From Acidobacteriota bacterium (GTDB taxonomy: Bacteria; Acidobacteriota; Terriglobia; UBA7540): 64,000 bases of DNA. Shown in pieces: positions 1 to 64,000 of this stretch. Numbering within the stretch: position 1 is the stretch's first letter; each line of letters begins with the position of its first letter. The DNA lies in the NCBI GenBank assembly GCA_021838785.1, contig JAKCCV010000005.1, positions 62,001-126,000 on the forward strand. Direction: 5' to 3'. Both the position numbers and the translations under genes were made by a program. Below the pieces are notes generated by a model, which was not told the origin of the DNA, made no database searches, and saw only the letters and a list, made by a program, of their open reading frames with translations.

Positions 1-1234
1 TGACGGCCAAGAGCGCGCGCTCCGCCAGCGCGCCGTGGCCAATTTCCCGGCGGCCCGGCCCGCGCAGAAATGCCACCTCGCCGACGCTGAAGGGAGGGAA
101 GTTGTAATGCAGCATGAAGCGCTTGAAGGATTCGCCCTCCAGCACGTCCAGCCGTTGCATGTCTTCGGCGGTTCCCAGGGTCGCCGTGACGAGCGATTGG
201 GTTTCGCCGCGCGTAAACAGCGCCGAGCCGTGGGTGCGCGGCAACAGCCCGACCTCGCACTGAATGGGCCGCACTTGATCGAAGGCGCGCCGGTCGGGCC
301 GCTGCCGCTTCAGCAGCACGCCTTCCCGGAACAACCTCTCGTACACGAGATCGAAGGCGCCGCCCACCGCGCGTTGCTTCTCTTCGTCGTCCTCGGGATA
401 CCTCTGGAGCAGGGCTTCACGAATCTCCGCCACTCGGTGTTCACTCTCCAGCTTCGAGCGTTGGGAAGTGTCCATGGCCTCCAGAAGCTCGGCTTCCACC
501 TTGCTTCGCACTTCCTGGAGCAGCGCGGGGTCGTGAGCCGGCGGGGTCACGTCGCGCTTGCGCAGGCCGAGGCGTTGGAACAGCTCTTTTTCCGCCGTCA
601 CAATCTTGCGGATTTCGCCGTGAGCGTATTGGATGGCGTCAATGACCGTCTCCTCGGAAACTTCGCTCGCTCCGGCTTCCACCATCATGATGGCGTCTTC
701 GCTGCCCGCCACCACCATGTTGAGCAAGCTCGACTTGGCTTCGGCGTAGGTGGGATTGGTCACAAAGCGACCGTTGACCAACCCGACGCGCACGGCGCCG
801 ACGGGCGTGGGAAAAGGAATGTCCGAAAGGTAAAGCGCCGCCGCGCCCGCCACCACGCCCAAAATATCCGGGTTGTTCTCCGTGTCGGCGGAAAGGACCA
901 TGGCGATCACTTGCGTTTCATCGCGAAATCCTTCCGGAAACATCGGCCGGATGGGCCGGTCAATCAGGCGGCTGGTGAGAATCTCTTTTTCGGTGGGTCG
1001 CCCTTCCCGCTTGAAAAATCCTCCCGGAATCTTTCCCGCCGCGTAGGTGTATTCGCGGTAATCCACGGTGAGGGGAAAAAAGTCAATGCCTTCGCGTGGG
1101 CTGGTGGAGCAGGCCGTCGCCAGAACCACCGTGTCCGCGTAACGGACGTAGGCCGACCCGTTGGCTTGTTTGGCCAGCCGACCCACCTCCAGGGTGAGCG
1201 TGGATTGTCCCAAAGGAATACTGATTTGCTCCAT
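1..1234 (-). CDS. pnp: Polyribonucleotide nucleotidyltransferase (PNPase), N-terminal part, cut by window edge
   Basis: Phosphorolytic 3'-5' exoribonuclease of RNA turnover, a trimeric core of the degradosome. The minus-strand reading frame is open from the ATG at 1234 to base 1 (411 codons; the family is about 700 residues), so the C-terminal KH and S1 domains lie outside the window. The start MEQISIPLGQSTLTLEVGRL, followed by YVRYADTVVLATA and LIDRPIRPMFPEGF, is the typical first RNase PH-like domain. It sits directly downstream of rpsO, the conserved bacterial rpsO-pnp order, with a terminator in between. The nearby ATG at 1245 is in another frame. The long plus-strand frame over this region is a shadow. 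Confidence 0.95.
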   Translation of the reverse strand, partial: MEQISIPLGQSTLTLEVGRLAKQANGSAYVRYADTVVLATACSTSPREGIDFFPLTVDYREYTYAAGKIPGGFFKREGRPTEKEILTSRLIDRPIRPMFPEGFRDETQVIAMVLSADTENNPDILGVVAGAAALYLSDIPFPTPVGAVRVGLVNGRFVTNPTYAEAKSSLLNMVVAGSEDAIMMVEAGASEVSEETVIDAIQYAHGEIRKIVTAEKELFQRLGLRKRDVTPPAHDPALLQEVRSKVEAELLEAMDTSQRSKLESEHRVAEIREALLQRYPEDDEEKQRAVGGAFDLVYERLFREGVLLKRQRPDRRAFDQVRPIQCEVGLLPRTHGSALFTRGETQSLVTATLGTAEDMQRLDVLEGESFKRFMLHYNFPPFSVGEVAFLRGPGRREIGHGALAERALLAV

Positions 1235-1372
1235 CGTAATCTCATGCCTCCATTTTCTCGGCCCTCGGCCGATTCCGGGTCGCTCGCGGTTTCGCGTCCC
1301 CGTCCCTGCCTTTCACGCAAGGCGCGCGGTTGGTTTCGGGATGCTCCGGCGCCGCCGCGCCGCGGCGTAAAC

Positions 1373-1402
1373 AAAAAACGGCCTGCCCTCGTAGGCAGAC
1401 CG
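1373..1402 (-). terminator. Rho-independent terminator after rpsO
   Basis: Read on the minus strand, a 9-bp stem (CGGTCTGCC / GGCAGGCCG, one G-U pair) with a 6-base loop is followed directly by TTTTTT at 1378-1373. It lies 60 bases after the rpsO stop and about 140 bases before pnp. It probably ends most rpsO messages while allowing some read-through into pnp, as is known for this operon elsewhere. Confidence 0.8.
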
Positions 1403-1461
1403 TGCCCCACCGATGCCCAACTTTTCGCGGAAGAATTCCCTGCGTCCCTGCAATCACTCGG

Positions 1462-1731
1462 TTATTTGCGAATGCCCAATCGTTCGATCAGCTTTTGGTA
1501 TCGCTCCGCATCATGGCGGCGGAGATATTCCAGCAGCCGCTTTCTTTTGCCCACCATCGCCAGCAGGCCGCGGCGCGACGCATGGTCCTTCCGGTGGCTC
1601 CGGAAATGCTCCGTCAAATAGGCGATACGCTCGCTTAAAAGCGCGATCTGGACTTCCGGCGAACCGGTGTCCTTGGGATGGATCCGATAGCGCTCCATCA
1701 ATCCTGTTTTCGACTCACGAGCCAGTGGCAT
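1462..1731 (-). CDS. rpsO: 30S ribosomal protein S15
   Basis: Primary 16S rRNA-binding protein of the 30S platform, 89 residues, the usual length. The family hallmarks are visible: [15 protein letters not shown], then [19 protein letters not shown] and the basic end [21 protein letters not shown] purine-rich AGGAGCGA stretch precedes the ATG at 1731. It is transcribed away from the CpsB-like gene, with its own promoter at 1776-1805, and is followed by a terminator and pnp. Confidence 0.97.
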
Positions 1732-1775
1732 TCGCTCCTGCTCCTGTTGATCTCTTCACCTGTAATTTCGCTTTC

Positions 1776-1805
1776 AGTGTAGCATGATTTGCCGGCGGGC
1801 GGCAA
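1776..1805 (-). promoter_or_regulatory. Probable sigma70 promoter of rpsO
   Basis: On the minus strand TTGCCG (1805-1800) and TACACT (1781-1776) are separated by 18 bases, about 45 bases upstream of the rpsO start. The hexamers match consensus at four positions each, so the call is moderate. Confidence 0.5.
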
Positions 1806-1891
1806 ACGAAAGCCTCCGAAAACCGCAACCCCGGCGTGCGACCGGGCGAAGCGCCCGACTTCCGAGGCTGAAACCCGGAGAAACGGGAAAC

Positions 1892-1921
1892 TTGACGGAA
1901 CCTCCCCGCGCACGTTGTAAT
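1892..1921 (+). promoter_or_regulatory. Probable sigma70 promoter of the CpsB-like gene
   Basis: TTGACG (1892-1897) and TGTAAT (1916-1921) are 18 bases apart and each differs from consensus at one position. The expected start near 1929 gives a leader of about 85 bases before the ATG at 2013. Confidence 0.55.
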
Positions 1922-2012
1922 GGCGAATTCGGCAGCGGCCATGAAGCTGGAAAGGACCCCGACCGCGCCAACGGCGCGCCAGGCGCTTGGTCCGGTTCAT
2001 CGAGGAATCAGG

Positions 2013-2795
2013 ATGATTGATCTCCACTGTCACCCCTTGCCCGGCGTGGACGACGGCGCCAAGACGCTGGAAGTGGCCGTCGCCATGTGTCGCATGGCAG
2101 CGGCGGATGGGATTACCCACCTGGTCGCCACGCCGCACTCGAACTACAAGTATCATTATGACCGCGAGGCCAATCTGGCCAAGTTGAAAGAGCTCCAGGA
2201 GGCGGCGGGTTCGGAAATCAAGTTGCTCCTCGGATGCGACTTCAATCTGTCGTTTGATAACCTTCAGCGGCTCCCGGAAAAAGGCCGCGATTATACGGTG
2301 AATGGAACCACGTACCTCTTGGTGGAGTTTGCGGAATTTTTTGTTCCCGAACAAATGACCAACGTCCTTTATGAGATTGAAGTTTCCGGCCTAACACCCA
2401 TTTTGACCCATCCGGAGCGCAACCCCGTCTTCCAACGCAAGCCGGAGCTGCTGGCCGAGTGGGTGGGCCGAGGCTATTTGGCGCAAGTGACCGCGAAATC
2501 CATGACCGGAGGGTTCGGCTCCAAGGCGCTGCGGCTCGCCGAGCAATGGCTGAGGCAGAATTTGATTCATTTTTTCGCCACCGACGCCCACGACCTGAAT
2601 TACCGCCCGCCCATCCTTTCCGAGTGCTACCAAAAGGTCGCCGAGCTTCGAGGAAAGGGAACGGCCGACTTGCTTCTTTGCCACAATCCGCTGGCCGTTA
2701 TCGAAGGGAAACCCTTGCCGCCCGGCCTTCAGCCCGACGAGCCGCCGCCCACCCCGAAGAAAAGTTGGTTTTCGTTCTTGCGACGCCGGCCTTAG
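2013..2795 (+). CDS. CpsB/YwqE-type tyrosine-protein phosphatase (PHP superfamily)
   Basis: Predicted manganese-dependent phosphotyrosine phosphatase of the CpsB/CapC/YwqE family, which dephosphorylates bacterial tyrosine kinases that control exopolysaccharide export. The first residues MIDLHCHPLPGVDDGAK hold the PHP metal site (HxH), followed by VATPH near residue 45, LTHPERNP in the middle and FATDAHD near residue 190, all metal ligands of this fold. The 261-residue length fits. The ATG at 2013 was chosen over the in-frame ATG at 1920 because it has a GAGGAATCAGG ribosome site and family alignment begins here. A proline-rich, basic C-terminal tail ends the protein. The role in polysaccharide control is inferred; only a GT2 gene lies nearby. 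Confidence 0.88.
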   Translation: MIDLHCHPLPGVDDGAKTLEVAVAMCRMAAADGITHLVATPHSNYKYHYDREANLAKLKELQEAAGSEIKLLLGCDFNLSFDNLQRLPEKGRDYTVNGTTYLLVEFAEFFVPEQMTNVLYEIEVSGLTPILTHPERNPVFQRKPELLAEWVGRGYLAQVTAKSMTGGFGSKALRLAEQWLRQNLIHFFATDAHDLNYRPPILSECYQKVAELRGKGTADLLLCHNPLAVIEGKPLPPGLQPDEPPPTPKKSWFSFLRRRP

Positions 2796-2944
2796 CCGGA
2801 CGAGCGCGAAGCGCCGGCGCTAAGCGGCAAATCATCAGCCAAATTCGGCGGCGACCCTCGGATAAGAAATTCCGACTTGTCCGTAAGCTGCGCTCGGAAT
2901 GCAAGGCTGCTCCATCCGGCCGCAGCGGGATTACAATTGAGGGA

Positions 2945-3247
2945 ATGTTCGCCCGCAAAATCCGAGTCGAAGTAGTGCAAGGCGAGGCCGGTCGGTTGTG
3001 TCCGCTCACGTGGCTTGACAGCTACGCCATGCGGAGCTTCACCGGGCGCTCGGCTTTTGATGAAACGCTGCCGGCGGCCAACGGCCTGCTTGAGGTGAGC
3101 TTCCGCGTGGACCTGGAAGCGCTGCGCGCGGATATGGAAGATTGGATGAGCCGCAAGTTTGGTGGCGGAGCGCCGGTTCGCTTGCGGCTCACGGAGCTGC
3201 CGGCGTCCTGGTCCAATAACAGCGGCCCAGCGTCCAAAGAATCTTGA
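2945..3247 (+). CDS. Small hypothetical protein (100 aa)
   Basis: Not recognised. A short frame starting MFARKIRVEVVQGEAGRLCP, with an acidic middle and a Ser/Lys-rich end. GAGGGA lies immediately before the ATG, too close for a normal ribosome site. The last 59 bases overlap the 3' end of the convergent glycosyltransferase gene at 3189. A TACAAT hexamer only about 10 bases upstream of the ATG would make the message almost leaderless. The composition looks like a real protein, but this is uncertain. Confidence 0.4.
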   Translation: MFARKIRVEVVQGEAGRLCPLTWLDSYAMRSFTGRSAFDETLPAANGLLEVSFRVDLEALRADMEDWMSRKFGGGAPVRLRLTELPASWSNNSGPASKES

Positions 3248-3920
3248 TTCCGGCGCGAAGGCTGCCCACGAGCGTGCCGGAAATCTTGGAGCGACCGGCG
3301 CGGCGGCGCCGATAACTGACGGGGATTTCGCCCACCTTCAAGCCCAACTTGGCGGCGCGGGCTTGCATTTCGATAGTCCAGCCGAAGGTCGGATCGCGCA
3401 ATTGCAAGCGCGCCAGGGCGTCGCGGCGCACCACCCGCAGCGGGCCTAAATCCGAAAAACGCACGCCCCACAGTAGGCGAATCAGGCGCGTGCTGAGCCA
3501 GTTTCCAAAGCGTTGAAGCGGCGTAAGCGAGCCGGGCTCCGACCGTCCCAGGGTGCGTGAGCCTATCAACAAATCGAAAGACCCCGCTTCAAACTCCTGA
3601 AGCAGCTTCTTTAAGTCGGCGGGATCGTCGGATAAATCGGCGTCCATGAAGGCGACAGCGGTCGTCTCGCCGGGAAGCGCCGCAAGCCCGGCCTGACAGG
3701 CGCGACCGTAACCGCGGCGCGGCTCCCGAATGACCGTGGCGCCCGCCGCGCTAGCCACCTCAGCCGTTCGATCCGTGCTCCCATTATCCACCACGAGAAT
3801 CACCTCAAACAGGCCGGCAGGAATCTGCGGCAAGAGCGTTCCGAGGCTTTCAGCCTCATTCAGGGCCGGAATAATTAGCGCAAAGCGATGGCGAGGCGAA
3901 AAAGGCACCATGACAGCCAT
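3189..3920 (-). CDS. Family 2 glycosyltransferase (dolichyl-phosphate mannose synthase-like)
   Basis: Predicted to transfer a nucleotide-activated sugar to a lipid or polysaccharide acceptor at the membrane. ALIIPALNEAESL at the start and VDNGSTDRTAEVA are the GT-A nucleotide-binding segments, and FMDADLSDDP holds the DxD metal motif. No long C-terminal membrane helices are seen, so it is a soluble, DPM1-like form of about 243 residues. The start is uncertain: ATG at 3920 or 3911, with no good ribosome site at either; further upstream the frame runs through a dispersed repeat (3961-4010) and is unlikely to be coding. Confidence 0.85.
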   Translation of the reverse strand: MAVMVPFSPRHRFALIIPALNEAESLGTLLPQIPAGLFEVILVVDNGSTDRTAEVASAAGATVIREPRRGYGRACQAGLAALPGETTAVAFMDADLSDDPADLKKLLQEFEAGSFDLLIGSRTLGRSEPGSLTPLQRFGNWLSTRLIRLLWGVRFSDLGPLRVVRRDALARLQLRDPTFGWTIEMQARAAKLGLKVGEIPVSYRRRRAGRSKISGTLVGSLRAGIKILWTLGRCYWTRTPAAP

Positions 3921-3960
3921 TTGAGTGTGGCGCGTGGAACGCTCTTTTGCAATGCCCGAT

Positions 3961-4010
3961 GCGGCACCGGCGTCCCGCTCGTGCGGCAACACGGGGGAGG
4001 GCCGTGCCCC
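3961..4010 (-). repeat. Dispersed 52-bp palindromic repeat, copy 1 (degenerate)
   Basis: Degenerate member of the family best seen at 36160-36211: GCGGCAC at one end, GTGCCCC at the other, with the core GGCGTCCCGCTCGTGC. It lies just upstream of the glycosyltransferase start. Confidence 0.6.
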
Positions 4011-4161
4011 CGTCGCCCAACGAAGGTGCGGCCCAGCGGCTTCGGCTTGCTGAAACCGAAAGTTGCGCGGGCAGGGGAAATAGGTGAATAGCCTCCTAAA
4101 AGCCTGATAAAATAGGCCGTTCCCGTCAAGCCGACTGATTCGCCAGGCGAGGGAGGATTGC

Positions 4162-4992
4162 ATGAAGGTTGCAGCCGTTCAGATGGACGTAAAGATCCTC
4201 GATACCGAGCGAAATCTTTCCACCATTCTGTCCCGGTTTAAGGAGGCGGCGCAGGCTGGGGCGCGGTTGGTGGTGTTTCCGGAATGCGCGTTGACGGGAT
4301 ACTGTTTCATTAGCCGCTCGGAAGCCTTGGAAGCCGCCGAGACGGTTCCCGGCCCGGCGACGGAAAAGATTCGCGCCTTGGCGAAAAAAGTAGGCGCCAC
4401 GGCCATCGTGGGAATGCTGGAGCGCATGGGAGACCAGCTTTATAACGCCGCCGCCGTCATCACGCCGGAAGGAACGCTGGGCACGCATCGCAAGGTGCAC
4501 TTGCTTCATCTGGGCGTGGATCGCTTCGACGACCCCGGCGACACGCCCTTTCCGGTGTTCGAGACGCCTTACGCGAAGGTGGGCATCAACATCTGCTTCG
4601 ATTGCAGCTTTCCGGAGTCGGGCCGGGTGGTCAAGCTGAAGCACGCGCAAGTGCTGGCTATTCCGACCAACTGGCCGGTCGGCTCGGATTCCTGGCAGCA
4701 CACGCCCATCGTGCGCGCCACCGAAAACCATCTCTATGTGGTGGCGGCGGATCGCGTCGGCGAGGAGCGCGGCTTTCGCTTCGTCGGCCATTCTCAGATT
4801 GTCCACTTTACGGGCGAGGTTTTGGCCGAGGCCGGAGAAACCGAGGAAACCATCCTCTACGGGGAAATTGATCCGATAGCCGCTGACGACAATCGGGTGG
4901 TCCGCGTTGCCGGCGAGTACGAGTTTGACCGGCTTGCCGCGCGCCGCCCCGAAATGTACGGCGAAATCACCAAGCGTTCCCGCCGAGGTTGA
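4162..4992 (+). CDS. Carbon-nitrogen hydrolase (nitrilase superfamily)
   Basis: Predicted amidase or nitrilase hydrolysing a non-peptide C-N bond in the cytoplasm. The catalytic triad can be placed: E41 in FPECALTGY, K111 in THRKVHLLH and C145 in NICFDCSFPE. The 276-residue length is typical. The substrate cannot be told; similar proteins include omega-amidases, carbamoylputrescine amidases and Nit-like repair enzymes. The start ATG at 4162 has GAGGGAGGATTGC just upstream. The gene stands alone, convergent with the SDR gene that follows. Confidence 0.9.
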   Translation: MKVAAVQMDVKILDTERNLSTILSRFKEAAQAGARLVVFPECALTGYCFISRSEALEAAETVPGPATEKIRALAKKVGATAIVGMLERMGDQLYNAAAVITPEGTLGTHRKVHLLHLGVDRFDDPGDTPFPVFETPYAKVGINICFDCSFPESGRVVKLKHAQVLAIPTNWPVGSDSWQHTPIVRATENHLYVVAADRVGEERGFRFVGHSQIVHFTGEVLAEAGETEETILYGEIDPIAADDNRVVRVAGEYEFDRLAARRPEMYGEITKRSRRG

Positions 4993-5061
4993 GCGTCAAC
5001 ACCGGCTCGGTAAGCCCCGCATGGAGCGCGGCGTCAGTTCAAAGTCCATTTGAAGGATGGG

Positions 5062-5862
5062 TCACAGTCGGCGCAAATGGAATCCGCCATCCACGTTAAT
5101 AACTTCACCGGTTGAGAAAGCGAACGTGTCCTGGGCGATACATACCACGGCGCGGCCCACGTCCTCCGGGGTGCCCCAGCGTCGAATCGGAGTGATCCCC
5201 TGGGCGATGAGGCGATCGTATTTGTCCTCTACGGGAGCTGTCATCTCCGTCTTGATAATGCCGGGCCGAAGCTCATAAACGTGAATCCCGAATTCAGCCA
5301 GCCGCGCGGCAAACAGCCGCGTGACCATGGAAAGTCCCGCCTTGCTGACGCAGTAATCGCCCCGATCGAGACTGGCCGTCTCAGCGGAAATGGAAGAGAT
5401 GTTAATCACCTTCGGTCGGGCGCGCTCGGGAGGAAGTTCGTCCAGCCTGGCAAGCCATAGATTGGCGGTCGCTTGAGTGAGGAAAAATGGGGCTTTGAGG
5501 TTGATGGCCATCAGGCGGTCAAAGCTTTCTTCCGTGGCCTGGAGCAAATCCATTCGGGCGGCGGGCGCGACCCCGGCATTATTGACCAGCAAATCGAGCC
5601 AGCCACCTTCGCGCATGACGAAACTCAGCAGCCGTTCCCGCTCCTCGGCGCGGGCGATATCCGCTTGATAGAGCAGGCAGGGCGCGTCTGAACCCCGGGG
5701 CCGCGCCGCCTCGCACAATCGGAGGCATTCCTCCGCCGCTTCGCGGTGGGCCACGTAGTTGACCACGACGCCGAAGCCGGCGCGCGCCAGCGCCAGAGCG
5801 ATGCCGCGCCCAATGCCGCGCGAGCCTCCGGTGATTACCGCCAACTTCGCTTGCGGGACCAT
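5062..5862 (-). CDS. Short-chain dehydrogenase/reductase (3-oxoacyl-ACP reductase-like)
   Basis: NAD(P)H-dependent oxidoreductase of the classical SDR family, 266 residues. The Rossmann motif TGGSRGIG is at residues 11-18, NNAG at 94-97 and the catalytic S157-Y170-K174 set (SYxxxK as DYCVSK). The C-terminal FSTGEVINVDGG is the usual FabG-like dimer segment. No fatty-acid genes are adjacent, so the true substrate is open. It is convergent with the preceding hydrolase and divergent from the glycine-zipper gene. Confidence 0.88.
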   Translation of the reverse strand: MVPQAKLAVITGGSRGIGRGIALALARAGFGVVVNYVAHREAAEECLRLCEAARPRGSDAPCLLYQADIARAEERERLLSFVMREGGWLDLLVNNAGVAPAARMDLLQATEESFDRLMAINLKAPFFLTQATANLWLARLDELPPERARPKVINISSISAETASLDRGDYCVSKAGLSMVTRLFAARLAEFGIHVYELRPGIIKTEMTAPVEDKYDRLIAQGITPIRRWGTPEDVGRAVVCIAQDTFAFSTGEVINVDGGFHLRRL

Positions 5863-6018
5863 GCTTTTTGAATATACTGAATTTGGCAGTGCGCCGCAGG
5901 AAATTCCTGCTCGTGCCGCCCAACCCGCGGAGCCCGGCCGGCATCAAGGGAAACTGAGGGAAGCGGGACCTGCCGAGTCTCGGTTGGGGCAAAAAACAAG
6001 GCAGCCACGGAGGTATTT

Positions 6019-6840
6019 ATGAGAAACCATTGGACGCGATGGACGCTGGGCATGGGGTTCGTCCTGGCCCTCGGTTTGCCAGCCGCTTGGGGCGCAACCC
6101 TGCAATTGAAAAATGGGAAAATCATCCAGGGCGAGTACATGGGCGGAACGGCCGCCACGGTCAATTTCATGGTCAATGGGCAGATTCTTTCCTATCCCGT
6201 GTCAGATATCATGCTGATTGACCTGACCCAAGGCAATGCCGGCGTGGCCACGACGACCGCGCCCGCAACCTCGTCCACGACGGCTTCCGCCGCAGCACCG
6301 GCCACGACGACGGCGCCGACCGATACGGTGACGGTTCCCGCCGGAACCGAATTGTTCGTGCAGATGATTGACAGCATTGACACGACCCGCAACAAGGTGG
6401 GCGACAAGTTCCAAGCCAGCTTGGCCCAACCCCTGGTAATCGGCGACCGCATCTTGGTGCCCAAGGATGCGTTGGTTTACGGACAAATCGTGCAGGCGCA
6501 GGCGGCCGGACGCTACATGGGACGATCCGAACTGCAATTGGAGCTGACTGGCATTGAGGTTAACGGCCAGGTGGTGCCCATCAGCACCAGCGATTATGCG
6601 CTGGCGGGCAAATCGCGGGGCAAGCAAACCGCCGAACGGACCGGCATCGGCGCCGGAGCCGGCGCATTGCTGGGAGCGCTCATTGGAGGCGGTAAAGGCG
6701 CCCTCGCCGGAGCGGCCATCGGCGGTGGTGGCGCGACAGCCCTCCAGGTGATGACGCACGGCCAGCAGCTTCGCATTCCGAGCGAGACTGAACTCGAGTT
6801 CAAGATTGCCCAACCGTTCACCGTCCAGCCAACCTCCTAA
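6019..6840 (+). CDS. Exported glycine-zipper protein (paralogue of the lipoprotein at 17250)
   Basis: Probable periplasmic or outer-membrane-associated protein of unknown function, 273 residues. A signal peptide covers about residues 1-25 (LGMGFVLALGLPAAWGA). A short beta-rich segment (LQLKNGKIIQGEYMGG) follows, then a Thr/Ala-rich linker (about 75-105), a beta domain beginning VPAGTELFVQMIDSIDT, and a glycine zipper near 210-245 (GIGAGAGALLGALIGGGKG). The end reads LRIPSETELEFKI. The last three blocks recur in the lipoprotein at 17250-17972. AGGTATTTATG precedes the ATG. Confidence 0.8.
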   Translation: MRNHWTRWTLGMGFVLALGLPAAWGATLQLKNGKIIQGEYMGGTAATVNFMVNGQILSYPVSDIMLIDLTQGNAGVATTTAPATSSTTASAAAPATTTAPTDTVTVPAGTELFVQMIDSIDTTRNKVGDKFQASLAQPLVIGDRILVPKDALVYGQIVQAQAAGRYMGRSELQLELTGIEVNGQVVPISTSDYALAGKSRGKQTAERTGIGAGAGALLGALIGGGKGALAGAAIGGGGATALQVMTHGQQLRIPSETELEFKIAQPFTVQPTS

Positions 6841-6981
6841 GCGGCGCGGGCAGGCCGTCAAACGGGGGCTGGAACTCGGCAAAAAGGGATAAGACTATCC
6901 CACAGGTGCAGTCCACTGGCTGAATAACTGAAGATAGGGATCTGTCACGGGCGCTAGCGACCGCGGCCGCACAGAGGGAGC

Positions 6982-7182
6982 TTATCCGTTCTTGGCAGAC
7001 AGACGGCGCGGAGTTGGCGCCGGCTCGCCGTCGCCTACGGGCAGAGGCAAAGAGGCGCCGCGCAGCCGCTCCGCTCTTTTTTCAAGCGCCAACCAAATGA
7101 GAGCGGAAAAGGGGAAGTAGGCCGAAACCGCGAACGCTAAAACCCAGCTAACGCCGCTGTTCAAAAGATGGAGGGTGTCCAT
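6982..7182 (-). CDS. Small single-pass membrane protein (66 aa)
   Basis: Unrecognised 66-residue protein with one strong membrane helix (about residues 10-33, SGVSWVLAFAVSAYFPFSAL) followed by a basic stretch (EKRAERLRG), predicting a cytoplasmic C-terminus. GGGGAGA lies seven bases before the ATG. The ribosome site and the coherent membrane segment make a real gene likely. It is 384 bases downstream of the symporter-associated small gene and may be transcribed separately. Confidence 0.5.
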   Translation of the reverse strand: MDTLHLLNSGVSWVLAFAVSAYFPFSALIWLALEKRAERLRGASLPLPVGDGEPAPTPRRLSAKNG

Positions 7183-7566
7183 TGAATCTCCCCGGCTGCG
7201 CTTTTCCTTAACGCGCGCCCACGCCTGCTCGAAAGCGCTTCGTCACCCAGCATTGAAACCCCGCCAGAATGGGCTCGCAATGGTACGAAAGTACTACAAG
7301 CCATTTCCAAACGCGGCTCCATAGGGGCTTTGAAGTAGTTATTTATTGTGAAGGAGAACCGCGAGCATGCGCTGCGTCAGCCGTAGCCACGCCGCTGGTT
7401 TGTGTGGCACTGGCGTCCCGCCCGTGCAGGAACACGACCAAGATGGCCGTGCCACCGTCGCCCAACCCACCCGCGACGGGCACCACGCCGTCGCGGCCAC
7501 CAAGGCCGCTAGCATGGCAAGCAACTTATTTGAGCATCACGGCAGCGCGCGCCCAATCCTTGAGCC
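7183..7566. other. Intergenic stretch with one repeat copy
   Basis: No gene is supported here apart from the 52-bp repeat at 7404-7455. An ATG at 7367 preceded by AAGGAG opens a frame, but that frame runs straight through the repeat and is not accepted. Confidence 0.5.
7404..7455 (-). repeat. Dispersed 52-bp palindromic repeat, copy 2
   Basis: Starts GTGGCAC and ends GTGCCAC (7-bp inverted ends) with the same two inner hairpins as the copies at 17027 and 36160, in the opposite orientation to those. Good match along its whole length. Confidence 0.85.
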
Positions 7567-7860
7567 TCACCGGTTCTTCTTCGGAAAGTGTTTCAAGGTG
7601 AAGACCAAGCCCATGATGACAAGAAGAATTCCCCACCAAACCGGGGGGTGAAGGTTCGCCAGCACGGTATGCGGCGGATGCGACCACTCCCTGATCCCTT
7701 CGATGAAGATCAAGATGCCGTAAACCAGAAGTAGCATCCCCACAAAGAACCATACGGGAATCATGTGGTGACGCTCTAGCTCGGCATCGGGCGCGTCGCT
7801 TGGGTTGCTCTTTGTGGAAGCTGGATTGGTTCGCTCGTCAGGCTTTCCCTCGGCCATCAT
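7567..7860 (-). CDS. Small two-helix membrane protein next to the SSS symporter
   Basis: 97 residues: a polar N-terminus of about 30 residues, then two predicted membrane helices (PVWFFVGMLLLVYGILIFI and PVWWGILLVIMGLVFTL) and a basic tail FPKKNR. AAGGAG precedes the ATG. It starts 52 bases after the symporter stop and is probably the last gene of the ribulose operon. Function unknown; an accessory subunit of the transporter is possible from position alone. Confidence 0.7.
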   Translation of the reverse strand: MMAEGKPDERTNPASTKSNPSDAPDAELERHHMIPVWFFVGMLLLVYGILIFIEGIREWSHPPHTVLANLHPPVWWGILLVIMGLVFTLKHFPKKNR

Positions 7861-7912
7861 CTTCTCCTTGTTTGTCGGAATAGGTCTTGCCCCTGCCTCT
7901 CGGCGTCACGGC

Positions 7913-9655
7913 TTACCGGAAAATCCACTGGAGAACGAGGAAGACCGCAAAGCAGACGCCCGCCCAGAAAACCGGCCGCCGCACCCAAGGAAGGTGTCCC
8001 TCGCTCGGCACCTCCGTCAGGCCCATGACCAGGCCTCGGAGTTCACCCACCGGCCTTGGTTCGGTGGCCAGGCTCACTGCGACCGTGACCACGACCACGA
8101 CCACGAACGACCACAGCGCCTGCCACATGTCTTGCGCCAGCGGCTGCGCCTTCGCATAGAAAGTGAACCAGGCGACGCGCGTCGGGCTATTGTGCATCAG
8201 CGTGAAAATGGCCACCGAAGAGCTGATGCCCGCCAACAGGCCCCAAAATCCCGCCTGCTTGGTCGCCCGCTTCCATAACATTCCGAGAATGACGGTGCCG
8301 AAAAGCGGCGCGATGAAAAACCCGAACAGCGCCTGGACATAATCCATCAGGCTTCCGAAATGGGTCACGATGTAGGCTGCCGCAATGCTGACCAACAATC
8401 CGATCATGGTACACCAGCGCCCCATGGCCACGTAGTGCCGGTCGGTGGCGTCTTTTTTGATAAAAGGCCGGTAGAGGTCATAGGTCCACACCGTGGCAAA
8501 CGCGCTGATGTTGCCAGCCATGCCGGACATGAATCCGGCGATGAGAGCCGTGATGCCCAAGCCTAACAGCCCCGGCCCGCAATATCGCGCCAGCATGAGC
8601 GGCAACACTTGATCGTAGGTGTGTTGGCCCGGCTTGGCGAGATTCTCCGGATAAAGGTGAAAAGGCAGCACGGCGCGACCCAGCAACCCAGGCAAAATCA
8701 CGATGAGCGGCACCGCCATTTTGAAAAACGCGCCGATGATGGGGGCGGTTTTGGCGGCGCGAATGTCCTTGGCGGCGATGACGCGCTGCACCACCAGAAA
8801 ATCCGTCGTCCAGTAACCCATCGAAAGCACGGCGCCCAGGCCAAAGACAATCGCCACCCATTGGACGCCCATCGGGTTATCGGCGGCGTGGACCATCGGT
8901 CCCCACATGTGCGTATAGTTTTGCCCGGGGAAGTTGTGCTGGATGCGCGCCACCATGCCGGCCCACCCGTGAGTCTCAATCATCCCTAAAATAGGAATCA
9001 GCAACGCGCCCAGCCAAATCAGAAAGAACTGAATCACCTCGTTAAAGATCGCCGAGTAAAGCCCGCCCAGGGCGACGTAAATGCCGACCGTCAGCGACGA
9101 AACCCAAATGCTGAAGTGAATGTTCCAACCCAATATCACTTGCATGACCACGGCCATGGCGTACATGTTGACGCCCGACATGAGGATCGTCATCACGGCG
9201 AAGGTGATGGCGCTCAAGCCGCTGGTGGCGTGGCCGTAACGCAGTTCCAGGTAACCCGGCACGGAGTGGGTTCGGCAGATGTAATAGAACGGGATCATCA
9301 CGATGGCGAGGAACAGCATGGCGGGAATAGCGCCGACCCAGTACCAATGGGCCGCCAGAATGCCGTATTGGTAGGCATTGCCCGCCCAGCCGAGCAACTC
9401 GAGCGAACCGAGATTGGCGGAAATGAACGCCAGCCCTGCCACCCAGGCGGTCATCTTGCGGCCGGCCACGAAGAAGTCTTCCCCCGTGCCCGCATATTTC
9501 TTGAGATAGAAGCCGATGCCCAGCACCGAGATGAAATAAAGCGTGATAATGGCCAGGTCCACCGGGCGAAGGGAGATAATCTTGCTGGTGAGGCCAGCCG
9601 CCAGCACGATGGCCGGATGTCCGCCCAGCAGTTGCGCTCCAAAGCTCATAACCAT
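7913..9655 (-). CDS. Sodium:solute symporter (SSS family, sugar type)
   Basis: Predicted Na+-coupled sugar transporter of the SGLT branch, 580 residues with about 14 membrane helices. Family features: LYFISVLGIGFYLKKY at helix 1, DFFVAGRKMTAWVAGLAFISANLGSLE-type segment with the GWAGNAYQYG signature near residues 95-105, and MGYWTTDFLVVQRV in the middle. It lies 48 bases after araD, so arabinose, ribulose or a related sugar is the likely cargo (inference from context). The start ATG at 9655 follows a G-rich stretch. Confidence 0.9.
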   Translation of the reverse strand: MVMSFGAQLLGGHPAIVLAAGLTSKIISLRPVDLAIITLYFISVLGIGFYLKKYAGTGEDFFVAGRKMTAWVAGLAFISANLGSLELLGWAGNAYQYGILAAHWYWVGAIPAMLFLAIVMIPFYYICRTHSVPGYLELRYGHATSGLSAITFAVMTILMSGVNMYAMAVVMQVILGWNIHFSIWVSSLTVGIYVALGGLYSAIFNEVIQFFLIWLGALLIPILGMIETHGWAGMVARIQHNFPGQNYTHMWGPMVHAADNPMGVQWVAIVFGLGAVLSMGYWTTDFLVVQRVIAAKDIRAAKTAPIIGAFFKMAVPLIVILPGLLGRAVLPFHLYPENLAKPGQHTYDQVLPLMLARYCGPGLLGLGITALIAGFMSGMAGNISAFATVWTYDLYRPFIKKDATDRHYVAMGRWCTMIGLLVSIAAAYIVTHFGSLMDYVQALFGFFIAPLFGTVILGMLWKRATKQAGFWGLLAGISSSVAIFTLMHNSPTRVAWFTFYAKAQPLAQDMWQALWSFVVVVVVTVAVSLATEPRPVGELRGLVMGLTEVPSEGHLPWVRRPVFWAGVCFAVFLVLQWIFR

Positions 9656-9703
9656 GCCCCCGTATTCAAGGTGACCAACGCGCCCGCGGCTGCGGCGGAA
9701 CGC

Positions 9704-10363
9704 TCAGCGTTGCTTGCTCTGTCCGTACGTCGTGTGGTAACGCTCATACCACTTGCGCACCTCCTCGGGGGGCAACGGCTTGGGCCTCCCAAGCAGGCAA
9801 GCAAGATGACATGTTTTGGCGACATCTTCAAGCATAACCGCAGCTTTGAGCGCCGCCCGCGGCGTGGGCCCAAAGGTAAAGGCGCCGTGGTGGGCCAAGA
9901 GCACGGCGGGAGCCTTCCCCCTCGCCTTGAGAATCGCCTGGCCGATGTGGTCGCCAACGTTGTCCGTGTACGGCGCGCAGGGAATCGCTTCGCCGAATTC
10001 GTCGGCGATGGCGGTCAAGTAAACCGGGATGGGTCGGCCCAGCAAGGCGAAGCTGGTGGCGTAATTGGAATGCGTATGCACCACGCCGCCGATCTCGGGG
10101 CAATGCCGATAGAGATAAAGATGGTGCGGCAAATCTACCGAAGGATTCCAACGGCCGCGGAGCTTGCGGCCTTCGAGATCGGTCACCACCATGTCGGAGG
10201 GTTTGAGCGTCTCGTAGTCCATGCCGCTCGGCTTGATGACCACGCGACCGCGCCGACGGTCAATGCCGCTGGCGTTGCCGCTGTGCATGGTGACCAGCCC
10301 GGCGCGATAGATGCCCAGGTTGGCCGCCCAAACCTCTCGACAAAGTTCCTCCAGGGTTGCCAT
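9704..10363 (-). CDS. araD: L-ribulose-5-phosphate 4-epimerase
   Basis: Zinc-dependent class II aldolase-fold enzyme converting L-ribulose 5-phosphate to D-xylulose 5-phosphate. LVTMHSGNASGIDR, VIKPSGMDYETL, the zinc ligands in VVHTHSNYATSFA and LLAHHGAFTFG are all diagnostic. The start is ambiguous: the frame opens at a GTG at 10459 overlapping the araB stop (GTGA), giving 251 residues, but the family begins at about MATLEELCREVWAANL, and GAGG lies eight bases before that ATG at 10363, so the shorter form is given. Coupled to araB and followed by the symporter. Confidence 0.88.
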   Translation of the reverse strand: MATLEELCREVWAANLGIYRAGLVTMHSGNASGIDRRRGRVVIKPSGMDYETLKPSDMVVTDLEGRKLRGRWNPSVDLPHHLYLYRHCPEIGGVVHTHSNYATSFALLGRPIPVYLTAIADEFGEAIPCAPYTDNVGDHIGQAILKARGKAPAVLLAHHGAFTFGPTPRAALKAAVMLEDVAKTCHLACLLGRPKPLPPEEVRKWYERYHTTYGQSKQR

Positions 10364-10455
10364 CGAGAAAGCCTCGCTCCGCGCGTTGGCCCGCCAACTC
10401 CCGAGGTGCTCGCTAGCGTCGTCCACCGCAGCCCGCAAGCGCTCACGCCGGCCGC

Positions 10456-12150
10456 TCACTGAGGCTTAACCGTCGCGCCCGGGCCGCCTGCTCGCAGCGC
10501 CTTCAGCCGCTTCATCACATCATTGGTTCCGCGTCCAAAATAATCGTGCAGGATCTGGTATTCGCGGAACAACAGGTTGTAAATCTGATGGGCTTCCGGT
10601 CGAGGCACATAGACGCGGCGCTGCAAGCGCGCCATGCGCTCGGCGGCATCGAAAATGTTGTCGTAACCGCCCGCCGCCCGTCCCGCCGCCACCGCCGCGT
10701 GCATGGCTGAGCCCAAGGCCGAGCACGTCAACAAACGTTTGGCCAGACGAATTTCCCGGCCCGTCACGTCGGCAAAAATCTGCATGAGCAGCGCATTTTT
10801 CTGCGGCAGGCCACCGCAGGCCACCAAATTCTTGACCGCCAGGCCCTTGCTCTCAAACGCTTCGATGATTTGCCGCGTGCCGAAGGCCATCGCCTCCAGC
10901 AACGCGCGATAAATCTCTTCGGCGCGGGTGGACAAATTCATGCCCAGCAGAAGGCCGCTCAGGTCAACATCCACCAGGATGGAGCGGTTGCCGTTCCACC
11001 AATCGAGCGCCAACAAGCCCGATTGAGCCGGAGCCAGCTCGCGCGCGCGCCGCTCCAGCACCTCGGTGAACGGACTCCGCAATCGCCGCGCCTCGCGGTG
11101 AATGCTGTTGGGAACGCCGTGCTCAAAGTACCAGGCAAAAATGTCTCCGACGGCGGATTGTCCGGCCTCATAGCCCCACAGTCCCGGCACCACGCCGTCC
11201 TCGACCGTTCCGCACATCCCTTCCACCATTTGCCGCTCGCGTCCGAGCAGCAGATGGCAGATGGAAGTGCCCATAATCATCACTAGGGAGCCCGGCTCAA
11301 CCACGCCACAGGCCGGCACCGCCACATGAGCATCCACGTTGCCGATGGCCACCGCTGTGCCCTCGCGCAAGCCGGTTTTTCGAGCCCAAAAGGCTGTCAA
11401 GCCGCCGGCTTTCGCTCCGAGCGGGTAATACGTCTCGCCGAGTTTCTGCTCAATGACGTTCTCGAGGCGCGGGTGGAGGCTGCGGAAAAATTCCCGCGAC
11501 GGAAAGCCTTGGCCCTTCATCCACATGGCCTTGTAACCGGCGGTGCAGGCATTGCGTTTTTCCTGGCCGTTCAGTTGCCACACAATCCAGTCCGCGGCCT
11601 CGATAAAGCGCTCCGTCGCTTCGTAAATTTCCGGCGCTTCGTTGACGATTTGAAGCAGCTTTGAAAACAGCCACTCGGAAGAATACCGCCCGCCGTACAC
11701 GCGCAGGAACTCCTCATTCCGCTCGCGGCCAATTTCGTTGATGCGGTTGGCTTCGGCTTGCGCGGCGTGATGCTTCCAGAGCTTCACCCAGGCGTGCGGC
11801 TGCTTGCGATATTGAGGGAGAAAGCACAAGGGCGTTCCATCGCGCCGCGTGGGCAGGGGCGAGGATGCGGTGAAATCCGTGCCGATTCCAATCACATCCT
11901 CGGCGCGCGCCCGCGCTTGCTTCATCGCCTTCGGGACTCCCTTTTCAACGACCCAAAGATAATCGCGGGGATTTTGAAGCGCCCAATCGTGACCGAGCCT
12001 CGGCCCGCCCGGCAACTTTTCGTCAATCACGCCGTCGGGATAAGGGACGATGGCCGAGCCCATTTCCTCGCCGTCGCGCACGCGAACGACGACGGCGCGG
12101 CCGGACTCCGTGCCGTAGTCAATCCCAATCGTGAATTTCTCCTTGCCCAT
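10456..12150 (-). CDS. araB: Ribulokinase
   Basis: ATP-dependent kinase phosphorylating L-ribulose, FGGY family, 564 residues as in characterised AraB. The N-terminal IGIDYGTESGRAVVVR is the AraB version of the ATPase phosphate-1 motif, GIGTDFTASSPLP is the substrate segment, and NVDAHVAVPACGV with MIMGTSICH is the second half-site. The stop codon overlaps the upstream GTG of araD. Promoter and a LacI-type dyad lie upstream at 12215-12254. No arabinose isomerase (araA) is in the window, so the complete pathway cannot be confirmed here. Confidence 0.95.
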   Translation of the reverse strand: MGKEKFTIGIDYGTESGRAVVVRVRDGEEMGSAIVPYPDGVIDEKLPGGPRLGHDWALQNPRDYLWVVEKGVPKAMKQARARAEDVIGIGTDFTASSPLPTRRDGTPLCFLPQYRKQPHAWVKLWKHHAAQAEANRINEIGRERNEEFLRVYGGRYSSEWLFSKLLQIVNEAPEIYEATERFIEAADWIVWQLNGQEKRNACTAGYKAMWMKGQGFPSREFFRSLHPRLENVIEQKLGETYYPLGAKAGGLTAFWARKTGLREGTAVAIGNVDAHVAVPACGVVEPGSLVMIMGTSICHLLLGRERQMVEGMCGTVEDGVVPGLWGYEAGQSAVGDIFAWYFEHGVPNSIHREARRLRSPFTEVLERRARELAPAQSGLLALDWWNGNRSILVDVDLSGLLLGMNLSTRAEEIYRALLEAMAFGTRQIIEAFESKGLAVKNLVACGGLPQKNALLMQIFADVTGREIRLAKRLLTCSALGSAMHAAVAAGRAAGGYDNIFDAAERMARLQRRVYVPRPEAHQIYNLLFREYQILHDYFGRGTNDVMKRLKALRAGGPGATVKPQ

Positions 12151-12214
12151 CCGAACCTCACCACGGTTAGGTGCTCGGCTGTCGGCAGCTTTGCCGGCGC
12201 GCGAGCGGGCTTGC

Positions 12215-12254
12215 CGAAAGCGCTTACGTTATCGGCTTCCCGCTTCCCTGTCAA
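12215..12254 (-). promoter_or_regulatory. Promoter with LacI-type operator for the araB operon
   Basis: Minus strand TTGACA (12254-12249) and TAACGT (12231-12226) are 17 bases apart. Overlapping the -10 and the start region is a dyad at 12215-12228, CGAAAGCGCTTACG, symmetric at 12 of 14 positions around a central CG, the layout of LacI/GalR-family operators. No regulator gene is adjacent. Confidence 0.5.
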
Positions 12255-12386
12255 GCCGCTCCCGTCTCGCTTCAATACTTCCGCGCGCGCATTCGTCGTT
12301 TGACGAAAGCGGCGCAAGAGAAATCTCCTGGAGGCGACGACCGGAAGGCATTGGAGCGAGCGCGCGGCGGCGGGAAAAAACGCGGC

Positions 12387-13247
12387 TCACGTATTTTGGT
12401 TTTCGACGAGCTGTTTGGCGCGTTCGGCGGCGCGGACAACGGCCTTGATGAGCGTGACGCGCAAGCCGCCTTCTTCAAGTTCCAGCAAGCCGTCAATCGT
12501 GCAGCCGGCGGGCGTGGTGACCACGTCCTTGAGTTTGGCGGGATGCTCCCCGGTTTCGAGCACCAGGGCCGAAGCCCCGAGCAGGGTTTGCGCGGAGAGT
12601 TCGGTGGAAAGGTCGCGCGGCAGGCCGAGCTTCACGCCGGCCTCGGCGAGCGATTCAATGATGAGGTAAACGTAAGCCGGGCCCGAGGCGGAAAGCCCCG
12701 TGATGGCGTCCATGTGTTTTTCATCCACCACCACCACGCGGCCCATCGAGGAGAAAATTTCGCGCGCTGTTTCCACGTTTTCGGGCGTGGCGTGGCGTCC
12801 CGGAGCGAGCGCCGTCATGCCGTGGCGGATCAAGCACGGCGTATTGGGCATGGCGCGGATGACGCGCGCCGCGTGGCCCAGTTGCCGCTCGATGAGCGCG
12901 GTGGTCACTGAGGCCGCCGCTGAAATCACCAGCGCCTGTTTGCCCAAGTGCGGCCGCGCCTCGTGCAAAAAGCCTTTCACCTGCTGCGGCTTGAGCGCCA
13001 GAATCACCAAGTCCGCTCCGGCCACCGCTCGCGCGTTCGAGGTGTGCGCGCGCACGCCGTATTTCTCCGCCAACTGCTCGGCTCGCTCGGCGTGCGCCAC
13101 GGTCACTTCCACGCGCGCCGGGGGCACAAAGCCCGAGCGCAGCACGCCCGCCAGCAAACCCTCGCCCAGCTTGCCCGCGCCAATCAAGGCCAGCTTTTTT
13201 ACCTGAAGTCGGCCATCGCCGACGCTCGGTTTGCGCAGAGTCGCCAT
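12387..13247 (-). CDS. proC: Pyrroline-5-carboxylate reductase
   Basis: Last step of proline synthesis, NADPH-dependent reduction of pyrroline-5-carboxylate. 286 residues. Rossmann motif LALIGAGKLGEGLL near residue 19, VIRAMPNTPCLIRHG (the family signature) near 135, and the C-terminal TTPAGCTIDGLLELEEGG. AAGGAGG precedes the ATG at 13247. It follows ilvC by 155 bases, which hold a degenerate repeat copy, and may be the distal gene of the ilv operon. Confidence 0.95.
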   Translation of the reverse strand: MATLRKPSVGDGRLQVKKLALIGAGKLGEGLLAGVLRSGFVPPARVEVTVAHAERAEQLAEKYGVRAHTSNARAVAGADLVILALKPQQVKGFLHEARPHLGKQALVISAAASVTTALIERQLGHAARVIRAMPNTPCLIRHGMTALAPGRHATPENVETAREIFSSMGRVVVVDEKHMDAITGLSASGPAYVYLIIESLAEAGVKLGLPRDLSTELSAQTLLGASALVLETGEHPAKLKDVVTTPAGCTIDGLLELEEGGLRVTLIKAVVRAAERAKQLVENQNT

Positions 13248-13314
13248 GAGCCTCCTTGGAATCCCATCGCAGTTCGTGGTGGATGTTCGGCGGTCGGCGC
13301 TCGCCGGCGTGGAC

Positions 13315-13366
13315 GCGCGATCGGCGTCCCGCCTGCGCCTGAACGCGGCCAGGACAGCCGTGCCCC
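13315..13366 (-). repeat. Dispersed 52-bp palindromic repeat, copy 3 (degenerate)
   Basis: Shares GGCGTCCCGCCTGCGC and a terminal CCGTGCCCC with the 52-bp family, but its left end is eroded. It lies between ilvC and proC. Confidence 0.5.
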
Positions 13367-13402
13367 AGACGCGGCCCTGTCACCCTTTGTCGGCCTGCTC
13401 CG

Positions 13403-14437
13403 CTAGCCGCGTGCCGCCGCCTGCGCCGCCGTGAGTTCTTCTTTCGCCGTCTGAATCCACGGCATCATGCGCCGAAGTTCAGAGCCAACCCGCTCGATGG
13501 GATGCGCGGCCGCCTGCGCGCGCATCTCGAGAAAATGCTGGCGTCCTTGCTCGTTCTCCTGCATCCACTCGCGGGCAAAGCGGCCGTCCTGAATTTCCGC
13601 CAGCACCTTCTTCATGGTGTCGCGCACGTGGGCGTCAATCACCCGCGGCCCGCGCGTGTAGTCGCCGTATTCGGCGGTGTCGGAAACAGAATAGCGCATG
13701 TACTTGATGCCGCCTTGATAAATCAAATCCACAATCAGTTTCAGTTCGTGGAGACACTCAAAGTAGGCAATTTCGGGCTGATAGCCCGCCTCCAACAAGG
13801 TTTCAAAAGCGGTGGTGATGAGCGCCGAGACGCCGCCGCACAGCACCGTCTGCTCGCCAAAGAGGTCGGTTTCGGTTTCTTCTTTGAACGTGGTGCGAAT
13901 GACGCCCGCCTTCAGGCTGCCGAGACCCTTGGCGTAAGCGAGCGCCGTCGCTTCGGCGTGGCCGCTCGCATCCTGCTCCACGGCGAGCAGCGCCGGAACG
14001 CCGACGCCTTCGGTAAACAGCTCGCGCAGCCGATGCCCGGGGCACTTGGGCGCAATCATCACCACATCCACCGACTTGGGCGGCGCAATGAACCGATAAT
14101 GGATATTAAAGCCGTGTGCGAAGAGCAGCGTTTTGCCGGCGGCCAGATGCGGCTCAATCGCTTCTTTATAAAGCTTGGCCATCGGCGGGTCAGGTACGAG
14201 CAGCGCCACCACATCCCCTCGGCGCGCCGCTTCCGCCGGATCGTACACTTCCAGCTTCTGCGCTTGCGCTTTGGCGCGCGAGGCACTCGTCGCCGGCAGG
14301 CCAACAATCACCTTCACCCCGCTGTCGCGCAGATTCAGCGCGTGGGCGTGGCCTTGGCTGCCATAGCCGATAATGGCAACCGTCTTTCCGGCCAAATGCT
14401 TCAAATCGCCGTCCTTTTCGTAATAAACCTTCGCCAT
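13403..14437 (-). CDS. ilvC: Ketol-acid reductoisomerase (class I)
   Basis: Second common step of branched-chain amino acid synthesis: isomerisation and NADPH reduction of acetolactate. 344 residues, class I length. [12 protein letters not shown] start, [17 protein letters not shown] nucleotide motif, and the magnesium-binding C-terminal knot region with [16 protein letters not shown] and [17 protein letters not shown]. The ATG at 14437 was preferred over the frame's upstream start because GAGGAAA precedes it and the family begins here. Last ilv gene after ilvB and ilvN. Confidence 0.96.
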
Positions 14438-14494
14438 ATTGGATTTCCTCGGATTGAGATTCGCCCCACCGTCGGGGCGGCTTGGAACCAAATC

Positions 14495-14974
14495 TTAGCT
14501 CGCGGAAGCCCCTTCCTGATGCAGGGTGGGGCGAGTGGTTTGCGCCGGAACAAGCGGCACGCAGCGGGACGCTTCCAGCTCCGGCAGCGCCCGCGGTAGG
14601 TGGTGGGAGTTCGAGCCAGCCAGCAGGAACTTCCCCTCGCTCGCAAAAATCACCTCCGATTGCGGAAAAACCTCCAGCAGCCGTCCCAGCGTCACCGCGC
14701 TGCCCGCCGCATCGACAAAAATAAACGACGCCTCCGGCGACGCTTCCTGACGATAACTGGTGACGTGGCGAATCCCTTCCGTGCGGCGAAGGAAGTGGAA
14801 CAAATGCGCGCCCGCTCCATCCGCCGCTTCCGCCAGCGCGGTGATGGAATAGCTTGCTTCGCCGGAGGAAACCACCATTGTCGCGAGCTTCAGCCCCTTG
14901 CGCCTGAAGATGTTCATCAAGCGGCACAGGGTAATCGCATCCTTTTCCGTTTCCAACATCAACAACCATTGCAT
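14495..14974 (-). CDS. ilvN: Acetolactate synthase small (regulatory) subunit, ACT-domain protein
   Basis: Predicted regulatory subunit of acetohydroxyacid synthase; ACT domains bind valine and give feedback control. 159 residues. The N-terminal half (LLMLETEKDAITLCRLMNIFRRKGLKL region) has the ACT fold pattern; the C-terminal half is divergent from the classical IlvN/IlvH second domain. Identity rests on its place between ilvB and ilvC (86 and 57 bases) as well as on the ACT pattern, so a variant single-ACT subunit is possible. Confidence 0.78.
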   Translation of the reverse strand: MQWLLMLETEKDAITLCRLMNIFRRKGLKLATMVVSSGEASYSITALAEAADGAGAHLFHFLRRTEGIRHVTSYRQEASPEASFIFVDAAGSAVTLGRLLEVFPQSEVIFASEGKFLLAGSNSHHLPRALPELEASRCVPLVPAQTTRPTLHQEGASAS

Positions 14975-15060
14975 GGCTCATCTCCTCGCCCAAGGCTCCG
15001 GAGCGGTCTTCCGTGCCCGTCGCTCGGCCTTGGCACGCGAGCGGCGGGTTTTGGGCGGCT

Positions 15061-16803
15061 TCACACCGCCCACAAATCGTCCAAAACCTCTTCTTCCGCC
15101 ATCACGCGAGGCGGCTCGACGATCATCTCTGCGAGCGAGGCGCCCGGCGGCACAATGGGATAGCAGTTTTCCGCCGGATCCACCCAGAAATCCACCAAGC
15201 GCGGCTCGCGGTCGCTCAGCAGTTCCCGCGCCGCTTCCGCCACGTCCGCCCGATGCTCCACCCGCGTGGCCGGGATGCCGTAGGATTCTGCCAGCTTCAC
15301 GAAGTCCGGGGCAAAGTTCAGGTCAATATCGCAGAACCGCTTCTCAAAAAAGATCTCCTGCCACTGCCGCACCATGCCGAGCGAGCGGTTGTTGATGACC
15401 GCTATCTTCACCGGAACGCGATACTGAACAATGGTCGCCAAATCATTCAAGGTCATTTGGAAACCGCCGTCGCCCACCAGCGCAATCACTTGCCGGTCAG
15501 GAAAGGCCATCTGTGCGCCCATGGCGGCGGGAAAACCGTAGCCCATGCTGCCGAGACCGCTCGAGGAAAGCCACGTGCGCGGTTGGCGAAAATTGTAAAA
15601 CTGAGCCGCCCACATCTGGTGCTGGCCCACATCCACGGCAATAATCGCATCGTCCTCGGCCGCTTCCGAAATAGCTTCCACCACGTACTGCGGCTTGGCG
15701 AGGTGGGCGTATTTGTCGTAGGTGAGCGGATGCTCCTGTCGCCAAGCCCGAATCCTTCCCAGCCACTGCTCGCGCTCGGCGAGGGCCACCGCCGGCCGAC
15801 GCTTGATTTCAGCAATCAGCGCCTGCAGGGCCTCCTTAGCGTCGCCCACCAAGGCCAAATCCACGGCAACATTTTTGTTGATTTCGGAAGGGTCCACGTC
15901 AAAGTGAATCTTCTTGGCTACCGGCGCAAAGCCGTCCAGCCGGCCCGTCACCCGGTCGTCAAAGCGCGCGCCCACGGCGATGAGCAAATCGCCATGACAA
16001 ATCGCCATGTTGGTGGCATACGATCCGTGCATCCCCAACATGCCGAGAGAGAGCGGATGGCGCGAGGGAAAAGTTCCCAGTCCCATGACCGTGGTGGTGA
16101 CCGGAATGCGCGTCAGCTCGGCCAGCTCCCGCAGTTCGTCCGAGGCCCCGGAAGCAACCACGCCACCGCCCGCATAGAGCACGGCGCGGCGGCTCTCAAG
16201 CAGCATGTCGGCCGCGCGCGCAATGTCGGCCTCGGTCCACTCGCGCGGGCGCGTCGGGCGCTCGTAACGCGGGCTTGTGGGTTGCGCGGGGTCGGCCTTC
16301 TCCATCAACACGCTCTTCGGAAGATCCACCAACACCGGCCCCGGCCGACCGGATACCGCAATCTCAAAAGCCTTCTCGATGACTTCTGGAATCTCCGCCG
16401 CCCGCTTCACCAGAAAAGCGCGCTTGGTGGCGGGAAGCGCCATGCCCACCGTGTCGGCTTCCTGAAAAGCATCCTTGCCAATCAGCGGCGCAGGAACTTG
16501 CCCCGTCAGCGCCACGACGGGGATGGAATCCATCAGCGCGGACATGAGGCCGGTCATCATGTTGGTCGCGCCGGGGCCGGACGTTGCCAGGCAAACCCCG
16601 GGCTTGCCTGTCACGCGAGCGTAACCGTCGGCGGCAAAAGCCGCCGCTTGCTCGTGTCGCACCAGAAGATGCCGAATGCCGGCGCTATAAAGCGCGTCGT
16701 AAAGCGGCAGCACCGCCCCTCCCGGAAGACCAAAAATCACCTCGACCTTCTGCCGACGAAGACTTTCCAGAAGAATCTCCGCCCCAGGGACTGGGTTGCT
16801 CAT
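15061..16803 (-). CDS. ilvB: Acetolactate synthase large (catalytic) subunit
   Basis: Thiamine-diphosphate enzyme joining two pyruvates, or pyruvate and 2-oxobutyrate, the first step of Val/Leu/Ile synthesis. 580 residues. GLPGGAVLPLYDAL at the start, VRHEQAAAFAADGYAR with the catalytic Glu, GPGATNMMTGLM, and near residue 440 GDGGFQMTLNDLAT, the ThDP-magnesium motif ending in NN. GGAGGAGCGCCT precedes the ATG. First gene of the ilv block, behind the promoter/operator at 16965-17014; no leucine- or valine-rich leader peptide was found in between. Confidence 0.96.
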   Translation of the reverse strand: MSNPVPGAEILLESLRRQKVEVIFGLPGGAVLPLYDALYSAGIRHLLVRHEQAAAFAADGYARVTGKPGVCLATSGPGATNMMTGLMSALMDSIPVVALTGQVPAPLIGKDAFQEADTVGMALPATKRAFLVKRAAEIPEVIEKAFEIAVSGRPGPVLVDLPKSVLMEKADPAQPTSPRYERPTRPREWTEADIARAADMLLESRRAVLYAGGGVVASGASDELRELAELTRIPVTTTVMGLGTFPSRHPLSLGMLGMHGSYATNMAICHGDLLIAVGARFDDRVTGRLDGFAPVAKKIHFDVDPSEINKNVAVDLALVGDAKEALQALIAEIKRRPAVALAEREQWLGRIRAWRQEHPLTYDKYAHLAKPQYVVEAISEAAEDDAIIAVDVGQHQMWAAQFYNFRQPRTWLSSSGLGSMGYGFPAAMGAQMAFPDRQVIALVGDGGFQMTLNDLATIVQYRVPVKIAVINNRSLGMVRQWQEIFFEKRFCDIDLNFAPDFVKLAESYGIPATRVEHRADVAEAARELLSDREPRLVDFWVDPAENCYPIVPPGASLAEMIVEPPRVMAEEEVLDDLWAV

Positions 16804-16964
16804 AGGCGCTCCTCCGAATGAACCGTTCCTTTCATCTCCCTCAACCGATCCCTACGCCGTGCCCGCTTGGTCCACGTTTGCCTGGCCTCCGACCTGAATC
16901 CACTCGGTCACGAACCTATTTTCTACTGGCCGGCCTGGTCGCGCTAAATAAAGACCTAAGTTCG

Positions 16965-17014
16965 CTACCGACCGGTCGGTAGATAATCTAGCAAGACGCC
17001 AAGACGGTTGTCAA
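16965..17014 (-). promoter_or_regulatory. Strong promoter with an 18-bp perfect palindrome (TetR-type operator) for ilvBNC
   Basis: On the minus strand the -35 is a perfect TTGACA (17014-17009) and the -10 is TAGATT (16990-16985), 18 bases apart. Immediately after the -10, covering the expected start near 16978, is CTACCGACCGGTCGGTAG (16965-16982), symmetric at every position. Its form resembles operators of TetR/AcrR-family repressors, and a protein bound there would block RNA polymerase. The ilvB start is 162 bases downstream. The regulator is not in the window. Confidence 0.7.
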
Positions 17015-17026
17015 CCCCTTTCTTTG

Positions 17027-17078
17027 GTGGCACGGCCATCTTGGCCGTGTCCCTGCACGGGCGGGACGCCAGTGCCAC
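17027..17078 (+). repeat. Dispersed 52-bp palindromic repeat, copy 4
   Basis: GTGGCAC at 17027 and GTGCCAC ending at 17078 enclose GGCCATCTTGGCC and a CACGGGCGGGACGCC arm. Nearly identical to the copy at 36160-36211. It lies 13 bases upstream of the ilv -35 box. The remaining 17079-17249 holds nothing I can name. Confidence 0.9.
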
Positions 17079-17249
17079 GCGAAACGCTAACCCTCGTAAA
17101 TGAAAATTTTACTCTTCCTCCCAAGGGCAAATCCTTGGCACACGGCCCAGCACCACATCTAATCAATTGAACTTAAACAAGATAGCTTTGCTTCCAAATG
17201 GCATCACGGTTGCTCTTCTGGTTGTTCTCGTCTATCGAAGGAGGCCAGA

Positions 17250-17972
17250 ATGAAATCGAAGCGATATCTCCTGACCACCGCAATCGTCATGCTGTGTGGC
17301 GCGCTTGCCGGCTGTCACAGCGCGTCCAAGACCTCGACCTCATCGCAGAGCCAGCAGCCCAGCAACTCAACCGAAGCTTCCGCGAATTCAAATCCAAACT
17401 CGTATCCCTCGGAGGCTGCTGCGAGCACGACCTATGACCAGCCGCAACAAGTAATTTCCTACACGGTGCCGAGCGGCTCGCCCATTGTCGTGCGGCTGGT
17501 GGATAGCCTTGGCTCGGCGATTAGCCGAAGCGGCGAAACGTTTCGCGCCACGGTTGCCCAACCGGTCGTCATGAGCGGCCAAACGGTGATTCCTCAAGGC
17601 GCCGAAGTGACCGGAAGGGTCGTTGCGGCCCGACCCTCCGGCCATCTGGAAACGCCCGCCGAACTGGCGATTGAGCTGACCTCGGTGCGCGTGTACGGCG
17701 CCACCTACAACCTTTACACCTCCGAGCGTGGCTGGCGCGGTGCCTCGCATAAAGGTCACGACGTGAAGTGGATTGGGGCGTTGGCCGGAGGCGGAGCGCT
17801 GCTGGGCGCGCTGGTGGGTCATGGCAAAGGCGCCGCCATTGGCGCAGGTCTCGGCGCCGGGGCGGGCACGGCCACCGCTTATGCGACCGGCAAGAAGGAT
17901 ATCTATTTGCCTTCTGAAACCGAAATTCGCTTTACCCTTCGCCGGTCTTTAACGATCAGCCAAGGCGGTTAA
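17250..17972 (+). CDS. Glycine-zipper lipoprotein
   Basis: Probable outer-membrane or periplasmic lipoprotein, 240 residues, function unknown. The lipobox LAGC places the modified cysteine at residue 22. A Ser/Asn/Gln-rich linker follows to about residue 65, then VPSGSPIVVRLVDSLGSAIS, VIPQGAEVTGRVV, a glycine zipper near 175-210 (ALAGGGALLGALVGHGKG) and YLPSETEIRFTL at the end. Those blocks align in order with the exported protein at 6019-6840. GGAGG lies six bases before the ATG. Confidence 0.85.
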   Translation: MKSKRYLLTTAIVMLCGALAGCHSASKTSTSSQSQQPSNSTEASANSNPNSYPSEAAASTTYDQPQQVISYTVPSGSPIVVRLVDSLGSAISRSGETFRATVAQPVVMSGQTVIPQGAEVTGRVVAARPSGHLETPAELAIELTSVRVYGATYNLYTSERGWRGASHKGHDVKWIGALAGGGALLGALVGHGKGAAIGAGLGAGAGTATAYATGKKDIYLPSETEIRFTLRRSLTISQGG

Positions 17973-18076
17973 TCTCACAGCGACGGGGCGGCAGCGCGAA
18001 CCGTTTCTCGCAACTTCGCGGTCAATGGCGAGCCTTCTTTGAAAGCGAACCGGAGCGGGGAAATTATCGGCCACGG

Positions 18077-18913
18077 CTAACGCAACAATTCCTCAAGGCG
18101 CGTAGCCTGATCGGTCTTTTCGTCGCGGTACTTGATGATGACGGGCGTGTAAAGCGAAAGGCCAAGCTGTTGTCCCGGACCGTTCCGAATGGCGCGCGCG
18201 CCGGGGACAACCACCGCGCCGGCCGGGATGATTAAGGGTTGGTCGCCCTCGCGTCGGTAGATTCGCTCACGAACCAGATCGTACACCGGGGTTGAGCCGG
18301 TCAAGATGGTTCCGGCTGCCAGAACCGCTCCTTTCTGCACGATGGCCCCTTCATAAACGCCGCAATTGCCGCCCACCAAAACGTCGTCTTCAATAATCAC
18401 CGGCAAGGCCCCCACGGGTTCCAGCACGCCGCCAATCTGCGCTCCGGCGGAGAGATGGCATCGCTTGCCAATCTGGGCGCAGGAGCCTACGAGCGCGTGG
18501 GAATCAATCAACGTGCCGTCGTCCACGTAGGCCCCGGCGTTGACGTACATCGGCGGCATAGCCACCACATCCTTGCCAATATAGCAGCCGTCGCGGATCG
18601 AAGACCCACCCGGCACCACCCGCGCGTTGTGCGTTGGCGGAATCCTCTTGAGTGGGAACGTATGCTTATCGCGGAACTGCGAGCCGTCGGCGGGAAATTC
18701 GACAAGGCGCCCGATGCGGAAGCCCAACAGCAATCCCTTTTTCACCCAGCTATGGACTCGCCAACCGGTGGGCGAGGTGGGGTCAGGCTCAGCAGCGCGG
18801 ACGCGACCGTCATTCAGCGCTTCCTTCAACTCCGCAAAGGCTGCAAAATACTCTTCGCCAAACTCGCGGCCTTGGCGGGCAAAAAGCTCCTCAATCCGAT
18901 GCGCAAGTTCCAT
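18077..18913 (-). CDS. dapD: Tetrahydrodipicolinate N-succinyltransferase
   Basis: Lysine and diaminopimelate pathway: succinyl-CoA-dependent acylation of tetrahydrodipicolinate. 278 residues, trimeric left-handed beta-helix family. An N-terminal helical domain (about 1-100) is followed by hexapeptide repeats such as [37 protein letters not shown] and [15 protein letters not shown], characteristic of DapD. It stands alone; its start codon lies back to back with the upstream end of the mazG frame. Confidence 0.94.
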
Positions 18914-19055
18914 GCAGAGAATCTATCACACCTTGCACCGAACCGTTGCGCGCGGCCGCCGTCACTCGCCTGCTTTTCTCGCTGAAGCATTTCAATGCCA
19001 GCCGGAAAGCCGATGTGCCAAGGCAATCCCGCCGGGCGGCGTCGGTTGCCAGGGC

Positions 19056-19949
19056 TTGGGCAGACTTGATAGATTACTTGTCCTGAACGGTGAGGGCGCT
19101 GAACCCCATGCCGACCGCAGCGCGGCGGGGCGGCGCCCAAGAAAGGCAACGCTGGCCGGCAACTCCATTCAAAGGCTGATTGAGCTTGCGGCTTATCTGC
19201 GAGGGCCGCAGGGGTGTCCGTGGGATCGTGCCCAGGATTATGATTCGGTCAAAGGTCTATTGCTGGAAGAAGCCTATGAGGTCATTGATGCGCTCGATAG
19301 CCGCGACTTTGACGCATTTGAAGACGAATTAGGGGACTTGCTTTTTCAAGTGGTTTTTTATTCGCGCCTCGCCGAAGAGGAGGGGAGATTTGGTTTTGAT
19401 GATGTCGTTGAGCGCATCTGCGACAAGCTCATCAGGCGGCATCCTCACGTGTTTGGAGACCAGCGCGCCAAGACGCCCGCGGAGGCGCTGGCGAGTTGGA
19501 CAGCCGTGAAGGAAAAAGAACTTGCGCGGCCGCGCGGGAGCCATGCCGAGGCTTCACTTCTGGACGGAATCCCGGCAGCGCTTCCTGCAACGCTCCAGGC
19601 TCAAGAACTCGGCCTCCGCGCCGCCCAGGCGGGATTTGATTGGAAGCAGTCATCCGAGGTCCTCAAAAAGGCTCGCGAAGAAATCGCCGAACTGGAAGCT
19701 GAGCTGGCCAAATCCCCGGCCGACAAGAAGCGAGTGGAAGAGGAGATCGGCGATTTGCTGTTCACTTTGGCGAATCTGGCGCGGCACGTCGGGACGGACG
19801 CCGAGAGTTGTCTGCGCTCGGCGAATCGGAAATTCACGCGGCGATTTCAATCGCTGGAGCGCGAAGCGGCGCGTCGCGGTCGGGGCCTGCGAGAGCTCGG
19901 CTCTGAAGCGATGGAACGGCTCTGGGAGTCCGTGAAGGAAGGCGAGTGA
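19056..19949 (+). CDS. mazG: Nucleoside triphosphate pyrophosphohydrolase MazG (start uncertain)
   Basis: House-cleaning enzyme hydrolysing (d)NTPs to monophosphates. Two MazG domains: YLRGPQGCPWDRAQDYDSVK, EEAYEVIDAL and EDELGDLLFQVVFYSRLAEE in the first; KKAREEIAELEAEL and EEEIGDLLFTLANLARHVG in the second, each with the ExxE-ExxD magnesium pattern. The start is unclear: alignment begins near NSIQRLIELA (about 19164), the only in-frame start codons upstream are TTG at 19056 and ATG at 18912, which overlaps the dapD start. TTG 19056 is a compromise. Its stop overlaps the start of the next gene (GTGA). Confidence 0.9.
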   Translation: MGRLDRLLVLNGEGAEPHADRSAAGRRPRKATLAGNSIQRLIELAAYLRGPQGCPWDRAQDYDSVKGLLLEEAYEVIDALDSRDFDAFEDELGDLLFQVVFYSRLAEEEGRFGFDDVVERICDKLIRRHPHVFGDQRAKTPAEALASWTAVKEKELARPRGSHAEASLLDGIPAALPATLQAQELGLRAAQAGFDWKQSSEVLKKAREEIAELEAELAKSPADKKRVEEEIGDLLFTLANLARHVGTDAESCLRSANRKFTRRFQSLEREAARRGRGLRELGSEAMERLWESVKEGE

Positions 19950-20674
19950 GGAACTCGATTCGAGGATGCGAAAGCGTGGAGGAGCTTGAGGCCTGCGTCC
20001 GCTTGCAGCAGGAGATTTGGGGCTATTCGGAGCGCGAGGCTTATCCGGTCAGGCTGCTGGTCAACTTGGCGCGGGTCGGAGGAAGCACCCTCGGCGCCTT
20101 TACGCCGGCGGGCGAGCTGGTGGGGTTTGTCGTCTCCATGCCGGCGTGGCGCGGCCGGCGACGCTATTTCCACTCCCTCGCCCTGGGCGTGAAATCGGGA
20201 TACGAGAATCAGGGCGTGGGACGCAGCCTGAAACTCGCGCAGCGCAAGCTGGCCTTGAAAGAAGGGATTGATCTGATTGAGTGGACGTTCGATCCGCTGC
20301 GCGCCAAAAACGCCTTCTTCAACCTGGAGCGCCTGGGAGCGATTTCGCGCCAATACATTCCCGATTATTACGGTCGGGTGGAAAGCCGATTCCAATTCGG
20401 GCTTCCTTCCGACCGCTTGATTGCCCAATGGCACTTGAATTCGGCGCGCGTGGCGCGGGTTCTCTCGGGCGGGTTGGCGCGCGCGGTCAAAAAAGCTCCG
20501 GCGGCCGAGGTGGCGATTCCGAGCGACTGGGACGCGCTTGGCGCCTCCCATCCGCAGCGCCTCATCGAGTGGCAAGCGAAGGTGCGCCGCGAGCTCCAGC
20601 GCTGGTTTGCCAAGCGGTTGGCCATCACCGGTTTCAGGCGTGGGCCGGAAATCTCTTATTATTTGCTCGATTAA
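19946..20674 (+). CDS. GNAT-family acyltransferase paired with menC/NSAR
   Basis: Predicted N-acyltransferase, 242 residues, resembling the COG3375 type. ACVRLQQEIWGY at the start, LGAFTPAGELVGFVVSMPAW, then the acyl-CoA-binding segment YENQGVGRSLKLAQR (near residues 91-105) and TFDPLRAKNAFFNLERLGA. The GTG start overlaps the mazG stop, and menC follows by 15 bases. In Geobacillus and relatives a GNAT N-succinyltransferase sits beside an N-succinylamino acid racemase of the MenC family, so acylation of D-amino acids is the leading idea (established for that pairing elsewhere; inference here). Confidence 0.8.
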   Translation: MRNSIRGCESVEELEACVRLQQEIWGYSEREAYPVRLLVNLARVGGSTLGAFTPAGELVGFVVSMPAWRGRRRYFHSLALGVKSGYENQGVGRSLKLAQRKLALKEGIDLIEWTFDPLRAKNAFFNLERLGAISRQYIPDYYGRVESRFQFGLPSDRLIAQWHLNSARVARVLSGGLARAVKKAPAAEVAIPSDWDALGASHPQRLIEWQAKVRRELQRWFAKRLAITGFRRGPEISYYLLD

Positions 20675-20689
20675 GCGCGCGGTTGAGAG

Positions 20690-21796
20690 ATGCGAATAGA
20701 TAAAATCGAACTCCGGGAAATTCGCATGCCGCTCGTCCATTTCTTTGAGACGAGCTTTGGCCGGACCACCGAGCGCCGCATTGTTCTCGTGCAGGTGATG
20801 GCGGAGGGCCTCACCGGCTGGGGCGAGGTGACGTGCGGCGAAAAACCCTTTTACAGCTACGAGACCCCGGAAACCGCCTGGCACATTCTGCGCGACTTTC
20901 TCATCCCTTGGACACTTCACCGGAAATGGGAATCGGCGTCGGAAGTGGCGGACTGTTTCCGCCCGGTGCGCGGCCACAACATGGCCAAAGCGGCGCTCGA
21001 AAACGCGCTCTGGGACATCGAAGCGCAGCAAAAGGGCCTGCCGCTCGCCCAACTCGTGGACGGCACGCGGTCGGAGATTCCCTGCGGCGTGTCCATTGGA
21101 ATCCAGAATTCGGTGGAAGATCTCTTGGCGAAGATTGAGAAGGAATGCGCCGCGGGATATCAGCGCATCAAGGTGAAAATCAAACCGGGATGGGACCTGG
21201 AGGTGATGGAACGCATCCGGACGAAATTTTCCTCCCTGCCGCTGATGGCGGATGCCAACTCGGCTTACACGTTGGCGGACGTGGAGCGGCTGAAGCGCCT
21301 GGACCGCTTCAACCTGATGATGATCGAGCAGCCACTCGGTTGGGATGACCTGCTCGACCATGCTCGGTTGCAGAGCGAACTTTCCACGCCCATCTGCTTG
21401 GATGAATCCATTCACAGCCCCGACGACGCAAGAAAAGCCATCGAGATTGGCGCGTGCCGGATCATCAACATTAAGCTGGGGCGCGTCGGCGGGTTCACTT
21501 CGGCAAAGCGACTGCACGACCTCTGCCGGGCCAACGGCATCCCCGTCTGGTGCGGCGGGATGTTGGAATCGGGCGTCGGGCGCGCCCACAACGTGGCCCT
21601 CTCTGCGTTGCCGGGGTTTACGCTGCCGGGCGACATCTCGGCCAGCGCCCGCTACTGGAGCCGCGACATCATTGACCCGGAGGTTGAAGTCACGACGCAC
21701 GGAACGATTCGCGTGCCGGAAACGCCCGGTCTCGGCTACACGCCCAATCTTGCACGGATGGAGCCGCTCACCGCGCGGAGGGAGAGTTTTGGATAA
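20690..21796 (+). CDS. menC: o-Succinylbenzoate synthase / N-succinylamino acid racemase (enolase superfamily)
   Basis: Muconate-lactonising branch of the enolase superfamily, 368 residues. The catalytic residues can be placed: K161xK163, magnesium ligands D188, E213 and D238, and general base K262. The sequence belongs to the OSBS/NSAR group, where one protein may make o-succinylbenzoate for menaquinone or racemise N-succinyl amino acids. No other men genes are here, while a GNAT gene lies directly upstream and an amino-acid-type exporter overlaps the end, so the racemase role should be considered seriously. Confidence 0.88.
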   Translation: MRIDKIELREIRMPLVHFFETSFGRTTERRIVLVQVMAEGLTGWGEVTCGEKPFYSYETPETAWHILRDFLIPWTLHRKWESASEVADCFRPVRGHNMAKAALENALWDIEAQQKGLPLAQLVDGTRSEIPCGVSIGIQNSVEDLLAKIEKECAAGYQRIKVKIKPGWDLEVMERIRTKFSSLPLMADANSAYTLADVERLKRLDRFNLMMIEQPLGWDDLLDHARLQSELSTPICLDESIHSPDDARKAIEIGACRIINIKLGRVGGFTSAKRLHDLCRANGIPVWCGGMLESGVGRAHNVALSALPGFTLPGDISASARYWSRDIIDPEVEVTTHGTIRVPETPGLGYTPNLARMEPLTARRESFG

Positions 21797-22763
21797 GCTC
21801 GCTCCGGCGGCGCCGTCGTGGTGGGAAGCGGCGCGCCATCGCCACGGACTGATGTACGCCGCCATGACGCTGGTCGTCACCTTTTGGGCGGCCAACATGG
21901 TGGCGGGCAAATATGCCCTGCGAGGGTTCAGCTCCGTGGCGCTGGCGCAACTGCGCGTGGCGGGCGCGGCGCTCATTTATGCGATGGCCTATCTGGCTCG
22001 CCAGCCGCGTCCGTCGCTTCGCCTCACGCGCCGTGAGTGGATCTTCTACGGCGTCACCGCCCTCACGGGCGTTACCCTGAACCAATTATTTTTTATTGGC
22101 GGCCTGGCGCGAAGCTCCGTGGCCCACACCGGCTTGATCGTGGCGCTCGGGCCCGTGATGGTGCTGGTCCTTGCGTGGATGATGCGCCTCGAAGCCATGA
22201 CGGCGCTCAAGCTCACGGGCATCGTGATTTCCTTCGCCGGCGTCGGCGTGCTGACCGCCGTGCGGGAGCCTGGGCCGAGCAACGGGAGCTGGGTTGGGGA
22301 CTTGATTTTGCTCGCGGGCACGGCGGTTTTTTCCTATTACACCATCCTCATGAAGGAAGCGGCGGAGCACTTGGATGAGCTCTCGTTGAGTTTCCTCACC
22401 TTCGGCTTGGGCGCCGTCATGATGTTGCCGTTGGCCGTTGAGGCGCTCTCGAAAACACGATGGACCGCCATCCCCGCGACGGCTTATGCGGCGCTGGCCT
22501 TTATGATTGTGCTCGGCACGGTGGTTCCCTATCTTCTCTTTGCTTACTCCATGAACGGTCTTTCCGCCTCCAGGGTGGCGGCATTTAATTATTTGCAACC
22601 GGTCATTGCCACCGGGCTGGCCGTCTGGCTGTTGGCGGAGAAGTTGACGCTTAAAACCGTCGCGGGTGGAGCGTTGATTCTCGTGGGCGTGTACCTGACC
22701 GAACGAGAGCAAGGAGAAAAACCGCTGCCCGCGGAAAAACAAACGCTCCGGCTATGGGCTTGA
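21789..22763 (+). CDS. EamA/DMT-family transporter
   Basis: Inner-membrane metabolite exporter of the drug/metabolite superfamily, 324 residues with ten predicted helices in two EamA repeats (helices begin near LMYAAMTLVVTFWAANMVAG and DLILLAGTAVFSYYTIL). The start is a TTG at 21789 with GGAGGGAG just upstream and an 8-base overlap with menC; the longer upstream frame is a shadow of menC. Some family members export amino acids, which suits the GNAT-NSAR context, but the substrate is not evident from sequence. Confidence 0.88.
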   Translation: MDKLAPAAPSWWEAARHRHGLMYAAMTLVVTFWAANMVAGKYALRGFSSVALAQLRVAGAALIYAMAYLARQPRPSLRLTRREWIFYGVTALTGVTLNQLFFIGGLARSSVAHTGLIVALGPVMVLVLAWMMRLEAMTALKLTGIVISFAGVGVLTAVREPGPSNGSWVGDLILLAGTAVFSYYTILMKEAAEHLDELSLSFLTFGLGAVMMLPLAVEALSKTRWTAIPATAYAALAFMIVLGTVVPYLLFAYSMNGLSASRVAAFNYLQPVIATGLAVWLLAEKLTLKTVAGGALILVGVYLTEREQGEKPLPAEKQTLRLWA

Positions 22764-22840
22764 GCGGAGACCGGTGCCCGCCTCAAACGACGCCGACCTT
22801 GGCTCGACGCGACCAGGCAAAGCGGCCGCCTTCCGTGGGG

Positions 22841-23539
22841 TCAAGCTTCTACCATGCGACGACGGCGCTTGGGAAAGATGAGCGCCAAAATCATCCCCGC
22901 AATAAAGCCGCCAACGTGCGCCCACCACGCCACGCCTCCTCCTGTGGCCGACTCAATCGAGAGCATCTGAAATCCCGTCACAAATTGAATCAAAAACCAA
23001 TAGCCCAGAATGAGGATGGCGGGGATTTGGAACGTCCAAAAAATAATCAGCAGCGGAATCAGCGTGGTGATGCGGGCTGTGGGAAAACTCACCAAATACG
23101 CTCCCAAAATGCCGGCAATGGCGCCGCTCGCGCCGATGGTGGGGATCGGTGAGCCGGGGTTCATCACGATGTCGGAGAGAGCGGCCACAGCCCCGCAAAG
23201 GAAATACATCAGCAGAAAGTTGCCGTGCCCGTAACGGTCTTCAACGCTCCGGCCAAAAACGAAAAGGAAGAGCATGTTGCCAATCAAATGGAGCCAACCG
23301 GCGTGCAAAAACATCGAGGTGAAAATGGGACCGAAAAACGCCACCGGGTGAGCGGGCGTCACGGCGTGGGGTCCCGTGTAAAGAGCCGGAATCAGACCGT
23401 TGACCCTAATAAAGCGGTTGAGGCGACGGCCGAGCGACAACTCGAATAAAAAAACGTAAGTGTTGGCAAGAATCAAGAGCAGGGTGACGTACCAGAACGT
23501 CTGACGACGGATGTGGTCGTTGAGTGGGATCGGAATCAT
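22841..23539 (-). CDS. Rhomboid-family intramembrane serine protease
   Basis: Polytopic inner-membrane protease cutting transmembrane helices. 232 residues, six predicted helices. The dyad is visible: S138 in GASGAIAG and H208 in WWAHVGGF, with the conserved H79/H84/N88 cluster in FLHAGWLHLIGNMLFLF. Convergent with eamA and divergent from glcD. Substrate unknown. Confidence 0.92.
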   Translation of the reverse strand: MIPIPLNDHIRRQTFWYVTLLLILANTYVFLFELSLGRRLNRFIRVNGLIPALYTGPHAVTPAHPVAFFGPIFTSMFLHAGWLHLIGNMLFLFVFGRSVEDRYGHGNFLLMYFLCGAVAALSDIVMNPGSPIPTIGASGAIAGILGAYLVSFPTARITTLIPLLIIFWTFQIPAILILGYWFLIQFVTGFQMLSIESATGGGVAWWAHVGGFIAGMILALIFPKRRRRMVEA

Positions 23540-23658
23540 AAAAGCGGGATTTTACCCCGAGCCGTCACCGCCGCCCAAAACGAACTTGCGGCCAGCCACC
23601 GAGGCAACGATGCCCCGGCCGCGTCGCCGCGCCGGAAACGCGCGACGCCATCCTTACA

Positions 23659-23688
23659 TTGACCGCCTTTGGGGCGCTTGGCTATACT
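23659..23688 (+). promoter_or_regulatory. Probable sigma70 promoter of glcDEF-acs
   Basis: TTGACC (23659-23664) and TATACT (23683-23688), 18 bases apart, each one mismatch from consensus. The expected start near 23695 leaves a leader of about 100 bases before glcD. Confidence 0.6.
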
Positions 23689-23792
23689 CGGTAGGCGAGC
23701 TACGACAAGCGGTCCGCGCATCCTTTTCGCCAGGCGGGCGCGGAGCGAACCGGCGCGCCCGCTCACTTGCCGAGTCTCGCCGGAACCCACCC

Positions 23793-25214
23793 ATGAACCC
23801 GCCTCCGCTAGTTCGGGATTTAATCCGCGCCACAAGCCGTCAAGCGGTGCTGTGGCGGAAAGAAGATCTGCTGCTTTACGAATACGACGCCCTCTCGGCG
23901 CTGCGGCAGCCGGAGGCCGTCGTCTTTCCGACCTCGACCCAAGAAGTCGTGCGGGTCATCCGCGTGGCCGCGCGGCACGGCCTCCCGGTCATTCCCCGGG
24001 GCGCCGGCACCGGCTTGAGTGGCGGCGCGACCGTCGCCCAGCGTGGAATAGTGGTCGGCTTTTCACGGATGAATAAGATTGTCGAGATAGACCTTGAAAA
24101 CCAACGGGCTCGCGTGCAGCCCGGCGTGGTGAACCTGGACCTTTCGGCCGCCGTGAGCGACGCGGGTTATTATTTTGCTCCCGACCCGTCCAGCCAAAAG
24201 GCGTGTACGGTGGGCGGCAACGTGGCGGAGAATTCGGGCGGCCCGCACACGCTCGCCTACGGCGTCACGACGAATCACGTGTTGGGTTTGGAGGTCGTGC
24301 TGCCGGACGGCAACGTGGTTCACACGGGGGCGAAGTTTTGGGATCGGCCGGGTTATGACCTGACGGGCTTGCTGGTGGGTTCGGAAGGAACTCTCGGCAT
24401 CGTCACGGAGATTACCGTGCGCCTCTCCCGCTTGCCGGAAGCGGTGAACACGCTCGTGGCCATTTATGACCGGGTAAGTGACGCCACGCAAACCGTCGCC
24501 GCCATCACCGCTCGCGGCATCACGCCGGCCGCGCTCGAAATGATGGACGGCTTCACCTTGCGGGCCGTTGAGGCGGCCACCCATGCCGGCTACCCCACCG
24601 ATTCGGCGGCCGTGCTGCTCATCGAGGTAGAGGGGTTGCGAGAGGCGGTCGAGGAGCAAACAGAAACCATTGAGGCCGTCTGCCGAGAGCATTCGGCGCG
24701 TGAGATTCGCCGCGCCCATAGCGCCGAGGAGCGTGCCCTGCTCTGGAAAGGCCGCAAGAACGCTTTTGGCGCGCTCGGCCGCATCGCGCCCAACTACTAC
24801 GTCCAGGACGGCGTCATCCCGCGCACCCGCTTGCCGGAAATGCTGGAATATACCGCCGAGGTTGAAAAAAAATATGAACTCCGCATCGGCAACATCTTTC
24901 ATGCCGGCGACGGTAATCTCCATCCGCTCATTATGTTTGACGCCCGCGATCCCTCGCAATGCGAGCGCGTCGGCCGAGCCGCCAAGGATTTGATGGTGAA
25001 GTGCGTGGAAATGGGCGGCTCCATTACCGGCGAACACGGCGTGGGCGTCGAGAAGAACGAGCTGATGCCTCTGCTTTTTTCCGACGATGATTTGGCCATG
25101 CTGCGGCGCATCAAAGAAGTTTTCAATCCCTTGGGGCTTCTCAATCCCGGCAAGGTTCTGCCCACCGGAAAGATTTGCGGTGAGCTGAGGGTGCAGGCGA
25201 GCGTGGGAGCGTAG
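23793..25214 (+). CDS. glcD: Glycolate oxidase FAD subunit
   Basis: FAD-linked subunit of glycolate oxidase, oxidising glycolate to glyoxylate. 473 residues. PCMH-type FAD domain: VVFPTSTQEVVRVIR, IPRGAGTGLSGGA, VGGNVAENSGGPHTLAYG, LLVGSEGTLGIVTEI; C-terminal cap with HAGDGNLHP and GSITGEHGVGVEK, typical of GlcD. The ATG at 23793 fits the family start; the upstream extension is not conserved-looking. The stop is one base from glcE. Confidence 0.94.
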   Translation: MNPPPLVRDLIRATSRQAVLWRKEDLLLYEYDALSALRQPEAVVFPTSTQEVVRVIRVAARHGLPVIPRGAGTGLSGGATVAQRGIVVGFSRMNKIVEIDLENQRARVQPGVVNLDLSAAVSDAGYYFAPDPSSQKACTVGGNVAENSGGPHTLAYGVTTNHVLGLEVVLPDGNVVHTGAKFWDRPGYDLTGLLVGSEGTLGIVTEITVRLSRLPEAVNTLVAIYDRVSDATQTVAAITARGITPAALEMMDGFTLRAVEAATHAGYPTDSAAVLLIEVEGLREAVEEQTETIEAVCREHSAREIRRAHSAEERALLWKGRKNAFGALGRIAPNYYVQDGVIPRTRLPEMLEYTAEVEKKYELRIGNIFHAGDGNLHPLIMFDARDPSQCERVGRAAKDLMVKCVEMGGSITGEHGVGVEKNELMPLLFSDDDLAMLRRIKEVFNPLGLLNPGKVLPTGKICGELRVQASVGA

Positions 25215-25215
25215 C

Positions 25216-26565
25216 ATGGCGAGCAGCGTCCAAAGCGCTCATATGGAATTGGCGGCGTGGGTGGGTTCGGACCACCTGAGCGATGACCCGGCCGTCTGCC
25301 GCGCCGCGGCCGTGGATGGGAAAGCGCCCGCGCTGGTGGTTTATCCTTCGACGGCCGAGGAAGTGGCGGGCATCCTGAGAATCGCCGCCACGGCCGGGCT
25401 TACCGTGATTCCTTTTCGGAATCGAACCCAGTTGGACATTGGCAATCCGCCGGAGCGTTATGATGTCGGGCTTTCGCTCAAGGAGATGAACAACGTTTGG
25501 CACTATGAGCCGTCCGACCTAACGATCTCGGTCGAGCCGGGCATGAAGCTCGGCGACCTCCAATATTTGGCGGCGCAGGACCATCTGTGGCTTCCTCTTG
25601 ATCCCCCGGGGGGCGTCAAGGCGAGCTTGGGCGGGACGTTGGCCACCAACGCCACCGGGCCGCTGGGGCACGGTTACGGCTCGCCCCGCGACGTGGTTCT
25701 CGGCATGAAAATCGCAACCACGGAAGGAAAAATTATCAAGACGGGCGGACGAGTGGTCAAAAATGTGGCCGGATACGACCTGGCAAAACTTCTCATCGGT
25801 TCTTACGGGACGCTAGGCGTGATTGTGGAAGCGAACCTTAAGCTATACCCTCTGCCGCGCCAACGCGCCACCTACGTTCTTCGGGCCAAAAGCCTCGGCA
25901 TGGCTCGGGAATTGAGGCGGTGCATTCTTGCGACGCCCCTCCATTTCCTTCGCTTTCTCCTCGTCAACCCTGCCGGTGCCCGATGGCTGCGCCAGGGCAC
26001 GCCGCTAGCTGTCGAATCCACGAAACCTGAAATATGGATGGAGGCAGGCGGCTCGGAGCGGGTCCTCGAGAGAACGCAAAAATCGCTGGAAGATCTATGC
26101 AGGGAAGCCGGGGTAAGCGTAGAAACGTGCGGCGGCGCCGAGGCGGAGAGCGTTTGGAATCGTGCCTCTGAATTTCGCCATGCTGTCGTCGAGGCCCAGC
26201 CCGGCACCGTCGTGGTGAGGGCCAGCTTGCCCATCGCCGCGTGTGAAGAATTCCTGAGCGCGGCGCAACAGGAAGCCGAAAGCGCCGAGTTTGCCGCCCT
26301 TGGCTCGCCGGGCGTCGGAACCGTCCATGCCGCGATTTCCGGCTATCGAGACCTCGGCGACGCAGGCTCAACCATCCGACGACTGCGACAATCGGCTCGG
26401 AGCTTCGGCGGCGCGCTGGTGGTGGAGCGCTGCCCGGTGGCGCTCAAGGCGCCGCTGGACGTTTGGGGCGATCCCGGGGATGATTTTGATCTCATGCGGA
26501 AAATCAAGGCCGCTTGGGACCCTCAACGAACTCTCGCTCCCGGAAGAATGATCGGCCGCATTTAG
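25216..26565 (+). CDS. glcE: Glycolate oxidase FAD-binding subunit
   Basis: Second flavoprotein-like subunit of the GlcDEF complex, 449 residues. It repeats the PCMH pattern in weaker form (VVYPSTAEEVAGILRIA, DPPGGVKASLGGTLATNATG, KNVAGYDLAKLLIGSYGTLG). It is longer than many GlcE proteins (about 350-420) because of a divergent middle region. It begins one base after glcD and ends 27 bases before glcF, so the three genes are co-translated. Confidence 0.92.
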   Translation: MASSVQSAHMELAAWVGSDHLSDDPAVCRAAAVDGKAPALVVYPSTAEEVAGILRIAATAGLTVIPFRNRTQLDIGNPPERYDVGLSLKEMNNVWHYEPSDLTISVEPGMKLGDLQYLAAQDHLWLPLDPPGGVKASLGGTLATNATGPLGHGYGSPRDVVLGMKIATTEGKIIKTGGRVVKNVAGYDLAKLLIGSYGTLGVIVEANLKLYPLPRQRATYVLRAKSLGMARELRRCILATPLHFLRFLLVNPAGARWLRQGTPLAVESTKPEIWMEAGGSERVLERTQKSLEDLCREAGVSVETCGGAEAESVWNRASEFRHAVVEAQPGTVVVRASLPIAACEEFLSAAQQEAESAEFAALGSPGVGTVHAAISGYRDLGDAGSTIRRLRQSARSFGGALVVERCPVALKAPLDVWGDPGDDFDLMRKIKAAWDPQRTLAPGRMIGRI

Positions 26566-26592
26566 GGAGCCTTTCGTGCCAGGAGGCAGGGC

Positions 26593-27948
26593 TTGTCAAC
26601 AGGCGCTCTCGACGTGAAAGACCCGGAAAAACACGCTGCCTCGGCGGAGCCGGCCGTGAGCCGCGAACCTCCCGAGTGGAAGTATTATTCCAAGTGCATT
26701 CATTGTGGCTTGTGCTTGAACGCCTGCCCCACCTATCGCGTGCTGGGCGTCGAAATGGACTCCCCGCGCGGACGCATCTACCAGATGATCCAAGTGGAGC
26801 AGGGACGGCTTCCCGTGGGTGAAGCCTACGTCCGCCACATTGACCTCTGCCTCAATTGCCGAGCCTGCGAAACGGCCTGTCCATCCGGCGTGGAATACGG
26901 GCGGCTGGTGGAGGCGGCACGCTCCGAAATCGAGCGCCTCTACAAACGCCCTTACCTCTCGAGGCTGGCGAGAAAGATGTTCTTGGAGCAGCTTCTTCCG
27001 CACCCCCATCGGCTGGAAGCGGCTGGAAGGTTGCTGCGCGCTTTCCAGCGTTCAGGACTGGAGCGAGCGGTTCTGGCCTCGCGCCTGCTAAAACTCGTCC
27101 CAGGCAGGATGGAAGCGATTGCCCGTCTGGCGCCGCGCATGGAGAAACCCTTTTTCACGGCTCGCCTTGGCCAGACGGTTCCGGCGCAGGGTCGGCGGCG
27201 TTATCGCGTGGCGTTGTTCGCCGGATGCATTGCCAATCTGGCGTTCGCCGGCGTCAATGAAGCCACGGTGCGCGTCCTGACGCGCCAGGGTTGCGAGGTC
27301 ATCATCCCGAAGACTCAAGGCTGCTGCGGCGCGCTGCACGTTCACGCCGGCCTGCGGGACCTGGCGCGACAACTTGCCGAGGCCAATATTACGGCTTTCG
27401 CTCACGCGCCGGTTGACGCTATCATAACCAATGCGGCAGGGTGCGGCGCGGTCCTGAAGGAATATCCGATGTTGTTTGAACGGGTCGGCGCGGAATGGCA
27501 CGAGCCGGCCGAGAAATTCAGCGCTCGCGTGAGGGATGTGACGGAATTTCTAGCTTCCATAGATGACAACTACCCCTTCGCTCCCTTGAAGGCGCGCGCG
27601 ACGTATCAGGACCCTTGCCACTTGCTCCATGCGCAGCGAGTTCGGGAGGCTCCGCGCAAGCTGCTGGCCGCCATCCCGGAACTCGAGCTGGTGGAGCTGA
27701 AAGAAGCGGAAATCTGTTGTGGCAGCGCCGGGATTTACAACGTGACGCAGAATGCCATGGCGGAAGCCTTGCTTCAAGCCAAGATGCGCCGCATTGACGA
27801 AACCGGGGCCGACATCATTCTGACGGCCAATCCCGGCTGCCTCTTGCAACTGCGCGCCGGCATCGCCCAATCGCCACGCACCGGACGCCGCGTCATGCAC
27901 GTGGTGGAGTTGTTGGATCAAGTCAGTCGCGAGCCGACCACCAAGTAA
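26593..27948 (+). CDS. glcF: Glycolate oxidase iron-sulfur subunit
   Basis: Electron-transfer subunit of glycolate oxidase with two [4Fe-4S] clusters: C35, C38, C41, C45 (KCIHCGLCLNACPTY) and C86, C89, C92, C96 (LCLNCRACETACPSG). Two CCG-type heterodisulfide-like domains follow (QGCCGALHVHAG, EICCGSAGIYNV). 451 residues. The start is a TTG with AGGAGG seven bases upstream. Confidence 0.94.
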   Translation: MSTGALDVKDPEKHAASAEPAVSREPPEWKYYSKCIHCGLCLNACPTYRVLGVEMDSPRGRIYQMIQVEQGRLPVGEAYVRHIDLCLNCRACETACPSGVEYGRLVEAARSEIERLYKRPYLSRLARKMFLEQLLPHPHRLEAAGRLLRAFQRSGLERAVLASRLLKLVPGRMEAIARLAPRMEKPFFTARLGQTVPAQGRRRYRVALFAGCIANLAFAGVNEATVRVLTRQGCEVIIPKTQGCCGALHVHAGLRDLARQLAEANITAFAHAPVDAIITNAAGCGAVLKEYPMLFERVGAEWHEPAEKFSARVRDVTEFLASIDDNYPFAPLKARATYQDPCHLLHAQRVREAPRKLLAAIPELELVELKEAEICCGSAGIYNVTQNAMAEALLQAKMRRIDETGADIILTANPGCLLQLRAGIAQSPRTGRRVMHVVELLDQVSREPTTK

Positions 27949-28014
27949 GGGCCGCTCACGCCACGGCGTCAAGACAAACCTGTCCAAGGACGAGAACACG
28001 GGGAGGAGCAAATC

Positions 28015-29991
28015 ATGGCAAATCCGCCGATTAAAGAGCAGGAAAGGCTGGCCGCTTTACTTCAGGAAGGCCGAACCTTTTCGCCGCCGGATGAATTTCG
28101 CCGCCAAGCCAATGTGCGCGACCCGAAGATTTACGAGGAGGCGGAGCGCGATTTTGAAGCCTTTTGGGCGGCGGAGGCCGAACATCTTGACTGGTTCAAG
28201 CGCTGGGATAAGACCCTGGAGTGGAACGTCCCCTGGGCCCAATGGTTTGTCGGCGGCAAGTTGAACGCCACCTACAATTGCGTGGACCGCCATGCTCACT
28301 CCGCGCGACGCAATAAAGCGGCCCTCATCTGGGAAGGCGAGCCGGGCGATTCGCGCGTGTTGACCTTCGGCATGTTGGAGAAAGAAGTCAACCGCTTTGC
28401 CAACGCGCTCAAATCCTTGGGGGTCAAAAAAGGCGACCGCGTCGCCATTTACCTGGGCATGGTTCCCGAGTTGGCGATTGCGCTGTTGGCCTGCGCCAAG
28501 CTGGGGGCGCCGCATAGCGTCGTCTTCGGCGGCTTCTCGGCCGAATCCCTGCGCGAGCGGATCAATGACGCCAAGGCCAAAGTTTTAATCACGGGCGATG
28601 GCGCCTGGCGACGAGGGCACGTCGTCCCGCTCAAGCACCATGCCGACGAGGCCCTTCGGGAAACGCCCAGCATCGAACGCGTGGTCGTTGTGCAGCGGGT
28701 GGGCGCCGCGGCTCCGACCTCTCTAGAGCCAGGCCGCGATTTCTGGTGGGATGAATTGGTCGCCCAGGCCTCCGACCAATGCGAGCCCGAGGTCATGGAT
28801 GCGGAAGACATCCTCTACATCCTTTACACCAGCGGCACCACCGGCAAGCCGAAAGGCGTGGTCCACACGACGGCCGGCTACCTGCTGGGCGTGGCCACGA
28901 CCCACCGCATGATTTTTGACATTAAGGAAAATGACATCTATTGGTGTACCGCCGACATTGGCTGGGTCACCGGCCACTCTTATATTGTTTATGGTCCGCT
29001 TGCCAACGGATGCACCACGCTCATGTATGAGGGCAGCCCGGATTATCCGGACCGCGGTCGGTTCTGGTCTATCGTGGCGAAATACGGCGTCAATGTGTTG
29101 TACACGGCCCCCACCGCCATCCGGACGTTCATGCGCTGGGGAACCGAATGGCCCGCCCGGCACGACCTTTCCTCGCTGCGGCTGCTCGGCACGGTGGGCG
29201 AACCCATCAATCCCGAAGCCTGGGTGTGGTATCACCAGAACATCGGCCGGGAACGATGCCCCATCGTGGACACCTGGTGGCAAACGGAAACCGGCATGAT
29301 TATGATTTCCCCTCTGCCCGGCCTCATCGCGACCAAGCCTGGCTCAGCGACGAAGCCCTTTCCCGGCGTCCGGGCTGAAGTCCTGGACGCGAGCGGGCAA
29401 AAGGTCGGCCCCGGCGCTGGCGGTTACTTGGTCTTGACGCGCCCCTGGCCGGCAATGTTCCGAACCATCTACGGCGATCCGGACCGCTACGTGGCCCAAT
29501 ATTGGTCGCGTTATCCGGGGAAGTATTTCACCGGTGACGGCGCCAAGGTGGATGAAGACGGCTATTTTTGGCTCCTCGGCCGCGTGGATGACGTGATGAA
29601 CGTCGCGGGCCATCGCATCTCAACCTATGAAGTGGAAAGCGCCCTGGTGGATCACTCTGCCGTGGCCGAAGCCGCGGTCATCGCCAAGGCGCACGAATTG
29701 AAAGGCCAGGCCATCGCCGCCTTTGTGACGCTTAAGGACGGCATCCCACCCTCCGAGGAACTCAAGACGGCGCTCCGGCAACATGTGGCGAACAAAATCG
29801 GCGCTATCGCCCGCCCAGAAGAGATTTTCTTTACCCCCGAGCTGCCCAAAACCCGCAGCGCCAAAATCATGCGGCGGCTCTTGCGCGATATCGCCGAAGG
29901 TCGCGTGCTCGGAGATACCACCACGCTGGCCGATCCCGCGGTCATCTCAAAGCTCAAGCAGCAGTACGAAGAGGAAGGCAAGGGAGAATAG
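28015..29991 (+). CDS. acs: Acetyl-CoA synthetase
   Basis: AMP-forming acetate activation. 658 residues. N-terminal ACS domain, then the AMP-binding signature [11 protein letters not shown] near residue 273, DTWWQTETG, and the C-terminal [10 protein letters not shown] with the lysine that is acetylated in known Acs enzymes. GGGAGGAG lies before the ATG. It follows glcF by 66 bases without an obvious terminator, so transcription with the glycolate genes is likely. Confidence 0.95.
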
Positions 29992-30130
29992 CAGCGCCGC
30001 GCGTGACGAAGCTAGGCCCGCCGATGACCACCGGCCGTAGCTGCGCCGCTTCGCCGGCTTCATCTCCCCGTCGAGGACGCCCCAAGAACCTTTCGGATTT
30101 TGGTCTTCGCTTCCTACTGTCCTGAGTCGA
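29992..30130. other. Intergenic, nothing identified
   Basis: First part of the gap between acs and metK. No gene, hairpin terminator or riboswitch could be supported; the sequence next to it is a dispersed repeat. Confidence 0.4.
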
Positions 30131-30232
30131 ATAATTCACGACCCTCCGGCTTCCCGCAAGTCCTTGGCGATCTTTGCGCCTTGGCGTGAAACCGCCTTTG
30201 AGTTGTTCATCGAACTTCTGGCTCATGACACC
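30131..30232 (-). repeat. Dispersed ~100-bp repeat, copy 1
   Basis: Read on the minus strand it is about 80% identical by eye to 42357-42460 on the plus strand. The conserved core includes GATGAACA, GGCGCAAAG and TCGCCAAGGACTTG. Both copies are intergenic; the short frame they contain (SQKFDEQLK...) is conserved only because the DNA is repeated. Confidence 0.75.
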
Positions 30233-30302
30233 ACGCGAAACCAACCTATCCCCTCCTGCTATGTACCCACGAGCATTTACCTGACTCCGCCACCTGCGCG
30301 AT

Positions 30303-30332
30303 TTGACAGTCGGCCAAGGAGTATGTTAGCTT
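30303..30332 (+). promoter_or_regulatory. Possible promoter of metK-ahcY
   Basis: A perfect TTGACA at 30303-30308 is followed after 18 bases by TAGCTT, a weak -10. No SAM or SAH riboswitch signature was recognised in the 55-base leader. Confidence 0.4.
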
Positions 30333-30387
30333 TTCAAGTTTCTGGCCTAGGCGGAAGAGTGAATAAGCGGGTCGTCGAAGGAGGTTC

Positions 30388-31542
30388 GTGACAAGCTCAA
30401 AGCAGCGTTATTTATTTACCTCGGAGTCGGTCACCGAGGGGCACCCCGACAAGATTTGCGACCAGATTTCCGACGCGGTGTTGGACGCAGTCCTGGCCGC
30501 CGACCCTCATGGGCGCGTCGCCTGCGAGTCCATGGTGAAGGACAGTCAGGTCTATGTGATGGGTGAAATCACAACCATCTCCACCCCGGACATTCGCGCC
30601 ATCGTCACCAACACCATCCGGGAGATTGGCTACACGGACCCCCTGGGCGGCTTCACGGCGGACAACTGCGAGATTCATGTGAACCTCACGTCCCAGAGCC
30701 AAGACATTGGCCTGGGCGTGGATGTGGGAGGAGCCGGCGACCAGGGCCTCATGTTCGGCTACGCCTGCAATGAAACCGAAGAGCGCATGCCCTTGCCGAT
30801 TATGATGGCGCACAAGCTTTGCATGCGCCTGGCAGAAGCCCGCAAGAAGAAGATCCTCGATTTCATTCGCCCGGACGGCAAATCCCAAGTCACCGTGGAG
30901 TACGAAGGCTCAACCCCCATTCGAGTGGATGCCGTGGTCGTCTCCACGCAGCACAGCGACACGGTTTCCAAAGAGACACTGCGCGAAGGAATTCTGGAGT
31001 GCGTCATCAAGCCGGTCATCCCGGCCCACATGCTCGATCAGCACACAAAATATCACATCAATCCGACCGGGCGATTCGTAACCGGAGGTCCTGTCGGCGA
31101 TTCCGGCTTGACGGGCCGCAAGATTATCGTGGACACCTATGGCGGCTCGGCGCGGCATGGCGGCGGCGCTTTTTCGGGCAAGGACCCCACCAAGGTGGAC
31201 CGCTCCGCCGCTTACATGGCGCGGTACATCGCCAAAAACATTTTGGCGGCGGGACTGGCTGACCGGGCTGAGGTTCAGCTCGCTTATGCCATCGGTGTCG
31301 CCGAGCCGGTTTCGGTCTTTGTGGAGACCTTTGGAACGGGCAAGGCCGACCCTTGCCGCCTCACCGAGGCTTTGCGGCGCCACTTCGACTTGACCCCCCG
31401 CGCCATCATTCGCGCCCTCAATCTTCTCCGTCCCATTTACAAAAAGACAGCGGCTTATGGCCACTTTGGCCGCTCGGAGCCCGAATTCACCTGGGAAAGA
31501 ACGGATCAAGCTGAAGCCCTGCGGCAGGAGGTTGGCCTGTAA
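30388..31542 (+). CDS. metK: S-adenosylmethionine synthetase
   Basis: Makes S-adenosylmethionine from methionine and ATP. 384 residues. [21 protein letters not shown]-type start, [16 protein letters not shown] (ATP motif), [19 protein letters not shown] (phosphate loop). The start is a GTG with GGAGG five bases upstream. The TAA is immediately followed by the ahcY ATG. Confidence 0.97.
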
Positions 31543-32817
<1,275 letters not shown>

Positions 32818-32940
32818 GACCCCAATTTCCGGGCCGCGCCGGGAGAGGAGCCGCGCGGGCCGCTCGGCACCGGACTTGCGCCCTTGCGCCGTGGCCGAAC
32901 GGAGGCCGCTCCGCAACGAGCTCGGCCCAGCATTCAGGAG

Positions 32941-34398
32941 ATGAAAGACCTCGCCCAAAGAGCGCTGGAGACGGCGGTGGCCCAAGGCGCCAGCTACGCG
33001 GACGTGCGCGCGCTGAGGGTTCGCCAGCGGTATCTCTCAACCAAAAACGGCGAAGTGGCCCAAGTTCGAGAATCGGAATCTTTCGGGTTGGGAGTGCGGG
33101 TGATTGCCGGTGGCGCGTGGGGTTTTGCTTCGACCGATCGGCTCACGCCCGAGGGCTTGGACGCGGTGGCCGCGCGCGCCGTCGAAATTGCGCAGGCGAG
33201 CGCCCTGGCCAAAAAATCCGACGTCCAACTCGCCCCTGAAGAAAAGTTTGTGGATGAATGGGAAGCTCCCTGTCAAATAGATCCCTTTTCCGTTCCCGTC
33301 TCGCGCTGCCTCGACCTTTTGCTCAAAGTGGACGCCGAGTTGCGCAAGGTTCAAGGCGTCACCTTGGCCGAGTGCCAAATGGATTTTCGTCGTCAAGAGC
33401 AGTGGTTTGTCTCAAGCCTCGGCTCCGCGATTCGCCAAGTGAAGACGCAGACGGGCGCGGGCTTTGTCGCCACCTCCTTTGCCGGCAATGAGATTCAGCG
33501 CCGCTCCTACCCCAATTCCTTTGGCGGGCAGTATCAAACCAAGGGCTATGAATTGGTGGAAGAGCTGGATTTGGTGGGACATGCGCCCCAAATCGCCGAG
33601 GAAGCCGTGGCCCTGCACTCAGCGCCGCAGTGTCCCGCCGGGGTCCGCGACATTATCCTGGGCAGCTCGCAAGTGGGCCTTCAGATTCACGAATCCATTG
33701 GCCACCCCATCGAACTTGACCGCGTGCTGGGCACGGAGGCCAACTTTGCCGGCATGAGCTTCCTGACGCTCGACCAGCTTGGCTCCCTCAAGTACGCTTC
33801 TGAGATCGTCAGCGTGGTGGCGGATGCAACGCCCTCGCACGGTCCGGGGCTTGGCACGTTTGCCTACGATGACGAAGGCGTGCCGGGTCAGCGCACGCCG
33901 ATTATCCAGAACGGGCTGTTTGTCGGCTACTTGACTTCGCGGGAAACCGCCGCGGCCATCGGCAAGCCTCGCTCCAACGGCGCCATGCGCGCCGAAGGCT
34001 GGAATCGCATTCCCCTGATTCGCATGACCAACGTCAGCTTGGAGCCGGGGCGCGGAACGCTCGACGCCCTCATCGCCGATACCGACGACGCCATTTATAT
34101 GGAGACCAACCGCAGTTGGTCCATAGACGACCGGCGCTACAATTTCCAGTTTGGAACCGAAATTGGATGGGAAATTAAGCACGGCAAAAAAGCCCGCATG
34201 GTGAAAAATCCGAGCTACGGCGGCATCACCACGGAGTTTTGGAACTCCTGCGATGCCATTTGCGGTCCGGAGGAATGGACGCTCTGGGGGACGCCCAATT
34301 GCGGCAAGGGCCAGCCGATGCAAACCATGGGAACCGGCCACGGCGCCTCTCCCGCGCGCTTTCGCCGGGTCAAGGTCGGCGTCGCCTACGGTTCGTGA
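32941..34398 (+). CDS. tldD: TldD-type metallopeptidase
   Basis: Zinc subunit of the TldD/TldE heterodimeric protease, which degrades unfolded or leader peptides. The zinc motif HESIGH is at residues 250-255 (H250, E251, H255). The likely third ligand cysteine is near the C-terminus (NSCDAICGPE / PNCGKGQP). 485 residues from the ATG at 32941, where the family usually starts; an upstream TTG at 32884 would add 19 residues, and neither has a well-spaced ribosome site. Confidence 0.9.
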   Translation: MKDLAQRALETAVAQGASYADVRALRVRQRYLSTKNGEVAQVRESESFGLGVRVIAGGAWGFASTDRLTPEGLDAVAARAVEIAQASALAKKSDVQLAPEEKFVDEWEAPCQIDPFSVPVSRCLDLLLKVDAELRKVQGVTLAECQMDFRRQEQWFVSSLGSAIRQVKTQTGAGFVATSFAGNEIQRRSYPNSFGGQYQTKGYELVEELDLVGHAPQIAEEAVALHSAPQCPAGVRDIILGSSQVGLQIHESIGHPIELDRVLGTEANFAGMSFLTLDQLGSLKYASEIVSVVADATPSHGPGLGTFAYDDEGVPGQRTPIIQNGLFVGYLTSRETAAAIGKPRSNGAMRAEGWNRIPLIRMTNVSLEPGRGTLDALIADTDDAIYMETNRSWSIDDRRYNFQFGTEIGWEIKHGKKARMVKNPSYGGITTEFWNSCDAICGPEEWTLWGTPNCGKGQPMQTMGTGHGASPARFRRVKVGVAYGS

Positions 34399-34454
34399 GC
34401 GCCGTGCCGCGCCACCCCAAAGGGCTGAAGCGTAAACAAGGCCAAACTGAATTC

Positions 34455-35798
34455 ATGACGATGATGCTGACCCGCCAACGCGCCAAAGAGATTTTTGATA
34501 AGGTCATCAAGTATTCCACGGCGGAGGAAACCGAAGCCTACATTACCTCCACGGCGTCGGCCCTCACCCGGTTCGCCAACAACACCATTCATCAGAACGT
34601 GGCGGAGGAGGAAACCGCGCTTTCCGTCCGCGCGGTCGTGGAGCACCGCACGGCGCGCGCCAGCACCAATCGGCTCGATGAGCCTTCCATTCGCCAAACC
34701 TGCGAGGCCGCGCTCGCCCTGGCGCGCCTTCAGCCGCCGAACCCCGACCTGCTGCCGCTTCCCCATCCCCAAACCTACGGCTCGGTGGACCGCTATTATC
34801 CGGAAACCGCTGAGTTGACGCCCAAAGCGCGCGCTGAAACCGTCTTGAGCGTCCTGCAGCGGGCCGAGAAAGACCAGTTGACGGCGGCCGGCGTTTACTC
34901 GAGCGGCGCCGTCGCCACGGCGTTGTTCAACTCGCGCGGCCTTGAAGCTTTTCACGAGGAAACTATCTCGGAATTTTCCGTCACCATGCTGGGCCCCACC
35001 AGTTCCGGCTGGGCCAAGCAAACCAGCCCCTTCCACCTCGAGCTCAACACGGCGGCGCTCGCCGAGCGCGCGGCTCGCAAAGCCCTCGAAGGAGGGTCCC
35101 CGCGCGACTTGCCCCCCGACAAGTACACCGTCATTCTGGAACCCTCCGCCGTACTGGACCTGCTGGGCTTCCTATTTTTCGATTTTGGCGGCCTGGCCGT
35201 TCATGAGGGACGGAGTTGCCTCACCGGCCGGGTGGACGAAAAAGTTTTTGGCGACAACATCTTCGTCCGTGACGACGTCTTCCATCCCTTGCAAAGCGGT
35301 CCGCCGTTTGATGGCGAAGGCATGCCGCGCCGCCGCGTCAACTTGGTCGAGCAAGGCGTCGTCAAGAACCTGGTGTACGCCCGCTCTACCGCCAAAAAAA
35401 TGGGCAAAGAACCCACCGGGCACGGCTTCCCGCTGCCCAACGAGTACGGCGAAGCCCCGCTGAACATCGTGATGGAGGGCGGACGCGCCACGCTCGATGA
35501 CATGATTCGTTCCACGCCGCGCGGTCTGCTCGTCACCCGCTTTTGGTACATCCGCGAAGTGGACCCTTACCAGAAAATTCTTACCGGCATGACCCGCGAC
35601 GGCCTTTTCTGGATTGAAGAAGGCAAAATCCAACACGGCGTCAAGAACCTTCGCTTCAACCAAAGCGTCATTGAAATGCTTCGTCAGGTGGAAATGATGG
35701 GCCCGCCGCAGCGCACCGCCGGGGAAGAATCTTTTGAAATGGTGGTTCCCGCCATGAAGGTCCGCGAATTCAATTTCTCTTCCGCCACCAAATACTGA
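34455..35798 (+). CDS. tldE: TldE/PmbA-family protein, partner of TldD
   Basis: Non-catalytic partner of TldD in the heterodimer, 447 residues. It has the same overall fold but the zinc motif region is altered (DFGGLAVHEG), as in TldE/PmbA. Other family segments are FNSRGLEAFHEETISE and FPLPNEYGEAPLNIVMEGG. It starts 56 bases after tldD; the earlier frame overlapping tldD is a shadow. Confidence 0.88.
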   Translation: MTMMLTRQRAKEIFDKVIKYSTAEETEAYITSTASALTRFANNTIHQNVAEEETALSVRAVVEHRTARASTNRLDEPSIRQTCEAALALARLQPPNPDLLPLPHPQTYGSVDRYYPETAELTPKARAETVLSVLQRAEKDQLTAAGVYSSGAVATALFNSRGLEAFHEETISEFSVTMLGPTSSGWAKQTSPFHLELNTAALAERAARKALEGGSPRDLPPDKYTVILEPSAVLDLLGFLFFDFGGLAVHEGRSCLTGRVDEKVFGDNIFVRDDVFHPLQSGPPFDGEGMPRRRVNLVEQGVVKNLVYARSTAKKMGKEPTGHGFPLPNEYGEAPLNIVMEGGRATLDDMIRSTPRGLLVTRFWYIREVDPYQKILTGMTRDGLFWIEEGKIQHGVKNLRFNQSVIEMLRQVEMMGPPQRTAGEESFEMVVPAMKVREFNFSSATKY

Positions 35799-35899
35799 CC
35801 TGCCTTTCCTCCCTCTCGCGGAGCCTGCCGAACGCCGCCGTTTCCGCCCGCTCCATCCGTTTTTATTTTCCGCCGCTTTTGTGATAGGGTAGTCGGGCC

Positions 35900-36100
35900 A
35901 TGCACGTGAAGGATTGGTCGCCGCGCGGTGGACGGCACGTTCTGCTCGGCGAAGGCGTCGCGCCGTGGAAACAGATTTTTGCCGCCGCCGAGAGCGTGGG
36001 AGGAATTCAGTATTACCTCATCGAGCAGGAAGGCAGCCGCTATCCTGAGATGAAGACGGCCGAACTGTGTCTAGAAGCCTTCCATCGGCTGCATCGCTGA
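35900..36100 (+). pseudogene. C-terminal relic of a sugar phosphate isomerase/epimerase
   Basis: A 66-codon frame (MHVKDWSP...VLLGEGVAPWKQIFAAAESVGG...YYLIEQEGS) that matches what I know of the last strands of xylose-isomerase-like TIM-barrel epimerases, in particular HxKDW and the EGxAPWxxIF segment. The first 200 or so residues are missing: the upstream 100 bases do not continue the fold. It is not a copy of the intact family member at 55734. Confidence 0.65.
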
Positions 36101-36159
36101 AGACTCGAACCGCCAGCCTGGCGTCGTGTGGCGGAAATAGGCTCACGGATGCAGAGCTT

Positions 36160-36211
36160 GTGGCACGGCCATCTTGGCCGTGTTCTTGCGCGGGCAGGAC
36201 GCCCGTGCCAC
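36160..36211 (+). repeat. Dispersed 52-bp palindromic repeat, copy 5 (reference copy)
   Basis: GTGGCAC (36160-36166) and GTGCCAC (36205-36211) are perfect 7-bp inverted ends. Inside are the hairpin GGCCATCTTGGCC and an arm around GCGCGGGC, giving a cloverleaf-like fold. Same orientation as the copy at 17027. Confidence 0.9.
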
Positions 36212-36231
36212 GTCGGACGGGGCTGCGAGGC

Positions 36232-36684
36232 ATGTTCATCGGACGAGGGGCGATGGGGCGGCGCCACGCGCGGTTGGTCGTCGCACTCCTGGCCGCCAAC
36301 GCGTTGGCCTTGGCCGCCAAGGGTCCACGCGCCAAGCCGGCTGCAGCCCGCCGCGCTGCGGCATCTGGTCAATCCAGCCGGAACGCCGTCCTTTGCCGCG
36401 TGCTGGAGGTCAAAATCCTGCCGCCGAGAGACCTGAGCCTCGTTCTTTTCCACGAAGCCCAACCAAGCCAGGGCCCTCGCTTTGCCGCTTTACTCCGAGC
36501 CAACGACGGCGCGCCCGTTCAGTTCACCACCGGAAGCTCATGGCATCCTGCCACCGTCTTGCGTCTCGGCGATTGCTTTGGCCGTGGCTTGCTGGTTTTG
36601 CCCGCCGCTCACCTTCATCTTGAAAAGCGTGAGCTGTTCCACTTGCGGTTTCTCCATCCTCCGCGGGCAACCCACGCTCCCTGA
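36232..36684 (+). CDS. Hypothetical exported protein
   Basis: 150 residues from the ATG at 36232 (another at 36253). A basic, then hydrophobic N-terminus (RRHARLVVALLAANALALAAKG) looks like a signal peptide. The mature part has a coherent beta-rich pattern (VLEVKILPPRDLSLVLFHE, TTGSSWHPATVLRLGDCFGRGLLVLPA). I do not recognise the family; the pattern is protein-like and better than the opposite-strand frame. The frame continues upstream through the repeat at 36160, which I exclude. Confidence 0.5.
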   Translation: MFIGRGAMGRRHARLVVALLAANALALAAKGPRAKPAAARRAAASGQSSRNAVLCRVLEVKILPPRDLSLVLFHEAQPSQGPRFAALLRANDGAPVQFTTGSSWHPATVLRLGDCFGRGLLVLPAAHLHLEKRELFHLRFLHPPRATHAP

Positions 36685-36788
36685 GCAAGCCTCGGCCTCG
36701 CGCTGGCTCGCTTTCCAGCAGTCATCAACGCTGCGCGCGGCTGAGGCGCCCGATGTCCCCGCGCCCCCGCGGCCAGGCTTTCCTACGC

Positions 36789-38942
36789 TCAAAGCGTCGC
36801 CACGTCCATCTGCAACGTGCTGGTAAAGTCCTTCCACGGAGCCGGGGCAATGCTCCACACGCCCAGGATCGCCGAGCCTTGATAGACGCTCTCAAAGCCG
36901 CTTTCCGATTGTGAGACCGTCTCAATCGGCGTCACCCACCAGCGGCACGGCGGTTGCCCCTTCATCGTCAGCCGAACTTTTTGCCACTCATCCACCATCT
37001 CGAGCGTCTCCGATTCAATCTCTCCCTGAAAGGCCAGCGGCCATCGGGTGCCGTGCGCGCTGAAGTAGCGGTCAGGGGCGTTCGGCGCCAGCAGATTGAT
37101 GACCAATTCAACTCCCAGCACGAGCGGCGCCGGGCAGGACGCCGGCACGATAATCGAAGATCGGCATTCCACCCGCCAAACGCTTTCCGTCGCTTGGCAG
37201 GATAAGGTCTTGCGCGCCTCAAGCGCCGTGGCTCGGCCGTTGAGATGGAGCGTGGCGGCGCGGCGCAGGCTCGCCACGCCCGGCTCTTGAGCGCCCGCCA
37301 AACTTTCCCACCCGCCCGACGCCAGCTCCGGAATTTCTCCCAGCTCCAACGCCTGAAAATCCTTCCAGGTTCTAGGCGCGGGGAAAAGATAGGTGCGAAA
37401 GCAGCGCCGCTCGTAGCGGTCGTACTGAAGCAATTTTTCGAGATGAGGGCCTTTGCTGCGGATAATCTCGTGGATGGAGGCCGGTCCCGCGGTGGCGGCG
37501 CCGCCGGACGCGGCGGCCCGTCGCAGCGCCTCATGGTAGGCTTCCGGCCGTCGCCGCAGGGAATTGATGAGCTCCACATCGGCCGGCTTGAAGTGCAAAC
37601 TGGAAACCGTTCCGCCTTCGGCAGGATGGACGCTCATCGCGTAGCGAGGATGCTCGGCCAGAATCTCCACTCGCCCGTCGGCGTCAAAATCCTGGCGCGT
37701 GATCCGAACCTGTTCTCCGCCCGTCTTCGGCCCGCTCAGCTTGTCCAGCAGCGACTCCGCCTGAATCAGATTTCGCCACAGCGCGCCCCGCAGATGCGGA
37801 GCGTACAGGCCGCCAAACACGCCGTGCCAGTAGGCGTCATTGCACTGCGCGGCGTGCAGCCGCTGTTCGGCTTCGTCCAGCCGAGTGCGGGCGCGCGCGT
37901 CGTCTCCGCTCGCCGTGCGCGCCGCCGCGATGCGCTCGCTCACCCGCAGCATCCACTTGTGGAGTTGGTTCGCTTCCGAATATCGTGCCAAAAAGTTCCG
38001 CCACAACCCGCCTCGCAGAAATCGCCGAAACCGCTCCCCGTCCGGCAAATGCTCGCTCTCTTCCAGGCAGGCTTTCAAGGCCGCCGCCGCGCCCGGCGGC
38101 AACGCCCATTCCATCATCTCCGCGTAGGAAGCCGTCGGCAGATAAATCCGTCCGAGCGGCTCGTGCGCCTGCAAATACGTTCCCGCCGGCGTCGTCTCCA
38201 GCCAATCCGCGGCGTTTTCGAGCGTCGTGAAAAACCGTTCCAGCCAGCCGTTGGTGTAACAATGCTCGTAGGTGCCGGGCCACACCCCGAACTTTTCGCA
38301 ATCGTCGCCAAAGGCGAAAAGCCGGCCGGACCCCTGAAGCCCTTCCCGCAAAATCCGCAACGTTTCCTCCGGCTCGCGGAAAGGAATCGTGTAGCGGAGG
38401 GACTTGAGCGCCGGAATCAGCCGGACGGTGTAGCCGGCCTCCTCCGTCACGTAGTCGCCGTGCAACTCGGAGGGTTCCAGACCCGCCGCCAAAAAGTGCG
38501 TGTCATCGAGCGCCGCGTAGCCGACCCCTGCCTCCGCCAGCGGCCGCGCGAGCGACGGCTCCCACACCCGCTCCGCAATCCACGCTCCGCTCGGCCGCGT
38601 CCCGAATCGCCGCTCCAGAAATCTCGCCAGCTTTTCTAGCTGGGCGATTTTGTCCCGGTCCGGAATCGCCGCCAGAATCGGCTCATAGTAACCGCCGCCG
38701 AGCAGTTCAATCTGCTGCCGCTCGAGCAGCCGCCCCAGCTCCTCAAAGTATTCCGCGTGGTGCGCTTCAATCCACTCCAGCAGGCTGCCAGAAAAGTGTA
38801 AGCTCACCCGAATCCGCGGATGCTGTCCCAGCACCCGCACAAAGGGCAGGTAGGCTCGCTGATACGCCTGTTCCATTACATGCTCAAAGTTTCCCACCGG
38901 TTGGTGAGCGTGGACGATCATCGCCAGCGACACACGATTCAC
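36789..38942 (-). CDS. Glycoside hydrolase family 57 (4-alpha-glucanotransferase/alpha-amylase type)
   Basis: Alpha-1,4-glucan-acting enzyme, 717 residues. Conserved GH57 blocks: MIVHAHQPVGNF at the start, GGGYYEPILAAIPDRDKI near residue 82, SGAWIAERVWEP with the nucleophile E124, and FAFGDDCEKFGVWP with the acid/base D214. The positions coincide with E123 and D214 of Thermococcus litoralis 4-alpha-glucanotransferase. The C-terminal part fits the DUF1925/DUF1926 beta domains of that subgroup. The start is a GTG at 38942 with GGAGG seven bases upstream. No signal peptide, so it acts in the cytoplasm, probably on glycogen or maltodextrin. Confidence 0.9.
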   Translation of the reverse strand: MNRVSLAMIVHAHQPVGNFEHVMEQAYQRAYLPFVRVLGQHPRIRVSLHFSGSLLEWIEAHHAEYFEELGRLLERQQIELLGGGYYEPILAAIPDRDKIAQLEKLARFLERRFGTRPSGAWIAERVWEPSLARPLAEAGVGYAALDDTHFLAAGLEPSELHGDYVTEEAGYTVRLIPALKSLRYTIPFREPEETLRILREGLQGSGRLFAFGDDCEKFGVWPGTYEHCYTNGWLERFFTTLENAADWLETTPAGTYLQAHEPLGRIYLPTASYAEMMEWALPPGAAAALKACLEESEHLPDGERFRRFLRGGLWRNFLARYSEANQLHKWMLRVSERIAAARTASGDDARARTRLDEAEQRLHAAQCNDAYWHGVFGGLYAPHLRGALWRNLIQAESLLDKLSGPKTGGEQVRITRQDFDADGRVEILAEHPRYAMSVHPAEGGTVSSLHFKPADVELINSLRRRPEAYHEALRRAAASGGAATAGPASIHEIIRSKGPHLEKLLQYDRYERRCFRTYLFPAPRTWKDFQALELGEIPELASGGWESLAGAQEPGVASLRRAATLHLNGRATALEARKTLSCQATESVWRVECRSSIIVPASCPAPLVLGVELVINLLAPNAPDRYFSAHGTRWPLAFQGEIESETLEMVDEWQKVRLTMKGQPPCRWWVTPIETVSQSESGFESVYQGSAILGVWSIAPAPWKDFTSTLQMDVATL

Positions 38943-39105
38943 GATGCTTCCTCCCCTCCGACCAGAATGCTTGCAGCCCACCTCGCCCGGCCCGCAGCCT
39001 CGCCTCGCTTCGTTGGTTGCCGCTGCCTAGGATAGAATGAATCACGGGCGGCTGTCAGCATCAATCCGAGAGAACCGAGAAAGCGGGCCTCGGCACGGCA
39101 AAGAC

Positions 39106-40293
39106 ATGGCAACGCAAGCGGACATCCGGGCGTTACTTGTTCAATGCAGGCACGAGCTTCCCGCCATGCTGCGCTGCCTTCGTCAAGCCGTCGAGATTGA
39201 ATCTCCAACCCATTGCCAGCCCGCGGTAAATCGGCTGGCCCGTTTTTTTGGCCGCGAATTTCAGCGCCTCGGGGCTCGCGTTCGTCTGCTGCCGCATCCG
39301 ACGGCCGGCTCCGCTGTCATCGCGGAATTTAGCCAGCGACGAGCGGCGTCCGCTCCGCTCAACCGCAAGCCGCTGCTGGTGCTGGGCCACCTCGATACGG
39401 TTTGGGATGTCGGCACGTTGCGGCGGATGCCTTTCAAGATGTCTCGGGGCCGCGCTTATGGCCCGGGCATTCTGGACATGAAGTCCGGCCTGGTGTGCGG
39501 GCTTTGGGCCATGGCGGCGCTCCAGGCGACGGGGCAGGTGCCCTTCGCCCCTGTCCGCTTTTTCCTCAATGCGGACGAGGAGACCGGCAGCCACGCTTTC
39601 CGCCGCGAATTGGAGCAGGAGGCTCGCCGCGCCCAGGCCGTGCTGGTTCTTGAGCCTGCCGCCGAGGGCGGCGCGCTCAAAACCTCGCGCAAAGGCGTTG
39701 GAGAGTTTCAGATAACCGTGCGCGGTCGCTCCGCCCACGCGGGCATCAATCCGCAAGCGGGCGTCAACGCCATTGTGGAGTTGGCAGGCCAAATTCTGCG
39801 GCTTCAAAAATTTGCCCAAGCCCATCCGGGCTTGACGTTGAATGTAGGCGTCATCGAAGGCGGCACGCGAGCCAACGTGGTTCCCGAGCTGGCCCGCGCC
39901 CGCCTGGATGTGAGGATTCCGCGCCGCCGGGACGCTCGCCTCGTCGAGCATCAACTTCGGGCGCTGAAGCCGATTCATCCCGAAGCCCGCCTGGAAATTA
40001 CCGGCGGTATCAATCGCCCACCCCTGGAACGTCCCATGAGCGCAGCCCTTTGGCAACAGGCCCATCGCTTGGGGCGAGTGCTCGGCATGGAACTCAAAGA
40101 AGCTTCGACCGGAGGCGGCTCGGATGGTAACTTCACCGCGGCGCTTGGCGTCCCCACGCTCGATGGACTGGGCGGTGTTGGAGATGGCGCCCACGCCCGC
40201 CATGAACACGTCATCGTCGCCGAACTCCCTCGCCGCGCCGCCTTGCTCGCCGCTTTGCTCGCCAGCTTGGGCCGTCGCCCGTCGGAAAAATAA
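39106..40293 (+). CDS. M20-family metallopeptidase (carboxypeptidase G2-like)
   Basis: Dizinc amidohydrolase/peptidase, 395 residues from the ATG at 39106; an upstream ATG at 39037 would add 23 non-conserved residues and neither has a clear ribosome site. LLVLGHLDTVWD and GPGILDMKSGLV give the first zinc His and bridging Asp, NADEETGS the catalytic Glu, RSAHAG the dimerisation-domain His, and DGAHARHEHV the last zinc His. The substrate may be an N-acylated amino acid or C-terminal glutamate; distance from the GNAT/NSAR operon (18 kb) makes any link speculative. Confidence 0.88.
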   Translation: MATQADIRALLVQCRHELPAMLRCLRQAVEIESPTHCQPAVNRLARFFGREFQRLGARVRLLPHPTAGSAVIAEFSQRRAASAPLNRKPLLVLGHLDTVWDVGTLRRMPFKMSRGRAYGPGILDMKSGLVCGLWAMAALQATGQVPFAPVRFFLNADEETGSHAFRRELEQEARRAQAVLVLEPAAEGGALKTSRKGVGEFQITVRGRSAHAGINPQAGVNAIVELAGQILRLQKFAQAHPGLTLNVGVIEGGTRANVVPELARARLDVRIPRRRDARLVEHQLRALKPIHPEARLEITGGINRPPLERPMSAALWQQAHRLGRVLGMELKEASTGGGSDGNFTAALGVPTLDGLGGVGDGAHARHEHVIVAELPRRAALLAALLASLGRRPSEK

Positions 40294-40350
40294 CTCGAAA
40301 ATTTATTGTGAATTTGGTTTCGTTTGGGATGCGTCGTGAATTCCACGCCC

Positions 40351-40540
40351 ATGAGTGTGGCGGCTCGGTGTTGCAGGGGAGGGGGAACGTTTGCAGGGTA
40401 GCCACCGAGCCGCCTCGGAAGCGCCACTCATTTGATGACCTTAGCTTAGTAGCTTGGCGTTACGGGGTCAGTGATTTCAATCACATGCCAAGCAACATGG
40501 CGGGCTTGGACGGGAAGTCCAGTTAAGTCTGCTAACTTAT
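40351..40540. ncRNA. Array of hairpins between the M20 gene and serS; candidate structured RNA
   Basis: Four successive dyads: (1) ATGAGTG 40351-40357 with CACTCAT 40425-40431, enclosing the perfect 12-bp pair GGCGGCTCGGTG 40359-40370 / CACCGAGCCGCC 40403-40414; (2) GCTTGGC 40452-40458 with GCCAAGC 40487-40493, enclosing GTGAT TTCA ATCAC; (3) TGGAC 40507-40511 / GTCCA 40517-40521; (4) TAAGT 40524-40528 / ACTTA 40535-40539. No open frame and no U-tract. It matches no riboswitch class I can recall. The inner dyad of (2), GTGA-N6-TCAC, also resembles a CRP/FNR site. Confidence 0.4.
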
Positions 40541-40735
40541 GTAGAATGCGCAACTTACAATCTTATGCCAAACCCTGACAACCCCTCGCGGCCCCACCCT
40601 CTCGCCCGGAATCCCATCATTCTCTAAGGAATCCACATGTCGCAAAATCTCTCATCGCGCGCGCACGTTATCGCCCCGCGCAGCGGATTAGACCATGTGT
40701 GCGTATGGCCAACTTCTCAGCAGGTTTTATGTTAG

Positions 40736-42025
<1,290 letters not shown>

Positions 42026-42263
42026 GGGATGGCGACGCAAGGCGCGAGGGGAGTCTTGGGAAAGTAGAATTGACACAACGTATCCTTAAGCCACAAAAAC
42101 CTTCAAAAAAGACGGCCTCGAGCGCCCCTTGGATTTTCGCATCTTGCACAAACCATTAGACTTATAAAATTTTACAAAATTCTGTCCCAAACGCCCCAAT
42201 TGTCCCATTTTGAGGTGGTAGCCTAGGGGAAGGGGCATTTTTCGCGCCGCGTGGGGGGAAGCG

Positions 42264-42299
42264 CGCGGGCTGGCGGCACGCCAGGAAAATCAGCCCGCG
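42264..42299. other. Strong inverted repeat downstream of serS
   Basis: CGCGGGCT at 42264-42271 pairs perfectly with AGCCCGCG at 42292-42299, with an inner CTGGCG/CGCCAG hairpin. No T-run follows on either strand, so it is not a standard terminator. The rest of 42026-42356 is AT-rich in its middle (42160-42220) and shows no gene. Confidence 0.6.
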
Positions 42300-42356
42300 T
42301 TATCCGGCCACAGGCTAAATTTCCGGACTTGGCACGGGCGAAGCTTTGAAGTCGTG

Positions 42357-42460
42357 TGCTGAGTCAGAAGTTTGATGAACAGCTAAAAGCCTGTTTCCCG
42401 CAACGGCGCAAAGGTCGCCAAGGACTTGCAGGGGGTCTCACGGCGGGAATTTTCCATCCT
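42357..42460 (+). repeat. Dispersed ~100-bp repeat, copy 2
   Basis: Inverted relative to the copy at 30131-30232 and about 80% identical by eye. It marks the left edge of the accessory island. Confidence 0.75.
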
Positions 42461-42641
42461 TACTTACGACCGAGGCCAGCCGTCCGTGCTTTCTACGACA
42501 AATGTAGGAAAACATCTCCCAGCGGCGGAGCCAACGGCCCAGGGCAAACTCGGAGCCGGCCCTGGAAATCCACCCGAGCCTTGTGGGTAGCCGCGACGGC
42601 GCGGTTTCCGTCGCGGGTTCGCAAGGGTTGAACGGCCCGGC

Positions 42642-42922
42642 GCGTCGCGCGGGGGTGCCGATGATGCCATCGAAGCCGCCGGAGCGCATGATGTCGCCGA
42701 AGGTGACGGGGCGGGGTTGTGGCGACGGTTTCTGACCGCCGATTTGGAGTGCGGCGGCTCGCCGCCGCCTTCGAAAGCGGGAGCAAGCTCCCGCACTCCA
42801 TAACCGGGTCGGCGCTCAGAGGCCGCCGCTCCAGCAAACCCATCGAAGGCGTTGACGCGCTCGCGCTTAGCCTCGCCAAAGGGCGTTCCTTGGTCGTAGA
42901 TGTCCGGGCCAATGAGCGAATT
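42642..42922 (-). pseudogene. Relic of an Eco57I-like DNA methylase, split by a REP-like element
   Basis: On the minus strand, 42922-42842 reads NSLIGPDIYDQGTPFGEAKR followed by ERVNAFD, and 42701-42642 reads FGDIMRSGGFDGIIGTPARR. In intact Eco57I/COG1002-type methylases these are neighbouring blocks, the second ending in the catalytic NPPY motif, which here is destroyed (GTPARR). About 140 bases of repeat-like DNA sit between them. The rest of the gene is unrecognisable, so only a fossil remains. Confidence 0.6.
42746..42799. repeat. REP-like double-hairpin element
   Basis: Outer inverted ends GGAGTGCGG (42746-42754) and CCGCACTCC (42791-42799) enclose GGCGGCTCGCCGCC and the perfect GCGGGAGCAAGCTCCCGC (42777-42794). 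This two-hairpin layout is that of bacterial interspersed palindromic elements. It interrupts the methylase relic. Confidence 0.75.
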
Positions 42923-43080
42923 GGCGCAGCGGGTAGGGCAGCGGCGCGCGTCGTTGGCGCTCCTCTGCGGCGTTTGTGCCGTCGGCGCTGGCAGTCGGGC
43001 CTTGGCAAGGAATGGAGGGCGACAGGGGCCGAGAGCCGCAGGGGTCGGACGGCCCAGCGTGTCGCGCGGGGTGAGGGAGT

Positions 43081-43416
43081 GTGAAACTCTGCGGTTCCTT
43101 CTGGCAGGCACCGGTCCGAGCCGCTTCGGGCAGCTCCGTGCACAAGCAACCGCGCCTCAGCAAACGCGGCAACGTCCACCTGCGCCGCGCCCTCTACATG
43201 CCCGCCCTGGTCGCCCTTCGCCGCCAGCCCCACCGGCGCGCCTTCTATGAACATCTGCGAGCTCGCGGCAAGGCCAAGATGGTTGCTCTGGTCGCCGTCA
43301 TGCGCAAACTCCTCCATGCCATCTTCGGTATGTTCAAACATCGGACTGCCTTCGACGGCAACAAGCTCTACCCGCTCCCCGCAGCCGAAATCTTCACAAC
43401 AAAGGCCGCCGCCTGA
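43081..43416 (+). pseudogene. C-terminal relic of an IS110-family transposase
   Basis: Only the last ~110 codons survive. ASGSSVHKQPRLSKRGN, LRRALYMPALVALRRQPH, KMVALVAVMRKLLHAIFGM and FDGNKLYPLP are the C-terminal Transposase_20 (IS116/IS110/IS902) pattern. The N-terminal DEDD catalytic domain (about 200 residues) is missing, so the element cannot move itself. Just downstream AAAAGAAAA appears twice (43423 and 43447), perhaps part of the old element end. Confidence 0.8.
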
Positions 43417-43526
43417 CGCTCAAAAGAAAAGTTCCCTGCACCTTCAAAAGAAAAACACCTCTTGATGTCCAAGAGAGAATCTACCCCGCTGGCGGCGGAA
43501 GGAATCACACGACCGCATCTATCGCC

Positions 43527-43559
43527 TTGACGCCGCCGCGCCGAGTGCTAAACTCGGCG
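43527..43559 (+). promoter_or_regulatory. Promoter overlapped by a perfect dyad, upstream of the hsdS relic and DUF3644 gene
   Basis: TTGACG (43527-43532) and TAAACT (43549-43554) are 16 bases apart. The 8-bp dyad CGCCGAGT (43539-43546) / ACTCGGCG (43552-43559), loop GCTAA, straddles the -10 box. It may be a repressor site or a hairpin left from the former restriction operon. It is the nearest promoter candidate for the two intact island genes. Confidence 0.4.
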
Positions 43560-43644
43560 TCATAGGAAGGCAATCGAGTGTGACCGAAGAGGTGCTGGAA
43601 TGAGCCTCTCGGGCAAGGGATTGCGGAAAAGCCTGGAGCACGGC

Positions 43645-43713
43645 TCGCCGCCAATCCCAGACCAAGAGCCGCAAAGGAAGCCAAACTGCGGCTACCTTTG
43701 CGCTACCCCGCTC
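43645..43713 (+). repeat. Fragment of the ~210-bp dispersed repeat (copy 3)
   Basis: Matches the last ~65 bases of the copies at 46383-46592 and 63795-64000 (core AATCCCAGACCAAGAGCCGC, then GGAAGCCAAAC and GCTACCTTTGCGCTACC). It is joined directly to the hsdS remnant. Confidence 0.85.
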
Positions 43714-43794
43714 CGCGACGCGCTGCTGCCCAAGCTGGTTTCCGGCGGGATTCGGGTGACGGAGATCGAGAAGTCCGTTGAGGCTCTGAGATGA
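43710..43794 (+). pseudogene. 3' stump of a type I restriction specificity gene
   Basis: The last 27 codons read LRDALLPKLVSGGIRVTEIE then KSVEALR and stop. LRDxLLPKLxSGxIRV is the hallmark end of HsdS proteins. Everything before it has been replaced by the repeat fragment; a 64-codon frame from 43600 only joins the two by chance. Its stop overlaps the ATG of the following gene (ATGA). Confidence 0.75.
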
Positions 43795-44870
43795 GGCGTG
43801 AAGCCCGTTTGCTCTTGGAAAAGGCTTTAGATTCGTTGATTCTAAGCGTTGAACATTTTAATCGCCCGGACGAGCGGGGACGGACGACCACGGTACTTAT
43901 ACTGTTGGATCACTCCTTTGAGATGCTCTTGAAGGCTGCAATCCTTCACCACGGGGGCAAAATCCGCGAAAGGGGGGCAAGGGAAACGATCGGTTTTGAT
44001 GCGTGCGTGCGGCGCGCGCTCAGCGACGGAAACGTCAAGTTTCTCACCGACGATCAAGCCCTGACGCTTCAATCGATCAACGGACTGCGGGATGCTGCAC
44101 AGCACCATTTGATCGATATCTCGGAGGAGCAGCTATATATCCACGCTCAGGCCGGCGTCACCCTTTTTGGTGACATACTGAAGAGGGTCTTCGGGCAGGA
44201 GCTACGCGACCGCCTGCCTGCGCGAGTCCTGCCCATTTCGACGATGGCACCCGTGGATCTCGAGACTCTGTTTAGCGAGGAAAGCAAGGAAATAGTTAAG
44301 CTACTGGGACCCCGAACTCGGCGAAGGACGGAGGCGCACGCACGCCTTCGGCCACTGGCTATTCTCGATGCCACAATTCGCGGCGAGAAGTTGCAGCCCA
44401 GCGCCGGGGAGCTTCGGAACAAGGCGAGCGAACTGAGCGGCGGCAAGCGCTGGCAGGATGTATTCCCCGGCGTCGCGTCGGTAACCGTTACAGAGAATGG
44501 CGCTGGTCATCGCGTGGGCCTTCGCATTGAGAAGAAACGGGGCATCCCGGTCCAGCTCGTGCCGGAGGGTACGCCTGGTGCCTCAGTGGTCGCAGTAAAG
44601 CGAGTCAACGAGCTGGGCTATTACAACATGGGCAGGGATCAACTCGCGACCCATTTGGGGCTGTCGAGGAACAAGACGACCGCAGCGATTTGGCGGTTCG
44701 AGGTTCAAAAGGATCCAGAGTGCTTCATGGAGGTAAAGATCGGCAAAACGTCGTTCAAGCGGTATTCGCAGCGCGCGTTGGAGAGGATCCGGCAGCACCT
44801 CGGCGCGAAACCGGCCGAAGAGGTGTGGGCCGAGTATAAGCAGTCGAGGTTGAAGGGGAAACCGCAATGA
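43791..44870 (+). CDS. DUF3644-like (HEPN-type) protein with C-terminal winged-helix-like domain
   Basis: 359 residues, intact. The N-terminal helical domain (LLLEKALDSLILSVEHFN, LLDHSFEMLLKAAIL) resembles DUF3644. INGLRDAAQHH at 96-106 contains R100-x4-H105, the catalytic signature of HEPN ribonucleases. The C-terminal 290-345 region (GRDQLATHLGLSRNKTTAAI, then FKRYSQRALERI) looks like a winged-helix or helix-turn-helix unit. The start overlaps the hsdS stop (ATGA), implying translational coupling in an ancestral restriction operon. Codon use (several ATA, TTA codons) differs from the surrounding core genes, suggesting transfer. Role as RNase toxin or defence effector is inference. Confidence 0.75.
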   Translation: MRREARLLLEKALDSLILSVEHFNRPDERGRTTTVLILLDHSFEMLLKAAILHHGGKIRERGARETIGFDACVRRALSDGNVKFLTDDQALTLQSINGLRDAAQHHLIDISEEQLYIHAQAGVTLFGDILKRVFGQELRDRLPARVLPISTMAPVDLETLFSEESKEIVKLLGPRTRRRTEAHARLRPLAILDATIRGEKLQPSAGELRNKASELSGGKRWQDVFPGVASVTVTENGAGHRVGLRIEKKRGIPVQLVPEGTPGASVVAVKRVNELGYYNMGRDQLATHLGLSRNKTTAAIWRFEVQKDPECFMEVKIGKTSFKRYSQRALERIRQHLGAKPAEEVWAEYKQSRLKGKPQ

Positions 44871-44965
44871 GCACTTTTCCGGCCAGTCTGGAACCTCTCG
44901 CCGGGGCGGATTTATCGTGAAACTCGAGGGCAGAATGTGGTGGTCGGCTCGGGAGGCAGGCTCTG

Positions 44966-46201
44966 ATGGCACGTGGTGACCCCCTCTTTTCGAAATACGG
45001 ATGTTTCGACGAACTCATGGCACGAGATCGCGCGGCGAAGGAGGCCGTCGAAATTTATGCGGCAGATGACTTATTGAATTCAAGTCCCGACGACTTGGCC
45101 AATTTACTGGAGCACAAATTTCATATCGCGGTGCCTGTCCTAAAAGAAGACGCGATCGAGGTTGACCAACAAGAGGCTCAGGTGGACGTGAGCCGGGATT
45201 GGAACCGAATGATATTTGACCGAGGTCAGCCGTTTTATATCAAGGGGACCGACGTCACCTTCTTCGTTCCCTTCGAGGGCGACGCGGAGGTTTTCGAACT
45301 CAGACCAAGTGTGCGTACGCTAAACCCACCTCGGGGGGTCGTTGAAGATAGGGAAGTCGTGTTGAGTTACACCCGGTTGGACCAGGACAGCGCCGCCGTT
45401 AAGCGCGAGTTTGAGCAAGACCTCGCGGCCATCCGGCAATCCTTGGCGCGTTTGGCAGAGGATGTGGCGAACTTCAACGGCTCGCTCAGAGGAAAGCTAG
45501 TCCAATGGATAAGCGCGAGGAGAGAAAAACTGCTCAAAGACAGAGGAATGGTCGCGTCCCTTGGGTACCCGCTTCGTCGCCGGGAGAGCGTGCCAGCAGT
45601 ATATGCGCCGCCTCCGGTCAGGAAGAAGGTAGCCCCGGCAATGCCGGGGGGAGCGGTAGCGGCTCCCCCTGGCGCCTCTGAGCCGTTTCTAGAAATGGAG
45701 GTCTACGAACACATCTTGTCGCTGCTCTCCCAGATGGCCGTTGTGATCGAGCGCAGCCCACAAGCGTTCCGAACAATGGGAGAAGAAGACATCCGGTTCG
45801 TGTTGCTAGTCCCTTTGAATACGCACTACGAGGGCCGCGCTTCGGCAGAAGCCTTTAACTTCGAGGGTAAAACCGACATCCTGATCCGCGATAGTGGGAA
45901 GAATATATTCGTCGCGGAGTGCAAATTCTGGGACGGCCCGGAATCCTTGCGCAAGGCGATTGACCAAATACTGGGGTACACCTGTTGGCGCGACACGAAA
46001 ACTGCACTGCTCATATTCAATCGCCACCGCCAGCTCTCGACAGTCATCTCGAAAATCCCTGAAATTGTCAAGCAACACCCGAATTTCAGGCGGGAAGAGA
46101 AGTACAATTCGGAAACCGGGTTCCGCTTCGTGCTGCGCCACCGGGATGATGTGGCTCGTGAGCTGATCCTGACAATCCTCGTTTTCGAGGTGCCCGCTTG
46201 A
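44966..46201 (+). CDS. PD-(D/E)XK nuclease-like protein
   Basis: 411 residues. The C-terminal ~140 residues carry a restriction-endonuclease-like core: E274 in a leading helix (GEEDIRFVLL), D304 in GKTDILIRD, E318 and K320 in FVAECKFW, and Q334 in AIDQILGY. The N-terminal ~190 residues (with FYIKGTDVTFFVPFEGDAEVF and a helical segment 145-195) are not recognised; a Pro/Ala-rich linker (210-240) joins the parts. GGGAGG precedes the ATG. A 95-base gap separates it from the DUF3644 gene, and its stop overlaps the TTG of the hsdR-like stump (TTGA). Probably acts on DNA; the target is unknown. Confidence 0.75.
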   Translation: MARGDPLFSKYGCFDELMARDRAAKEAVEIYAADDLLNSSPDDLANLLEHKFHIAVPVLKEDAIEVDQQEAQVDVSRDWNRMIFDRGQPFYIKGTDVTFFVPFEGDAEVFELRPSVRTLNPPRGVVEDREVVLSYTRLDQDSAAVKREFEQDLAAIRQSLARLAEDVANFNGSLRGKLVQWISARREKLLKDRGMVASLGYPLRRRESVPAVYAPPPVRKKVAPAMPGGAVAAPPGASEPFLEMEVYEHILSLLSQMAVVIERSPQAFRTMGEEDIRFVLLVPLNTHYEGRASAEAFNFEGKTDILIRDSGKNIFVAECKFWDGPESLRKAIDQILGYTCWRDTKTALLIFNRHRQLSTVISKIPEIVKQHPNFRREEKYNSETGFRFVLRHRDDVARELILTILVFEVPA

Positions 46202-46290
46202 CCGGCGTCGTTACCGAATCCACCATCGAGAAGGCCGCCCTGGAAATCCTTGAAGGGCGGATTCGCCGTCCTTCACAGGCCAGCAGGTAG
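46198..46290 (+). pseudogene. 5' stump of a type I restriction (HsdR-like) gene
   Basis: A 30-codon frame starting at a TTG that overlaps the nuclease stop reads TGVVTESTIEKAALEILEG and then degenerates to a stop at 46290. VTExTxExAALExL is the usual first helix of HsdR and related helicase-nuclease subunits, which continue with LGYxVxxGPDI; here the sequence breaks off and a dispersed repeat follows within 100 bases. Short, so the call rests on position as well as motif. Confidence 0.55.
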
Positions 46291-46382
46291 CAGGGAGGTT
46301 GTGCGTCGCAACCTCTGCGGCGCGAGATGGTGCCTGCAGAAAAGAAGAGGGTCTGCAGGAGTTTGTTGGAGGTGAGCGGCGG

Positions 46383-46592
46383 TTGGGGTCGTTTTACGCC
46401 AGCTTTTCCTGCGAGGCGGATGGGTTTCTTTCCAAGGGCGGTTCGAGCCTCCAGGGGTCCCGGTAACCCATCATCCGACGAAGATTCTTTTTGCTCGTCA
46501 GCAGCGGGTTCGCCGCCCGCGCCACCACGAATCCCAGACCAAGAGCCGCAAAGGAAGCCAAACCACGGCTACCTTTGCGCTACCCCGCTCTT
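46383..46592 (+). repeat. ~210-bp dispersed repeat, copy 1
   Basis: Matches 63795-64000 (minus) at over 90% by eye, for example GGTCGTTTTAC, TTTTCCTGCGAGGCGGATGG, GGGTCCCGGTAACCCATCAT and AGATTCTTTTTGCTCGT. A hairpin AGGTTG/CAACCT at about 46295-46315 lies just before it. The copy fixes the right edge of the accessory island. Confidence 0.9.
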
Positions 46593-46808
46593 CATTTGAT
46601 AGACGTGCGTTTGTTGTTGAGGCCCCGCCGCCGCGGGTTGGCGGTAGAATCCCGGAAGAGCCGCAGGGGAACGCAAAAGGCAAAAGCCGCTGAGGAGCGC
46701 GAAGGACGCACACCTCAGCGCTACCTGCTCCGTGTTCCACACCACATGCGCACGCGGCGTGAGGCGCAGGTGCCCGGCGCGGAAATAGACCGGCGGCGCG
46801 CCTTCGCT
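46593..46808. other. Intergenic repeat-like remainder
   Basis: Low-information sequence after the 210-bp repeat containing GAACGCAAAAGGC, loosely similar to the GCAAAGGAAGC part of the repeat. No gene is supported. Confidence 0.4.
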
Positions 46809-49565
46809 TCACCTCGGCTGGTTGGCGGCGGGCGAGGCGGTCGAGCGAGGGGTGGGGCGAGACGGTTTTTGGCGCTGTTCGATTTCCTGGATAGCGGCGT
46901 CAATCCACCACCGCTCCTCGGAGCTGGCTTGGGCGCGGGCGGCTCGGAGGGCCGGCAGCGCGACGGCAGCGGGCTGCTGGCCGAGGGCACGGACGATGGC
47001 TTCCCGCTGATCGTCGCTGGTGGCCGCCTGGAGACGCGCCAAGAGGTCCGCGGTCTGCTGCTGCGGCTCGACATGGATGTTGATGGTTGCCGCTGCGGGA
47101 ATCGGGTCGGTTTCAAGGCGCGGCCCGATGGAAATGGCTTCCAGGGTGTGCGAGCCGCCCGAAAGCGAGCGCAAAGTAAGTTCGCTCCGCGCGCTGGGCG
47201 GACTCCAGGGGCCGCCATCGAGCCGCCAGCGAAACAGCGCCGGGGCTGAGGCCGTGGTGGCGAATTGGGCGCGAACGGCATCCGGCGCCACGCGAGTCCA
47301 ACGAATGGTCGTCTGCGGCAGCGGCCCGGCATGAGCGCGAACCACGTATTCGCCGAGCTGTCCGTTGGCCAGCCATGTCTCAAAAAATTGGTTGCCCTGG
47401 GCGTCAATGAGGACATTGCCGAGGCGGCGACCATCAAGGAAGGGCTGAGGCCGGCGGCTTGATAGCGCCATGCGGCACCGGCCAGGCAGGCCTTCGTAGA
47501 GATTGCCGCGCCACGTCCACCAGGAGCGTCCCAGGCGATCGTGAGCGAGCGAGGTTGACTGGGTGAAGGAGCATCCGGGCGGAGGCGGAGCCGTCGGACG
47601 CGCCGCGAATCCTACAAAGACACGCTCTGTTTGAGGCTCGTAAGAAATCGAATGCCAACCACGCTCCGGCTGCCATTCCCAAGTCTCATGGTGGATGTTG
47701 ATGGCCAGGAGGTCCGCTGAGTCAAAGAAGGGCGAGGAATCGTAAAGAGCGTTGGGAGGGCCGGGCAACCGCGAACGATTCCAAAGATGCCAACTCCTCC
47801 CGTCAAAATAGTTGATTCCAAAACACGCTCCCACAAAGACTATCTGCCCGCGTGGTCCGTAGATGGGCTTCATGCGGTCTTCATCAGGGTGGAGGAAGCG
47901 CAGCGGATGCTCGGCGTTGATTTGGAGAGCGGCTTGATAGCTTGGGTAGTCATCCCAATGACCCGTGCGAGGATGAAAGACGGCCATCGGCCCCATGCGG
48001 CAATCGGGAAACAGCCAAACGTGGCCTTGCTGATCCAAGTCCAGGCTGCTCAGCCAATTGGGCGGGATGTTCCCCGGCAAGGGATGCTTGACCCATCGGT
48101 GGCCGGTCCATTCATCGAGAGCGCGCCCGCGCCAGGTCAGGATGCCCCACAAACGATCATGCCGGTCAGGCACCAGAAGCGTGGCGGTATTGATGACAGA
48201 GACGCCCTTGTCCGGCGGGGGCGGATTCAACAGCGACGCGGAGGAAACCTGCGCGGTGCGGGCTCGAACCAAGTCCACCGCCAAGAAACGGCCGCCCGGC
48301 AGCGGGAATAATCGGCTGACGGTATCGAGCGGAAAGCCCTGTTGCCAGTTGATGAGCTTCGGCAAACCGCGACCCCGGGGAACAAACCACAATCCCGTGC
48401 CCCAGGCGCCAAGCCAGAGTCCCTGGCGCGTCACAAGCCATGGGCGCAACGACTGAAAATCAAAATCGTTCAACTCATCGAGTCCGGTGAGAACTCTCTG
48501 CCATCGCCCGCGCCGGTAACGCCAGAGAATCCCCCACAGCCGATGCTGCCGATTCTCCGCGACCGGCCCGTGAAACACCGAGGCCACCACGTAGCGCCGG
48601 CCTCCGGCACGAAACACTCTCTGGAGGAATCGGAACGACCGAGGGTGGCCCGAGCGCAGCCGGCGAGCCGTGAGCGTGGTGGTGTTAATCAGGTAAAGGC
48701 CCTGCCCAAACACCGCTGCGGCTAAATGATGCTCGTCCCAGCGGCCCACCGACGAAAGCTGGCCGCTCGGAAGGCCGGGAATTTGCGGATGGTAAGCGAA
48801 ATGGCCACGGTCATAGATGAGAAAGCCGCGCATGATGGCGCTTCCCACAACCATCCGAACCGGATAGCCCGACCAGATCCAAGTTCGTCCCGCTGAGTCC
48901 GTTGTTCCGCGAAGGGCCAGATAAGGCTGTCCCTGCTGGTTCATGAACACGCGGTGGGGCAAGTATTGCGAGGGCTGAAGCGTGTAAACGAGGCGCGCCT
49001 TGCCGCTTGGCCCCAGGCGATAGATGCGCGGCTGTTGGCCCGTGAATAGGACGCTGCCCTCGGCGGTCGGGATGACCTGGGCAGAACCAACCGGTCGCGG
49101 GAAGAAGAAATAGGGCCGCGGCCGGATGCGCACCCGGCCCAGAACCTTTACCTCCGAGCCGCGCTGCCAGGTGAACCCATCCCCCGCGGCGCCCAAGTTC
49201 CAAATTACCACCACGCCGCCGTCGGGTCCAGGCGCAACCTGGAACGCGGTCCCGTTGGGAATGGCGCCGCGCGCGACCACCCAGCGGCCGTGTTGCCATC
49301 GGTAAAGCTTGCTATCTACGCCCGTGGCCCAGACGGTTCCGGCATGGTCTTCCGCCACCGAGTTGATCGTTGTTGTATCCGCGGGACCGGGCTGGCTCAT
49401 CCCAAAGCGAGAGGAGCAAAACAAGCCAAGAGCCGCAAGCGCCAGCCATCGAGCGGCTCGAACTCGCGCTCCACCCCTGCCCGCGGCGGGAGGATGCGCG
49501 ATGCGCGGGACGCGATGCGCGGGGGCATCATCCGCCCGCATTGCGCGAGAGCTTCCGTTTACCAC
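46809..49565 (-). CDS. Secreted beta-propeller protein with Y_Y_Y domain
   Basis: 918 residues from the GTG at 49565 (ATG at 49541 also possible). A hydrophobic segment near 38-60 (RWLALAALGLFCSS) is a probable signal peptide. The body has WGI, WxWR and VxxGxDxxLYRWQ-type blades like ligand-binding propellers of hybrid two-component sensors. Near residue 800 a Y_Y_Y-like beta sandwich (FRWRLDGGPWSPP, LRSLSGGSHTLEA) follows, then a helical segment like HEAT repeats (LLARLQAATSDDQREAIVRA). No membrane helix, kinase or DNA-binding domain is attached, so it is an orphan extracytoplasmic sensor or binding protein. Its start overlaps the preceding gene's stop. Confidence 0.72.
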   Translation of the reverse strand: MVNGSSRAMRADDAPAHRVPRIAHPPAAGRGGARVRAARWLALAALGLFCSSRFGMSQPGPADTTTINSVAEDHAGTVWATGVDSKLYRWQHGRWVVARGAIPNGTAFQVAPGPDGGVVVIWNLGAAGDGFTWQRGSEVKVLGRVRIRPRPYFFFPRPVGSAQVIPTAEGSVLFTGQQPRIYRLGPSGKARLVYTLQPSQYLPHRVFMNQQGQPYLALRGTTDSAGRTWIWSGYPVRMVVGSAIMRGFLIYDRGHFAYHPQIPGLPSGQLSSVGRWDEHHLAAAVFGQGLYLINTTTLTARRLRSGHPRSFRFLQRVFRAGGRRYVVASVFHGPVAENRQHRLWGILWRYRRGRWQRVLTGLDELNDFDFQSLRPWLVTRQGLWLGAWGTGLWFVPRGRGLPKLINWQQGFPLDTVSRLFPLPGGRFLAVDLVRARTAQVSSASLLNPPPPDKGVSVINTATLLVPDRHDRLWGILTWRGRALDEWTGHRWVKHPLPGNIPPNWLSSLDLDQQGHVWLFPDCRMGPMAVFHPRTGHWDDYPSYQAALQINAEHPLRFLHPDEDRMKPIYGPRGQIVFVGACFGINYFDGRSWHLWNRSRLPGPPNALYDSSPFFDSADLLAINIHHETWEWQPERGWHSISYEPQTERVFVGFAARPTAPPPPGCSFTQSTSLAHDRLGRSWWTWRGNLYEGLPGRCRMALSSRRPQPFLDGRRLGNVLIDAQGNQFFETWLANGQLGEYVVRAHAGPLPQTTIRWTRVAPDAVRAQFATTASAPALFRWRLDGGPWSPPSARSELTLRSLSGGSHTLEAISIGPRLETDPIPAAATINIHVEPQQQTADLLARLQAATSDDQREAIVRALGQQPAAVALPALRAARAQASSEERWWIDAAIQEIEQRQKPSRPTPRSTASPAANQPR

Positions 49566-51145
49566 GTGTAATGCACCGTGTAGGTGAGGGTTTTTTCGCC
49601 ATTCGCCGGCACTTGAACTCGAAACTCGATAATCTGGCTGCTTTGCTTCACGAAGGGATCGGAATGCTGAAGGATTTGCCAGGTTCGGCCGCGGTAGAGG
49701 TGCTCAATGACGCGAACCTCCACCGGCTGCGGCTTGTGGCTGCGCAGGCGAATTTCGAACGATTCGTCGAGCGTGTGCCGGAACGTATCAATCACGTAAT
49801 TTGTTCGCCGCCGGTCGCCGGAAAGATCGTAAGCGTTGCCGGTGTAAGCGCGGACGCGGTCATTGGCCGCCGTGCGCTGAACGCGCGCCTCGCCCAAAAA
49901 TTCCAAATTGCCGCCGCTGTTTTCGCGGTAAAAGCGAAGGCGTCCGGCGGGCAGCGGCAGCCCCAGGTGATTGGCGGCGGTGTCGGAGAAGGAACGTATC
50001 ACCCGCACCTGATGCGTGGACTGGGTGCCATAATCGCGATTCTGGCGGATCATGTCCATGTTCCAGCCGTTGTATTGATTGGGGGGAATATAAACGCCGT
50101 CATAGACGTAGTAGTGGCGAAAGCGGATGCCGCTCGCGTGGATGAACTCGATTTGTTTGGTTTCCTGATTTCGCAACGTGACCGCGCGGTGGAGGGTGTA
50201 AAGATGATACTCATCGAACGGCTGCTGCGTTACGAGTGAGGGCTGAGGGCCGGTCATCAGGCCGCCCGCTATTCCGCCCGGCACGCCGCCCGCATAACCG
50301 TAAGGCTGCGGGGGAAGCTTATGGAGCGTCCCAGCCATCAAATCAACTTGAGCGTTGTGGAAGGTCATGCCACTGTTGTTGCGCATCGTGACCCACCCCA
50401 CCAGCGCCAGCGTTTTTCCTTGCCGTGGTTCAATCACGTTGTACGTGGCATCCCAGTCCATGCCGCCGGTGATGTAACTCAGTTGGGCGTTGACGTGCCC
50501 GGCGCTTGGGCTTTGAATCACCCAACTCAGGATGGGCTTCAGAATGCTTCCCTCGGCGAGCGCGGGGAACAGCGGCTGGCCCGGCAAGGAGAATCGGAGT
50601 TGGCCATTGACTTCAATAATCGGCTGGCGCGCCCCGAGCGGAATCTGTGGCTGCATGGCATAGCCCGGCTGGTAAGGATTGTAGGGTGGGCCAGGCGGCA
50701 CGTATCCGCTGCGAATGATCTTGCCGGAGATTATTTGGGTGTGGCCGTCCTGCACGGCCAGGAAATTGATGGTCTTTCCTTCATACCTTTGTAACATGCT
50801 GCCTTGAGTCACCGGGTCAGCGCGGTAGTTCTGCTCCAAAATGCGGAGAGGATATTGCCCGGTTGGGTCGCGCAGAATCACCGAGTCCGGCTCTAGATAC
50901 GCGGTCACGTCGGAAAGCCGAATGCGGTTGATTCCGGCTTTCAAATCGAGCGGCACCGCCACGCGCACCACGGCAAAATTCTGGTTGTAGATGGTGAGGC
51001 GGGGCTGCTGCGCCCGTGCGGCCACCACCCCCAACCCCACGGCGCACAGCACTGCGGCAATTTTGCGGTTCCCAGCCCGAGCCGCGCCGTTAATGAGCTG
51101 GATTCGATGCGGGATTGAACGCGCCTTGCAAATCAGATGGCGCAT
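49559..51145 (-). CDS. DUF4139 domain-containing exported protein
   Basis: 528 residues from the ATG at 51145, which has GGGGGGAAGG upstream; the frame further upstream (to 51442) lacks coding character. Signal peptide near residues 28-45 (KIAAVLCAVGLGVVAARAQ). LTIYNQNFAVVR and RIRLSDVTAYLEPDSV at the start, SYITGGMDWDATYNV in the middle and VRVIRSFSDTA to KTLTYTVHYTW at the end are the DUF4139 pattern. Function unknown. The stop overlaps the start of the propeller gene, so the two are probably translated together. Confidence 0.85.
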   Translation of the reverse strand: MRHLICKARSIPHRIQLINGAARAGNRKIAAVLCAVGLGVVAARAQQPRLTIYNQNFAVVRVAVPLDLKAGINRIRLSDVTAYLEPDSVILRDPTGQYPLRILEQNYRADPVTQGSMLQRYEGKTINFLAVQDGHTQIISGKIIRSGYVPPGPPYNPYQPGYAMQPQIPLGARQPIIEVNGQLRFSLPGQPLFPALAEGSILKPILSWVIQSPSAGHVNAQLSYITGGMDWDATYNVIEPRQGKTLALVGWVTMRNNSGMTFHNAQVDLMAGTLHKLPPQPYGYAGGVPGGIAGGLMTGPQPSLVTQQPFDEYHLYTLHRAVTLRNQETKQIEFIHASGIRFRHYYVYDGVYIPPNQYNGWNMDMIRQNRDYGTQSTHQVRVIRSFSDTAANHLGLPLPAGRLRFYRENSGGNLEFLGEARVQRTAANDRVRAYTGNAYDLSGDRRRTNYVIDTFRHTLDESFEIRLRSHKPQPVEVRVIEHLYRGRTWQILQHSDPFVKQSSQIIEFRVQVPANGEKTLTYTVHYTW

Positions 51146-51454
51146 GGCCTTCCCCCCCGGACGGTGCATGGCGGCTGCCCTTGGGCGCAGGATGACATTC
51201 GTTGGAGGTCCGTCGTGGCATGGGCAGCCCTGCGTCGGCCTTGTAATACGCGGGACACTATCACAGAAACGATCCTGCCGCAACCGAATCCGCCTCCCGA
51301 CATGCCTTGCAGCACCTCCCCCACGCTGACCGGAGTCGTTAGCCGATTGCAGCCAAGCGAGCCGATAGCGAGCACGGCCATCACGGCAAGGGATTCGCGC
51401 GGAGGCTTGCTCGGTCTCTAACTTCGTCCGCGGAGGGGGCACGATTTATCCGCG
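51146..51454. other. Intergenic between DUF4139 gene and rpsA
   Basis: No gene supported. The GCGCAGGATGACATTCG segment (51188-51204) is reminiscent of dispersed repeats in other genomes but has no second copy here. The rpsA promoter follows. Confidence 0.4.
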
Positions 51455-51484
51455 TTGACTTCCAAATTCTATAGACGGTAGAAT
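51455..51484 (+). promoter_or_regulatory. Strong sigma70 promoter of rpsA
   Basis: TTGACT (51455-51460) and TAGAAT (51479-51484), 18 bases apart, each one mismatch from consensus. The expected start near 51491 gives a leader of about 45 bases. Confidence 0.7.
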
Positions 51485-51535
51485 AACGTTTCATTCTGCG
51501 ATTGGCGTTGGGTCCCGGGTGCGGAGGGTGAGCGC

Positions 51536-53434
51536 ATGTCTTTGGACACTGAGGGGAGTTCCGTGGAGTTAGCGCGGGACTCTGCAAAGTCTCAAACCCC
51601 AAGCGAGCCGGGTCAGAACGGCCTTTCTCATCTGCCGACAACAAGCGATGCCTCGCCCATCGAAGCCGAGGGCTCAGCCGATGCCGGACCAGCAGCGCCG
51701 GAGTCCGCGGCGGAGGCCGAATCTGAAGCGACGCTCGAAGCGAGAGAAATCTCCAGCCTCATGGAGTCGGTGGGGGCTGCGCCTCCGTTAAGCCGAGGCG
51801 AAATTGTTCGCGGACAAATCTTGAACATCACCGACAACGACGTCTTTGTGGACGTGGGTCTGAAGAGCGAAGCGGCCATTCCCCGCATTGAGTTTCTCAC
51901 GCCGGAAGGCGACCTCAAGGTGCAGGTTGGCGACACCGTGGATGTTTGGGTGGAACGCTTCGATGAACAGGAGGGGACTGTCGCGGTCTCTTACCGCAAG
52001 GCCGTCTATGAAAAGGTTTGGGAAGAGATCGAGCGGTCGTTCCACGAGGAAACCCCCATCCGCGGCCGAGTTCTGGAGCGGATCAAGGGAGGGTTGGTGG
52101 TGGACCTTGGCGTGAAGGCCTTTCTGCCCGGCTCGCAGGCCGACTTGCGAGCCCATCCCAATCCGGACGAACTGGTAGGACAGGAAATCGAATGCCGAGT
52201 CATCAAACTCAATCGCAAACGCGGCAACGTGGTGGTGAGCCGGCGTGCCATTTTGGAGCAGGAATTACAAAGGCGGAAGGCGGCGCTGCTCGAGCAGTTG
52301 ACGGAGGGCGCGGTGCTGACTGGGCGGGTCAAAAACCTTACCGAGTATGGCGCCTTTGTGGACCTGGGCGGGATGGACGGCCTGCTCCACGTCACGGATC
52401 TGAGCTGGAGGCGGGTGAACCATCCTTCCGAAGTGGTGCAAGTGGGTCAGGAAGTCCAGGTCAAGGTGTTGAAGTTTGACCGAGAGAAAGGACGAATCTC
52501 GCTGGGGGTGAAGCAGCTCTTGCCCGACCCGTGGGAAGACGCCGCGTCGCGCTACGCGCCGGGGAGTCTGGTTCGAGGGCGCGTGGTGAGCCTGACCGAC
52601 TACGGCGCTTTTGTGGAGCTTGAGCCGGGCATCGAGGGCCTGATCCACGTTTCCGAAATGTCGTGGGGCAAGCGGATGCGCCACCCCTCGAAAATCCTGA
52701 AGCAAGACGACTACGTGGAGGTTCGGGTCCTGGAGATCCACAGCGAGCAGCGGCGCATCTCCCTGAGCCTGCGCCAGGCGCTTCCCGATCCCTGGCAGGC
52801 GTTCGCCGAGCGCGTTTCCGTGGGCTCCGTGGTGCGCGGGCGGGTGCGGCATTTCACGGACTTTGGCGCCTTCGTCGAAATCGAAGACGGCATTGACGGC
52901 CTGATCCACGTCTCCAACTTTTCGTGGACGAAGGAGATCAGGCATCCTTCGGAAATGCTCCAGAAGGGGCAAGAGGTGGAAGCGGTGGTTTTGGAGCTTG
53001 ACCCCGCCAAGCGACGGATTGCTCTGGGTCTCAAGCAGCTCCAACCTGATGTTTGGGAGAGCTTTTTCAACAAAGTCGCCGTCGGCGATTGGGTTCGAGG
53101 CAAGGTCATCCGAAAAGCATCGTTTGGAGTATTCGTAGAAATCGAGGAGGGCATTGAAGGACTCTGCCACGCTTCGGAGTTCGAGCCGCAAGGGAAGAAC
53201 GGCGAGACGGTCTTTCCGGCGGTCGGGAGCGAGCATCAATTCCGAGTCGTTCGCCTGAATCGGGAAGAGAAGAAGATCGGGCTGAGCTTGCGCTCGGCCG
53301 ACCGCGCCGCAAGCCAAGAGGGTTCAGGAAAATCCAAGGAATCACCGCCGCTTTCGAGGATGGCTGAGGCGCTTTCGTCGGCAGGAATTACCTCCGCGAC
53401 CGTCATGCGCGCCCGAGGCGAGACGGACGGTTAG
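51536..53434 (+). CDS. rpsA: 30S ribosomal protein S1 (six S1 domains)
   Basis: mRNA-binding ribosomal protein, 632 residues, longer than the usual ~560 because of an 80-residue acidic, low-complexity N-terminus. Six OB-fold S1 repeats begin near residues 88, 174, 257, 342, 429 and 514; the typical GxVxxxTxYGAFVxLxxGxxGLxHVSE pattern is clearest in repeats 3-5. GGAGGGTGAGCGC precedes the ATG. Followed by the HU/IHF-like gene, an arrangement seen in many bacteria for rpsA and an IHF-type gene. Confidence 0.94.
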   Translation: MSLDTEGSSVELARDSAKSQTPSEPGQNGLSHLPTTSDASPIEAEGSADAGPAAPESAAEAESEATLEAREISSLMESVGAAPPLSRGEIVRGQILNITDNDVFVDVGLKSEAAIPRIEFLTPEGDLKVQVGDTVDVWVERFDEQEGTVAVSYRKAVYEKVWEEIERSFHEETPIRGRVLERIKGGLVVDLGVKAFLPGSQADLRAHPNPDELVGQEIECRVIKLNRKRGNVVVSRRAILEQELQRRKAALLEQLTEGAVLTGRVKNLTEYGAFVDLGGMDGLLHVTDLSWRRVNHPSEVVQVGQEVQVKVLKFDREKGRISLGVKQLLPDPWEDAASRYAPGSLVRGRVVSLTDYGAFVELEPGIEGLIHVSEMSWGKRMRHPSKILKQDDYVEVRVLEIHSEQRRISLSLRQALPDPWQAFAERVSVGSVVRGRVRHFTDFGAFVEIEDGIDGLIHVSNFSWTKEIRHPSEMLQKGQEVEAVVLELDPAKRRIALGLKQLQPDVWESFFNKVAVGDWVRGKVIRKASFGVFVEIEEGIEGLCHASEFEPQGKNGETVFPAVGSEHQFRVVRLNREEKKIGLSLRSADRAASQEGSGKSKESPPLSRMAEALSSAGITSATVMRARGETDG

Positions 53435-53524
53435 CAAAACGTTGAGCGGCCCGTTTTCCGTGGTTGCGCGGCCGAGCACGGGCAAAAATTCAAAGCCTCA
53501 CGATGATCCGAGGAGGATTCGATT

Positions 53525-53872
53525 ATGACGAAGGCTGACCTCATCGAAGACGTTGCAAAAGCCGGCGAACTCAATCACAAAGATTCCGAGCTGATTGTGG
53601 AAACCGTCTTCGACGGCATCATCAAATCCCTCCAACGGGGCGAGAAGATTGAAATTCGAGGCTTTGGAAGCTTTCGCACCCGGCAACGCCGGGCGCGAGT
53701 GGGGCGCAATCCCAAAACGGGCGAGCGGGTGGAGGTGGCCGCGAAAACCATCCCCTACTTCAAGCCCAGTCGAGAATTGAAGAATTTAATCAACGCCGGC
53801 CAGCCCGCGGCGCCGGCCCCGGCGGCGGATAATCCCTCGCCGGCCAACCCGACGCCTTCGACGCCTGCCTGA
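53525..53872 (+). CDS. HU/IHF-family DNA-bending protein
   Basis: Nucleoid-associated protein, 115 residues. MTKADLIEDVAKAGELNHKD helical start, KIEIRGFGSFRTRQRRARVG beta-arm region and GRNPKTGERVEVAAKTIPYF with the intercalating proline loop. It is nearer to IHF-beta than HU by arm sequence (NPKTGE). A Pro/Ala-rich tail of about 22 residues beyond the family core is unusual and may be disordered. AGGAGG precedes the ATG. Confidence 0.92.
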   Translation: MTKADLIEDVAKAGELNHKDSELIVETVFDGIIKSLQRGEKIEIRGFGSFRTRQRRARVGRNPKTGERVEVAAKTIPYFKPSRELKNLINAGQPAAPAPAADNPSPANPTPSTPA

Positions 53873-53895
53873 GCCGCGGGCAGCAGACCCTATCC

Positions 53896-54393
53896 ATGGA
53901 TTACCTCTGGACGCCCTGGCGCTACCAATACGTCAATCAGAGTTCAGATGAGCAGCGCTGCGTGTTGTGCGAGATGGCGCAGTCGGACGCCCGCCACGAC
54001 GCCGAACAACTGATTTTTCACCGAGCACGCCACAACTACCTTGTCCTCAACCGCTATCCTTACACGACCGGGCATTGCATGATTGTCCCTTACGCCCACG
54101 TCGGCGATCTCAGCTCGGCGACAGCGGAGATCCTTACCGAGATGGCGCTTTTGGCGCGCGACCTGGAGCGCGCCTTGGAAGCCAACTATCATCCCAATGG
54201 CTACAACCTGGGCATCAACATCGGGCGTTCAGCCGGAGCCGGCATCGCCCGCCATCTTCACCTCCACGTCCTTCCGCGATGGGCCGGGGACACCAATTTT
54301 ATGACGGTGACGGCGGAGACTCGCGTTCTGCCGGAAGACCTCTCCGCGACCTATAAAAAATTGGCGCCCTTTTTCACGAGCAAAGTTGGTTGA
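53896..54393 (+). CDS. HIT-family hydrolase/transferase (AP4A phosphorylase-like)
   Basis: Nucleotide-binding HIT protein of 165 residues. MDYLWTPWRYQYV start and a C22-x2-C25 pair (CVLCEM) that probably binds zinc with a later His; the HIT triad is H120-x-H122-x-H124 (HLHLHV). This layout is of the bacterial group annotated as ATP adenylyltransferase or AP4A phosphorylase. It starts 23 bases after the HU-like gene and is probably co-transcribed with it. Confidence 0.88.
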   Translation: MDYLWTPWRYQYVNQSSDEQRCVLCEMAQSDARHDAEQLIFHRARHNYLVLNRYPYTTGHCMIVPYAHVGDLSSATAEILTEMALLARDLERALEANYHPNGYNLGINIGRSAGAGIARHLHLHVLPRWAGDTNFMTVTAETRVLPEDLSATYKKLAPFFTSKVG

Positions 54394-54513
54394 ACCACGC
54401 GACAACCCACGACGCGAGAGGCCATCTCCCGCTTCAAACCCGAATCGTTAATTGGTTATCTCCGCAGTGTCCTCCGCCGAGGGGCCGTGGGTCGCGGCAC
54501 GCCCCCCGCAGGA

Positions 54514-55692
54514 TTAAGAGACTTGAGTCTCGATGTAGCGCGCCAATCGCGTCACGCCTTCGGCGAAGATATCCGAGGGCGGCAGCAGGCTCAGCACCAA
54601 GTAACCGTCCGTGGGAAAGTCATAAAAGTGGCCGGGATGGACCAACACGCCTTCTCCTTGAACCAACTCCACGCACCAGGCCTCGTCAGAACGAATGGAG
54701 GGAATCTGCAGAACGGCGTACCAGCCGCCCTCGACCAAGAGGCGCGTGATGGGCGAGCGAGGCCCTAGGATGGCGTCAAGCTGCCCGAGGTTCTGGCGGA
54801 GTCGAGCGAGGATTTGCGGCTGGAGGGAGCCTCGAAGCTCTAAGAGCCGAGGCAGCGCGGCGGCCATGGGGATGCTGACGGAAAGATAGGTGTCCGCGAT
54901 GATTTCCAGCCGTTTTACGGCAGAGGCTAGAACCTCCGGCGGGCCGCTCGCCACAATCCAGGCGAGTTTCATTTGAGGCAGAGCGGAGATTTTGGAAAGC
55001 CCGCTCAGAGTGAACGTTAAAACCTCGGAAACGCCGGCGTGGGTGGCAACACGCTGGGCATCCGGCGCCAAGGCGTAATCAGCGAACACCTCATCGGCGA
55101 GCAAGGCCAGGCCGTGGGCGCGGCAACATTCCACCAGAACGTCAAGCTCCGGCCGATGGACAAACGATCCTGTCGGATTGTTTGGATGCACCACCAAAAC
55201 GGCGCGGCTCCGCGACGTAAGGCAAGCCGCGAGCGAGGCGGCATCCAACTGCCAGCCCTGGGCGTAGCGCAGAGCGTAGGCGCTGATCCGGACATCATTC
55301 AGCGTCGCCAGATAATCGAACAGCGGATAGCTGGGTCGAGGCGTGTGCACCTGATCGTCCGCATCGGCCAGCAGGCGGAAAAGGTACGAGTAGGCCTCGC
55401 TGGTGCTGGTGGTGAGGAAAATTTGGTCGGGCGAAAGCGCCACGCCGCGCTCAGCGTAATAGCCGACCACCGCGTGGCGCGCCGCCAGAAGCCCTCGCGG
55501 ATCCGGCTCGTAGCGCAACGCCTCCTCACTCGCCAGTGCCTTGAGAATCTCTTGCGCCTCCGGCGCGAACCCGCAGCGCGTGGGATTCGATTCCGTGAGG
55601 TCGAGAAGTGGGCGGCCTTGGCTCCGGCGTTCGGCCACCGCCGCGCTGAGGCGGTTCGGGGTGAGCGGCCAGTTTGTGCGCTGCGCAAACAT
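54514..55692 (-). CDS. Class I/II PLP-dependent aminotransferase
   Basis: Fold-type I aminotransferase, 392 residues from the ATG at 55692, where the family begins (MFAQRTNWPL); a TTG at 55737 would overlap the upstream gene (TTGA) and add 15 residues. LDLTESNPT start segment, HPNNPTGS, LADEVFADY and the PLP lysine in SGLSKISALPQMKLAW. Similar to aspartate/alanine-type aminotransferases, substrate not fixed. It lies just downstream of the TIM-barrel epimerase gene. Confidence 0.88.
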   Translation of the reverse strand: MFAQRTNWPLTPNRLSAAVAERRSQGRPLLDLTESNPTRCGFAPEAQEILKALASEEALRYEPDPRGLLAARHAVVGYYAERGVALSPDQIFLTTSTSEAYSYLFRLLADADDQVHTPRPSYPLFDYLATLNDVRISAYALRYAQGWQLDAASLAACLTSRSRAVLVVHPNNPTGSFVHRPELDVLVECCRAHGLALLADEVFADYALAPDAQRVATHAGVSEVLTFTLSGLSKISALPQMKLAWIVASGPPEVLASAVKRLEIIADTYLSVSIPMAAALPRLLELRGSLQPQILARLRQNLGQLDAILGPRSPITRLLVEGGWYAVLQIPSIRSDEAWCVELVQGEGVLVHPGHFYDFPTDGYLVLSLLPPSDIFAEGVTRLARYIETQVS

Positions 55693-55733
55693 GCTCAGAG
55701 TTGCCTCCGGGGTTCTCAAGGGGTCGGCGCCGG

Positions 55734-56708
55734 TCAAGAAACCATTTCAGTCGGGTAGCCGATTGGACGGAGAAGCTTGAGCAAAGCCTGGAGGGATAGG
55801 CGCGTGCTCTCCGCTTTGCTGGTGCCGGGTTTGCGGTAATGGGTTTCGAGCGAAACCGTGGAGCAGTAGCCGTCCCGCCGAAGCGCCTCCCATTGGCCCT
55901 TCCAGTCAATCACGCCGCCACCGACCGGCGCCCACGCCAGCTTGCCTGTCCGGCGATTTTTGCGCACGTCTTTGACGTGAACGTGCTCCACCCAGCCACG
56001 GACCGCCTCATAGCCGTCGGGGTAGGGCGTCTCACCCAACATGGCTGCGTTCGCCGGGTCCCAGGTGGCGCGCAGGTGGGGCGAGTTGATGTCGCGCAGC
56101 AGGCGCCCCAATTCCTTGCCCGTTCCCACGTTGCACTCGTGCTCGTTTTCGAGTGTCAACAGGATTCCGTTCTTCCCGGCCAGCTCGGCCGCCCAGGCCA
56201 AGCGATCGCGGACATGAGGATAGGCCTCTGCGGGATGCTCCACGCGCCAGTAACTAAAAATCCTCACCCGGCGGGTCCCGAAAAAACGCGCCAAGCGAAA
56301 CGACTCCTCCAACAGCCGCTCCGTATCCGCGTCGGTGAAATTGGCTCGGAAAGTGTCGCGCCGCTCCTGGGGCCGAGCGGGAAGCTGCGGCAGATTGTAT
56401 TTGAAAATGGGCGAGCCGATTTGCCAGACCTTCAGATGGTGTTGCTCCACCAGCGCGCGGGCGCGGTCAAGCTCCGCCGGGGAAAGATTCATCACATTCT
56501 TGTTCCAAAGCCGGCGCAATTCGCACCCGCGCAGGCCGTGACGGGCAATAAAACGGACGGCGACCTCAAAGTCCTCCGCGATTTCGTCGGTAATGATCCC
56601 GAGTTCCCAGCCGGCAGCGGCGAGGTGCCGGGCGCGAGGCGCGTCGGCGACTTGGGCAGGATCGTCTGCCGCACTCCAGCCGTTGCCTTGCGACCCCGAG
56701 CGTTCCAT
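55734..56708 (-). CDS. Sugar phosphate isomerase/epimerase (xylose isomerase-like TIM barrel)
   Basis: 324 residues of the AP-endonuclease-2/xylose isomerase superfamily. GIITDEIAEDFEVAVRF strand 1, GCELRRLWNKNV, LTLENEHECNVG with metal ligands, WDPANAAMLGE and VEHVHVKDVRK near residue 240, ending VSLETHYRKPG. The exact reaction (isomerase, epimerase or dehydratase) cannot be told. Probably one unit with the following aminotransferase. The first 30 residues are not conserved-looking, so the true start may be further in. Confidence 0.85.
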   Translation of the reverse strand: MERSGSQGNGWSAADDPAQVADAPRARHLAAAGWELGIITDEIAEDFEVAVRFIARHGLRGCELRRLWNKNVMNLSPAELDRARALVEQHHLKVWQIGSPIFKYNLPQLPARPQERRDTFRANFTDADTERLLEESFRLARFFGTRRVRIFSYWRVEHPAEAYPHVRDRLAWAAELAGKNGILLTLENEHECNVGTGKELGRLLRDINSPHLRATWDPANAAMLGETPYPDGYEAVRGWVEHVHVKDVRKNRRTGKLAWAPVGGGVIDWKGQWEALRRDGYCSTVSLETHYRKPGTSKAESTRLSLQALLKLLRPIGYPTEMVS

Positions 56709-56809
56709 TCAAGCCTCCGTTTGTGCGCTGCCCAGCACCCTGCCCGTTCGCGCTCCGGCTGTGGGACCGGTGAGCTGCGGGATACGCCTCCGTTGAAGCC
56801 TTCGTGCTT

Positions 56810-57643
56810 CTATCGAACGTATCGAAACCCGTAAATGCGCCGGCCGCCAAGGTCAAAGAGAGCGCGGCGACGCACCTCGGCCTTTTGCTCGAACTCATCG
56901 TCGCCCGGAGCGTAAGGGCAAACCACCGACACCATGTCTCCGACGTGGAGGTCCATGCCGAGGTTGGCCGCAAAACCGTTCTTCGACATATTTTCGGTTT
57001 TGGTAATTTCCACTTCTCCCTGGGCGCTTCGGACGCGAATCGGCATTTTCATTCCCAGGCGCTTTTCGCCCCGTTTTTCGACTTTCTTCAAGGCTTCGTC
57101 GAGGCGGGGCGGGGGGCTGGTCGGTTCCGTCTCGGCGAAGGCGCGGGGACGGCGAATGGTCTCCGCGTAGGTCCAATACATCAGCTTGGCGCAACGGTCG
57201 CAGGGGCGCGTCACCTGGCCGGTCGCGTTCAAAACCTCCACTTCCATCAAGGTGACGGTCCAAAGAGCTTGCTGCCGGCAGCCTCGGCACTCGAGCAGAG
57301 CTCCGGCCTCCGAACCCTGCGGATCCATCGCCGCGGGCAATTCTACTCCCCAAATATTGCGGCCGCTTTCCGTGCACTCCACGCCAAGCTCGTTGGGGCT
57401 GGCGCCCGTGGTCATCAGCCCGACCACTCGAAAATCGGCTTCATTGTAATTTTCCAAATTGACAATGCGAATCGAATCTCCCGGGTTCACGCGGTGGGTG
57501 AGGGCAATTTGCGCACCGGCGCGGCTGATGATTCGGGTATGCGTGTCCTCGGAAAATTGCGTTCCCGCCAGGTCAATGCCGATGACGCGAATGGGAATGG
57601 AGAGCGCTAAGCGCTCCGAACGTCTTTGCTCGAGGGAACCCAT
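56810..57643 (-). CDS. Tandem PilZ protein with internal zinc ribbon
   Basis: 277 residues from the ATG at 57643 (GGGGGTGA upstream; the frame also has a GTG at 57649). PilZ domain 1 covers about 5-110: R7xxxR11 is present but the DxSxxG part is degenerate (ISRAGAQ). C119-x2-C122 and C148-x2-C151 form a zinc-ribbon-like insert. PilZ domain 2 (about 188-277) has R191xxxR195 and N218-x-S220-x-x-G223, the full c-di-GMP pattern. Likely a c-di-GMP receptor; the partner is unknown. Confidence 0.8.
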   Translation of the reverse strand: MGSLEQRRSERLALSIPIRVIGIDLAGTQFSEDTHTRIISRAGAQIALTHRVNPGDSIRIVNLENYNEADFRVVGLMTTGASPNELGVECTESGRNIWGVELPAAMDPQGSEAGALLECRGCRQQALWTVTLMEVEVLNATGQVTRPCDRCAKLMYWTYAETIRRPRAFAETEPTSPPPRLDEALKKVEKRGEKRLGMKMPIRVRSAQGEVEITKTENMSKNGFAANLGMDLHVGDMVSVVCPYAPGDDEFEQKAEVRRRALFDLGGRRIYGFRYVR

Positions 57644-57803
57644 TGTCACCCCCTGTCAGCCGGAATGCTCGACTCTTGAAGCGAGCCGCACGCTCGGCGC
57701 TCGGCCCGACCTACTCTATCAGCGCCGGGAGCAGGACTCAAGATGCTACCGCCTGTACAGGCTTTTGGCGATTGTGTTAGTTTGCAATACTGGGATCATT
57801 ACT

Positions 57804-59324
57804 ATGTCGAGCGTGCGAGTCCGGTTTGCTCCGAGTCCTACCGGTTATGTCCACGTCGGTAACGCGCGGACGGCGCTGTTCAACTGGCTCTTCGCGCGGC
57901 ATCATCAGGGGCAGTTTATCCTCCGCATCGAAGATACGGACGTGGAACGATCGCGCGCGGAATACGAATCCCAACTCTTGGACGATCTGCGGTGGCTGGG
58001 CCTGGATTGGGACGAAGGGCCGGATCGAGGCGGACCTTACGGCCCTTATCGCCAATCGGAGCGGCGCGAACTCTACGGCAAGTTTGCCCGCCAATTAATC
58101 GAGGCCGGACAAGCCTATTATTGCTTCTGCACGCCGGAGCAGCTCGAGGCGGAGCGGCAGGCGGCGCTCGAAGCCGGGCAACAGCCGAAATACTCCGGGC
58201 GATGCCGAGCTATTCCGCCGCACGAGGCGGAACGTCGCCGCGCCTCGGGCGAAGCGGCCGCGGTGCGACTGAAAATTCCGGAAGGCATTTACCGTTGGCG
58301 CGACGTGGTGCACGGCGAAACGAGCTTTTCGAGCGAGGTCATGGGAGATCTTATCCTGATGCGTTCGAGCGGCCAGCCCGCCTACAACTTCGCCGTGGTG
58401 ATTGACGATCATTTCATGGAGATTTCCCACGTGATTCGGGGCGATGACCACATCTCGAACACGCCTCGGCAGTTGGCGCTCTATCGCGCTCTCGGCTGGA
58501 CGCCGCCCCAGTTCGCTCACCTCTCGACCATTCTCGGCCCTGACCGCGCGCGCCTTTCCAAGCGTCACGGCGCCACGTCGCTTGAGAACTTTCGCCAGAT
58601 GGGCATTCTGCCCAAAGCCTTGCGGAATTATCTGGCGCTCCTCGGCTGGTCACCCGCCGATGGCAAAACGGAAATTCTCAGCACAGAGCAACTCATCACG
58701 CAGTTCTCTCTCGATCACATCACCAAAAGCCCGGCGGTGTTCGATATTAAAAAACTTTACGCCTTCAATCGGCATTACATCAGCCAGATCAACGTCGGAG
58801 ACTTTGTCCGCGACGCTGCCCTCCGCGCGTGGGTCGAGCGGCACTTGGTTGACGCGGGCTATCTCGAACCTCCAATCAACGGCAAAACCTCCGAGTGGCT
58901 TTTCAATAGACTTTTCCCCCTCCTGGCGCCTTCCGTGGACCGACTGGACGAGCTGTCGGCGCGCGCCTCGGTGGTCTTTAACTACGATGCGCAGGCCATG
59001 ATGGAGCGCGAACAGACGCGGGCCGTTGTGGAACAGCCGGGTGCGCGCCAAGTGCTCCAAGCCTTCATATCCAAGGTTTTGGCGGAGACGGAACTCAGCG
59101 GCGAGCGGTTTCGAGCAATCACCAAAGAAGTCCAAAAGGAAACCGGAAAGAAGGGCAAAGAGCTGTTCCATCCGATTCGCGTGGCGCTCACCGGCCAGGT
59201 GTCCGGCCCGGAGCTTGAGAAATTGATTCCCCTTTTCGAAGAAGGCTCGAAGCTGCGGCTGAAAAAACATGTGAAAAGCTGCGCCGAGCGGCTGCGCGAA
59301 TTTCAAGCGGCGGCAAAACTGTAA
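57804..59324 (+). CDS. gltX: Glutamyl-tRNA synthetase
   Basis: Class I synthetase charging tRNA-Glu (perhaps also tRNA-Gln). 506 residues. VRFAPSPTGYVHVGNARTAL holds the HIGH-type motif (HVGN), RIEDTDVERS follows, and the KMSKS-type loop reads LSKRHGA near residue 253. The C-terminal anticodon-binding part is complete. Start MSSVRVRFAPSP at 57804; the upstream frame overlaps the PilZ gene and is a shadow. Confidence 0.96.
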   Translation: MSSVRVRFAPSPTGYVHVGNARTALFNWLFARHHQGQFILRIEDTDVERSRAEYESQLLDDLRWLGLDWDEGPDRGGPYGPYRQSERRELYGKFARQLIEAGQAYYCFCTPEQLEAERQAALEAGQQPKYSGRCRAIPPHEAERRRASGEAAAVRLKIPEGIYRWRDVVHGETSFSSEVMGDLILMRSSGQPAYNFAVVIDDHFMEISHVIRGDDHISNTPRQLALYRALGWTPPQFAHLSTILGPDRARLSKRHGATSLENFRQMGILPKALRNYLALLGWSPADGKTEILSTEQLITQFSLDHITKSPAVFDIKKLYAFNRHYISQINVGDFVRDAALRAWVERHLVDAGYLEPPINGKTSEWLFNRLFPLLAPSVDRLDELSARASVVFNYDAQAMMEREQTRAVVEQPGARQVLQAFISKVLAETELSGERFRAITKEVQKETGKKGKELFHPIRVALTGQVSGPELEKLIPLFEEGSKLRLKKHVKSCAERLREFQAAAKL

Positions 59325-59402
59325 CAGCGTTCCGGCGCGGCGCTCCCTGCGGTTTCGACCACAGAGTGGCCCGATGCGGCAGCGGAGGCGGGGACACCAG
59401 GC

Positions 59403-60140
59403 ATGTCCAAGGGAAAATTCCCGGAGGTGCTCTACGGCATCCATGCCGTGGCCGAGGCTCTCCGGTCGCGGCCCGTAGAGTACGTGGCGATTTCGCGCGG
59501 CGCGGCGAACCCGCGCTTGCAGCAGTTGATTGATGAATGCCGGTCCGCCGGCGTTTCCCTGCGCTTTCTGCCGCGCGCGGCGCTCGAACGGCAAGCCGGT
59601 ACAACCCACCATCAAGACGTGATTGCAGTTTGCGCGGCCAAAGCCTATGAAAGCCTGGAGGCTTTGCTCGAAGGAAATGCGAAGCCCCTGCTCGTGGTTT
59701 TGGACGGCGTTGAGGATCCGGCGAACCTCGGCGCGGTGATTCGCACCGCAGTGGGCGCCGGCGCGGCCGGCATCGTCGTACCGGAGCGGCGGGCGGCGGG
59801 ACTTTCTCCGGCGGTGGCGCGCGCGGCGGCAGGCGCCCTCGAACACGCTCGCGTCGCTCGCGTTCCCAACCTGCCGCGCGCTTTGGCTACTCTGAAGAAA
59901 CAGGGCCTTTGGGTCTATGGATTTGAAGCCGCCGCCCCCACCACCTATTATGATCTCGATTATCGCAGCCCTTGCGCGCTGGTTTTTGGCGGAGAAGGAG
60001 GTGGGTTGCATCGGCTGGTGGGGGAAGGGTGCGACCAACGCGCCAGCATTCCGCTTCAAAATGCGGTAGAATCGCTCAACGTCTCGGTGGCGGTGGCCGT
60101 AGTGCTTTATGAGGCGGTACGACAGAGACGACCAAGGTGA
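59403..60140 (+). CDS. rlmB: 23S rRNA (guanosine-2'-O-)-methyltransferase, SpoU family
   Basis: SAM-dependent 2'-O-methyltransferase with the trefoil-knot (SPOUT) fold, 245 residues. VLYGIHAVAEALRSRP substrate-binding N-terminus; motif 1 DGVEDPANLGAVIRTA, motif 2 ALVFGGEGGGL and motif 3 IPLQNAVESLNVSVAVAV. Most like RlmB, which modifies G2251 of 23S rRNA. It follows gltX by 78 bases in the same direction. Confidence 0.92.
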   Translation: MSKGKFPEVLYGIHAVAEALRSRPVEYVAISRGAANPRLQQLIDECRSAGVSLRFLPRAALERQAGTTHHQDVIAVCAAKAYESLEALLEGNAKPLLVVLDGVEDPANLGAVIRTAVGAGAAGIVVPERRAAGLSPAVARAAAGALEHARVARVPNLPRALATLKKQGLWVYGFEAAAPTTYYDLDYRSPCALVFGGEGGGLHRLVGEGCDQRASIPLQNAVESLNVSVAVAVVLYEAVRQRRPR

Positions 60141-60232
60141 GGCGGCCTCTGCGTCGGGCCGCCGGTTACAACGCTACCGCAGCCGGGTTCATCTAAAGGA
60201 TGAGGGTCCCAAAGACGCGAGAGGAGCGTGCG

Positions 60233-61375
60233 ATGCGCAACGCTCGAAGCCAAATGCAGCGCGTTATAGTTGCCGGAATCACTTTCCTGCTGGGAGGGAG
60301 CTTGGGGGTTCTCTCGCTTGGGGCGCAAACCGCCGGCGGGCAAAGCTCCGCCACGCCCGCTGATCGCCCGGACACCAAAGCCGCCATCAAAGTCCAATCG
60401 AACCTGGTCACCGCGCCGGTGACGGTGACCGACCGCTCCGGCCAGGTGGTCTATGGGCTGCGGGAACGCGACTTCCGCGTTTATGACAACGGCATTCCTC
60501 AGCAGATTACCCGATTCGACCACGAAGAACACCCTGTCTCCGCCGTCGTGTTAATTCAAGACAATAACGCGGTGGCGCCGCTGGTCAAAAATCTCGATTT
60601 TATTGTGCCGGTGTTAACGCAAATGTTGCTGGGGCCAGAAGGCCGGGCGGCCGTCATTCTTTACTCCGATCAAATCAAACGGGTGCAGGACTTCACCAAC
60701 TCCAGCCGTCGGCTGGATGCCGCGCTGAAAGATATTCGGGCGGAGGGCGGTGGCGCGCGGCTCAATGACGCCATCATGCAGGCGGTTAACCTCCTCGATC
60801 ACCGTCCCAAGGAAGATCGCCGGATCATCCTGGCGATTTCCAATGGCTGGGATTCGGGCAGTGAGACGACGCGCCGAGAAGTGGTCGAACGAGCCGCTGC
60901 CGCCCAGGTCAGCATCTACGGACTCGACCTGAGCGGGCTTAAATCGCTTCTGAAGCGCAAGCCCACTCCGCCCGCGCCCAACCCGATTGACACCAACGTC
61001 GCCCGGCCGCCTGTCCCCGGCATGCCCAATACACCGGACATGGACACCCGCATCTGGGAGAATCCTGTTCCCGGTGGGCCGATTCTTGGCGAGGTGGCAC
61101 GGACGACGCTCAGCCACTCCATCATTTTTAAGAGCCCGCTGGCGTTTTACACCCGCTTTACCGGCGGCGCCCTTTACTCCCAATGGTCGTCTCAGGCGCT
61201 GGTGCAGCATTTGGCTCGCCTGGCGGATGAGATTCACACCCAATACGAGCTGGCTTACGTTCCAAATGATCTTACCCAAACAGGCTTTCACCGCATCGAG
61301 GTTCGTGTGACCATGCCCGGCCTGCGCGTGCGAAACCCCGAAGGTTACTTCTACTATAAGCCGGGAACACGCTGA
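60233..61375 (+). CDS. Secreted VWFA-related acidobacterial protein
   Basis: 380 residues. The ATG at 60233 has AGAGGAG seven bases upstream, better than the ATG at 60200. Signal peptide about 1-32 (VIVAGITFLLGGSLGVLSLGAQ region). VQSNLVTAPVTVTDRSGQVV and LRERDFRVYDNGIPQQIT form the N-terminal beta part of the acidobacterial VWFA-related family, followed by the von Willebrand A-like domain. The metal-ion site is degenerate (VVLIQDNNA instead of DxSxS). The end VRVRNPEGYFYYKPG type is also typical. Function unknown; extracytoplasmic. Confidence 0.88.
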   Translation: MRNARSQMQRVIVAGITFLLGGSLGVLSLGAQTAGGQSSATPADRPDTKAAIKVQSNLVTAPVTVTDRSGQVVYGLRERDFRVYDNGIPQQITRFDHEEHPVSAVVLIQDNNAVAPLVKNLDFIVPVLTQMLLGPEGRAAVILYSDQIKRVQDFTNSSRRLDAALKDIRAEGGGARLNDAIMQAVNLLDHRPKEDRRIILAISNGWDSGSETTRREVVERAAAAQVSIYGLDLSGLKSLLKRKPTPPAPNPIDTNVARPPVPGMPNTPDMDTRIWENPVPGGPILGEVARTTLSHSIIFKSPLAFYTRFTGGALYSQWSSQALVQHLARLADEIHTQYELAYVPNDLTQTGFHRIEVRVTMPGLRVRNPEGYFYYKPGTR

Positions 61376-61515
61376 ACCAGGCTCGCGGAGCTTCCGCCCA
61401 GGAATCGGTCAACTCTCTGCGCTGGACCAGGAGAGAAAATGTCCGAAGCCGGTCAAGGAGGGTGGTTTCGGTGGCATCGCACCGTGGCAATAACGCGGCA
61501 GGGTGTGACCAAGAA

Positions 61516-62034
61516 CTAATAATAATGTTCGTGGGTTTCAACCTGGACGCGCCGGCCCACCTTGAGGTCAATCTCAGCCAGATAAGGCCGCATGGCTTTC
61601 GGAGAGACGGCGAGAATCATGGCGCGCTGGGCGCGAGCCGTTCGATAGACGACCGTGAAGTAGCGATTGTGGTTTCCGCCGTGTCCCCGCGGCTCAAACC
61701 GCCATGCCAGTCCCATGCGGCGAACTTGATGGCTGATCTCGGCTCGGTATTGCATCACCAGAATCGAATGGTAAGGGATGGTAATGGAACCTTCCGGGCA
61801 ACGGAAAACCATGGAGGACGCGGTCAACCCCAGTTCGCCGCGACATCCTTTTCTGATTTTTTCCGTTCCCCCAACATATTTGAACGGGGCAGCACGATAC
61901 CTTTCACGCGCCGGGCTAGCCGTCGCCCCCAGGGTCGCGGTCCAGCCGAGGGCCCAACAGGCCAACAGCGTCGCGGCTGTTTGCCGACGCCCCCATCTCC
62001 ATCTCTGCCCTCCGCTTCTCGAACCGATTTCCAT
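61516..62034 (-). CDS. Hypothetical exported protein
   Basis: 172 residues from the ATG at 62034 (a GTG at 62064 is possible; no clear ribosome site at either). Signal peptide with basic start and hydrophobic core (TAATLLACWALGWTATLGATA). The mature part alternates as beta strands (GLTASSMVFRCPEGSITIPY, RYFTVVYRTARAQRAMILAV), somewhat like a PH-type fold, and ends ETHEHYY. Family not recognised. It starts 33 bases after the TonB-C gene on the same strand. Confidence 0.6.
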   Translation of the reverse strand: MEIGSRSGGQRWRWGRRQTAATLLACWALGWTATLGATASPARERYRAAPFKYVGGTEKIRKGCRGELGLTASSMVFRCPEGSITIPYHSILVMQYRAEISHQVRRMGLAWRFEPRGHGGNHNRYFTVVYRTARAQRAMILAVSPKAMRPYLAEIDLKVGRRVQVETHEHYY

Positions 62035-62067
62035 GCCGTTTCTTTCGAGCAACAGGTTAAGCACTGC

Positions 62068-62766
62068 TTAAGGCCCGGCTGTAGCGGAAGTCGCGCCGCG
62101 ATGGTCCGCGGTCGCAGAGGCCACGGGCACATTGACCTCCACGTACCACGGAATGGCCAGGGTTCCCCAATGCGCAGGAAGAAATTTCCAGTTGCGGAGT
62201 GAAGCGTGGGCCGCACTTGCTTGATCATCCACGCGAACGATGGGTTCGGCGTCCAGAACCCGTCCGTTTTTCCCCACCAACACGCGCATCCGAACCGACT
62301 GTCCCGGCGCGGCGCGCGTGGGAGCGCGAACGACCTGGGGCGGCTTCACCTGGCGCGCGAAATCTCGCGCCGGATGGGAGGGCAAGCTGGCAATTTTCCA
62401 GATTCGCAGCGCAAAATTGACGCGGACATGCGTTTCAAAGCTCTCGGGGCCGTGAGCGCCCACGTAAGGGCGATAGTGCCACCGTCGCACGGCCTTCAGC
62501 GCCGCGGCCGCCAGCAAGGCTTGGCCTCGCAGGACGTGAACCTTACCCACGCGCCCTCGCGGGGTGACAATCACCTGCAAGTCCACCTTGCCCTGAACGT
62601 AGTTGATTTTGGCTAAGGGAGGATATTCAGGGATGACTTGCCGCACCAGCAACCGCGTGGCCATGCGCTTGCTCAACACGACCGGCGAAGTCTCCGAAGC
62701 CCGCCTCGGCAGAGCCTTGGTAGAAAAGGCCGCCAGCAGCATCGTCAACAGCACTTCCGAGCCCAT
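62068..62766 (-). CDS. Exported protein with two tandem TonB C-terminal-like domains
   Basis: 232 residues from the ATG at 62766 (GGAG eight bases upstream); the earlier frame overlaps acpS and is excluded. The first TonB-C unit has PEYPPLAKINYVQGKVDLQV, VHVLRGQALLAAAALKAVRR and WHYRPY; the second has VRMRVLVGKNGRVLDAE and NWKFLPA. A short hydrophobic start (VLLTMLLAAFSTKA) may be a signal or anchor. Classical TonB has one such domain and a long Pro-rich spacer, which is missing, so energy transduction to a receptor is uncertain. Confidence 0.72.
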   Translation of the reverse strand: MGSEVLLTMLLAAFSTKALPRRASETSPVVLSKRMATRLLVRQVIPEYPPLAKINYVQGKVDLQVIVTPRGRVGKVHVLRGQALLAAAALKAVRRWHYRPYVGAHGPESFETHVRVNFALRIWKIASLPSHPARDFARQVKPPQVVRAPTRAAPGQSVRMRVLVGKNGRVLDAEPIVRVDDQASAAHASLRNWKFLPAHWGTLAIPWYVEVNVPVASATADHRGATSATAGP

Positions 62767-62786
62767 CGCTTGGCTCCGACGGGCGT

Positions 62787-63170
62787 TTAGGAGCGGGATT
62801 CCAGAATCACCTGAGCGATGACGTAACGGTCGGCGTGTGAGATTGAGACCTCGGCTCCCGTGACGCCCAACTCGCTGGCCACCTCTTGCGCTCGGCCAGC
62901 AAAGACCAATACCGGTTTGCCGCTCGGCTGGTGAGTTACCTCGACGTCCAGCCATCGGACACCCTGTCCCCACCCCGTTCCCAGAGCCTTAAACGCGGCT
63001 TCCTTGGCGGCAAAGCGCGCTGCATAGCGCTCCGCCTTGTTTTTGAACTGTTCGCAATAAGCAATCTCCGCCGGCGTATAAATTCGCTTGTGAAAGCGCT
63101 CGCCGTATCGCGCCAGGGCTTCCTCAATGCGGCGTGTTTCCGCAATATCTACGCCCGTGCCCACAATCAT
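62787..63170 (-). CDS. acpS: Holo-[acyl-carrier-protein] synthase
   Basis: Transfers phosphopantetheine from CoA to ACP. 127 residues. GTGVDIAETRRIEEAL holds the magnesium Asp, RFAAKEAAFKALGTG the conserved Glu-Lys pair, and VSISHADRYVIAQVI the C-terminal strand. Typical length for the AcpS group. It precedes the TonB-C gene by 20 bases on the same strand. Confidence 0.95.
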   Translation of the reverse strand: MIVGTGVDIAETRRIEEALARYGERFHKRIYTPAEIAYCEQFKNKAERYAARFAAKEAAFKALGTGWGQGVRWLDVEVTHQPSGKPVLVFAGRAQEVASELGVTGAEVSISHADRYVIAQVILESRS

Positions 63171-63224
63171 GGAAATAATTCTACTCCGCCGAGGTAGCCC
63201 GCCGGCCTCGGCGGAGCTGTCGCG

Positions 63225-63695
63225 CTATGGCTGTGGCCACGTCACCTCTTCCACGGGATGCCTGAGCAGCGCTTGCTCATATCCCCGAATCGTATAATAC
63301 GTCGCCTTATCGAAAAATCGGCCAATCAAATGCTGGAGTTCCTGCTCTTGATAGAGCTGCACGGCCGAGTCCACCATGCCCGAGGCGTTGATGTAGTTCC
63401 GCAAATGGTATTTCGTCAGAATCAGAGCATAGACGAGTTCGCTCAGAGGGACCTTCTCCTCCGCTCGGCGGCGCGCCAGCTCATAATGCGCCGACTCGAT
63501 TTCTTCATCGGACATCGTCGTGAGCCATTTTCCGAGATTGCGGTAAACGTCATACGCGCGACGCTCGATGGTTCGCGTTGGCAGGGCGTGATAGGAAGGC
63601 GTCTTCGGATTCGACTGCAAATCTTCCACCACGCCTCGGGTTAATTCATCGGCGTGCTCTTCAATCCTTTGAACCAAACGTGTCGAAAGCAGCAT
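63225..63695 (-). CDS. RsbRD N-terminal-like regulator protein
   Basis: 156 residues, all helical by pattern. LVQRIEEHADELTRGVVEDL, RAYDVYRNLGKWL, VPLSELVYALILTKYHLRNYI and LIGRFFDKATYYTIRGYEQAL resemble the RsbT co-antagonist RsbRD N-terminal (globin-like) domain. The STAS domain of full RsbR proteins is absent, so it is a stand-alone sensor-like module; it may belong to a partner-switching or stress pathway. Encoded 54 bases upstream of acpS. Confidence 0.7.
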   Translation of the reverse strand: MLLSTRLVQRIEEHADELTRGVVEDLQSNPKTPSYHALPTRTIERRAYDVYRNLGKWLTTMSDEEIESAHYELARRRAEEKVPLSELVYALILTKYHLRNYINASGMVDSAVQLYQEQELQHLIGRFFDKATYYTIRGYEQALLRHPVEEVTWPQP

Positions 63696-63794
63696 GAAAA
63701 GCCCTTTTCCCCCTTCCGAGATATCCGTTCCCCTCTCCGCTTGACCATATCAAATTGAGACCAAGAGTTCAATCCGTGCCCGAAGCAGGTAGCG

Positions 63795-64000
63795 AGGTAG
63801 CGCAAAGGTAGCCGGAGTTTGGCTTCCTTTGCAGCTCTTGGTTTGGGATTGGCGGCGGCGCGGGCGGCGAACCCGCTGCTCACGAGCAAAAAGAATCTTC
63901 GTCGGATGATGGGTTACCGGGACCCCTGGAGGCTCGAAGCGGCCTTGGAAAGAAATCCATCCGCCTCGCAGGAAAAGGTGAGGTAAAACGACCCCCACTG
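63795..64000 (-). repeat. ~210-bp dispersed repeat, copy 2 (runs to the window end)
   Basis: Inverted relative to the copy at 46383-46592 and over 90% identical by eye through its full length. The match reaches base 64000 and may continue. The short frames it contains are by-products of the repeat. Confidence 0.88.

Follow-up and report, generated by a model that had tools for sequence, protein, structure and literature searches.

A conserved palindrome at the ilvBNC start site of soil Acidobacteria as the predicted operator of an AibR-like TetR repressor

Background

The control of isoleucine-valine and leucine (ilv/leu) synthesis is standard textbook material, and only a few mechanisms are known. 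Acidobacteriota are among the most abundant soil phyla, and little is known of amino acid regulation there. The stretch of DNA that we analysed (the window, 64,000 nt) raises the question directly, as a perfect palindrome lies on the promoter of its ilvBNC operon. The initial annotation attributed this palindrome to a TetR-like repressor encoded elsewhere in the genome. Here we ask whether the palindrome is a genuine operator, which other genes carry it, which protein would read it and to what signal that protein may respond.

Results

A perfect palindrome covers the predicted ilvB start site

The features of the locus, in the order of transcription, are as follows.

17009..17014 (-): ilvB promoter -35, TTGACA (6/6); TTGAC is conserved in relatives
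16985..16990 (-): ilvB promoter -10, TAGATT (4/6, with TG before it), after an 18-bp spacer; relatives have TAnnnT immediately before the operator
16965..16982: operator, the 18-bp perfect palindrome CTACCGACCGGTCGGTAG, over the predicted start site; kept at 26/27 family ilvB promoters
16804..16964 (-): ilvB 5' leader, without Rfam element
15061..16803 (-): ilvB, acetolactate synthase large subunit; open reading frame with matches in 55/61 genomes
14495..14974 (-): ilvN, acetolactate synthase small subunit; open reading frame, same order in relatives
13403..14437 (-): ilvC, ketol-acid reductoisomerase; open reading frame with an assigned start codon; orthologs in other families have the operator directly upstream

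The palindrome begins 2 bp past the -10 of a sigma-70 promoter for ilvBNC and thus covers the expected ilvB start site. This confirms the initial description of a perfect 18-bp palindrome directly after the -10 of a promoter with a perfect -35. The TTGACA/TAGATT pair is the sole promoter-like site in 16750-17300 (shuffle mean of 0.2), and the ilvB start codon at 16803(-) lies 161 bp downstream of the palindrome.

Within the window, CTACCGACCGGTCGGTAG has no other match with up to 3 mismatches (expected 0.00; shuffles give none). A pattern search of the 3.42-Mb genome, again allowing up to 3 mismatches, found a single perfect copy, the one at ilvB, together with a site at leuA and one further site at C24:86980. 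The latter looks like chance; the reversed-pattern control gave 6 places. We also considered the divergent gene at 17250-17972 (+) as the controlled gene and rejected it, since G002, a near-identical genome, is the only other one in which a homolog adjoins the site, whereas ilvB does so family-wide.

The operator is conserved at ilvB across the family

To follow the site among relatives we used 61 genomes selected by kinship, namely the source family (f1) and then the order and class. The core TACCGACYRGTCGGTA occurs about once per f1 genome, mostly beside ilvB. Among the 27 f1 ilvB orthologs having full upstream sequence, all except G018 carry the site with at most 1 mismatch, right after the -10, so that the initial proposal, which depended on the palindrome being present in the ilv promoters of close relatives, holds on this point. 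Over its 18 bases the operator is 92 % identical in 25 f1 ilvB promoters compared to about 30 % for the flanks, which is the level of unrelated sequence, and the probability of an equally good chance match in 500 bp is near 8e-5. Once aligned on the operator, the f1 promoters share TTGAC, a spacer of 16-18 bp and mostly TAnnnT, with the operator directly after. These results provide strong in silico evidence that the palindrome is a real and strongly conserved predicted repressor-binding site at the start of ilvBNC in a group of soil Acidobacteria.

The distance from the f1 site to the ilvB start codon is mostly 20-65 bp and reaches 161-162 bp in the source species. The corresponding leader (16804-16964) is about 161 nt long in the source species compared to mostly 20-65 nt in relatives, and its extra length matches no known RNA element.

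The predicted regulon extends to leuA and, in places, leuC and ilvC

We derived a weight matrix from the ilvB sites alone and scanned other promoters with it, using base-shuffled upstreams as background. A leuA site above the 99 % background level is present in 17 of 28 f1 genomes, and 3 more have a weaker copy at the same promoter position. In the source genome the leuA site (G000:C17:161105-161122) scores 17.5 compared to 12.3 for the largest shuffled value. The promoter layout differs from that of ilvB in that the leuA operator lies inside the -35/-10 spacer: TTGAC is followed by the operator and then by GAcAAT as the -10. By the matrix scan, about a third of the leuA and most of the leuC promoters of the family are without a site; within f1 the leuC site is confined to genus g10, and leuC of the source genome has none. 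The scan found the site at none of the f1 ilvD promoters; ilvD was accordingly rejected as a regulon member, and its promoters double as a negative control of the matrix scan.

In other genomes a 1-mismatch site precedes ilvC (G053, G013 and G054), and 2-mismatch copies precede ilvC in G143 and leuC in G047. Separately, G019 has a second perfect copy of the core (L164:3111-3126) about 180 bp before an apparent gltX (glutamyl-tRNA synthetase), which may be an extra target or chance.

A TetR protein linked to leuA and pheA is the candidate regulator

As initially noted, no regulator gene lies near the palindrome: none of the five genes of the genome that encode a TetR_N domain is on the contig of the window. 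A search for the palindrome upstream of TetR-family genes had also been suggested, and class-level relatives do have it there. Genomes of two families (G044, G052 and G059 of f9, G054 of f4) carry it in a tetR promoter, with leuA as the next gene. The same gene order with a 2-mismatch site is seen in a third family (f46, G121), and a second f4 genome, G047, has a 2-mismatch site between divergent tetR-leuA and leuC. In a fourth family, represented by G143, tetR adjoins ilvC and a 2-mismatch site is found 0.1 kb before ilvC.

One source TetR (L153/L188; G000:C34:42931-43518, minus strand) shares 38-49 % identity with the leuA-linked proteins. Its identity to the other four source TetRs is 20-26 %, and nothing comparable to the operator was found near the genes of those four. 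The in silico case is therefore strong that only this one of the five source TetRs fits as the regulator. Its gene lies beside pheA on another contig, far from the ilv operon, and its product would thus act in trans, which lends support to the arrangement foreseen in the initial annotation. Nearly every f1 genome, and likewise the sister family f2, has the ortholog as a single copy (273-330 bits), and in f1 it is mostly just upstream of pheA (prephenate dehydratase), for example at L312:6053-7519. The recognition helix, TKAGLYHH, is near-identical across nearly the whole clade. According to the matrix scan most f1 tetR promoters are without the operator, G010 being an exception, and the link to the regulator within f1 consequently rests on orthology and co-occurrence.

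This co-occurrence was assessed phylum-wide by two independent searches, one for the operator and one for the protein. The exact core was found in 7 of 14 genomes with a strong TetR match compared to 2 of 233 genomes without (p=1.1e-8, related genomes treated as independent). At leuA, 15 upstreams from other families have no site within 3 mismatches; 14 are from genomes without a strong TetR match and the fifteenth is from G053, which has a weaker match. Compared with f1, this absence gives a Fisher p=5.6e-5, again with related genomes treated as independent, so that both p-values overstate the case.

AibR is the closest solved relative of the candidate regulator

The source protein contains a TetR_N domain (PF00440; 52 bits with a cut-off of 24), and its C-terminal domain families are TetR_C_24/TetR_C_4. 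The AlphaFold model (pLDDT 89) has an all-helical two-domain fold with hundreds of structure matches, TetR proteins being at the top (Z up to 22.6). By sequence, the closest solved relative is Myxococcus xanthus AibR, with 43 % identity over 186 residues (phmmer 1e-48, 169 bits compared to 88 for the next). The AibR structures also take Foldseek ranks 1-4, led by the isovaleryl-CoA/DNA complex 5k7z (TM 0.81/0.90, Z 22.4). AibR represses an alternative isovaleryl-CoA operon when bound to isovaleryl-CoA (PMC9131029, PMC6018408).

In the tree, the proteins whose genes adjoin leuA, ilvC or pheA fall into a single clade (97/93) that is sister to, and not inside, the AibR clade (100/99), with the joining and deeper forks being weak. 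The source gene lies beside pheA, with sites at ilvB and leuA and not at an aib operon (mvaS, aibA/B, aibC); aib-like linkage was found only in other families. We therefore call the source protein AibR-like and not an AibR.

Aib-like operons of other lineages mostly have the same or a near-identical operator

An AibR-like tetR and the same or a near-identical operator are found directly before mvaS-thiolase operons (L054, L147, L219, L383-L392, L395; mostly with operator) in other Acidobacteriota families and in a Gemmatimonadota genome. The L147 and L054 operons also encode DUF35 and an AibA-like CoA-transferase. The aib pathway has been described as perhaps restricted to myxobacteria (PMC9131029). 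As relatives of our TetR stand before aib-like operons, mostly with the same operator, operator and protein family have evidently moved as a pair from one set of target genes to another.

Taken over several phyla, at least 118 contig stretches carry the exact 18-mer, and 52 of them have a TetR gene within 400 bp, many of these being only distant relatives. The TetR-near copies are found above all in Anaerolineae, a few bases before the tetR start. At the two Anaerolineae/Chloroflexi loci that we looked at, a metallo-hydrolase-like and an acyl-CoA dehydrogenase-like gene follow.

Discussion

A model for repression of ilvBNC and leuA

We propose that the AibR-type TetR repressor encoded at G000:C34:42931-43518 acts on the palindrome to control branched-chain amino acid synthesis, with an isovaleryl-CoA-like acyl-CoA as co-repressor, and we estimate the probability of this reading at roughly 0.85. 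Genome comparison establishes the predicted operator with its conservation, the promoter geometry, the regulon members, the TetR orthology and the co-occurrence. Given these, the source TetR probably binds the site and represses. A repressor dimer on the palindrome would cover -10/+1 of the ilvBNC promoter, and at leuA the repressor would occupy the -35/-10 spacer; RNA polymerase would thereby be kept from the genes for the enzymes that open the valine/isoleucine and leucine branches. The sequence of the two promoters is compatible with a single site blocking both layouts.

More tentatively, the ligand would be isovaleryl-CoA or a similar acyl-CoA acting as co-repressor, where both the ligand and the mode of repression are transferred from AibR, a 43 %-identical homolog. 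By this homology the co-repressor would be a branched acyl-CoA that stems from leucine, with isovaleryl-CoA as the most likely one. An ample supply of leucine and of the iso-fatty-acid primer would then load the repressor and turn off ilvBNC and leuA, a case of end-product repression. Isovaleryl-CoA derives from leucine and serves as the primer of iso-branched fatty acids. In cultured Terriglobales iso-branched acids are major lipids, with iso-C15:0 at 21-40 % (PMC12935467), and co-repression by this leucine-derived primer would thus make physiological sense.

The source genome also encodes, at L413:1438-3549, a 703-aa fused alpha-beta E1 2-oxoacid dehydrogenase that is a candidate source of isovaleryl-CoA. 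It is a candidate branched-chain keto acid dehydrogenase, which the models do not separate from pyruvate dehydrogenase.

Alternative explanations

The same operator and TetR could instead follow ordinary TetR logic, where the ligand-free protein represses and a pathway intermediate such as 2-ketoisovalerate, isopropylmalate or an acyl-CoA lifts repression by feed-forward induction. This departs from the main model in the ligand step only. Isopropylmalate is an inducer for yeast Leu3, which speaks for such a scheme. So does the finding that most TetR proteins repress in their apo form (PMC6018408). However, AibR, the closest characterised relative, works the opposite way, and end-product co-repression suits a biosynthetic operon; we consider feed-forward induction possible but doubtful.

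It is also conceivable that another regulator, either a different source TetR or a member of another protein family, binds the palindrome and that the leuA-linked TetR plays no part in it. As a TetR-type site the 18-mer is common, as seen from the many distant relatives among the TetR genes near it, and the tetR promoter of the source family usually lacks it. This reading would nonetheless have to account for the tetR-leuA operons of two other families with the same site in their own promoter, which we read as autoregulation, for the divergent ilvC-tetR arrangement with a site in another family, and for the phylum-wide association of operator and TetR with a recognition helix that hardly varies. 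The four remaining source TetRs, divergent in sequence and without a comparable site nearby, are poor substitutes, and we judge this explanation improbable. An RNA hairpin at the 5' end of the ilv transcript, as part of an attenuator or leader element, is more improbable still. A palindrome at the transcript start could fold and ilv operons are often attenuated, but the same sequence also stands before unrelated operons that include TetR genes, and at leuA it lies between -35 and -10, outside the transcript, where it cannot be an RNA hairpin. Furthermore, an Rfam search (E up to 5) matched the ilvB leader to no T-box or known leader family, and the leader contains no terminator-like site.

Implications

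The boldest reading compatible with these results is that, in an Acidobacteriota lineage, the synthesis of branched-chain amino acids has come under an AibR-type repressor for which isovaleryl-CoA stands for the end product; we give this about an even chance. If true, amino acid supply and the supply of iso-branched membrane lipids would share one sensor. To judge from literature searches on TetR control of ilv/leu genes, leuA, isovaleryl-CoA and Acidobacteria, which found no report of such a regulon, it would also be the first case in which a TetR that senses an acyl-CoA is shown to act on ilv/leu biosynthesis. The regulon (leuA, leuC, ilvC), the identity of the regulator and its AibR kinship are new beyond the initial annotation. 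What is gained is a defined operator, a small predicted regulon (ilvBNC and leuA, joined in some genomes by leuC and ilvC) and a named candidate regulator; for its closest relative of solved structure, a complex with ligand and DNA is available. A testable prediction of the model is that leucine synthesis and the iso-C15:0 / iso-diabolic lipids of these bacteria are linked. One operator family common to an amino acid regulon and to aib-like operons would be a clear case of regulon rewiring.

Comparison with known systems

AibR (PDB 5k7f/5k7h/5k7z) resembles the source protein in its TetR fold, its near-identical recognition helix and the metabolic theme of leucine and isovaleryl-CoA. Its targets are the aib operon and a thiolase, whereas the predicted targets here are ilvBNC and leuA, and the gene here adjoins pheA (in the source family), leuA or ilvC. 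PfmR of Thermus thermophilus and FadR of Bacillus, the latter solved with an acyl-CoA, have the same C-terminal domain families as the source TetR and are more distant than AibR (about 30 % and 22 % identity); their role is in the control of fatty acid or phenylacetate catabolism. BkaR (Rv2506; 19 % identical to the source TetR) and LiuQ are also TetR proteins tied to branched-chain metabolism, where they control branched-chain keto acid catabolism and not biosynthesis. Conversely, CodY, Lrp, IlvY, LtbR/NdgR (IclR), the T-box and the ilv/leu attenuators act on the same ilv/leu biosynthesis targets but belong to other protein or RNA families.
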